A DNA stretch of 32,016 nucleotides from contig JADZEM010000159.1 in NCBI GenBank assembly GCA_020850535.1, positions 1 through 32,016 of the forward strand, given 5' to 3'. Made by a program: the position numbers and the translations under genes. Under the pieces are notes generated by a model. The model did not search any database, was not told where the DNA came from, and worked only from the letters and a program-made list of their open reading frames with translations. Shown here piece by piece: positions 1 through 32,016 of the stretch; position 1 is the first letter of the stretch; every line of letters starts with the position of its first letter. The DNA is from Chloroflexota bacterium (lineage in GTDB: Bacteria > Chloroflexota > UBA6077 > JACCZL01).

Positions 1-160
1 GATTGCATGTTGATGTCGTCGTGCCGCCGCGTCGGGGCTTGAAAGCCCCGCCTACCATCCTGCAGTCGCTGCGCGACGCGCCAGTCGCACCAGTGCCGGC
101 CGTTCCCGACGGCCGTCGCGCAGCGACGGCGTGACTGTAGGCGGGGACTTCAGTCCCCGA
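1..160. repeat. Palindromic dispersed repeat element, left copy
   Basis: The core at 32-160 is one long imperfect inverted repeat. The outer 24-base arms (32-55 and 137-160) are nearly reverse complements, and inside them a 14-base arm (65-78, GTCGCTGCGCGACG) is matched perfectly at 114-127. Each outer arm is itself a small hairpin (GGGGCT/AGCCCC on the left, GGGGACT/AGTCCCC on the right). Positions 1-127 recur in direct orientation at 31890-32016 with two mismatches, so the repeated unit also includes the 31 bases left of the palindrome. It codes for nothing recognisable. It resembles a MITE or REP-like mobile palindrome; no transposase is visible. Confidence 0.85.
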
Positions 161-512
161 CCGCCCGTTCCATGATGCTCCGGGAACACCAATGAAGATG
201 CAATCGCCCCAGGCCGCCATCCCATGAAACGGCCCGTCCCTGGGCACTGGCCAGCGTTGCCACCTCTGGTTCGAGGCGGCTGGCGGCCGACCGGAGCAGG
301 TGTGCCGTCCGGCTGCCCGACGCCGAGCCAACCCGGCTCGACCAGGATGCCGCCTGCGACAGGTGACTGTGCGGACCGTGCAGCCACGCCACCCGCCTGG
401 CTGGCTCGTCACTATGTACGCCGTCGCGGCTGTCGAAGCCCCAGATCGGCGCGGTGATGGCGAGCGCGATGAAGAACGCCAGGAGCACTCCGGCAACGGC
501 TACATCGCTCAT
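150..512 (-). CDS. Small membrane protein, C-terminus running into the repeat element
   Basis: This 120-residue frame starts at ATG 512, preceded by a strong AGGGGGGA ribosome site nine bases upstream. Residues 4-24 (core VLLAFFIALAITAPIW) form one hydrophobic segment near the N-terminus, which suggests a membrane anchor or signal segment. It is followed by a charged stretch (GFDSRDGVHSDEPARR). The rest is low in recognisable structure. The stop codon (150-152) lies inside the right arm of the palindromic repeat, so the original C-terminus may have been replaced when the element inserted. The start and membrane segment look real, while much of the tail may be non-native. It lies 26 bases behind the small gene at 539-760 and is probably co-transcribed with it. 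No family was recognised. Confidence 0.5.
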   Translation of the reverse strand: MSDVAVAGVLLAFFIALAITAPIWGFDSRDGVHSDEPARRVAWLHGPHSHLSQAASWSSRVGSASGSRTAHLLRSAASRLEPEVATLASAQGRAVSWDGGLGRLHLHWCSRSIMERAVGD

Positions 513-538
513 GACGAGCGTCCCCCCTGCGAACGCGC

Positions 539-760
539 CTAGATGGCGCCTGCGAGCCGACGATCGGTATGCGTCTGGATGCCGGGCTGCCCGTCGAGAA
601 GGCTTGCCACGTAGCGGAGCGCGTTGGCCAGAAGCACCCTCAGGGACGGTCCGGGCTTCTGTACCTGCTTCGCCAGCCGGTCACGAGCGGCCTCGGCGAG
701 GCGCTCTGCGTGCAGCGTGTGACTCAGCTCTGCGAGAGTCCAGGCGTGGTCTTGGGACAT
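539..760 (-). CDS. Small hypothetical protein, 73 residues
   Basis: The open frame extends further upstream, but the ATG at 760 is the likely start because an AGGGGGTG ribosome site sits just before it; the upstream part reads as non-coding. The product begins MSQDHAWTLAELSHTLHAER and is a charged, probably helical protein. A basic segment (RDRLAKQVQKPGPSLR) leads into a short amphipathic stretch (VLLANALRYVASLLDGQPG). There are no cysteines and no clear membrane span. Together with the membrane protein gene 26 bases downstream it forms a two-gene unit. A perfect palindrome lies at 874-889 in its upstream region. No family was recognised and no function is proposed. Confidence 0.55.
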   Translation of the reverse strand: MSQDHAWTLAELSHTLHAERLAEAARDRLAKQVQKPGPSLRVLLANALRYVASLLDGQPGIQTHTDRRLAGAI

Positions 761-873
761 AGTAGGCACCCCCTGTAGCGGTCCTGGCTGCCGTCCGCAG
801 CGCATCCGTCGTACACCGAGATTTTCGGACAGGAGCTCGACTCCGGGAACGACGCGAACGGATGGTCCGGGGA

Positions 874-889
874 TCACGGAAATCCGTGA
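874..889. promoter_or_regulatory. Perfect palindrome, possible operator
   Basis: TCACGGA-AA-TCCGTGA is a perfect 7-base inverted repeat with a two-base centre. It lies about 114 bases upstream of the start at 760 and about 70 bases beyond the stop of the kinase-regulator gene. Its short centre favours a dimeric protein binding site over an RNA terminator, and no T-run follows on either strand. Which regulator binds, if any, cannot be read from the sequence. Confidence 0.35.
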
Positions 890-959
890 GACGCGCGTCA
901 TGGAGTCGAGGGGAGCGAGCAACAGCCGAGATCGGCCGGCGCGACCGCCTGTCATCAGG

Positions 960-3308
960 TCAAACCGCGACGATGCCCCATTCGGTTGCACGGCGCAGCG
1001 CCTCGGTTCGGCTCCGCACGTCGAGCTTCCCGTAGATGCTCCGGAGGTGCGATTCGACCGTATTCTCGGAGATGCGCAGGGCGGCTGCGATCTCCTTGTT
1101 CGGAGCGCCGGTCGCCAACCGGCGCAGCACCGCCAGCTCTCGCGGGGTCAGCCGCTCGGTGGCCGAGCCTCCCCGGTGGACGCCGCCAGCCAGTTTCGAG
1201 GCGACCGCCGGCGCGAAGTACGATGCGCCCCCTGCAACCGTCTGAATGGCCGTCCGCAACTCGTCGCTGCTGACGTCCTTGAGCAGGTAGCCGCGCGCCC
1301 CGGCCCGCACCGCCTCCAGCACCACGTCGTCAGGGGAGGTCGTCGACAGCACGATCGCGCCGACCGACGGCAGGTCGGCATGGATGCGGCGGATCGCCTC
1401 CAGGCCGTCGATGCCGGGCAGGCTCACGTCCATCAGCACCACGTCCGGGGCCAGCTCCAGGGTCCGCGCGACGGCCTCCTGGCCATCCTCAGCCTCGGCC
1501 ACCAGCGTCAGGCCGGGCATCGAGTCGAGCATGCGGCGCACCCCCTGGCGCACCAGGGCGTGATCGTCGGCCAGCAGCACGCGCACCGGCGTGAGGGCGG
1601 GAGTCGGCTCGAACGTGGGGGCGTTCGGCGCCAGCACGCGGACGCGTGTCCCCCAGCCGGGCGACGAGTCGACTTCAACATCTGCGCCGATCAGCGCCGC
1701 CCGCTGCTCGATGCCGGACAGACCGAAGCCGCCGTCCTGCGTGGGCATGGAGGCCCGGTGGTCGAAGCCCCGGCCGTCGTCCTCGATCAGCAGCCGGACC
1801 GACCGCTCGCCGTAGGTCAGGGCCACCCGGACGCGGCGGGCGTGGGCGTGCTTGCGGACGTTCGAGAGCGCTTCCTGGCCGATCCGAAACAGCGCCGCTT
1901 CGATCTCCAGCGAGAGCGGTCGCTGCTCCCCCTGGACGGTGAACGTCGCCTGCTCGACGGCCCCGCCCTGCTCCAGCGAGCGCGCTTCAGCCTCCAGCGC
2001 TTCGGTCAGCGATTGCCGCTCCAGCGCGGCCGGGCGCAGCCGCCAGATCGCGTGGCGGGCCTCTTCTACGGCGCGGTGTGCCAGATCGCGCGCATGGCCG
2101 ATCAGCCCGACGACCCGAGACGGATCGTCCGCCGCGTGCTGCTGGACGGCGTCCAGCTCCATCGAGACGGCGATCAGGCTCTGTGCGAGGCTGTCGTGGA
2201 TCTCTCGTGCGAGGCGGTTCCGCTCGTCGCTAGCGGCAAGCTCGCGGGCACGCTCGACCAGCCGGGCGTTCTCGATCGCCACGGCGATCTGGTCGGCCAG
2301 CGTCTCGAGGAAGGGCACTTCCTCGTCGGAGAAGGCGTTCGGCTGATCGCTGTCGATGCTGAGCACGCCGAGCACCCGCCCACCGACCTTGAGCGGCACG
2401 TCGAGCTCGGCGCGGGTCTGCAAGCCCGGCCCCTGGAAGAAGTGCGGGTTGGTGCTGGTGTCGTTTGACAGCTGGGTCAGCCCCGTGGTGGCAGCGCGCC
2501 CGCACATGCCGGTCTGGACATGCTGGCGCGCGCCATCTGGGATGTGGGCTGCCCCAGCATTGCCGGCCGCCATCACCAGCCAGTCGTCGTCGTCACGGTC
2601 GCGCAGCATGATGCCGACGCTGTGGTAGCCGAAGCGGCTCGCCAGCAGCTCCGTCGTCTCCGAGAGCAGGTCCTGGAGATCGAGGATCGAGGTGACCTTT
2701 CGGGCGATCTCCATGACGGTGGCGAGCCGCCGCCCGCGACTCCGCTCGACCTCCAACAGCTGGGCGTTCTCGATCACGATGGCGAGCTGCCCGGCCAGCG
2801 CTTCGAGCAGGCTGATGTCGTCTGACTGGAAATCGTCGGGCCGGTCGCTGTCGGCCTCCAGCATGCCGATCAGCCCCTCGCGGCCCATCAGCGGGATCAT
2901 CACGGCGGACTGAATGCCGTGATCGGCCCAGGCCCAGCAGAAGCGCGGCTCGGCGGCCACGTCTGGCACCACCACCGTGCGGCCCTCGACGGCGGCCCAC
3001 CCCGAGACGCCGCTCTCGCCGATGCGGCAGCTCAGGCCGAGCATCCGGGCATCGTAGCCGTGATCTCGACCGTGGGCTGACCTGACCACGAGATCGCGCC
3101 CCTGACAGAGCATGATCGTGGTGTAGAAGAAGTCAAACCGATGCGTCAGCAGCTCGGTGATGCGCTCGAAGAGGAGTTGCGGTTCGAGGATGGTCGAGAA
3201 CGACCGGGCCAGCTCGCCCATCAGGCGCAGCCGGTCCTCCGGACACAGGGTCGCCGGGCGCGGGTGTGGGTGCGTGTGCTCGTCGTCGTGGGCGGGCGTA
3301 GTGACCAT
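960..3308 (-). CDS. GAF-GAF sensor histidine kinase fused to a NarL-type response regulator
   Basis: This 782-residue protein holds a complete two-component system in one chain. Order: His-containing N-terminal tail (7-15); GAF domain (about 45-185); second GAF (about 205-350); HisKA_3 dimerisation domain with phospho-acceptor H371 in REIHDSL; HATPase with N-box N483 (EALSNVRKHA) and G1 box DDGRGF (510-515); receiver domain with acidic pair D581/D582, phospho-acceptor D627 (LMDVSLPG) and K677; and a LuxR-type helix-turn-helix (about 718-775, LTPRELAVLRRLATG then NKEIAAALRISENTVESHL). No membrane span is seen, so it is probably a cytosolic sensor of a small ligand, redox or light cue through the GAFs. 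In NarX/NarL-like pairs the kinase and regulator are separate; here they are joined by a short linker near 560-573. It lies 102 bases behind the chromate-type transporter genes on the same strand. No good ribosome site precedes the ATG at 3308, so the exact start is uncertain. Confidence 0.93.
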   Translation of the reverse strand: MVTTPAHDDEHTHPHPRPATLCPEDRLRLMGELARSFSTILEPQLLFERITELLTHRFDFFYTTIMLCQGRDLVVRSAHGRDHGYDARMLGLSCRIGESGVSGWAAVEGRTVVVPDVAAEPRFCWAWADHGIQSAVMIPLMGREGLIGMLEADSDRPDDFQSDDISLLEALAGQLAIVIENAQLLEVERSRGRRLATVMEIARKVTSILDLQDLLSETTELLASRFGYHSVGIMLRDRDDDDWLVMAAGNAGAAHIPDGARQHVQTGMCGRAATTGLTQLSNDTSTNPHFFQGPGLQTRAELDVPLKVGGRVLGVLSIDSDQPNAFSDEEVPFLETLADQIAVAIENARLVERARELAASDERNRLAREIHDSLAQSLIAVSMELDAVQQHAADDPSRVVGLIGHARDLAHRAVEEARHAIWRLRPAALERQSLTEALEAEARSLEQGGAVEQATFTVQGEQRPLSLEIEAALFRIGQEALSNVRKHAHARRVRVALTYGERSVRLLIEDDGRGFDHRASMPTQDGGFGLSGIEQRAALIGADVEVDSSPGWGTRVRVLAPNAPTFEPTPALTPVRVLLADDHALVRQGVRRMLDSMPGLTLVAEAEDGQEAVARTLELAPDVVLMDVSLPGIDGLEAIRRIHADLPSVGAIVLSTTSPDDVVLEAVRAGARGYLLKDVSSDELRTAIQTVAGGASYFAPAVASKLAGGVHRGGSATERLTPRELAVLRRLATGAPNKEIAAALRISENTVESHLRSIYGKLDVRSRTEALRRATEWGIVAV

Positions 3309-3410
3309 GCAACCAGTCCAGGCAACCCCTCACCAGGATGGTAGGGGTCGTCGCGACATGCGATCAACCGGCCAATCGGAACATGGAACGCGGGAGAGAC
3401 GGGCGGGGTT

Positions 3411-3938
3411 TCAGAAGCGGGTCAGCCCGACGAGCGCGCCGACCGCTAGCCACCAGAGCGGATTCCAGCTCGTGCGCCAGACCGTCAGCGCGACGACTCC
3501 GGTCAGGGCAACTTTGAGCCAGGTGTCGTCGGCGGCGCGGGCGCTGACCAGCCCGCTGGCGAGCATCAACCCGACCACCACCGGCACCAGTCCGGTCTGG
3601 GCAACGCGCAGCCAGCGGGAGGTCGCCAGCCTCCGACGCGCCCGCGTGAACGCAAACGCCACCACGGCGGGCGGCAGGGCCACAGCCACCACCGAGACGA
3701 AGAATCCCGGGACGCCGGCCAGCCGGTACCCTACCAGCGCCAGCATCAGCCCGTTCGGGCCGGGCGCGGCCTGGGCCAGCGCCACCAGCGCAGCCAGCTC
3801 GGCGGCGGTCATCCAGCCGTGAACCTCCACCACCTCACGGTACACCTCGGAGATGACTGCCTGGATGCCGCCAACCGCGAACAGCGACAGCCGCGCGAAG
3901 CTGAAGAACAGCTCCCAGAGCACGTACGGGTCTACCAT
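3411..3938 (-). CDS. Chromate transporter family protein, second half (short CHR)
   Basis: A 175-residue membrane protein of the CHR family (PF02417-type, known for chromate efflux). It starts at ATG 3938 (MVDPYVLWELFFSFARLS) and carries the family signature as FAVGGIQAVISE, a tryptophan-containing loop (HGWMTAAEL), then ALAQAAPGPNGLMLALVGYR, followed by three further hydrophobic segments. Its start overlaps the stop of the upstream CHR gene by seven bases, which implies translational coupling. Short CHR proteins generally work as pairs of homologous halves of opposite topology, and this pair fits that. The substrate is not proven: chromate is the family default. The open frame continues upstream of 3938, but that part would overlap the partner gene and lacks family similarity. 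Confidence 0.85.
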   Translation of the reverse strand: MVDPYVLWELFFSFARLSLFAVGGIQAVISEVYREVVEVHGWMTAAELAALVALAQAAPGPNGLMLALVGYRLAGVPGFFVSVVAVALPPAVVAFAFTRARRRLATSRWLRVAQTGLVPVVVGLMLASGLVSARAADDTWLKVALTGVVALTVWRTSWNPLWWLAVGALVGLTRF

Positions 3939-4540
3939 CGCAGCCGCCACGCCAGGAGCATGCTGATCGGGGCCAGTACGCCGATCACGGGCAGCAGCGG
4001 CAGCCGCAGCAGCCCGATGCCCACGAAGGCACACCCGAGGATCGCCAGTGCTGGCAGCCCGAGGCGCAGCCGGTCGGCCATCTTCAACGCCGTCCCGATG
4101 AACAGGCCGGCCGCTGCCGCCGCGACGCCATGCACCGCGCCGTCGATCGGCGGGAACGAGACCAGCCAGTCAAAGCCCATGCCCAGCAGCAGCAGCGTCA
4201 CAATCGGACCGGTCATCAGCCCGCCGAGCGCCAGCGCCGCGCCGAGCGCGCCGTGGAAGCGGTCGCCGATGAAGACCGAGACGTTGCCGACATTGGGGCC
4301 GGGCAGCACCTGGGCCAAACCGAGCAGCTCGGCGTACTCGCGGTCGTCGAACCAGCCCTCCTCTTCGACGATCACCCTTCGCGCCCACGGCCCGACGCCG
4401 CCGAACGCGCAGATGCCGATCTTGAAGAAGGCGAGGTAGAGCTGGAACGGCGTCGGGACCGGGCGAGACGGAGGGGTCGCCTGGGCCGCCTGCACGCACG
4501 TGGCCCGCGCTTCCCCAACCGCGCCCGCTTCACTGCTCAC
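3932..4540 (-). CDS. Chromate transporter family protein, first half (short CHR)
   Basis: About 202 residues from a GTG at 4540 (VSSEAGAVGEAR). CHR signatures are FFKIGICAFGGVGPWARRVI, the EEGWFDDREYAELLGLAQ loop and LPGPNVGNVSVFIGDR, followed by hydrophobic helices to the end. The open frame can be extended to 4633, but that extension would be translated from the 13-base tandem repeat at 4567-4613, so the GTG is preferred; a GGGG run a few bases upstream is only a weak ribosome site. It overlaps its partner by seven bases. It is transcribed divergently from the dCTP deaminase gene, with the tandem repeat lying in the shared intergenic region. Confidence 0.85.
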   Translation of the reverse strand: MSSEAGAVGEARATCVQAAQATPPSRPVPTPFQLYLAFFKIGICAFGGVGPWARRVIVEEEGWFDDREYAELLGLAQVLPGPNVGNVSVFIGDRFHGALGAALALGGLMTGPIVTLLLLGMGFDWLVSFPPIDGAVHGVAAAAAGLFIGTALKMADRLRLGLPALAILGCAFVGIGLLRLPLLPVIGVLAPISMLLAWRLRW

Positions 4541-4566
4541 CCGCGAACCCCAGCACGATCCTCCCA

Positions 4567-4613
4567 CGATCGCCGTTGACGATCGCCGTTGACGGTCGCC
4601 GTTGACGGTCGCC
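4567..4613. repeat. 13-base tandem repeat in a divergent intergenic region
   Basis: Units of CGATCGCCGTTGA run head to tail: two identical units, a third with A changed to G (CGGTCGCCGTTGA), and a partial fourth carrying the same change. The array lies in the 242-base gap between the divergent chromate-transporter and dcd genes. It could be an array of regulator sites or a slippage-generated minisatellite. The 13-base period is not a whole helical turn. Confidence 0.8.
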
Positions 4614-4721
4614 CGGCGCCAGCGCTTCGGCATGGTAGCTGCGCCGTTGTTCGCGCGCCCACCCGAATGACACGCGCCAGATGCCGCGCCCGAAGTGTGC
4701 CGCTCGACAGCGTATCGTCAG

Positions 4722-4727
4722 TAGAAT
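4722..4727 (+). promoter_or_regulatory. Probable -10 element of dcd
   Basis: TAGAAT sits 55 bases upstream of the dcd start. The same GTAGAAT string stands upstream of the fabL-like gene at 11609. No convincing -35 hexamer is seen at normal spacing, so this is a weak call. Confidence 0.35.
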
Positions 4728-4782
4728 CGTGGGACCGTCCCGGAAGGCTCACGGGGCGAGCCGACATCGGCGGTGGAGAGCG

Positions 4783-5301
4783 ATGGCGATTCTCACGCGC
4801 GACGAGATCATCCGGCGGGTCCAAGCAGGGGATATCGGCATCGACCCGTTCGACGAGCAGTGGGTCGGGCCGGCCTCCATCGACCTGCACCTCGCGAAGC
4901 AGTTTCGCGTGTTCAAGCGCGTCCGCGACATCTTCCACGTCACCGAGGAAGCGGCCTACGAGACCGTCTCCGAGATCGTCGAGGTGGGCGAGGACGACTA
5001 CTTCGTGCTGATGCCCGGCGAGACCTGCCACGGCCTGACCCGCGAGCGCATCCGCCTGCCCAACGACCTGTGCGGCTGGCTGCAGGGGCGCAGCCGGTTC
5101 GCGCGGCTGGGTCTGATGGTTCACATCACGGCGGCGTTCATCCAGCCGGGCATCGACAACCACCAGGCGCTCGAGATCAACAACGCCGGCCCGATGCCCC
5201 TGGCGCTGCGGCCGGGCACGCGGCTCTGCCAGTTCATGTTCGAGCAGTGCGTGGGCGAGGCGAAGTACGGCGGCCGGTACCGGGTTCAGGAAGCGCCATA
5301 G
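4783..5301 (+). CDS. dcd: dCTP deaminase
   Basis: A 172-residue cytosolic enzyme of the dCTP deaminase/dUTPase trimer fold, expected to convert dCTP to dUTP (or to dUMP in the bifunctional type) on the route to dTMP. The start is the ATG at 4783 (MAILTRDEIIRRV), with GGTGGAGAG immediately upstream; the longer frame lacks family similarity. Family features are PASIDLHLAKQFRVF (about 27-41), the GRSRFARLGLMVH motif carrying the catalytic Ser/Arg region, and the glutamate in QALEINNAGP. The usual DPG..G segment reads QPGIDNHQ, slightly divergent. It has no partner on its strand; the macro-domain gene converges on it with a 12-base gap. Confidence 0.9.
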   Translation: MAILTRDEIIRRVQAGDIGIDPFDEQWVGPASIDLHLAKQFRVFKRVRDIFHVTEEAAYETVSEIVEVGEDDYFVLMPGETCHGLTRERIRLPNDLCGWLQGRSRFARLGLMVHITAAFIQPGIDNHQALEINNAGPMPLALRPGTRLCQFMFEQCVGEAKYGGRYRVQEAP

Positions 5302-5313
5302 GGGACACCAGCC

Positions 5314-5901
5314 TCAACTGGCGCGCTGCGCGGCCTCCTGCGCTGCCCGTCTCGCGTGGAACCGCTCGAAACGGTCCAACGCCCGTTCGTACACCTGGTA
5401 TTCCTCGGGCGTGTAGAGCACCAGCAGGACGTCCTTGACGCTCCGCGCGCGCCGCAGGAACGAGGCGGTCGTGCCGATGGCGATGTTCGTCGCCAGGTCG
5501 AAGGGGAAGCCGTGCGTTCCCGTGCTGATCGACGGAAACGCGACCGACGCCAGCCCGATGTTCTCGGCGATGTCGAGCGCGCTGCGGTACGCGGACGCCA
5601 GCAGCTTCTCTTCGCCAGCCCGGCCGCCCGTCCAGAGTGGACCAACCGCGTGGATCACGGCGTCGGCGTTGAGGTTGCCGGAGGTGGTCGCGACGGCCGT
5701 CCCCGTCTGCGCCGTGCCGATCCAGCGGCACTCGACGCCGAGCTCCATGCCGCCAACGCGATGGATCGCAGCGGACACGCCGCCGCCGGCACGCAGGTCT
5801 TCGGCGGCTGAGTTGACGATTGCGCCGACACGCCGCTCCAGCTCAGTGATATCGCCCTGGACGAGGATAAGCCGTCCTGAGCCGATGCTTATGTCGCGCA
5901 C
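5314..5901 (-). CDS. Macro-domain protein (ADP-ribose binding/hydrolase family)
   Basis: 195 residues from a GTG at 5901, chosen because GGGAGG lies six bases upstream and the domain begins at once (VRDISIGSGRLILVQGDIT). Macro-domain signatures: GDIT (16-19), IVNSAAEDLRAGGGV (28-42), the HAVGP strand and SISTGTHGFPFDLA. Such proteins bind ADP-ribose and many remove it from proteins or from O-acetyl-ADP-ribose. In the MacroD/YmdB type a catalytic Asp follows the glycine loop (GGVD); here that position is Ser43 (GGGVS), so a MacroD-like mechanism is unlikely and binding or an alternative hydrolase mechanism is more plausible. The C-terminus is a charged helix (ERFHARRAAQEAAQRAS). It is transcribed divergently from the adenylate cyclase. 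Confidence 0.85.
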   Translation of the reverse strand: MRDISIGSGRLILVQGDITELERRVGAIVNSAAEDLRAGGGVSAAIHRVGGMELGVECRWIGTAQTGTAVATTSGNLNADAVIHAVGPLWTGGRAGEEKLLASAYRSALDIAENIGLASVAFPSISTGTHGFPFDLATNIAIGTTASFLRRARSVKDVLLVLYTPEEYQVYERALDRFERFHARRAAQEAAQRAS

Positions 5902-6093
5902 GCCTGACCTCCCACCATGCACCGCCGGCCTCGTCGCGGCGCGGCTGGCGCACCATCCGATCCTGGCCTTCCGTGAATGAAAACGGTTCCCAGCAGCCCC
6001 ACGGGTACGGCCTGACAGCAGCCCAGATCGGCTATACGAGACGGTGCACGGGCCGTCCTGCAGGAGTTTCGCCAGTCGGCGCAGGCGCGTGGC

Positions 6094-6105
6094 TATAACT
6101 CCGCT
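6094..6105 (+). promoter_or_regulatory. -10 element giving a likely leaderless transcript
   Basis: TATAAC (6094-6099) lies six bases before the ATG at 6106, the usual distance from a -10 box to the transcription start. No ribosome site precedes this ATG. Together these suggest that the mRNA begins at or next to the start codon. No clear -35 box is visible. Confidence 0.5.
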
Positions 6106-9100
6106 ATGAGCGTGCCGGAGATCGTCGCCCCATCCATCCTGCCGGACGGCCCTGGCCGCTGTCCCGTCTGCCAATCGTCCAACCCGGTGACGGCCCGCCA
6201 CTGCGGGACGTGTGGCACGCGCCTGCTCTTCCACTGCTGGAGCTGTGGCGCCGAGGCCGTCCTCGGCCAGCAGTTCTGCACCGGCTGTGGGAGCGGCCTG
6301 ATCCTGCCGGCGACCGTCGCCGATGGCGCACCGCGCGAACCGCTGCCGGCCGCCCTGCTGAGCGCACGACCGCTGCCCGCGCCCTCATTTGCGGCAGCGC
6401 CCCTTGAGAGTGCAGGGCGCATCTCGGGCGCGACGACACGGCCAGACGCGCCCGCACAGACGGTCGGGCGGCCGTCAGCCGGGGCGGCGATGATGGCGAC
6501 GGCCCTGGGCGCGACGGCCCTGGGCGCGACCTTTCCTGCTCGCGGCGGCGAGGCGGCGACACCGTCTCTCGATGGCGCGGCGCTGCTCGATGACGAGGAT
6601 GTGCTCGTCGAGGAACGGCGCGTCGTGTCAGTCCTCTTCGCCGACATCGTCGGGTTCACGACGCTCTCGGAGCGGCTCGACCCCGAGGACGTCCGCGAGC
6701 TGTCGGCGGCGGTCCTGGCTCGGCTGGCCGAGGCTGTGTCGCTGTACGGCGGCACCATCGACAAGTTCATGGGCGACGCGATCATGGCGCTGTTCGGCGC
6801 ACCGACCGCCCACGAAGACGACGCCGTTCGCGCCGTCCATGCCGCCATCGCCATGCACCAGGCCGTCGGCTCGCTGGCCCAGCTCGACCGCGATGGCAAG
6901 GAGCTGGAGCTGCGGCTGCGTATCGGCGTCCACACCGGCGAGGTGATCGCCGGCGTGCGCGACGTCGGCGGCCACCGTGAGTACTCGGTGTTCGGCGACG
7001 TCGTGAACACGGCGGCTCGCCTCCAGACCGCCGCCGAGCCGGGCGGCACGCTGATGGGCGAGCAGACGGCCCGGCAGGCTGGCGGCGTCTTCGACCTCGC
7101 GCCCGTCGAGCCGCTGATGCTCAGAGGCAAGGCGCAGCCAGTCCCAGCCTACTCGCTGCGCGGCGCCCTGCTCCGCGATGTGCCGGTCCTCGCGCAGCGC
7201 CCACAGGACCGGCGGTTCCCACTGGTGGGCCGCCTGCTGGAGTTGCAGGAGTTGCGCCGCCACGTGGCCGACCTCTCGCGGGGGCGCGGGCAACTCTCCG
7301 CGCTGATCGGCGAGCACGGTATCGGCAAGACGCGGCTCCTGGCCGAGGTCCGCGACCATGCCGAGGAGCTAGGGCTGCGCTGGATCGAGGCGGCTGCGCC
7401 GTCGCACGCTCAGGGCCTGAGCTACCGGCTCATCCGGGAGATCGTGACGAGGCTGCTGGGCGTGCGGCCGGGCGGCTCGGATGCTCGGCTGGCGGCTGCC
7501 CTCAGCGAGAGTCTGGACCGGCTCCAGTTGTCAGAGCTGCTGCCGCCGCTCGGCCTCATACTGGGCGCGGAGTCCGATGGCGAGCAGACCGCCGGCCTGA
7601 CCGCCGCGCAGCTTCAGTGGCGAGTGGTCGAGGCGCTGCGCCGCCTGTTCGCGGCGCTGATGGCGGACCGGCCGCTGGTGCTGGTGCTCGACGCACTCCA
7701 GTGGGCCGATCCCAGCTCAATCGACGTGCTGCTTGAGCTGATGCCGCTCACCGACGAGCATCCGATCCTCTTCTACTACGTCTTCACGCCCGAGCCTGAT
7801 GCGCCGTCCTGGCAGCTCAAAGAGCAGGCCGCGCGGACGTTTCCGCATCGTTATGCCGAGATGGTCGTGCATCCGCTCTCCGAGCAGGCCGCCCATCAGC
7901 TGATGTGCAGCCTGCTCTCGTGCTCGGAGACGCCGCCAAACATCGAGGCGCTGGTGCTGGAGCGGACGGACGGCAACCCGTTCTTCATCGAGGAGATGCT
8001 GCGGGCGCTGGTGGACAGCGGCGCGCTGCGCTGGTCCGGCGAGACCTGGGTGGCCGACCATGACGTGACCGAGCTGCAGATCCCACAGACGCTGATCGCC
8101 ACCGTGCTGGCGCGCATCGACCGGCTGGCCGTCGGCGTGCGCCGCACGCTCCAGGTGGCGGCGCTGGTCGGCCGCGAGGTCTCGGAGCGGGTGTTGCGGC
8201 GGGTGCTGGACGCCGGCCCGGAGCTGGATCGCCACCTGCGAGAAGCGCTCCGGGCGGGGCTGCTCCGCGAGGAAGCCGTCATCCCCGAGCGCCGCTACGC
8301 CTTCACCCAGACCCTGATCCACGAGGCGGCGGCCGGCTCGGTGCTGCTGCGGCGGCGGCGCGAACTCCACGTCCAGATCGGGTGGGCGCTGGAGGAGATC
8401 TACTCCGACAACCTGGAGGAGCAGTACGGCGAGCTTGCCCGTCACTTCTGGGAGGGCGAGTCCTGGGAGCGGGCGTTTCGCTACAGCCGGCTGGCCGCCG
8501 AACAGGCCGCGGCGGCGTACGCCAACGACGAGGCGGTGGCCGCGTTCACCATCGCGCTGGAGTCCGCCGCGCGCTCGGCAGCAGGGGCGGCGCCGGAGGT
8601 GGTGGCGATGCTGGCCGAGCGCCGCGCCGACATTCGCACGCTGCTCGGCCAGTACGACGCCGCGCTGGACGACTTCAAGCGGGCGCTGATGGTCAACCTG
8701 GACGCCCTGAACGATTCGGAGGACGGCGCCATCACGCGCCAGCACAAGTCCGTCGTCGGCGCGCTGGCCCTCAAGATGGCCCGCCTGCACAGCTACGCCG
8801 GTGATATTGACGCGACCCGCACCAAGCTCGAAGCCGCCTTCCGGTTCCTGCCCGACGGCTCCCCTGACCTGGCCTCGGCCTGGGCGCTCAAGGCAAGCAT
8901 GTACACCTGGGCCAGCAATGCAGCGGCCGCTGCCGAGGCCGGCCGCAAGGCTCTCCAGATCGCCCGCGAGCGCGGATCGTTCCGGCACCTCTCGGAGGCG
9001 TACGAGGCGCTGACCCACCCGTCTATGATGGGCGAGCTGTTGGACGAGCTGCCCAGGCTCACAGATGAGTGGGTCACGGCAGCCCGCGCTCGCCCCGAGG

Positions 9101-9987
9101 AGCGGCCCATCCTCTACAAGGCGCTCACGGCGCGCGCCCTGGTCCGAGTCTGGGCGCTCTGGACGTTCGACGCCCAGGATCGTGCCGATATGGAGGAAGC
9201 GCTGGAGCTGTCCCGCTCGACGGGCTCCACCGTTGGCGAGACGACAGCGCGCGGCATCCTCGGGATCGGACAGGTGCTCCTGGGCGAATGGCAGGTCGCC
9301 GAGACCAACCTCCAGCTGGCGACGGGCCTTCCCACGACCATCGTCGGCGTCGGCGCGATCTTTGAGTGGTGGCTGATGCTGCTGCTCACCTGGCGTGGCG
9401 ACTACGACACCGCTGCCGAGCAGATGACCGTCTGGCTGAGCGACGCGAACAACACCCATCGGGCCGTGCTGATGGGCGCGCTGCTGGGGGTCAACCGGCT
9501 GCGGGCCGGCGACGACGAGGCCGCTCGGAGCCGCCTAGCAGCAGCCGGGCGGGTGGCCGAGCAGCTTGGCTGCGCGCAGTGCTCGCTGACGATGGAGATG
9601 CTGGCAGCCGAGGCCCTGGCCGAGCTGGGTGACCGTGCGGGGGCCGAAGGGTACAGTGCGCGGGCGCGCAGCCAGGGTACAGCGTTCGGACGGCGCGCGG
9701 CAGTCCTGGCGGCCGACCGCGCCGACACGCTGCTGGCGCTCCACGCAGGCGAGCTTGACAGGGCGCGGGCGAGCGTCAAGTCGGCGCTCAGGACGGCCGA
9801 TGAGCTTGCCCAGCCGTACGAGCTTGCGCGCACGATGATAGTCGCGGCCGAAGTCCATGACGCGGCTGGCGATACGCGCGCGGCCGAGCGACGGCGCGAG
9901 CGCGCCCGCGAGATCCTGGGCGGCCTCGGCGTGCGGCCCGGCGCGACGGTTCTCAGGATGAGGCCGGAGCAGCCGCTCCAGGCTTGA
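6106..9987 (+). CDS. Class III adenylate cyclase with zinc ribbons, AAA ATPase and TPR-like repeats
   Basis: A 1293-residue multidomain protein. Two N-terminal zinc ribbons use C19/C22/C33/C36 and C44/C47/C58/C61. An Ala/Pro-rich linker follows, with a 15-base repeat at 6496-6530. The class III nucleotidyl cyclase domain (about 170-350) keeps every catalytic position visible: metal-binding D180 (FADIVGF) and D224 (MGDAI), adenine-specifying K220 and D298 (VFGDVVN), and transition-state N301 and R305. An AAA_16-type ATPase (from about 370) has Walker A GEHGIGKT (402-409) and a Walker B segment ending at D529 (LVLVLDALQWAD). The last ~500 residues are Ala/Leu-rich helical TPR-like repeats. It should make cAMP from ATP, gated by the ATPase and repeats, as proposed for similar cyclase/ATPase fusions. 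No membrane span is seen. The putative cAMP receiver in this window is the transporter at 29303. Confidence 0.93.
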   Translation: MSVPEIVAPSILPDGPGRCPVCQSSNPVTARHCGTCGTRLLFHCWSCGAEAVLGQQFCTGCGSGLILPATVADGAPREPLPAALLSARPLPAPSFAAAPLESAGRISGATTRPDAPAQTVGRPSAGAAMMATALGATALGATFPARGGEAATPSLDGAALLDDEDVLVEERRVVSVLFADIVGFTTLSERLDPEDVRELSAAVLARLAEAVSLYGGTIDKFMGDAIMALFGAPTAHEDDAVRAVHAAIAMHQAVGSLAQLDRDGKELELRLRIGVHTGEVIAGVRDVGGHREYSVFGDVVNTAARLQTAAEPGGTLMGEQTARQAGGVFDLAPVEPLMLRGKAQPVPAYSLRGALLRDVPVLAQRPQDRRFPLVGRLLELQELRRHVADLSRGRGQLSALIGEHGIGKTRLLAEVRDHAEELGLRWIEAAAPSHAQGLSYRLIREIVTRLLGVRPGGSDARLAAALSESLDRLQLSELLPPLGLILGAESDGEQTAGLTAAQLQWRVVEALRRLFAALMADRPLVLVLDALQWADPSSIDVLLELMPLTDEHPILFYYVFTPEPDAPSWQLKEQAARTFPHRYAEMVVHPLSEQAAHQLMCSLLSCSETPPNIEALVLERTDGNPFFIEEMLRALVDSGALRWSGETWVADHDVTELQIPQTLIATVLARIDRLAVGVRRTLQVAALVGREVSERVLRRVLDAGPELDRHLREALRAGLLREEAVIPERRYAFTQTLIHEAAAGSVLLRRRRELHVQIGWALEEIYSDNLEEQYGELARHFWEGESWERAFRYSRLAAEQAAAAYANDEAVAAFTIALESAARSAAGAAPEVVAMLAERRADIRTLLGQYDAALDDFKRALMVNLDALNDSEDGAITRQHKSVVGALALKMARLHSYAGDIDATRTKLEAAFRFLPDGSPDLASAWALKASMYTWASNAAAAAEAGRKALQIARERGSFRHLSEAYEALTHPSMMGELLDELPRLTDEWVTAARARPEERPILYKALTARALVRVWALWTFDAQDRADMEEALELSRSTGSTVGETTARGILGIGQVLLGEWQVAETNLQLATGLPTTIVGVGAIFEWWLMLLLTWRGDYDTAAEQMTVWLSDANNTHRAVLMGALLGVNRLRAGDDEAARSRLAAAGRVAEQLGCAQCSLTMEMLAAEALAELGDRAGAEGYSARARSQGTAFGRRAAVLAADRADTLLALHAGELDRARASVKSALRTADELAQPYELARTMIVAAEVHDAAGDTRAAERRRERAREILGGLGVRPGATVLRMRPEQPLQA

Positions 9988-11503
9988 CTGCGCCGTCCTC
10001 GACGGCCAGCGCCGCATCCGGGACCATGGCGCGGAATGCCGGCAGACAGCCGCGGGCCTCGGGCTCCACGTAGTCGAAGTTCACCACGCGGTCGGTCAGC
10101 TCCCAGAAGACAGGATCGTCGATGGTCAACAGCTCGGAGAGCGCCGCGTCAAGCGTGGGGGGCGGCACGCTCGCCAACGCATGCGCCAGCAGCTGGGTGC
10201 TCGCCGGCTCACCCTTCGCCAGGCAGAACGCGCCGAGCGCCAACGTCATCTTGTAGAGCTGCGTCAGCGCCGGCGACCGTTTCGCCTCGCCACGCCGCAC
10301 CGTGTCGATCAGCTCGCCGATGATGGCAGCGGCCACGTCGCAGCCAGCGCCATGTTCGAGCGCGCTCTCGGCCAGGATACGAAGGTCGTAGGCGGCAGCC
10401 GCCGACATCCACAGGAGCGGCCCGCCAGCCGCCGCGTCGCCGTAGTAGCTGAGGCGGTGGGCGATCTGGAGCGTCATATCCGGATGGTGAATCATCGCCG
10501 TATCGGCCATCAGGCGATACTGGTACAGCACGTGGTAGCCCGCGCGAACGTCGCCCTGGTTGATGGCCGCCCGCAGAACCGTGTTGAAGAACTTCATCAC
10601 GCCGACCGAAAGGCCGACATCGTTCCGCTCGACGGCTTTCTCGCCCAGCAGGCGAAGCACCAGCGCGACGGTGGTATTCACATCGTGGAGCTTGTTCAGC
10701 GTGGCAAAGAAGACCTCCCGCAGTTCGTCGAGCATGCGGACCTCGACCCACGTCATCGTCTCTTCGATCTCGCGGACGATCAGCTCGTGCCGTCCCCGGA
10801 ACTGGTGCTCCTCGACGCTGAACCAGGCCGGCGGCATGGTCGCCTTCCGTTCGAGGTACGAGGCGATGCTCCAGTACAGCGCCCAGACAGCGTGCCGGGC
10901 GACCGCGCCATCCGACTGGTTGACGGCCGTCCGCGCGATGTCGCCCATCTGGGAGATGCGACGCATCGCCATGGCCCGCCGCTGCTCGACCTGTCGAAGG
11001 CCCTCGACGGGCATCACGGATTCCAGGAATCGCTGCTGGATATGATCGAGGATGTTGTCCGGGCGGATCACCTCGAACAGGTACAGGATGTACGGCGGCA
11101 GCATCGCGAAGCAGAGCGTCATCAGCACCATCCCGACCAGCGTGGCGAAGACGGGGATGTACGTCTCCTTGAGCACCAGCCCGAGCCACAGGTTGAACAC
11201 GATAGTGATGATGAAGAGGCCGATCAGCAGCGAGTTCACGGGATCCTGCACGAAGATCCCGATCACGCTGAACGAGTAGCGCTGTGCCGTCAACTGGACG
11301 GTCAGCAGCACCAGCGCGATCAGCACCGCCATCGCGCTGGTGAGGGCGGCGGCGTTGGTGTTGAGGACGAACTGGACGCTGCCGAGCGCACCGAGCGTAC
11401 TGTGCTCGGCGGGATCCCCCAGGACGGCGCTGATGACGCTCAGGCCGGACACGACGATGACCAGCGCGACGAACGGCACGATCCACGGCAGCAATCGACG
11501 CAA
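9953..11503 (-). CDS. DUF2254-like predicted membrane protein
   Basis: About 516 residues. Four hydrophobic segments lie in the first ~150 residues (LLPWIVPFVALVIVVSGL; AMAVLIALVLLTVQL; LLIGLFIITIVFNLWLGLVL; LVGMVLMTLCFAMLPPYI). A large soluble, mostly helical domain of ~360 residues follows. The LTVQLTAQRYSFSVIG...VQDPVNSLLIG segment between helices 2 and 3 resembles DUF2254 proteins, whose function is unknown. Start choice: GAGGAGG at 11511-11517 is one base from the GTG at 11509 but seven from the TTG at 11503, so TTG is preferred. Its 3' end overlaps the cyclase gene tail to tail by 35 bases. The cytosolic domain contains no recognised catalytic motif. Confidence 0.7.
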   Translation of the reverse strand: MRRLLPWIVPFVALVIVVSGLSVISAVLGDPAEHSTLGALGSVQFVLNTNAAALTSAMAVLIALVLLTVQLTAQRYSFSVIGIFVQDPVNSLLIGLFIITIVFNLWLGLVLKETYIPVFATLVGMVLMTLCFAMLPPYILYLFEVIRPDNILDHIQQRFLESVMPVEGLRQVEQRRAMAMRRISQMGDIARTAVNQSDGAVARHAVWALYWSIASYLERKATMPPAWFSVEEHQFRGRHELIVREIEETMTWVEVRMLDELREVFFATLNKLHDVNTTVALVLRLLGEKAVERNDVGLSVGVMKFFNTVLRAAINQGDVRAGYHVLYQYRLMADTAMIHHPDMTLQIAHRLSYYGDAAAGGPLLWMSAAAAYDLRILAESALEHGAGCDVAAAIIGELIDTVRRGEAKRSPALTQLYKMTLALGAFCLAKGEPASTQLLAHALASVPPPTLDAALSELLTIDDPVFWELTDRVVNFDYVEPEARGCLPAFRAMVPDAALAVEDGAVKPGAAAPASS

Positions 11504-11608
11504 GGTCACGCCTCCTCACCAGGAGTCGCATACGGGCGGCGCTGGCGGATTCTAGAAGCGCGCCCGCCCTGGATGCCACGCCGCGCCGGCGGCCTGGGCG
11601 GCGTCCGG

Positions 11609-11631
11609 TAGAATTCGCCTCGTGCTGGAGG
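11609..11631 (+). promoter_or_regulatory. -10 element and ribosome site of the fabL-like gene
   Basis: TAGAAT (11609-11614) is followed by GGAGG (11627-11631), seven bases before the ATG at 11639. This implies a short leader of about 18 bases. No good -35 hexamer is seen. Confidence 0.45.
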
Positions 11632-11638
11632 TCTCTCG

Positions 11639-12391
11639 ATGGAGCTAGCGGGGAAGCTCGCGCTGGTGACGGGCGGCGGGCGTGGAATCGGCCGGGCCTG
11701 CGCGTTGGAGCTTGCCGAGGCGGGCGCGGATATCCTGGTCAACTATCTCCGCAACAGCGACGCCGCCGAGGAGACTGCCCAGGCCGTGCGGGCGCTCGGC
11801 CGGCAGGCGGAGATCATCCGCTCGCACGTCGGCGATCCGGACAAGGTGGACCGCATGTTCGGGGAGATCGGGGACCGCTGGGGCTACCTGGACATCCTCG
11901 TCAACAACGCGGCCTCGGGCGTCATCCGGCCGCTCCGTGAGCTGGAAACCCGCCACTGGGACTGGACGATGAACATCAACGCGCGCGGCGCGTGGCTGTG
12001 CGCGAAGGCCGCCGCGCCGCTGATGGACGGCCGGGGCGGGCGGATCGTCGGCATCTCCAGCCTGGGCGGCGGGCGCGTCTTCCCCGAGTATTCGGCGGTG
12101 GGGATCTCGAAGGCGGCGCTGGAGTCGCTGACGCGCTACCTCGCTATCGAGCTGTCGGCGCTGGGGATCGCCGTCAACGCGGTGTCGGGCGGCCTCGTGG
12201 ACACGGATGCGCTGAGCCACTTCCCGCGCCGCGAGGAGATGCTGGGCGACGCGAAGTCGAAGACGCCGGCGGGGCGGATGGTCGAGCCAGTGGACATCGC
12301 GCGGGCCGTGCGGTTCCTGTGCGGCCCCGGCGGCGAGATGATCCGTGGCCACATCCTGGTTGTGGACGGCGGGTACTCGCTGCCGATCTAG
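11639..12391 (+). CDS. fabL: Enoyl-ACP reductase III, FabL type (SDR family)
   Basis: 250 residues with a typical SDR cofactor loop TGGGRGIG (11-18) and the NNAASG motif (89-94). It resembles Bacillus FabL rather than a 3-ketoacyl reductase: ELETRHWDWTMNINA, SGGLVDTDALSHFPRRE, TPAGRMVEP and MIRGHILVVDGGYSL all follow the FabL pattern. The catalytic Tyr and Lys are Y151 and K158 (YSAVGISK), the Y-x6-K spacing of enoyl reductases, rather than the Y-x3-K of most SDRs. The predicted role is NADPH-dependent reduction of trans-2-enoyl-ACP in the last step of fatty acid elongation, in the cytosol. FabL enzymes are known to be less triclosan-sensitive than FabI. It is monocistronic, with no fatty acid genes beside it. 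Confidence 0.82.
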   Translation: MELAGKLALVTGGGRGIGRACALELAEAGADILVNYLRNSDAAEETAQAVRALGRQAEIIRSHVGDPDKVDRMFGEIGDRWGYLDILVNNAASGVIRPLRELETRHWDWTMNINARGAWLCAKAAAPLMDGRGGRIVGISSLGGGRVFPEYSAVGISKAALESLTRYLAIELSALGIAVNAVSGGLVDTDALSHFPRREEMLGDAKSKTPAGRMVEPVDIARAVRFLCGPGGEMIRGHILVVDGGYSLPI

Positions 12392-12440
12392 TGGTCCGTC
12401 AGTCGTGAACGACCGAGTTGGACCTCTGCCGACGCTTCAC

Positions 12441-12712
12441 CCGTCATCCCGTGGGAAGCGACCCGTTCGGCACGCTCAGGGCAATCCTGACGACCCTCCC
12501 CCGTCATCCCGAGCGACGTGAGGCTGCTCCCATAACCGTCATCCCGAGCAGAGTGAGCGTGCGAACGCAGTCGAGGGATCTTCCTCACGCCACAGAAGGA
12601 GAAGATCCCTCTCCGCTCGTGCCTCGCCGCGGTCGGGATGACGAGCGGGTGTGTTCGTGCCTCGCGCAGCTTGCCCTGAGCTCGCCGAATGGGGTCGGGA
12701 TGACGACCGGCA
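12441..12712. repeat. Nested inverted-repeat intergenic element
   Basis: This fills most of the 355-base gap after the fabL-like gene. GTCATCCCG occurs at 12443, 12503 and 12538 and its reverse complement CGGGATGAC at 12634 and 12696. A longer arm at 12463-12483 is the near reverse complement of 12671-12691 (TTGCCCTGAGC...). At the centre is an 11-base hairpin, GAGGGATCTTC (12573-12583) with GAAGATCCCTC (12601-12611). The whole is therefore a set of nested palindromes. It has no coding capacity worth calling and no target-site duplication that I can identify. It looks like a decayed non-autonomous mobile element and might also end transcription of fabL. Confidence 0.75.
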
Positions 12713-12746
12713 CTGAGCGACCCGGTGATTGACGCCAGACGAGCCA

Positions 12747-13148
12747 CTACTCGTCGTCTTCGGCGGGGGCCGTCGGCGTCACCAGCAGCGTCGGCAGCAT
12801 CCGCATGAACGCCGAGTTCGCGACCACCCGGTCAGCGCCGGCCTCCAGCGCCTGTGAGCGCAAGGTCTGGTTCATGTGCGGCCCGAACGCCAGCACGTAC
12901 AAGCCGGCCGTCGCAGCATCCGCGCGGACCTGCCGGATGATCTCGGCCCAGGGGCGGCGGGTGGCAGCCATCCCGACCAGCAGCGCGCGCGGGGCACGGC
13001 CGGCAGCGGCCGGAATGTCCTCGAATCGGCTGACGTAGCGAATCTCGACGCCGGCCGCCTCCGCCGCCGCGTCGATACGCGAGCGCACCATCAGGTCGTC
13101 GGCGATGGCGAGCAGGAGGTCCTGCCCGCCCTGGTCCGTTCCCGTCAC
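12747..13148 (-). CDS. Degenerate receiver-like protein
   Basis: 133 residues from a GTG at 13148 whose first bases overlap the stop of the upstream small gene (GTGA, four bases), implying translational coupling. The fold reads as CheY-like: first strand LLLAIADDLMVRSRI, helix (AAAEAAGVE), third strand ALLVGMA, YVLAFGP, and an ALEAGADRVV segment that matches the usual 'A.GA..y' stretch. The phospho-acceptor Asp expected at the end of strand 3 is absent (LLVGMA), so it is probably a pseudo-receiver that does not take phosphate. It ends in an acidic tail (APAEDDE). No output domain is attached. Its partner is unknown. Confidence 0.6.
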   Translation of the reverse strand: MTGTDQGGQDLLLAIADDLMVRSRIDAAAEAAGVEIRYVSRFEDIPAAAGRAPRALLVGMAATRRPWAEIIRQVRADAATAGLYVLAFGPHMNQTLRSQALEAGADRVVANSAFMRMLPTLLVTPTAPAEDDE

Positions 13149-13243
13149 CGTCGCCGCGCGAGCGTCGTCATCCGCTTCTTCTCTTCGAGCTTTTTGGCCT
13201 TGGCGCGATGCTTCCGAATGGCGACTTTCTTCCGCTTGTTCAA
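13145..13243 (-). CDS. Very short, highly basic protein (32 residues)
   Basis: The frame starts at TTG 13243, with GAGGAGC seven to eight bases upstream. It encodes a 32-residue product whose first 20 residues read MNKRKKVAIRKHRAKAKKLE and which ends in RRR. Over half of the residues are Lys, Arg or His, as in the smallest ribosomal proteins (bL36, bS22/AURKAIP1-type), but I cannot assign a family. The stop overlaps the GTG of the receiver-like gene by four bases, which supports real translation. It could be a ribosomal or RNA-associated protein; alternatively it is only a leader whose translation drives the downstream gene. Confidence 0.6.
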   Translation of the reverse strand: MNKRKKVAIRKHRAKAKKLEEKKRMTTLARRR

Positions 13244-13270
13244 GTGACGCTCCTCTGCATGATGCGCGAG

Positions 13271-13318
13271 CGCAGCCACGCGGCTGCGGATAGACTGGCA
13301 AGTCGATGAGCGATTGTA
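13271..13318 (-). promoter_or_regulatory. Possible promoter and leader hairpin of the small basic protein gene
   Basis: TACAAT on the minus strand (13318-13313) could be a -10 box. Downstream in the putative leader, CGCAGCC (13271-13277) and GGCTGCG (13282-13288) form a perfect seven-pair stem with a four-base loop, about 28 bases before the TTG start. No -35 box is clear. Confidence 0.3.
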
Positions 13319-13443
13319 GCCAGGATCGGGCCGGGCCGGCGGGAAGCTACATCAGACGCTCACGGCGGCAGGCCATGTCGAGCGCCCATCAGCAGGGCGT
13401 CATCAGACACGCGGGGCGTCATCCGGCGCGCAGGCGCCGTCCG

Positions 13444-14664
13444 TCAAGCGGGGCCCTGGGCGGCCTCGCGGCTCGGCATCCGGCCTGCCACCGCCATCAG
13501 GGCGCCGACGACGCCGCAGGCCGCCGTGATCGCTCCGAACACCGGGAAGCCCATCGTCGTGATGATCCAGCCGCCCACGGCCTGCGATCCCAGCCACCCG
13601 AAGCTGGCGAACGTCATGTTGACGCCGAGCAGCGCGCCGCGCGCCTCGTTCGAGACCTCGCTGACGCCGGCCATCAGCGACGGCCGTCCGATGGCGTTGG
13701 CGACGGTGTAGACGAAGCCGAACGCTACCGAGACCCACAGTCCGGGCTGCCAGAGCAGCAGCGGCAACGCCAGCAGGCCGGTCACCAGCAGCGAGACGGC
13801 CGACAGGGCCGTCCGCGAGCGGAGTCGGTCGCTCAGCTCGCCGCCCACGAAGTTGCCGCAGAGGTTCCCGAGGGCCACCAGCCCGAGGCCGACAGCCAGC
13901 ACCTCCAGAGAGACGCCGTAGCTGGTCGTGAGGTAGGTGGCGAGGTAGACGGCCACGCCACCGTAGCAGAATCGCTCCATCGAGTTGGCCGTGAGCAGGG
14001 CCAACACACGCGGCGTCATCAGGCTCCAGACGCTCGGTCCGGCAGCAGCGGCAGCGCGGGCGCGCGCCGGCAAGCCCGGCACGGTGAGCCAGACCAGCAA
14101 GGCTGCCAGCAGCACCGCCATGCCCTGAAACGCCAGCGCCCCGCGCCACCCGACGAACGAGGCGAGGTAGGCCACCAACGGCACCCCCAGCACCAGCGAG
14201 ATCGACTGGCCGGTGATCATCCAGCCGAGCGCCCGCCCGCGTTCGGCGGTTGGGAAGGCGTCAGAGGCCGCCGCGAACGCTGTGCCCATGAACGCGCCCC
14301 CGCCGAACCCGCCGATCACCCGCGCGACGAATGCGACCGGCACCACGGTCGAGGCGGCCAGCCCCAGCGGCGAGAGCGCGAGGCCCGCCAGCCCGACCAG
14401 CAACACTGGCCGCCGCCCGAGCCGGTCGGAGATCGCCCCCGCGAACAGCGAGACGGTGCCCCAGGTGACGCTGCTGGCGGCCAGCAGCACGCCCATCGCC
14501 GACAGGTCCGCGTTGAGATCGCGGGCGATGTCGAGCAGAAACGGCGTCATCGCGATGGCAGAGCCGTTGCCGAAGTACGTCGCCAGCACCAGCGAGATCA
14601 GGAGGAACATGCCCGACCGTCGTGGTCTGGCAGTCTCCGGGGTGTCTATCGTCGTCGATACCAT
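13444..14664 (-). CDS. MFS transporter, probable drug/metabolite efflux
   Basis: 406 residues with about 12 hydrophobic helices. MFS motif A is GAISDRLGRRP (76-86), in the loop after helix 2, and a second basic loop (GGELSDRLRSR) lies after the middle of the protein, as expected for two six-helix halves. The GFGGGAFMG and MITGQSISLVLGVPL segments are typical of proton-linked efflux MFS proteins of the arabinose-efflux/DHA1 kind. The substrate cannot be told. No ribosome site is clear before the ATG at 14664; the start overlaps a palindrome (14659-14680), and M19 is a possible alternative. It lies 44 bases behind the YfhO gene on the same strand and could be read through from the glycan operon, though its job looks separate. 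Confidence 0.85.
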   Translation of the reverse strand: MVSTTIDTPETARPRRSGMFLLISLVLATYFGNGSAIAMTPFLLDIARDLNADLSAMGVLLAASSVTWGTVSLFAGAISDRLGRRPVLLVGLAGLALSPLGLAASTVVPVAFVARVIGGFGGGAFMGTAFAAASDAFPTAERGRALGWMITGQSISLVLGVPLVAYLASFVGWRGALAFQGMAVLLAALLVWLTVPGLPARARAAAAAGPSVWSLMTPRVLALLTANSMERFCYGGVAVYLATYLTTSYGVSLEVLAVGLGLVALGNLCGNFVGGELSDRLRSRTALSAVSLLVTGLLALPLLLWQPGLWVSVAFGFVYTVANAIGRPSLMAGVSEVSNEARGALLGVNMTFASFGWLGSQAVGGWIITTMGFPVFGAITAACGVVGALMAVAGRMPSREAAQGPA

Positions 14665-14680
14665 GCCGTGCGGGATGGTA
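14659..14680. promoter_or_regulatory. Inverted repeat over the MFS start codon
   Basis: TACCAT (14659-14664) and ATGGTA (14675-14680) are perfect reverse complements with two more pairing bases inside, and the left arm contains the MFS start codon. It could be an operator or a structure that hides the start in RNA. The arms are short, so chance is possible. Confidence 0.25.
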
Positions 14681-14708
14681 CCCGACCGGGCGGACCGGCG
14701 GAGTCAGG

Positions 14709-17684
14709 CTACCGGCGGCGGGAGGCCAGCCAGGGCAGCGCCAGCCCGATCATCGCCGCGAACAGCAGCACTGCCACGCTGATCGCCGCGCCGACGCGCA
14801 GCGAGAGCGGATCGAACTCCAGCTCGACCGTGTGCGGCCCCGGCGGCAGCGCCACGGCCCGGAACAGGAAATTGGCCAGGTAGACGGGCGCCGGCTGGCC
14901 GTCCACGCGGGCGCGCCAGCCGCGGTGGTACAGGTCGGTCAGCACCAGGAAGCCGCCGGGGCCGTCCGGCGTCGCGATCCGCAAGCGATCTGAGTTGACG
15001 TCGGTGACCGACGCCGCGACCGGCATCGCCGATGGATCGAGCGGTTGGCCGAAGCGCGGGCGGACCAGCGGCAGACCCTCGGTCGGCCCCTCTTCGAGCA
15101 CCACCTGTCGGCTGCCGTCGAACGGCCGCGATCCCATCCGCACCAGCGCGGCGTCCTCGGCCCGCGTCCTGAAAACGCCCTCTGGCACGACGTAGGCCCG
15201 TGGAAAGGCCCGGGTGTTCTCGAGTACGGCGATGCCGTCCTGCTGCCAGAGCTGGCGAAACTTCGAGCGGTCTGTGCTGAACACCGAGCGAACCTTGCCG
15301 GCCGGGTCTACCAGTCCCAGCCCGAAAATCCGCGTGTGCCCGACCGGGTAGATCTGCCGCAGCTCGACGCCGACGACGTCCATCGCCTCGACGTCGAACC
15401 GGGCGAAATAGACGTTTGTGCGCGTCGGCAGGCCAGACGGGTCGGTGTCTGGAATCCGGCCTGCTACGGCCGGGCGCGCGTGGCGCAGGTGGGTCTGCAC
15501 ATCCGGACGGTCGTAGGCGTTCTCGGCGGTGTGGACGCCGGCCAGCAGTTGCACCGAGCGCCGCATGCCGTCCGCGCCCACCAGCGTGACCTCGGCCATC
15601 GGGGTGTCCTGGTCGATCTGCACGCCGTCCACCAGCGTCGAGAGCACCCGCAGCTCGACCGTGCGCGTCGGCTCGACGGTGAACTGGGCGAACCCCGTGC
15701 GGTTCGACGCCGTCCCGCGGAAGAGGGCGTTGTAGGGCCGGTACGCCGTCCCCTGGACGATCTCCACGTCGCGTGGCGGGCTGGCCATGACCAGTTGCCC
15801 GACCGACCAGAGGTCCAGCAGGGCATCCTCCTGGCTGTCCACCGACGACCAGTACTCGAAATGCCGCTGCGTGCCGAGCGAGGCGTACCCCGCCACGGTC
15901 GGCACCCGATTCCTGAGCAGGGTGTTCGGCTCCAGGAACCGCAGCGACGAATCGGCGAAGACGCGGGCGTCAGGGCCGAGCGTGGCAAGGTACGCAGCCA
16001 CCGGCGACGGCTCGACCAGCGAGGCGTACGGCACGCGCGGGTGATAGCCGTGGCCGAAGAGGAGCAAGTCGCCCGCCACCATCACGATGGCCAGACCGGC
16101 CGCGACGGGCCTGATCCGTGGCAGCAGCGCCCAGGCCAGCAGCAGGACGCTCCCGCCGACCAGCAGCCCCACGGTCAGCTGTGCCTGCGGATTGGACAGG
16201 CTGAGACCGTTCACGAGCGCGTCGTAGACCATCTCGCCGCTGAGCCAGCCGTGCTCGTGGAGCACGGACAGGTAGCTCTCGTCGATCAGCATCTTCCAGC
16301 GGACCGGATCGGCCACCAGCCGGCGGTGGAGTCCGGCGATCAGGTAGACGACGACGCCGGCGCCCGCCGCGAACAGGGCTGCGCCCGAGACTGCCAGCCA
16401 GGACCGCCGGCGCTGCCGCATCAAGGCGTCCAGGCCGAACGCCGCCAGCCCGGCCATCGCGAAGACGATCAGGTAGGCGTACCGCCCGGGCGCTCGCAGC
16501 GACGAGAAGCCCGGCAACGACCAGAGCAGCCGATGGATGTTGAGCGGGCTCTGCTCGGCCAGCCCGACGAGCAGCCCGAAGACCGCCAGCAGCAGGAAGA
16601 ACGGCACGATGCGTCGTCGGCTGGCCAGCACCCCGACCATCGCCAGCCCGAGCGGCAGGATCCCGACGTAGAGGTAGCTCTCCCACTGCTGCCAGAGCGT
16701 GACCCAGCGGCCATCCGGCAGCCTGAACAGATACGGCAGGATGATCGTCGCGAGGTTCTGCCAGCGCAGGGGCCAGGTGATGGCGAGGTCGTACCCGAGG
16801 CCGGGGCCACGGTACGACATCCGCCCCAGCTCGTAGAGCGGCAACCACTGCGCGGCGGCGATCCCCAGCCCGATGCCGGCCACCAGCGCTGGCGCCCAGG
16901 CCAGCAGCAGCCCGCGCTCCCAGGGCCGGCCGGCCACCGGCCCGACCACCACCCGGTAGGCGACGAACAGCCCGAGCGTCACCAGGGTCATAAAGACCGG
17001 CTGAATGTGGACGCCGAGCGCGGCCATTGCCATCGCGAGGCCACCGGCCGCCAGCCACTGTTGTCGCCGCCAGCCGGTTGCGCGCAGGCCAAGCTCCGTG
17101 AACGCCAGCACCAGCGGCAGCCAGACGGCGCTGCGAACGACGTTCTCGTGCTGGATCTGGGCCACCAGGAAGCTGCCAAAGCCGAAGACCAGCCCGCCCG
17201 TTATCGAGGCCGTCCGCCCGACGCCGAGCACGCGCAGCAGCACCAGCATGAACGACGCGCCCAGGAACAGGTGCAGCGCCCGCGACACGGCCATGAAGCG
17301 GTCCGGCCCGGCCAGCAGCCCGACGACGAGGTTCAGCGGGTAGAGCATCCCCATCTCACCATCGGCGAACAGGGGGTAGCCGCTGAAGATCAGCGGGATC
17401 CAGAGCGGCAGATGCCCGGCCCGCAGCTCGCCGAGGAACCAGCGGGTCAACGGCAGGTAGAACAGCTCGGTGTCGCGCTCCGCGATGACGAGGTTCCGGA
17501 ACAGATCCTCCCAAAAGAGGATCAGCGAGCAGGCGGCAAACGCCAGCAGCGGCAGCAGCTCACGTACGGTCTCGCGGCGATCCCAGCGCGTGGCGGCTTG
17601 CGGGGCGACGGCCGGAGGCTCCTGCGCCGCCCCCGACCGCTCCGGTCCCTTGCGGGTCTCCACACGGGTGACGGCTGCTGTCAT
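14709..17684 (-). CDS. YfhO-family membrane glycosyltransferase (GT-C type)
   Basis: 991 residues from ATG 17684, seven bases after the stop of the methyltransferase gene; the longer frame overlaps that gene. The N-terminal half has about 12-13 hydrophobic helices, starting with LLPLLAFAACSLILFW. An acidic motif in the first outer loop (ERDTELFYLPLTRW) and the YPLFADGEMGMLYPLN motif are typical of YfhO and other GT-C enzymes. The second half is a soluble extracytoplasmic domain ending in VLTDLYHRGWRARVDGQ and LPPGPHTVELEFDP, followed by one C-terminal helix. In Bacillus subtilis YfhO acts with the GT2 protein CsbB to add sugars to lipoteichoic acid outside the membrane. Here it is the last gene of an operon that also holds a GT2, so a similar outer-surface transfer is inferred. 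The acceptor is unknown. Confidence 0.85.
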   Translation of the reverse strand: MTAAVTRVETRKGPERSGAAQEPPAVAPQAATRWDRRETVRELLPLLAFAACSLILFWEDLFRNLVIAERDTELFYLPLTRWFLGELRAGHLPLWIPLIFSGYPLFADGEMGMLYPLNLVVGLLAGPDRFMAVSRALHLFLGASFMLVLLRVLGVGRTASITGGLVFGFGSFLVAQIQHENVVRSAVWLPLVLAFTELGLRATGWRRQQWLAAGGLAMAMAALGVHIQPVFMTLVTLGLFVAYRVVVGPVAGRPWERGLLLAWAPALVAGIGLGIAAAQWLPLYELGRMSYRGPGLGYDLAITWPLRWQNLATIILPYLFRLPDGRWVTLWQQWESYLYVGILPLGLAMVGVLASRRRIVPFFLLLAVFGLLVGLAEQSPLNIHRLLWSLPGFSSLRAPGRYAYLIVFAMAGLAAFGLDALMRQRRRSWLAVSGAALFAAGAGVVVYLIAGLHRRLVADPVRWKMLIDESYLSVLHEHGWLSGEMVYDALVNGLSLSNPQAQLTVGLLVGGSVLLLAWALLPRIRPVAAGLAIVMVAGDLLLFGHGYHPRVPYASLVEPSPVAAYLATLGPDARVFADSSLRFLEPNTLLRNRVPTVAGYASLGTQRHFEYWSSVDSQEDALLDLWSVGQLVMASPPRDVEIVQGTAYRPYNALFRGTASNRTGFAQFTVEPTRTVELRVLSTLVDGVQIDQDTPMAEVTLVGADGMRRSVQLLAGVHTAENAYDRPDVQTHLRHARPAVAGRIPDTDPSGLPTRTNVYFARFDVEAMDVVGVELRQIYPVGHTRIFGLGLVDPAGKVRSVFSTDRSKFRQLWQQDGIAVLENTRAFPRAYVVPEGVFRTRAEDAALVRMGSRPFDGSRQVVLEEGPTEGLPLVRPRFGQPLDPSAMPVAASVTDVNSDRLRIATPDGPGGFLVLTDLYHRGWRARVDGQPAPVYLANFLFRAVALPPGPHTVELEFDPLSLRVGAAISVAVLLFAAMIGLALPWLASRRR

Positions 17685-17691
17685 CGGAAGC

Positions 17692-18498
17692 TCAGGTCGC
17701 AGCCGTCCCAGCCACGAGCGGCGCGGCCACGGCCGGGGACGGCAACGGATCGACCCGCCGGGCAACGGCGAACACGGACAGCCCCCACGGCAGCCCGACC
17801 GTCATGGCGGCCAGCGACTCCAGGCTCAGCAGGTCGGCCAGGACGCGGTTGAACGGGCCGGGCGGACGCCAGAGGTCCGTCGCCTCGTGGGTGTCGCTGC
17901 GAAGCTCCAGGTAGCGCTTGATCGGCGCAAGCGGGAACAGCAGAAAGTTGGCGTAGGTGGACCGCTCGACCAGGAAGCCGACCGACTCCAGCTTGCGAGT
18001 CAGCTCCTCGCGCGTGTACCGATGGCGGGTGTGGACGACCTCGTCGTGCGCCCCGCGAATCCAGTCGAAGGCGGGCAGGCGGATCAGGGCGACCCCGCCC
18101 GGGCGCAGCACGCGGTGGATCTCCGAGAGCGCGCCCCGGTCGTCGTCCACGTTCAGGTGGTACAGCACGTCGAAGCTCGTCACGATGTCGAAGGAGCCAT
18201 CGCGGAACGGGATCGAGCCGACCGACGAGCGCGCCAGCCGGGTCAGGCCGCGCGTCCGCGCCAGCCCGACCGCCTCCGGCGCCAGGTCGATCCCCGTCAC
18301 CCGCCCGAACCGTTGCAGGTAGCGCGTCATGCCGCCCGAGCCACAGCCGGCGTCCAGCACGTCCAGAGGACGACCGTTGACTCGATCCACCCTCGGACGG
18401 TGCCGCTCCAGCAGCGCCGTCGAGATCCGTCGCATGCCCACATACCACCAGTGTCGCTCCTCCTGAGCGAACATCAGGTCGTACTGTTCGCGCTCCAT
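17692..18498 (-). CDS. Class I SAM-dependent methyltransferase
   Basis: 268 residues. SAM-binding motif I is VLDAGCGSG (47-55), followed by the acidic end of strand 2 (VTGIDLAPEAV), SFDIVTSFDVLYHL and the LRPGGVALIRLP strand of the UbiE/Methyltransf_11 fold. The N-terminus (EERHWWYVGMRRI) is often found in methyltransferases of sugar and lipid gene clusters. The substrate is not identifiable. Position between the aminotransferase (12-base gap) and the YfhO gene (7-base gap) suggests methylation of an amino sugar or of the lipid-linked glycan. The C-terminal region has a moderately hydrophobic stretch (LESLAAMTVGLPWGLSVFAV) but no certain membrane span. Confidence 0.88.
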   Translation of the reverse strand: MEREQYDLMFAQEERHWWYVGMRRISTALLERHRPRVDRVNGRPLDVLDAGCGSGGMTRYLQRFGRVTGIDLAPEAVGLARTRGLTRLARSSVGSIPFRDGSFDIVTSFDVLYHLNVDDDRGALSEIHRVLRPGGVALIRLPAFDWIRGAHDEVVHTRHRYTREELTRKLESVGFLVERSTYANFLLFPLAPIKRYLELRSDTHEATDLWRPPGPFNRVLADLLSLESLAAMTVGLPWGLSVFAVARRVDPLPSPAVAAPLVAGTAAT

Positions 18499-18510
18499 GC
18501 GAGTCCGAGC

Positions 18511-19632
18511 TTACCGGTGGGCCGCGAGCCGCGAGACGATCTCGGCGACCCGTTCCACGTGTTCGAGTGGCAGCTCGGGGTACATCGGCAGCGAGAGCAC
18601 GCGGGCCGCCAGCGACTCGGTTACGGGCAGCGAGCCAGCCCCCATCCCGAGGTCGGCGCAGGCAGGCTGCAGGTGGCTGGGCAGCGGGTAGTGGACATCG
18701 GTCCCGACGCCGGCCGCCTGGAGCGCCGCGCGTAGCTCGTCGCGACCGTCCACCTCGACGACGTACAGGTGGTAGACCGGCTCAGCCCATGGGGCGGTGG
18801 TTGGAATCGTGATCCCTTCCAGCGACTCGTCGTAGAGGGAGGCGCGGCGGCGACGCTCGTCGTTGGCAGCGTCGAGGTGGCGCAGCTTGACCCGCAGGAT
18901 CGCCGCCTGCAGCTCGTCGAGCCGCGAGTTGACGCCGTGCGTTTCGCTGATGTAGCGCTGACGCCAGCCGTAGCCGCGCAGCAGCCGCGCGCGGTCAGCC
19001 ACCTCCGCGTCGTTGGTGGTGATGAACCCGCCGTCGCCGTAGGCCCCGAGGTTCTTGGTCGGGTAGAAGCTGAAGGCGGCGGCATCGCCCATGCTGCCGA
19101 CGCGCCTGCCCTTGTAGCGCGCGCCGTGCGCCTGGGCGCAGTCCTCGAGCAGCTTGATGCCGTGCGGCTGAATGACCTTGCGGATGGCATCCACATCTAT
19201 CGGGTGGCCGAACAGGTGGATCGCCAGCACGACCTTCGTTCTCGGCGTGATGGCCGCCGCGATCTTGCTCGGATCGATGTTGCGGGTCAGCGGATCGACG
19301 TCCACGAAGACAGGCGTCGCGCCGGCCTCTTTGACGGCCACCACCGGCGGCATCCCGACGTTCGCGACGGTGATGACCTCGTCGCCGGGGCCGACGCCCA
19401 GCGCCTGCAGCGCGATCCTGATCGCGTCGGTGCCAGTGGCCACGCCGATGCCGTGCTCGGCCTCGGAGTAGGCGGCGAACTCCGTCTCGAAGGCGGCGTG
19501 CTCGGTCCCGTGAATGAACCAGCCGCTCCCCATCACCCGCAGCGCGGCCTCGTCCAGCTCGGACTTGAGCGCCGCGTATTGCGCCTTCAGATCGAAGACG
19601 GGGATACGCGTCACAGCGGTGTCGGTGGTCAT
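18511..19632 (-). CDS. DegT/DnrJ/EryC1/StrS-type sugar aminotransferase
   Basis: 373 residues from ATG 19632, with AGGAG nine bases upstream; the ATG overlaps the stop of the epimerase gene by four bases (ATGA), so the two are translationally coupled. The longer open frame is not homologous. PLP-binding residues: D164 in LLEDCAQAHG for the pyridine nitrogen, Q167, and the Schiff-base K193 in FSFYPTKNLGAYGDGG. GTDAIRIALQALGVGPGDEV (67-86) is the family N-terminal signature. It would transfer an amino group, usually from Glu, to a keto-sugar nucleotide. The epimerase/dehydratase next to it may make or modify that keto sugar. The exact sugar (3- or 4-amino-6-deoxyhexose) cannot be deduced. Confidence 0.93.
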   Translation of the reverse strand: MTTDTAVTRIPVFDLKAQYAALKSELDEAALRVMGSGWFIHGTEHAAFETEFAAYSEAEHGIGVATGTDAIRIALQALGVGPGDEVITVANVGMPPVVAVKEAGATPVFVDVDPLTRNIDPSKIAAAITPRTKVVLAIHLFGHPIDVDAIRKVIQPHGIKLLEDCAQAHGARYKGRRVGSMGDAAAFSFYPTKNLGAYGDGGFITTNDAEVADRARLLRGYGWRQRYISETHGVNSRLDELQAAILRVKLRHLDAANDERRRRASLYDESLEGITIPTTAPWAEPVYHLYVVEVDGRDELRAALQAAGVGTDVHYPLPSHLQPACADLGMGAGSLPVTESLAARVLSLPMYPELPLEHVERVAEIVSRLAAHR

Positions 19633-20648
19633 CGACGTGACTCCTGCTCGCCCCAGTATTCGTGCCGGTGCTCGCGATAGAAGGCGATGGTGCGCTTCAG
19701 GCCCTCGCGGAGGCTCGTACTGGGCTCCCAGCCGAGCGCGCGGCGAATCTTGTTGTCGTCCGCGTAGACGCTGCCGATGTCGATGGCCTTCTTGTCCTCC
19801 GGGAACGGGACCAGCCGGTAGCTGCCACAGCCGGCGATCTCGATCATCACATCCAGCAGATCGCGCAGGCTGATCGGCTCGTCGCCGCCGATGTTGAAGA
19901 CCTGCCCGTTGGACACGTCCGACGCCCCGGCCCGCAGGAACGCATCCGCCACGTCGTCCACGTAGGTGAAGTCTCGCAGCTGGGAGCCATCCCCGAACAA
20001 CTGCACCTCTTCGTCGTCCAGCACCTGACGGATGAACCAGCCGATGGCCGTCTGGCGGCTGTTCTTGACCAGCATCCTCGGGCCGTAGGTGTTGGTGAGC
20101 CGCAACGAGCAGGCGCGCAGGCCGTACACGTTGTTGTAGAGGATGTGGTACCACTCGCCGGCCATCTTGTTGATGCCGTTCACGTCAGTTGGGTGAAGCA
20201 GGTGGCGCTCGTCGACGGGCAGGTAGTCTGGCCGCCCGTAGATCTGGCGCGTACTGGCGAAGATGACCTTCACCGTCGGGTTGGACTGCCGGCACGCCTC
20301 CAGCAGCGAGAGCTGCGCCCGACAGTTGATGTCCAGGTCGGTGAACGGGTCGCGCATGCTGTCGATGTGGCTGACCTGGCCGGCCAGGTTGAAGATCACA
20401 TCCTGGCCTTCGACCAGCCGCCCCATCGCCAGCGCGTCGCGGACATCGACCAGCCGCGTCGATACACGATCCTCGATCCCACTGATGTTGAAGCGGTTGG
20501 CGCCCGTCGCATCGATCATCGAATCGACCAGCAGGACGTTGGCCCCGAGATCGACCAGCCGTGCGGCGAGATTCGAGCCGATGAACCCGAGGCCGCCGGT
20601 CACCATGACCCGTTTGCCCTCGTAGAAGCGGCCCGCGCGATACGGCAT
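19629..20648 (-). CDS. NAD-dependent nucleotide-sugar epimerase/dehydratase (extended SDR)
   Basis: 339 residues. NAD-binding loop TGGLGFIGS (17-25), NLAGQVSH (87-94), the FASTRQIYG strand (130-138) and RLTNTYGPR all identify the extended SDR family. The position normally held by the catalytic Tyr of YxxxK reads N157-G-I-N-K161 (DVNGINKMAGEWYH): the Lys is kept but the Tyr seems replaced by Asn. C-terminal motifs are GDGSQLRDFTYVDDVADA, NIGGDEP and KKAIDIGSVYAD. The role is likely in making the nucleotide sugar used by the aminotransferase coupled downstream. It starts at ATG 20648, with GAGAGG overlapping the upstream stop, four bases after the GT2 gene. Confidence 0.9.
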   Translation of the reverse strand: MPYRAGRFYEGKRVMVTGGLGFIGSNLAARLVDLGANVLLVDSMIDATGANRFNISGIEDRVSTRLVDVRDALAMGRLVEGQDVIFNLAGQVSHIDSMRDPFTDLDINCRAQLSLLEACRQSNPTVKVIFASTRQIYGRPDYLPVDERHLLHPTDVNGINKMAGEWYHILYNNVYGLRACSLRLTNTYGPRMLVKNSRQTAIGWFIRQVLDDEEVQLFGDGSQLRDFTYVDDVADAFLRAGASDVSNGQVFNIGGDEPISLRDLLDVMIEIAGCGSYRLVPFPEDKKAIDIGSVYADDNKIRRALGWEPSTSLREGLKRTIAFYREHRHEYWGEQESRR

Positions 20649-20652
20649 CCTC

Positions 20653-21399
20653 TCAGCCCTCCCGACGCGCCTGCCGAGCCGGCGTGCGCTGGCGGAGTCC
20701 GCGCCACAGCACCAGCTGGAGCCACAGACGGATCAAGTCCACACCCACCCGCCCAACCCGCCGGAAATTGAAGAACTGCGACTGGCCGTAGGCGCGATGG
20801 TAGTGGTGCACGGGCACCTCGGTCATCTTGAAGCCGGCCTGGACGATCTTCGTCATCATCTCGACGCAGATGACGCCGCTGTCCTGCGTGAGCTGCACCT
20901 CGTCGAAGACTTTGCGGCGGATCAACCGCAAGTCGCAGTCCACGTCGCGGATCGGCAGCCCGAACATGGCCCGCACGACGGTGTGGTACATCCGGCCGAT
21001 GACGACACGATGGAGCGGGTCGCCGCGCCGGATCTTGTAGCCCTGCACCATGTCGACGTCGTCGGTCAGGTTGTCGTACAGCAGGCGGAACTCGCGCGGA
21101 TCGTACTGCGCATCGCCGTCGGTGTAGCAGACCAGATCCTTCGAGGCGTGCTCGAAGCCGCTGCGGAGCGCGCCGCCGTAGCCTCGGTTTTTGGCGTGCG
21201 TGACGACCCTCAGCTTCGGGTAGCGCGTCTGAAGATCGGCCAGCACCTCCGCCGTGTGGTCGGGGCTGCCGTCGTTGACGACGATCACCTCGTAGTCGTC
21301 GGTGATGGCGCGCAGCGTCCTGTCCGCCGTGACCACCATGCTGGCGATCGTGCCGGCGTCGTTGTAGGCGGGGAAGAACGCGCTGATCGAGTGGGGCAC
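20653..21399 (-). CDS. Family 2 glycosyltransferase, DPM1-like
   Basis: 248 residues from a GTG at 21399 with GGGGAGAGG upstream. GT-A signatures are SAFFPAYNDAGTI (6-18), VVNDGSPDHT (40-49) with D43, the metal-binding D94/D96 in YTDGDAQYDP, and a late QSQFFNFRRV segment. It resembles polyprenyl-phosphate sugar transferases of the dolichol-phosphate-mannose synthase kind, but the C-terminal membrane helices found in CsbB-like forms are absent; only an amphipathic stretch (LIRLWLQLVLW) remains. It would charge undecaprenyl phosphate with a sugar at the inner membrane face, to feed the YfhO protein at the end of the operon. It is the first gene of the five-gene unit. Confidence 0.9.
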   Translation of the reverse strand: MPHSISAFFPAYNDAGTIASMVVTADRTLRAITDDYEVIVVNDGSPDHTAEVLADLQTRYPKLRVVTHAKNRGYGGALRSGFEHASKDLVCYTDGDAQYDPREFRLLYDNLTDDVDMVQGYKIRRGDPLHRVVIGRMYHTVVRAMFGLPIRDVDCDLRLIRRKVFDEVQLTQDSGVICVEMMTKIVQAGFKMTEVPVHHYHRAYGQSQFFNFRRVGRVGVDLIRLWLQLVLWRGLRQRTPARQARREG

Positions 21400-21765
21400 T
21401 GGGCCTCTCCCCAGCCCGCGCGTCGAGGGATGCGGCGCGAACGGGACCGGTGGTTCTATCCTGGGTGCGGCGCGCGAAGTCCTGGTCTCGCCCGGTCACG
21501 CGGCGGCCGGAGGATACCAGAGCGTGGACGGACGGGCGCAACCTGAAACCGGCGTCTGGGTCGGCCCCGGCAGCGTACAGCCCGTCCAGATCGATCCTGT
21601 CCCGGCCGGCTGTTCACCTGGGAGCAACCCAAACGTCCCCGGCGGTACGCCGGCAGGCCCCGTGGTCAGTGACGATGGAAGCACACTGCTGGCCGCGGCG
21701 ATGCGAGACGGGGTCCGACGCCGACCCCTTGCGCGACGCCCCCGGGCCAGGGAGAGAGGCCCAGG
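21400..21765. other. Divergent intergenic region, no gene seen
   Basis: 366 bases between the glycan operon and the acyl-CoA dehydrogenase gene. I see no convincing reading frame; the 81-codon frame from 21524 has no ribosome site and no recognisable composition. The minus strand carries TGG-TATCCT (21519-21511), a possible extended -10 for the glycan operon. The two ends form a near-perfect inverted repeat: CTGGGCCTCTCC at 21399-21410 and its counterpart at 21753-21764, each providing the Shine-Dalgarno of its gene. Confidence 0.5.
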
Positions 21766-22974
21766 ATGACGACCGTGCCGCGCACATCCACCGCCAGTCA
21801 CAGCCCGGAGACCGAGACATCCACCCTGCCGACAGGCGGCGAGCATGACGTCGTCGGGCTGGCCGAGCGGCTGGCCGGTGAGTTCCGGGGCCGCGCCGCC
21901 GAATTCGACCGGAGCGCCGCGTTCCCGTTCGACCACTATCGGCGCATGCGCGAGACCGGCTACCTGAAGGCTGGCGTCCCGACCGAGCTGGGCGGCTTCG
22001 GCGCGGGGCTGGCGACCCTGGCGCAAGCGCAGCAGGCGCTGGCGCGGGGCTGCGCCTCGACGGCGCTGGCCGTCAACATGCACGTCTACCAGGTTGGCGC
22101 GGTCGCCGATGGCTGGCGCACGGGCGCGCCGGTCGAGGCCACGCTCCGGCGCGTCGCCAACGACGGCATCGTGCTCGCCTCGACGGCGTCGGAGGCGGTG
22201 ACGCCCGGCGAGTGGCGCTCGGACACCATCGCGCGGCGGGACGGCGACGGCTACCGGCTGAATGGGCGCAAGGCGTTCTGCTCGCAGGCGCCGGGCATGT
22301 CGGTGTTCCGGCTCATCGCGACCGACGCCGACAGCGGCGACTCGCTGCTGATCTCGGTGCCGGCCAGCGCCGAGGGCCTCCGCGTGGTCGAGACCTGGGA
22401 CACGATGGGGATGCGCGCCACCGCCAGCCACGACATCGCGCTGGAGAACGTCTGGGTCCCGGACGCCATGATGGGCGGGATCATCCCGCCGAAGCCGTTG
22501 GAGCACGCCGCGTTCACCCGCTCGGTGATCTGGTTCCACTGCCTGCTGTCCAGCGTCTACCTGGGGCTGGCCGAAGAGGCTCGCGCCGAGGCGTACCGCG
22601 TCCTGGCCTCCGAGAAGCGCGGGACCGGCCGCGAGCGGTCGCTGACGGACGTAATGATCGGCGAGCTGGAGGCCGACTTGCTGGTCGCGACGGCGACGCG
22701 GGACCGTGTCGTCAACGCGCTCGACCAGGACCGCTCAGACCTGCAGGCGTCGCTCCGCCAGACGATCCTCTGCAAGCAGATCGTGACCGACAAGGCGATG
22801 GCCATCGTCAACCGGGCGGTCGAGCTGTGCGGCGGACGCGCCTACTTCCGCACGTCGTCGCTGGAGCGGCTGTCGCGCGACGTGATGGCGGCGCGGTTCC
22901 ACCCGCCGGCCGCGCCGGTCTCGTACCAGATGGTCGGGCAGCGGACGCGCCAGGGCTGGTCGACCTCGGCCTGA
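21766..22974 (+). CDS. Acyl-CoA dehydrogenase-like flavoprotein
   Basis: 402 residues with the acyl-CoA dehydrogenase fold: N-terminal helical domain (AERLAGEFRGRAAEFDR; GVPTELGGFGAGL), middle beta domain (LASTASEA, RLNGRKAFCSQAP, MGMRATASHDIALENVWVP) and a C-terminal helical domain (YLGLAEEARAEAYRVL; AVELCGGRAYFRTSSLERLSRD). FAD would bind between the middle and C-terminal domains. Canonical enzymes have an active-site Glu in the 'YEG' motif shortly after the final RD; here the segment is FHPPAAPVSYQMVG, without it. The protein may use the Glu position of another subfamily, or be a flavin monooxygenase-like relative (DszC type). The first ~25 residues are Ser/Thr-rich and poorly conserved. 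GGGAGAGAGG lies just upstream of the ATG. No beta-oxidation genes are adjacent. Confidence 0.85.
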   Translation: MTTVPRTSTASHSPETETSTLPTGGEHDVVGLAERLAGEFRGRAAEFDRSAAFPFDHYRRMRETGYLKAGVPTELGGFGAGLATLAQAQQALARGCASTALAVNMHVYQVGAVADGWRTGAPVEATLRRVANDGIVLASTASEAVTPGEWRSDTIARRDGDGYRLNGRKAFCSQAPGMSVFRLIATDADSGDSLLISVPASAEGLRVVETWDTMGMRATASHDIALENVWVPDAMMGGIIPPKPLEHAAFTRSVIWFHCLLSSVYLGLAEEARAEAYRVLASEKRGTGRERSLTDVMIGELEADLLVATATRDRVVNALDQDRSDLQASLRQTILCKQIVTDKAMAIVNRAVELCGGRAYFRTSSLERLSRDVMAARFHPPAAPVSYQMVGQRTRQGWSTSA

Positions 22975-23012
22975 GCGAAGCCGAGAGGTCCTGACGCCTC
23001 GCACCGCACCTC

Positions 23013-23390
23013 TTACAGCCGTTCGAGGCGGCGCAGGAACCGGCCGAAGCGTCGGGCAAAGCGTGACGCGCGGATGGCCCGTACCGTGTAGCCCAGCTCG
23101 CGCGCCAGCGACACCGGCGGGTCAGCCGGCGCGGCGGCCGAGTGCACATCCGGCACCGGAGGCGCCTGCGCGGCAAGCTGAGCATCGTGGGCCGTCCGCC
23201 GCGCGGGATCTCCGAGCACGTCGTACGCGCGCTGGACCGCCTTGAAACGGTCGAGCGCTCCCAGATCGTCTGGATGCAAGTCCGGGTGGCTCTCACGGGC
23301 AGCGCGGCGATAGGCGGCGCGGATCTCTTCTGGCGTCGCCGCCCGATCCACGCCCAGCACGCTGTAGTGATCGATCTGCGCTGCCATCAT
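23013..23390 (-). CDS. J-domain (DnaJ-like) protein
   Basis: About 125 residues. The N-terminal J domain runs DHYSVLGVDRAATPEEIRAA, then the HPD tripeptide (35-37 from this start, in ESHPDLHP) and AYDVLGDPARRTAHD. It would stimulate an Hsp70 (DnaK) ATPase. There is no G/F region, zinc centre or client-binding domain. After a Pro/Ala linker comes a basic C-terminal tail (RASRFARRFGRFLRRLERL) that could bind nucleic acid or membrane. The start is taken at 23390 (MMAAQIDHY), with GGAG immediately before; the second Met (23387) has better spacing, and an ATG at 23456 would add an unconserved 22 residues. It converges on the acyl-CoA dehydrogenase gene. Confidence 0.85.
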   Translation of the reverse strand: MMAAQIDHYSVLGVDRAATPEEIRAAYRRAARESHPDLHPDDLGALDRFKAVQRAYDVLGDPARRTAHDAQLAAQAPPVPDVHSAAAPADPPVSLARELGYTVRAIRASRFARRFGRFLRRLERL

Positions 23391-23537
23391 CTCCGCGCGC
23401 GGGTCGCCTCCTGGCTCCCCGCTGGTTCCCCTCACCACCCGTCCCCTCCGAGTCATACGACCGCGCCACGGTGCGGGTCAAGGACCGCGTCGCCCAGGTG
23501 GGCGGTCTGTGGATTGCCGGGCCAGCCCACGGCCGGC

Positions 23538-23546
23538 TGGTATACT
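23538..23546 (+). promoter_or_regulatory. Extended -10 promoter of pepA
   Basis: TGG-TATACT is an extended -10 element about 55 bases upstream of the pepA ATG. A weak TTGCCG at 23514 is 21 bases away, too far for a standard -35, which fits an extended -10 promoter. GAGGAG (23585-23590) precedes the ATG by about 11 bases. Confidence 0.5.
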
Positions 23547-23601
23547 CGCCGGTCACGCAGGACATCGCGTCTTGATCGAGTCGTCGAGGAGCCGCGCAAC
23601 C

Positions 23602-25131
23602 ATGGATGTATCCGTCAAGGTCGAACGCGCATCGCTGACAGCCGTTCGGACGCCGCTGCTGGTCGTCAACCTCTTTGAGGGCGTCGAGGAGCCGTCGGGC
23701 GCGACGGGCGCTGTGAACGAGGCGCTCGGCGGCCTGATCGGCCGGCTGATCGCCGACGGCGAGATCAAGGGCTCGCTTGGCGAGGTGACCGTCATCCACA
23801 ACCAGGGTGACCGCGCCGCGCTGGCCGCCGACCGCGTGGCCGTGGTCGGCCTCGGCAAGCGCGACGACCTCGATCTTGAGGCGCTGCGGGTCGCCTCGGC
23901 CACGGCGGCGCGGAAGGCTCGCGATCTTCGTCTCGGACGGTACGCTACCGTCGTGCACGGCGCGGGAGCCGGCGGCCTCGACTCGCGGCTGGCCGCGCGC
24001 ACGGTGGTCGAGGCCAGCCTGATGGCGCTGTACACCTACTTCCACTTCAAGACGCCGCCAGACGATCCGCGCCCGACCATCGACGAGATCACCATCATCG
24101 AGCGCGACGACGACCGCGCCGAGCTATTTGCCGCTGCCGCCGACGACGCGGCGAAGCTGGTGGACGGTGTGAACCTCGCCCGGGACCTGTCGCAGGCGCC
24201 CGGCAACGTCATGACCCCGACCGTCCTGGCCGACCGCGCCCGCCAGATGGCTGAGTCGCGCGGCCTCTCGATCCAGGTTTGGGGCAAGGACGAGCTCCGC
24301 GAGAAGGGCATGAACGCCATTCTGGCCGTCAACTCGGGCAGCGCCCAGGAGCCCCGCTTCGTGATGATGCGGTACGACTGCGGCGACGAGCGCGCGAAGA
24401 CGCTGGCCATCGTCGGCAAGGGCATCACGTTCGACAGCGGTGGCATCTCCCTCAAGCCGCCGGAGAACATGGAGAACATGAAGCACGACATGAGCGGCGC
24501 TGCCGCCGTGGTCGGCTTCTGCCAGGCCGCCGCCGATCTCAAGCTGCCGGTCAACATCATCGGCATCTTCGCGGCCACCGAGAACCTGCCCAGCGGGACG
24601 GCCTACAAGCCGGGCGACGTGTTCAAGACGTACCAGGGCACGTTCATCGAGATCGTCAACACCGATGCCGAGGGCCGGGTCATCCTGTCGGACGCGCTGG
24701 CCTACGCCGCCGAGCAGAGCCCCGACGCCATCATCGACCTCGCCACGCTGACCGGGGCCTGTGTCGTGGCGCTCGGCTACCACGCCAGCGGCGCGATGGG
24801 GAACGACCAGGGGCTGCTCGGGCTGGTGCAGCAGGCCGGCGACGCGGCCGGCGAACGCGTCTGGCCGCTGCCGCTCTGGAAGGAGCACCACCGCGACATC
24901 GACAGCCCGGTTGCCGACATCAAGAACACCGGCGGGCGGGCCGGCGGCGCGCTGACGGCCGCGGCGTTCCTGCAGTGCTTCGTGGACGGCAAGCCGTGGG
25001 TCCACCTGGACATCGCCGGGACGGCCTACACCGAGAACTGGTCGCGAACGCCTCCCTATCACCCGTCGAGCTGCGCCACCGGCATGGGCGTTCGGCTGCT
25101 GGTCGAGCTGGCCCGCCGCTGGGGCGCTTGA
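23602..25131 (+). CDS. pepA: Leucyl aminopeptidase (M17)
   Basis: 509 residues from ATG 23602 (MDVSVKVERASLT). It is a two-metal cytosolic aminopeptidase that removes N-terminal residues from peptides, normally a hexamer. All catalytic and metal residues are visible and sit exactly three positions later than in E. coli PepA: K273, D278 (GKGITFDSGG), catalytic K285, D296 (MKHDMSGAA), D355 and E357 in the family signature NTDAEGR (353-359), with R359. The N-terminal ~170 residues form the macro-like regulatory domain. The open frame extends upstream to 23509, but the extension crosses the promoter. The gene is separate from its neighbours: the J-domain gene is divergent and the YfhO-flippase gene begins 48 bases downstream. 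Confidence 0.95.
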   Translation: MDVSVKVERASLTAVRTPLLVVNLFEGVEEPSGATGAVNEALGGLIGRLIADGEIKGSLGEVTVIHNQGDRAALAADRVAVVGLGKRDDLDLEALRVASATAARKARDLRLGRYATVVHGAGAGGLDSRLAARTVVEASLMALYTYFHFKTPPDDPRPTIDEITIIERDDDRAELFAAAADDAAKLVDGVNLARDLSQAPGNVMTPTVLADRARQMAESRGLSIQVWGKDELREKGMNAILAVNSGSAQEPRFVMMRYDCGDERAKTLAIVGKGITFDSGGISLKPPENMENMKHDMSGAAAVVGFCQAAADLKLPVNIIGIFAATENLPSGTAYKPGDVFKTYQGTFIEIVNTDAEGRVILSDALAYAAEQSPDAIIDLATLTGACVVALGYHASGAMGNDQGLLGLVQQAGDAAGERVWPLPLWKEHHRDIDSPVADIKNTGGRAGGALTAAAFLQCFVDGKPWVHLDIAGTAYTENWSRTPPYHPSSCATGMGVRLLVELARRWGA

Positions 25132-25162
25132 TCCTCCACACGTCTGTCTGGTTGGCGGCGCA

Positions 25163-25183
25163 ATGACGAGCAGCCCGGCGTGA
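25163..25183 (+). other. Possible six-codon leader frame overlapping the next start
   Basis: ATG at 25163 opens a frame coding MTSSPA and stops at TGA 25181-25183, overlapping the GTG (25180-25182) of the large gene as GTGA. The GTG has no Shine-Dalgarno of its own, so re-initiation after this mini-frame is conceivable. The mini-frame itself has only a weak ribosome site. Confidence 0.25.
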
Positions 25184-28100
25184 CGGCGACCTCCCAGCGT
25201 CCCCCGACCTCGGCGGCCCCAGGCCCGGCCGCCGAGGCTCGGGGGACGCGGCGCGTCTGGCGCGTGCTTAGGGCAGACCTCGCCGTCTGCGCGCTGTTCG
25301 CCGTGCTGGCGCTGGCGTTCGTGGGACCGTCGCTGCTGCCGGGCCGGGCGCTGCTGCCCATCGACGCACTGTTCGGCTACCCGCCCTGGCAGGCCCATGC
25401 CGACAACTTTGGTGTCTCGCTGCCGCACAACCCGCTGATCGCCGACGCCATCCTGCAGAACTACTCCTGGAAGCGGCTGGCCCGCGAGAGCTTCGCCCAG
25501 GGCGAGCTGCCGCTCTGGAACCCGTACATCCTGAGCGGGCAGCCGTTCATGGCGTCCGGCCAGAACGGCTCGCTGTACCCGCTGGGCGTCCTGTTCTACG
25601 TGCTGCCGCTGGCCTCGGCCTACGGCTGGTTCATCGGGCTGCACCTGTGGATCGGGGCCATCGGGGCGTACTGGCTCGCCCGAACGCTCGGGGCGACGCG
25701 GCTCGGCGGGACAGTATCAGGGCTGACGTTCGGCTTCTGCGGCTATCTGGTCGTCAGCTTCCTCTGGCCGATGGTCGTCAGCACCGCCGTCTGGCTCCCG
25801 ATGTTGCTGGCCGTCATCGAGCGGCAGATGCAGCGCGGCCCCCGAGCGGCGCTCTCGTCGGTCGTGGCCGGCGGCACGATTGTCGGGCTGCAGTTCCTGG
25901 CCGGCCACCTTGAGATGAGCCTGTACCTGCTGCTGACAGCCGGCCTGTACACCGCGCCGCGGATCGGGCTGCGACTTCGCGCCGACGGCCTCCCCCGCCC
26001 GATCCTCGACGGCCTCGTCGCGCTGACGATGGTGCTGCTCGGGACCGGCCTGGCCGCGATTCAACTGGTGCCGTTCGCGGAGGTGATCGGCGCGAACGTC
26101 CGCGGCGGCTGGTCTGACTACCAGGAGACGATTGGCTACGCGCTGCCGAAAGAGCGGCTGCTGGCCTACCTGCTGCCAGACCTGTTCGGGAACCCGACCC
26201 ATCACACCTATTACGACGTGGTGGCCGGCGAGACTCGCTCCACCGAGCACACCCGCCCGAACGGCGAGCGCCGCGCCGACACCGAGTGGGGCGGCAAGAA
26301 TTACGTCGAGGGGACGGTGTACCTCGGGGTACTGCCGCTGCTGCTGGCACTCCTCGGGCTGCTGGCCCGGCCGCGCGGCGGCGGCCTCGTCCTGGCGATC
26401 CTGGCCGTTGTCTCGCTGCTGTTCGCCTTCGGCACGCCAGCCTACGCGCTGCTGTTCTACGGCATCCCGGGCGTCAATCAGCTGCACACGCCGTTCCGGT
26501 GGGTCTACCCGCTCACGGTGTGCGCGGCGGCGCTGGCGGGACTTGGCGTCACCGCGATCACGGCGCGGGGGCCCGGCGGCTTGACTGGGCCGGGGGGTGA
26601 GGGCCTTCCCCGACGCCTCGCCGTCGCCGTGTTCACTATCGGAGCCGTTGGTCTCCTCGCGGTCGGCTTCGCTTACGTCAGCCCCGGCTGGGGCGTCGCC
26701 CTGGCCGGGCGCGCGCTCCGACGTTGGCGCGAACTGCAGAACGGTTTCGGCTCGCCGGAGATGCTGTTCTCCTACCAGTGGGCGAACATCGCGCGGGCGG
26801 CGGCGCTGCTCACAGTTTCTGGCTTCGTGATCTGGCTGGCAACCACCCGTCGCGCCAGCATGGCCGGCGGGCTGGCCGTCCTGGTGACGGTCCTCGATCT
26901 GTTCAGCTTCGGGATCGGGTTCAACGCGGCTGCTGATACCCGCCCGCTCTCGTTCGTGCCGCGGAGCATCGCCGCCATCAAGGCCGATCCAGGCCTCTTC
27001 CGCGTCGTGACGTTCGGCGAGGACGACACGCTGCCCTCGAACACCAACATGCTGTTCGGCCTTCAGGACATCCGCGGCTACGACACGATCATCCTGCGCG
27101 AGTACGTGGAGTACCTGGAACGGATCGAGCCGCAGCGCGGGATTCCATACAGCAAGGTCGCCAAGCTGTTCGATCAGCGCTCGCTGTCGTCGCCGCTGCT
27201 CGATCTGCTCAACGTCAAGTACGTCCTGACCAGCAAGGTGCTGAGTTTGCCGGGCTGGACGCTCCACGCCCAGGGCGACGGCATCCGCGTCTACCGCAAC
27301 GAACGAGCGATGCCGCGCGCATTTGTCGTGGGGCGGACCATAGAGGCTCCGAGTCGGCTCGCGGCGCTCGACACGGTCGGGCGGCCCGGCTTCGATCCGC
27401 GCACGACGGCGGTGGTCGAGAATCCGAACGCTGGCGGTCAGTCGGTTGGCACGGGAGCGGCGGCCCCTCCGCTGGTCTCGGCCGAGATCGCGGCCTACGA
27501 GAACAATCGCGTGGTCGTTCGGGCCGACGGCGGCGGCAGCGGCGGCACGCTGGTGCTGGCCGACGTCTACTTCCCCGGCTGGACGGCGTCCGTCGACGGG
27601 CAGAGCGCCACGGTCCTGCGAGCGAATGGCCTGCTGCGCGCCGTCCAGCTTGCGCCCGGCCCACACACCGTGGAGTTCCGCTACCGGCCGCTCTCGGTGC
27701 GGGTCGGCGCGCTGCTGACCGGCATCTCGGGATTGGTGCTGGCCGGGCTGGTCGGCTATCTGGCCTTTGGCGCCCGAACGACGCGCGGCGGCGCGCCCTC
27801 GACGGCCCGGCGGGTGCTCCGCAACTCGGCCTTCCCGATGGCCTCCAGCCTGCTCAACAAGGTGGTCGATCTCGGGTTCGCGCTGATCACGTTCCGCGTG
27901 CTGGGGGCTGAGGGCGTCGGGGCGTACACGTTCGCGGGGGTGCTGACGACCTACTTCGATGTCGTGGTGGGCTGGGGCCTCGGCACCCTGATCACGCGCG
28001 ACGTGGCGCAGGATCGGTCGGCGGCCGGCCGCTACCTGGGGAACGGCACGGTTTTGCGGCTAATCCTCTGGTGCGGCGCGGCGGCGATCACGGCGCTGCT

Positions 28101-29235
28101 GACAGGGCCGCTGGCCCCGGCGCTCGATATCGACGGGACGCTGGCGCTGGCGATCTGGCTGCTGGTGCTCGGGCTGTTGCCGGGGCTCCTGAGCGGGGTC
28201 GTCAGCGCCCTGTTCATGGCCCACGAGCGGATGGACGTGCCGGCCGCCGTCACCATGCTGTCGACCATCTCGAAGGTCGTGCTGGGCCTGGGCGCGCTGC
28301 TGGTGGGATATGGCTACGTCGGGCTGGCAGCCGTGTCGATTGTGACCAACGTGACGACGCTGGTCGTGCTGCTGGTGGTATACGGCTGGCTGATCGGGAC
28401 GCCGCGCCCGACTGTCTCGGCGACCGTGGTCTGGTCGCTGGTCGGCGTCTCGTTTCCGCTGATGATCAATGGCCTGCTCAACCAGCTCTTTTTCAAGATC
28501 GACGTGCTGCTGCTCAAGCCGCTGGCCGGCGACCTTGCATTGGGCTGGTACTCGACGGCCTACAAGCTGATCGACGGGCTCCAGGTGATCCCGGCGAGCT
28601 TCGTGCTGGCCCTGTTCCCGCTGCTCGCAAGGTACGCCGCCGAGGACCGTGCCCGCATGGTCCGCCTGACCGACACGGGCCTCAAGATCCTGCTGGTGCT
28701 GGCGTTCCCCATCGCCGTCGGCACGACGCTCCTGGCCGAACCGATCATCCTGCTGCTGGCCGGCCAGTCCTACCTGCCGGAGTCCGCGCGGGCACTCCAG
28801 ATCCTGATCTGGTATCTCCCGATCAGCTTCGCGAACGGGCTGCTCCAGTATGTGCTGATCTCGGTGAACCGCCAGCGCACCCTGAGCGTCGCCTTCGCGG
28901 CCGGCGTGGTCTTCAACGTGCTGGCGAACGTGCTGCTGATTCCAACCTATGGGTACGTCGCCGCCGCGCTGGTCACGGTGGCATCCGAGGTGGTGCTGCT
29001 CGCGCCGTTCCTCTGGGTGACCTGGCAAACGGCCGGGCCGGTCTCGCCGCTGCGGGTGGGCTGGCGGCCGGCTCTGGCAGCCGCCGTCATGGCGCTGCCA
29101 GTCTGGCTGCTCGGCGTCTGGAGCACCCCGCTGGCGATCCTCGGCGGAGCAGCGACGTACGCCGTCGCGCTGCTGGCGCTGCAGGCCATCACGCCGGAGG
29201 AGCGTCAGCAGTTGCGTGCGCTCCTGCGCCGCTAG
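25180..29235 (+). CDS. YfhO-like glycosyltransferase fused to a Wzx/MATE-type flippase
   Basis: 1351 residues in one uninterrupted frame. Residues 1 to about 865 form a YfhO-like protein: a first helix (VCALFAVLALAFVG), ALLPIDALFGYPPW, ELPLWNPYILSGQPF, a multi-helix membrane part to about 590, an extracytoplasmic domain ending TLVLADVYFPGWTASVDGQ and LAPGPHTVEFRYRPLSVRVG, and a closing helix. From about residue 878 (RRVLRNSAFPMASSLLNKVV) comes a complete polysaccharide flippase of ~474 residues with 12-14 helices (FRVLGAEGVGAYTFA; FFKIDVLLLKPLAGDLALGW; LISVNRQRTLSVAFAAGVVF). Either half matches the normal length of a free-standing family member. The flippase would bring a lipid-linked sugar or glycan across the membrane and the YfhO half would transfer from it outside. 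The start is GTG 25180, which lacks a ribosome site. The YfhO part is a paralogue of the gene at 14709-17684, with near-identical C-terminal motifs. Confidence 0.88.
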   Translation: MTATSQRPPTSAAPGPAAEARGTRRVWRVLRADLAVCALFAVLALAFVGPSLLPGRALLPIDALFGYPPWQAHADNFGVSLPHNPLIADAILQNYSWKRLARESFAQGELPLWNPYILSGQPFMASGQNGSLYPLGVLFYVLPLASAYGWFIGLHLWIGAIGAYWLARTLGATRLGGTVSGLTFGFCGYLVVSFLWPMVVSTAVWLPMLLAVIERQMQRGPRAALSSVVAGGTIVGLQFLAGHLEMSLYLLLTAGLYTAPRIGLRLRADGLPRPILDGLVALTMVLLGTGLAAIQLVPFAEVIGANVRGGWSDYQETIGYALPKERLLAYLLPDLFGNPTHHTYYDVVAGETRSTEHTRPNGERRADTEWGGKNYVEGTVYLGVLPLLLALLGLLARPRGGGLVLAILAVVSLLFAFGTPAYALLFYGIPGVNQLHTPFRWVYPLTVCAAALAGLGVTAITARGPGGLTGPGGEGLPRRLAVAVFTIGAVGLLAVGFAYVSPGWGVALAGRALRRWRELQNGFGSPEMLFSYQWANIARAAALLTVSGFVIWLATTRRASMAGGLAVLVTVLDLFSFGIGFNAAADTRPLSFVPRSIAAIKADPGLFRVVTFGEDDTLPSNTNMLFGLQDIRGYDTIILREYVEYLERIEPQRGIPYSKVAKLFDQRSLSSPLLDLLNVKYVLTSKVLSLPGWTLHAQGDGIRVYRNERAMPRAFVVGRTIEAPSRLAALDTVGRPGFDPRTTAVVENPNAGGQSVGTGAAAPPLVSAEIAAYENNRVVVRADGGGSGGTLVLADVYFPGWTASVDGQSATVLRANGLLRAVQLAPGPHTVEFRYRPLSVRVGALLTGISGLVLAGLVGYLAFGARTTRGGAPSTARRVLRNSAFPMASSLLNKVVDLGFALITFRVLGAEGVGAYTFAGVLTTYFDVVVGWGLGTLITRDVAQDRSAAGRYLGNGTVLRLILWCGAAAITALLTGPLAPALDIDGTLALAIWLLVLGLLPGLLSGVVSALFMAHERMDVPAAVTMLSTISKVVLGLGALLVGYGYVGLAAVSIVTNVTTLVVLLVVYGWLIGTPRPTVSATVVWSLVGVSFPLMINGLLNQLFFKIDVLLLKPLAGDLALGWYSTAYKLIDGLQVIPASFVLALFPLLARYAAEDRARMVRLTDTGLKILLVLAFPIAVGTTLLAEPIILLLAGQSYLPESARALQILIWYLPISFANGLLQYVLISVNRQRTLSVAFAAGVVFNVLANVLLIPTYGYVAAALVTVASEVVLLAPFLWVTWQTAGPVSPLRVGWRPALAAAVMALPVWLLGVWSTPLAILGGAATYAVALLALQAITPEERQQLRALLRR

Positions 29236-29302
29236 AAGCGATTCCCTCTCGCGTGAGACGCCGGCTCTGCCGAACGCGAGCCTGTAGCGCGGGAACTGCC
29301 GG

Positions 29303-30655
29303 TCAGTGTCCTGCCACGGGAATGTGTACCGCCATCTCGAACACGGCCAGCAGCAACGATGCCAGAAACCCGACGATCGTGGCGGGGGCGACGCCCGCGT
29401 GGCCCGACTCGTAGGCCTCGGGCATCATCGTCATGGCGAGCATCGCCACCACGCCGCCGCCGGCCACCGAGCCAAGAAACGCCACCAACGCCGGCGAGGC
29501 GTCGTGCAAGCCCAGGTAGCCGACCGTGCCGGCCAGGGCGCTGCCGACGGCCAGCCCGATCCACATCATGGCGATCCGCCCGATACTGAACTTCGCGCGG
29601 AGCAGCGCACTGGTGCCGCCAACCGCCTCCGGCAGGTTCGACAGGAAGACGGCCACCATGAACGTGGGGGAGAAGGCCGCCAGCGACACAAAGCTCGCGC
29701 CGATGGCCGCCGACTCCGGGATGCCGTCGAGCAGTGTGCCCAGGAAGATCGCCAGGGGCGAGCTGCTCTCGCCGTGACGCTCGGCGGCGGCGTCGGCCTC
29801 GGATCGCGACAGGTTGCTGATGCTGCCGACCGCCACCCGGTGCCACTCCTCGGCGTCGGTGAGGCTGCTCCGCTGTGCCGTCACGAACAGCTCGTGGGTC
29901 ACCAGGTTCTCGACGATCCGCCGCAGGCACGGCACCTTCTCGGCGGCGTGCTGGAAGTCGATGCGGGCCAGCATCAGCAGCTCGCCGTCGCTGCGGGCCA
30001 CCAGCGACGCCGTCCGTGGCTCGCCGCTGAGCATGCCCAGACCACCGACCATCGCGTACGCCTCGACAGCGTGCTTCGTCTCCTGTGCGTCGGGGCCAGC
30101 GGAGACGTGCTGGAGGTCGAACGCGCCATTCGCCACCAGATACACACCGTCCGAGGCGTCGCCCTGGCGGTAGACGGTCTGTCCCGCCGTCACGGCGATC
30201 CGCCGCACGAACGGCAGCAGCTCTTCGATCTCTTCCGGCTTGAGGCACTCGGCGAGCTTCGAGCGCGCGATCACCTGGAGGAGCGGCGCGAGCGCCTGGC
30301 GCTTCTCTTCGAGGGCGCGCTTCCGCTGCCGATGACGCCAGTGCAGGCCACCGCCCATCTTCTCGATGACGATGTTCAGCCCGACGTAGACCATGCCACC
30401 ACCGAGAAAGCCGGCTGCGAGAATGCCCCAGGTCAGCAGCGGCTCGTAGCCGTGGTCACGGACCATTTCGGAGGCCGGATCGACGGCCAGCTCGGTCACG
30501 ACAGCGTGGATCAGCGCACCGCTGCCAAAGCCCATGATGAGGGCCACCAGCCGAGCCGGCGGACGAAACACCAGGGCGATGATCGCGCCGAGTGGCAGCG
30601 ACAGGGCGGCGGCGCCCGCGAGTGCCCCGGCAATCAGTGCGTCAGGGACCGGCAT
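29303..30655 (-). CDS. ZIP-family metal transporter with a cyclic-nucleotide-binding domain in its cytoplasmic loop
   Basis: 450 residues from ATG 30655, with GGGGGAG six bases upstream. Three helices come first (about 5-28, 33-57, 73-97; MGFGSGALIHAVVTELA is typical ZIP helix 2). A basic helix leads to a cNMP-binding domain (about 128-250): AGQTVYRQGDASDGVYLVANG (157-177), then the phosphate-binding cassette MVGGLGMLSGEPRTASLVA with the phosphate-contacting R214 kept, but the usual Glu of 'GE' replaced. The ZIP core resumes with helix 4 LLDGIPESAAIG (D310, E314) and helix 5 FLSNLPEAVGG (N340, E343), where metal ligands lie; the common helix 4 His is Asp here. The insertion point is the long helix 3-4 loop, which is cytosolic in ZIPs, so direct control of metal flux by cAMP is the natural reading. 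It is 49 bases downstream of the mog-like gene on the same strand. Confidence 0.9.
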   Translation of the reverse strand: MPVPDALIAGALAGAAALSLPLGAIIALVFRPPARLVALIMGFGSGALIHAVVTELAVDPASEMVRDHGYEPLLTWGILAAGFLGGGMVYVGLNIVIEKMGGGLHWRHRQRKRALEEKRQALAPLLQVIARSKLAECLKPEEIEELLPFVRRIAVTAGQTVYRQGDASDGVYLVANGAFDLQHVSAGPDAQETKHAVEAYAMVGGLGMLSGEPRTASLVARSDGELLMLARIDFQHAAEKVPCLRRIVENLVTHELFVTAQRSSLTDAEEWHRVAVGSISNLSRSEADAAAERHGESSSPLAIFLGTLLDGIPESAAIGASFVSLAAFSPTFMVAVFLSNLPEAVGGTSALLRAKFSIGRIAMMWIGLAVGSALAGTVGYLGLHDASPALVAFLGSVAGGGVVAMLAMTMMPEAYESGHAGVAPATIVGFLASLLLAVFEMAVHIPVAGH

Positions 30656-30704
30656 CTCAGCTCCCCCAGATACTCAACTCCGAGGGGATCAACGGGAAAC
30701 GAGA

Positions 30705-31304
30705 CTACTGTGGTGATGGCCGCTGGTGATCTCCGACCTCGCCGCGCAGCAGGCTGACGGCGTGCGGCAGGGCCGGAAGCACCACGTCAAGGCATTCTCG
30801 CACGCCTTTGGGGCTGCCGGGAAGGTTGATGACCAGCGAATGGCCCCGCACGCCCGCAATGGCCCGTGAGGTCATCGCGGCCGGCGTCTTCGCGAGGCTG
30901 GCGGCGCGCATCGCCTCGGCGATGCCCGGCACATCGTAGTCGAGACAGCCGCGCGTCGCCTGTGGGGTCACATCGCGCGCGGCGAGGCCGGTGCCGCCGG
31001 TCGTCAGGATCAGATCCAGGCGGCGCTCGTCGGCCATGCGACAGATCTGGCCGGCGATCCGCTCGATCTCGTCCGGCACGATGACGTACTCACCGATGGC
31101 CGCGCCGGCCGCCAGCATAACCTCGCGGATGGCCGGCCCGCCCAGATCCTCGCGCTCTCCGCGCGAGGCCTTGTCGCTCACGGTGATGATGCCGACCGAG
31201 ATCAGCGGCTCGCTGACGCCTCCGCCGTGGGCGTGGCCGCCACGATGTCCGTGCGTCGCATGGCGATCGCCGTGCTGGTCCCCGCTGCCATGACGCTCAG
31301 CCAC
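30705..31304 (-). CDS. mog: Molybdopterin adenylyltransferase-like protein (MogA/MoaB) with His-rich N-terminus
   Basis: 199 residues from GTG 31304, with GGGAGG four bases upstream; the start overlaps the moaC stop by eight bases. From about residue 33 it is a MoaB/Mog domain: [19 protein letters not shown], the nucleotide/molybdopterin loop [16 protein letters not shown] (99-114), and [15 protein letters not shown]. The family activates molybdopterin by adenylation before metal insertion, in the cytosol. The first 30 residues hold seven histidines (5, 11, 15, 18, 20, 24, 26) among Gly and Asp, like the metal-storing tails of HypB or ZIP loops. No start codon lies between this tail and the domain, so the tail appears genuine. 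Mog versus MoaB cannot be decided from sequence alone. Confidence 0.88.
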
Positions 31305-31812
31305 GCTGCCTCCCGGTCGCCTCGGCCACCGCCTCGCCGGCGCGGACGTACTCGCCGCTCTTGCCGCCGACTTTGTGCATCAGCCTGATGTTGTCGACCA
31401 CCATGTCTTTGTCAACCGCCTTGCACATGTCGTAGACGGTGAGCGCGGCCGTCGCGACGGCCGTCAGCGCCTCCATCTCGACGCCGGTCTTCCCCACGAT
31501 GCGGGCAATCGCCGTGATCTCGACAGCAGAGGCGTCGTCGTCCAGCTCGAACTTCAGATCGACGCCGGTGATGGGGAGCGGATGGCAGAGTGGGATCAAG
31601 TCTGAGGTTCGTTTGGCGCCCATCACGCCGGCCACCTGGGCAATCGCCAGGACGTCGCCCTTGGTGACGCCGCCGGAGCGGATCAGCGCCAGCGTCTCCG
31701 GGCGCATCAGCACGCGGCCTCGGGCCGTGGCGATGCGGATAGTCTCGCCCTTGGCGCTGACGTCGACCATGCGGGCGCGGCCGGTCTCGTCGAGATGGGT
31801 CAGGTCGGTCAT
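31297..31812 (-). CDS. moaC: Cyclic pyranopterin monophosphate synthase
   Basis: 171 residues from ATG 31812 ([18 protein letters not shown]). MoaC converts the MoaA product, 3',8-cyclo-7,8-dihydro-GTP, to cyclic pyranopterin monophosphate in molybdenum cofactor synthesis. Signatures are [15 protein letters not shown] (67-81) and [20 protein letters not shown] (110-129), with D128 and K131 at the same numbers as the E. coli active-site residues. The frame allows a start at 31833, but GGGAGGGGAG precedes the internal ATG and the added residues are not conserved. It is first gene of a moaC-mog-transporter string. No moaA gene and no molybdoenzyme gene lies inside the window. Confidence 0.95.
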
Positions 31813-31835
31813 CGGATGCTGCTCCCCTCCCAACG

Positions 31836-31841
31836 AGTATA
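31836..31841 (-). promoter_or_regulatory. Probable -10 element of the moaC unit
   Basis: TATACT on the minus strand lies 23 bases upstream of the moaC ATG, giving a leader of roughly 15-20 bases that just includes the ribosome site. No -35 box is convincing. Confidence 0.45.
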
Positions 31842-31889
31842 GCGAGCGCAGCGTACCCTACCCTCGCAGGCTGGCATCTCACTCAGGGC

Positions 31890-32016
31890 GATTGCATGTT
31901 GATGTCGTCGTGCCGCCGCGTCGGGGCTTGAAAGCCCCGCCTACCATCCTGCAGTCGCTGCGCGACGCGCCAGTCGCACCAGTGCCTGCCGTTCCCCACG
32001 GCCGTCGCGCAGCGAC
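31890..32016. repeat. Palindromic dispersed repeat element, right copy (cut by the window end)
   Basis: This matches positions 1-127 in the same orientation with two mismatches (both between 31980 and 32000). It includes the left outer arm (31921-31944) and both inner 14-base arms; the right outer arm would lie beyond the end. Sequence left of 31890 is unrelated to anything else in the window. Confidence 0.85.

Follow-up and report, generated by a model that had tools for sequence, protein, structure and literature searches.

A 32,016-nucleotide stretch of DNA from a Chloroflexota bacterium (GCA_020850535.1, JADZEM010000159.1:1-32016; hereafter the window) contains an open frame in which a YfhO-family (GT-C) glycosyltransferase is followed by a flippase of the MOP superfamily. 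The locus raises the question of whether the two are truly one protein and, if so, which lipid-linked sugar that protein would flip and transfer.

The fusion gene and its distribution

The frame comprises 1351 codons without an internal stop and both halves are read in the same frame (Table 1); in full it is open for 1367 aa, the GTG start at 25180 being putative. The linker between the transferase and flippase halves is about 10 residues long. GC3 lies between 0.84 and 0.95 in each 100-codon block, and the GC content by codon position is even across the join. The host genome consists of 7.65 Mb in 227 contigs. A frameshift or assembly error at the join was ruled out, because the identical join recurs in about 40 genomes, one of them assembled as a single contig, and the same relatives rule out a fusion confined to the source organism. 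The original observation of a frame open across the join is borne out, with the join in frame in relatives and no stop found there. A real transferase-flippase fusion is thus confirmed.

Table 1. Features of the fusion locus, in coordinates of the window
Feature	Residues	Position	Strand	Remarks
pepA (M17 leucyl aminopeptidase)		23509..25131	+	directly upstream of the fusion
Fused YfhO (GT-C)-MOP flippase gene	1-1351	25180..29235	+	1351 aa, putative GTG start
GT-C glycosyltransferase half	16-867	25225..27780	+	AlphaFold model; fold matches
First outer loop	53-133	25336..25578	+	candidate catalytic D62 (codon 25363) and D89 (codon 25444)
Beta-rich outer YfhO domain	608-836	27001..27687	+	includes the part matched by Pfam PF09586
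Last GT-C helix	838-867	27691..27780	+	apparently kept by several solo flippases
Join/linker	864-876	27769..27807	+	alignment of 40 fused proteins; consensus W-R-R-x-x-R
MOP-superfamily flippase half, MurJ/Wzx type	875-1351	27802..29232	+	Pfam, model, fold

A search for orthologues with the same join covered 400 sampled Chloroflexota genomes, of which about 40, belonging to 25 families, carry the fusion as one frame of about 1310-1460 aa; these counts are lower bounds, since the phylum search scored the best few candidates per genome. All three genomes of the organism's own family have it (one copy is truncated where its contig stops), as do two genomes from a second family of the order and most of the remaining genomes of the class; one carrier (G212) is assembled as one contig of 3.3 Mb. 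Thirty-four genomes had the transferase half at E<=1e-100, in every case in a fused frame or one cut at a contig end, and no standalone copy of this transferase subfamily was found in the sampled Chloroflexota genomes at that threshold. The plasmid collection returned only distant YfhO matches. Among the open papers searched we found no description of such a fusion, and no match for YfhO together with Chloroflexi. The conservation of the join across many Chloroflexota families suggests a physical coupling of flipping and sugar transfer.

Predicted structure of the two halves

In Pfam, YfhO (PF09586) is matched with 43.8 bits against a cut-off of 28.5, mainly at residues 770-847. This match is confined to the C-terminal portion of the Pfam model, and the N-terminal 750 or so residues are weak in Pfam. 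However, with 40 relatives as input, AlphaFold modelled residues 1-872 at a mean pLDDT of 92.1 and with a full GT-C layout of membrane helices, a large first outer loop, a C-terminal beta domain and a last helix, so the faint Pfam signal looks like divergence. Since the PDB sequence-profile search gave no significant match for either half, only fold comparison is informative. By VIA-align the predicted GT-C half matched AftD (Z 24.4, 588 residues), Stt3 (Z 22.8, 451 residues) and ArnT (Z 18.5, 477 residues), and it also matched AglB (Z 19.8). As modelled, residues ~16-867 are a complete GT-C fold.

Two aspartates of the first outer loop, D62 and D89, are present in 37-38 of the 40 fused proteins. 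D89 is common to fused and standalone forms, as all but one of the 21 standalone YfhO paralogues have it as well, and D62 belongs with N84, H342, K373 and Q434 to the marks of the fused subfamily. The classical DXD is absent at the positions of D62 and D89, and the catalytic role of these aspartates is putative.

The flippase half matched three Pfam families above their cut-offs, namely Polysacc_synt (residues 879-1152, 89.5 bits), MatE (1093-1251, 48.1 bits) and MurJ (1136-1306, 39.7 bits). The model of residues 690-1351 (pLDDT 90.4) passes from the outer beta domain through one helix and the short linker into a complete MOP flippase. Across the whole of this half the predicted fold is the same as that of MurJ (6nc6; Z 32.9, 446 of 466 residues, 2.6 A) and WzxE (9g9p; Z 31.0), although these are standalone proteins with 11-18% sequence identity. 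The flippase half is therefore a complete MurJ-like MOP fold in the model, and the proposal that YfhO is joined to a complete protein of the large Wzx/MATE type agrees with Pfam, the models and the fold matches. Residues G914, R940, R960, D1108, N1246, N1250 and E1270 hardly vary among the flippases, whether fused or solo. The join also appears topologically sound, because the last GT-C helix comes after the outer beta domain and so, judging by the expected topology, should finish on the cytoplasmic side, which is where MurJ-type flippases start.

A GT2 partner and the proposed cargo

Of the fused loci, 37 show an upstream neighbour, and in 11 of these it is a co-directional GT2 of about 260 aa that directly precedes the fusion and often overlaps it. 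In 10 of these 11 pairs, which come from ten families, the gap is between -29 and +14 bp. The best PDB match of this GT2 is the dolichol-phosphate-mannose synthase (DPMS) of P. furiosus (E 4e-32), with ArnC (2e-16) and GtrB (1e-7) far behind; its NCBIfam matches, all below the cut-offs, are mostly polyprenyl- or dolichyl-phosphate sugar synthases. Since a genome holds one or two such DPMS-type genes, adjacency at this frequency is very unlikely to have arisen by chance. The GT2 expected from the three-component model thus does stand beside the fusion in many relatives. It is absent from the position directly upstream in 26 of the 37 loci, and the genome of the window has a DPMS-type GT2 that is unlinked to the fusion (contig C146). 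In a genome without the YfhO half (G012) the order is pepA, GT2 and solo flippase; the GT2 has stayed beside the flippase without the transferase, and therefore the product of the GT2 and the flippase appear tied together. The GT2 was upstream of 11 of 37 fused and 1 of 14 solo flippases, a contrast that is not significant at this sample size. No GtrA/GtcA flippase match was found in three genomes with the fusion (G002, G011 and G013; assemblies 76-90% complete).

We consider it probable that the locus belongs to a polyprenyl-phosphate-sugar glycosylation system in which the flippase and the GT-C enzyme form one polypeptide. A separate cytoplasmic DPMS-type GT2 would charge polyprenyl phosphate with a sugar, probably a hexose such as mannose. 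The MOP flippase at the C terminus would turn the polyprenyl-P-sugar to the outer face, and the GT-C enzyme at the N terminus would move the sugar from the lipid to an outer acceptor, which may be a surface polysaccharide, a glycolipid or a protein. The single chain would hold donor delivery beside the GT-C active site, and the originally suggested channelling of the flipped lipid between the halves is plausible. We infer these activities, the sugar and the acceptor. More tentatively, the MOP flippase may be dedicated to a polyprenyl-monophosphate-linked monosaccharide and may hand this lipid to its consumer, the fused GT-C enzyme, inside a single protein. If this is true, a MOP protein would be identified as a bacterial flippase of the polyprenyl-P-mannose type.

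The size of the cargo is where the first alternative arises. MurJ moves lipid II and WzxE lipid III, and known flippases of the PF01943 type usually move diphosphate-linked oligosaccharides. Within the MOP superfamily the fused flippase falls on the Wzx/MurJ side, and the predicted GT-C half is about equally similar to oligosaccharyltransferases (Stt3, AglB) and to monosaccharide enzymes, so a larger diphosphate-linked oligosaccharide could be flipped and then transferred en bloc or polymerised by the GT-C half, in the manner of Wzx with an oligosaccharyltransferase or polymerase. We regard this as rather unlikely, since it is a DPMS-type GT2 that recurs next to the fusion, and no phosphoglycosyltransferase was prominent as a recurrent gene there in neighbour clustering. 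Dolichol-phosphate-mannose synthase makes monosaccharide donors, and with a partner of this type a polyprenyl-P-monosaccharide is the more likely cargo of the large flippase. The earlier suggestion that the large flippase implies larger glycans was accordingly not borne out; such glycans are possible but less favoured owing to the GT2 partner.

Evolutionary history of the fusion

In a tree with 21 standalone YfhO paralogues, the 40 fused proteins formed a single clade by their transferase halves (SH-aLRT 95), a test limited by the paralogues having been drawn solely from the window's own order. The flippase half is also found alone. On the flippase tree the fused state requires 6 changes against a shuffled mean of 25, solo and fused flippases are interleaved within the organism's own order, and constraining the fused flippases to one clade was rejected (AU test, p 2.3e-8). 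Since the N-terminal halves are a single clade while the fused flippase halves are not, the simplest account is one ancient fusion followed by repeated loss of the transferase half. Trees alone do not separate gain from loss, and this direction of change is inferred.

Several further observations concern the solo forms. Several solo flippases (L081, L082, L090 and L156 among them) start, as judged by eye, with an in-frame helix and linker like the end of YfhO. A frame of 884 aa (L155, 8930-11584, plus strand) has a YfhO region with its middle deleted and the MOP flippase still attached, and looks like an intermediate of transferase loss. Furthermore, pepA lies upstream of the fusion in the window, and in seven relatives from the order it lies upstream of a solo flippase; it therefore marks the same locus in both forms. 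Two other histories were considered. Several independent fusions are disfavoured by the single clade of N-terminal halves, and the rejection of a fused flippase clade fits one fusion with later losses. For a fission in which the transferase persisted as a standalone protein, no such copy was found at E<=1e-100, and the best YfhO matches of relatives in the order group among the standalone paralogues in the tree.

Since several lineages have apparently lost the GT-C half and kept the flippase, the flippase can presumably work without it. Its survival in GT-C-less lineages means that it has independent work, and the fusion could then be a lasting physical link with no coupling of function, the two halves acting on different lipid-linked substrates. 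This seems improbable, as the GT-C subfamily occurs only in fused form at E<=1e-100 and the fusion with its short linker persists over 25 families. That one half is a degenerate scaffold, either an inactive flippase positioning the GT-C enzyme or an inactive GT-C enzyme anchoring the flippase, is very unlikely, for although the part-deleted YfhO on the flippase of L155 represents a degenerate state in one lineage, the first-outer-loop aspartates are kept in the window protein and in 37-38 of its 40 relatives, and the charged flippase residues R940, R960, D1108 and E1270 scarcely vary, be the flippase fused or solo.

Comparison with known systems

The proposed polyprenyl-phosphate-sugar system resembles the CsbB/GtcA/YfhO systems of teichoic acid glycosylation in Bacillus, Listeria and Staphylococcus, which likewise comprise a cytoplasmic GT2, a flippase and a YfhO-family GT-C enzyme. 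In those systems the YfhO-family enzyme uses a C55-P-sugar (PMC7389260, PMC5836110). However, they consist of three separate proteins with a small GtcA/GtrA flippase, whereas here a large MOP flippase shares its chain with the GT-C enzyme, and the partner GT2 is closest to DPMS, unlike theirs. The fusion is thus CsbB/GtcA/YfhO-like in its proposed working but lies outside that system in the strict sense, having a MOP flippase and carrying flippase and GT-C enzyme in one frame.

A second parallel is archaeal, in which the Wzx-like MOP proteins are represented by AglR of Haloferax volcanii. There, AglD is a Dol-P-mannose synthase, AglR is the proposed DolP-mannose flippase or a helper of it, and AglS is the DolP-mannose mannosyltransferase (PMC3871713). 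These three are separate proteins, and the likeness to the fusion is one of roles.

The flipping of polyprenyl-monophosphate sugars is largely unproven, and for GtcA biochemical evidence of flipping has been said to be lacking (PMC5836110). The fused protein links a flippase to a donor lipid and offers one purifiable unit for a flip-and-transfer assay, with the solo flippases and the remnants as natural comparison variants.

Other glycosyltransferase genes

The genome of the window (G000) also encodes, on contig C97, a 965-aa protein in which GtrA (residues 26-143) is joined to PMT_2 and YkcB_C (L220, 1016-3913, minus strand), directly preceded by a GT2 gene (L218, 1948-2769, minus strand). 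This protein, too, unites a flippase with a GT-C enzyme and is encoded next to a GT2, but its flippase family is unrelated, its GT-C family is a different one and the domain order is reversed, making it an independent second fusion. Two unrelated flippase-GT-C fusions in one genome fit with a selective advantage in coupling both steps.

The same genome has about ten YfhO-family matches, an expansion of outer-face glycosyltransferases. One is a standalone YfhO paralogue of 1018 aa in the window (14709-17765, minus strand), adjoining genes for a methyltransferase, a sugar aminotransferase, an epimerase/dehydratase and a GT2 (20653-21399) in a small glycan cluster on the opposite strand. Elsewhere, a YfhO-like protein of 1189 aa (L221, 4271-7840, minus strand) has apparent internal fibronectin-III-like repeats, as seen by eye, and another YfhO-like gene comes after it. 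At four loci of family f8 (L127, L129, L143 and L128), NADH-quinone oxidoreductase/Mrp-antiporter-like subunits (Proton_antipo_M) and a DUF2142-like membrane protein are encoded directly upstream of the fusion.

Follow-up and report, generated by a model that had tools for sequence, protein, structure and literature searches.

ZIP-family proteins with a cyclic-nucleotide-binding domain inserted between TM3 and TM4, and a divergent member in a Chloroflexota bacterium

In the elevator transporter BbZIP, the transport domain consists of TM1, 4, 5 and 6, and the scaffold of TM2, 3, 7 and 8 (PMC9278863). The loop that connects TM3 to TM4, L(3,4), was found to be a zinc-sensing autoregulatory element that folds back and restrains uptake, and bacterial ZIPs have been stated to have no large intracellular domain (PMC10256678). 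The proteins described here share with ZIPs of the BbZIP/ZupT type the eight-helix fold, PE motifs in TM4 and TM5, and a TM3-TM4 loop that is predicted to be regulatory here as well. However, that loop, which is short and His-rich in the BbZIP/ZupT-type proteins, holds a 90-residue cyclic-nucleotide-binding (CNB) domain, or two in tandem, and the metal-site ligands differ. The plain "ZIP family zinc transporters" with DGIPES and SNLPEA motifs (~250 aa; Deinococcus, Rhizobium, Comamonadaceae) belong to the same ZIP subfamily but lack both the CNB domain and the GGFLRK linker. Channels of the MlotiK1 type and MscS-CNB fusions likewise join a membrane protein to a canonical cytosolic CNB domain, but they are ion channels. 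Their CNB domain is C-terminal and is not known to lie between membrane helices.

A precedent among carriers is the sperm Na+/H+ exchanger SLC9C1, which is modulated by cAMP via a fused CNB domain, an effect abolished by an Arg-to-Gln substitution in the binding cassette (PMC6052114). SLC9C1, like the present family, is a carrier and not a channel, but it has another transporter fold, is eukaryotic, and has a voltage sensor between the exchanger and the CNB domain. Bacterial MFS transporters with fused CNB domains, whose function is putative (noted in a review, PMC10710835), also combine a bacterial transporter with a CNB domain but belong to another transporter family, and the fused domains are usually C-terminal. 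The words "zip" and "zinc" do not occur in the text of a Genome Biology survey of CNB families (PMC2246266). No paper on a ZIP with a CNB domain was found in the literature searched, nor any account of a family member that binds a ligand or is gated by one; the scope of the search excluded preprints, most subscription journals and InterPro. The remark of an initial annotation of the locus, that no characterised ZIP gated by cAMP is known, agrees with the literature covered.

Architecture of the Chloroflexota protein

The host genome (GCA_020850535.1) comprises 7.65 Mb in 227 contigs, one of which (C159; JADZEM010000159.1), 32,016 nucleotides in length, was analysed in its entirety and is referred to as the window. 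The coordinates that the initial annotation had assigned to the gene were exact; the strand, which it had omitted, is the minus strand (Table 1). The sequence GGGGGAG, which is purine-rich, lies just 5' of the start codon. The GC3 of the frame was 0.88 compared to 0.72 and 0.48 in the other two frames. Coding is backed by this value and by the homologues of other genomes, whose domains follow one another in the same order.

Table 1. Coordinates of the gene for the window protein, its parts and neighbouring genes (positions in the window; residues of the window protein)
Feature	Position	Strand	Evidence
Window protein (450 aa), a ZIP into which a CNB domain is inserted (start ATG at 30655, stop at 29303)	29303..30655	-	ORF, Pfam, alignment
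ZIP TM1-TM3, residues 3-99	30359..30649	-	model helices; homology to plain ZIPs
Linker and pre-CNB helix, residues 99-150	30206..30361	-	alignment
CNB domain, residues 151-240	29936..30205	-	Pfam PF00027, PDB sequence matches, Foldseek
Phosphate-binding cassette VGGLGMLSGEPRTASLVA, residues 203-220	29996..30049	-	alignment, residue counts
Gly205 (Glu in other members)	30041-30043	-	
Arg214 (kept)	30014-30016	-	
Post-CNB helices running into TM4, residues 241-297	29765..29935	-	AlphaFold2 model
ZIP TM4-TM8, residues 298-443	29327..29764	-	Pfam Zip
MoaB/Mog-type molybdopterin-binding protein	30705..31304	-	PF00994, E 2.7e-32
moaC	31297..31833	-	PF01967, E 7.6e-58
YfhO-like membrane region (GT-C type) with C-terminal Wzx/MurJ-like flippase, 1351 aa	25180-29235	+	Pfam
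Class III nucleotide cyclase (double zinc ribbon, cyclase, AAA_16 ATPase, TPR), 1293 aa	6106..9987	+	Pfam, motifs

The proposed order of ZIP helices 1-3, a CNB domain and ZIP helices 4-8 was borne out by Pfam, by the structural model and by homologues, although the two Pfam domains did not score equally well. The cNMP_binding match (PF00027; residues 155-238, E 3.3e-13, 49.9 bits) exceeded the cut-off of 27.5 bits, whereas the Zip match (residues 298-418 against profile positions 176-299, E 6.7e-7, 29.3 bits) fell below the curated cut-off of 35.1 bits. The TM1-TM3 part was 25-42% identical to the N-terminal half of plain ZIPs. All of the motifs that had been named were located: GEPRTAS with R214 in the CNB domain, DGIPES in TM4 (310-315), and NLPEA (340-344) as part of SNLPEA in TM5; TM7 contains MPEAYE. 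Residues 98-132 have nine Lys and Arg versus three Asp and Glu, and the TM3-TM4 loop is the most positive, which agrees with ZIP topology and places the CNB insert inside the cell, as had been suggested.

The AlphaFold2 model of the window protein, calculated with a 19-row alignment, had a mean pLDDT of 84.8 and a pTM of 0.71. It consists of helices at residues 3-99, a CNB β-roll (~150-230) with flanking helices, and helices at 299-443, and the pLDDT was below 50 only at residues 255-265 and the extreme C-terminus; the fold of the CNB domain is predicted confidently and intact. A Foldseek search of the PDB returned the CNB domains of CRP-type proteins, MlotiK1, HCN and PKA-R (E 1e-6 to 1e-7), and MlotiK1 was also among the PDB sequence matches. 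The 50 Foldseek matches listed were to CNB domains only; consequently, the ZIP fold was examined in a relative without a CNB domain (L032). A model was used because a PDB sequence search with the plain-ZIP alignment gave no ZIP structure, only weak matches to designed proteins. The L032 model (pLDDT 89.6, pTM 0.85) had BbZIP as all ten of its best PDB matches, which alone fell below E 0.001, with TM-scores to the target of 0.63-0.79. Moreover, plain subfamily members matched the NCBIfam ZupT profile over almost all of their own length (E 6e-13), and among 19 aligned single-CNB proteins all had a cNMP_binding match and 15 a Zip match (best 7e-12) in Pfam. The ZIP identity holds at the level of the family on the basis of Pfam, the ZupT profile and the similarity of the sister's model to BbZIP.

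Asp310, Glu314, Glu343 and Glu413 were invariant in the 19 aligned members, Glu314 and Glu343 being the glutamates of the PE motifs in TM4 and TM5. In the motif alignment, BbZIP His177, Asn178 and Gln207 were replaced by Asp, Gly and Ser in the window protein. Since these metal-site ligands differ from those of BbZIP, the metal may not be zinc, and neither transport nor substrate is assured. The window protein is predicted to be an importer of a putative divalent metal substrate, within an overall explanation to which a moderate probability is assigned.

Distribution and phylogeny of the family

The window protein does not stand alone: it belongs, as a divergent member, to a family of CNB-inserted ZIPs that extends across many phyla. 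A scan of genome contigs with the window protein as the only query found no relatives because the protein is too divergent; an alignment of canonical linkers retrieved them. The linker-region scan of ~85,000 species genomes gave 53 loci, of which ~44 have the ZIP/CNB arrangement, whole or partial; nine were CNB proteins without a ZIP. The members are labelled as Chloroflexi, Spirochaetes, Chitinivibrionales, Bacteroidetes, Thermodesulfobacteriota, Rokuibacteriota (Rokubacteria), Elusimicrobia, Aminicenantes, Cyanobacteria, Gammaproteobacteria, Scalindua (Planctomycetota) and Verrucomicrobiales (Verrucomicrobia), although single labels may be wrong since most of the genomes are metagenome bins. 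The distribution is wide but thin. With three fusion sequences as queries, a survey of the window's own phylum, which the initial annotation had recommended, gave matches in 10 of 400 genomes, and the family was found in 9/296, 2/292 and 1/398 genomes from the sampled phyla of a spirochaete, a cyanobacterial and a gammaproteobacterial member, respectively, the last being the seed itself. No family member was found in the viral contigs searched and no ZIP/CNB fusion in the plasmids searched.

Two classes were distinguished, a single-CNB class of ~435 aa and a tandem class of ~615 aa with two CNB domains in the same TM3-TM4 loop (for example, L085:5725-7560, L095:5725-7560 and L104), found in cyanobacteria, gammaproteobacteria, Scalindua and Verrucomicrobiales. 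The order of domains was identical in the 19 aligned single-CNB proteins. TM3 is followed by a family linker motif, GGFLRKxAT, in which the columns of R105 and K106 are nearly invariant outside the window protein. The recurrence of the same order in independent genomes and phyla, and the single tree formed by the ZIP halves, leave a negligible chance that the frame is fortuitous, an assembly chimera or a product of mis-joined genes; a member in a Baikal MAG (G005) that is split by a frameshift between the CNB domain and the C-terminal part of the ZIP (ZIP-C) might suggest such an artifact, but the homologues refute it.

Several members have interrupted genes. In L068 (Baikal-deep-G117, SHYK01000003.1) a -1 frameshift at GAG AAA AAA AAG separates the CNB domain from ZIP-C, and the same kind of split occurs in L034, L043, L052 and L055. 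The site includes a slippery heptamer of the dnaX type, A AAA AAG. The frameshift may stem from a homopolymer error in the bin, or it may be programmed and yield two products. Some tandem genes were broken or shortened (L116, from a Bathymodiolus gill symbiont, in two frames; L124 with a stop; L097 with a short frame), either by decay or by assembly error.

In a tree constructed from the ZIP columns only, all CNB-bearing proteins, including the window protein, formed one clade together with two ZIPs without a CNB domain, L032 (1045-1971) and L033 (45 rows, support 100/99). The tandem class was a single clade (100/99), and the plain ~250-aa ZIPs branched outside the CNB clade. L032 and L033 were nested inside the CNB clade and remained so when the window protein was left out. 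Secondary loss of the CNB domain in these two proteins is favoured because an AU test rejected a topology in which the CNB-bearing rows are held together as a clade of their own (p 0.03). Their TM3-TM4 loop contains an apparent, His-rich remnant of the pre-CNB helix (LHKLHADHLP, LHRLHIDHLP); possibly these proteins, having lost the domain, came to sense metal directly again.

Binding cassettes and candidate ligands

The phosphate-binding Arg, Arg214 in the window protein, was present in 19/19 aligned single-CNB proteins, and the ribose-binding Glu in 18/19. The exception was the window protein, which has Gly205 at this position, as expected from the earlier remark that the ribose-contacting Glu is absent. 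Eight further single-CNB members that lie outside the 19-row alignment (L062, L063, L068, L086, L127, L128, L130 and L131) all had both residues. Since 26 of the 27 single-CNB sequences read keep the Glu, its absence is a peculiarity of the window protein. The single-CNB relatives have a textbook GEMALLTGEPRSATA cassette, and because both residues are kept this class looks competent to bind cAMP or cGMP. The tandem class was different: Arg was found in 0/23 sequences in either CNB1 or CNB2, His replaced it in 16/23 and 21/23, respectively, and Glu was present in none of the CNB1 and 10/23 of the CNB2 cassettes. These substitutions look like a ligand switch and make the tandem CNB domains candidate sensors of an orphan ligand or a metal.

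It is conceivable, if rather improbable, that the ligand of the CNB domain is neither cAMP nor cGMP but a pyrimidine cyclic nucleotide, a nucleoside or, for the tandem proteins, a compound whose binding requires His where Arg would normally stand. The tandem cassettes would fit such a proposal, and altered cassettes can switch CNB ligands, as in trypanosome PKA (PMC6440977), but the textbook cassette of the single-CNB relatives argues against it. In PADLOC the sensor domain of PycTIR was weakly matched (E 1e-6 for the window protein, 4e-11 for L064, its closest canonical relative), which would also favour another ligand, but any CNB domain should show such a likeness. Anti-phage defence was rejected as a role because the PycTIR similarity is the generic CNB similarity, and so was a Pycsar effector: the neighbours are moaC, mog and the flippase-type gene, not a pyrimidine cyclase, and only the CNB region is PycTIR-like.

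The genes moaC and mog overlap by 8 nt and are followed, after a gap of 49 nt, by the window gene downstream on the same strand. The three genes are a possible molybdenum cofactor (Moco) operon with a metal transporter. However, conserved neighbours were sought across family members and not found, the genes near other members being unrelated (Lhr helicase, FtsZ, NiFe hydrogenase, HlyD, AraC and others), so the Moco link is not a family trait. Nor was a conserved gene partner that would link the family to cyclic nucleotides found among the neighbourhoods compared. The cyclase in the window has the catalytic motifs ADIVG, DKFMGDA and GDVVNTAAR, consistent with the claim that its catalytic set is intact, and is a possible source of ligand, though not linked to the window gene. 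The protein also has a partial likeness to a TOMM kinase/cyclase fusion model, far below the cut-off. The host genome has 12 matches to class III cyclases and 20 to CNB domains, and canonical cassettes are found in many of the latter, so a cyclic-nucleotide ligand is probably present in the cell.

The window protein diverges from the family in other respects. Its linker reads GGGLHWRHR, so that the family motif is lost, and it has the longest end branch of the tree (1.38). The median identity of its CNB domain to those of the members was 23%, compared to 36% among members, and that of ZIP-C 39% compared to 49%. With the Glu and the linker lost, the protein probably binds its ligand less tightly or prefers a different one, and cyclic-nucleotide control may be decaying. 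The description of the protein as a cyclic-nucleotide receptor is sound as to architecture, but the label suits the family better than a member whose linker motif is gone and whose neighbours in the tree have apparently shed the CNB domain.

A stronger form of this proposal, which is considered unlikely, is that the window protein is a constitutive ZIP whose CNB domain is a structural relic, no longer ligand-binding, an intermediate toward the CNB-free relatives. The loss of Glu at 205 and of the LRK linker, the faster divergence of linker and CNB domain than of the ZIP halves, and the nesting beside it of L032 and L033 with their pre-CNB-helix remnant (AU p 0.03) would all favour it. However, R214 and A216 are retained, as are the structural glycines, the frame is intact, the CNB fold is modelled with confidence, and the long branch leaves the exact placement of the protein unsure.

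Proposed gating of the elevator

The fold, the insertion point and the conserved binding cassette of the family are directly supported. Because TM3 is part of the scaffold, which stays fixed, and TM4 part of the transport domain, which moves, the inserted CNB domain would form a cytosolic bridge between the two. Ligand gating is the best reading for the family, since the domain occupies a scaffold-transport loop that in BbZIP regulates zinc uptake. In the proposed mechanism, a cyclic mononucleotide, with cAMP the first candidate and cGMP the second, would bind to the CNB domain and move its C-terminal helices, which continue into TM4. The movement would permit or block the elevator stroke, a form of allosteric control. 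The favoured direction is that the CNB domain is autoinhibitory and that the ligand relieves the inhibition. That the family consists of divalent-metal importers in which the CNB domain gates the elevator via a cyclic nucleotide is considered reasonably probable as a whole, with metal, ligand, gating and direction all putative. For the window protein itself gating is the weaker case, since the Glu and the linker are gone, the CNB domain diverges faster and the nearest CNB-free relatives have seemingly lost it.

CNB domains often dimerise. Elevator scaffolds dimerise as well (PMC9278863), and together these properties could be taken to mean that the inserted domain is a dimerisation or membrane-anchoring spacer that never gates; this is quite improbable, as retention of Arg and Glu across many phyla is not expected of a mere spacer. 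If gating by a second messenger is retained as the preferred reading, a broader history can be offered tentatively, with slightly less than even confidence: such ZIPs would be thinly spread over ~10 or more phyla, the CNB domain having been inserted once, and one clade would have duplicated the sensor, exchanged Arg mostly for His and acquired a new ligand.

The family contains canonical, Glu-less, tandem His-type and CNB-free relatives, so that ligand binding, gating and loss can be compared and probed by single mutations. The published claim that large intracellular domains are absent from bacterial ZIPs would have to be revised. If the proposed gating is correct, the family would provide a direct link, at the level of a single protein, from cyclic-nucleotide signalling to metal uptake, through a domain that spans precisely the interface at which the elevator moves.
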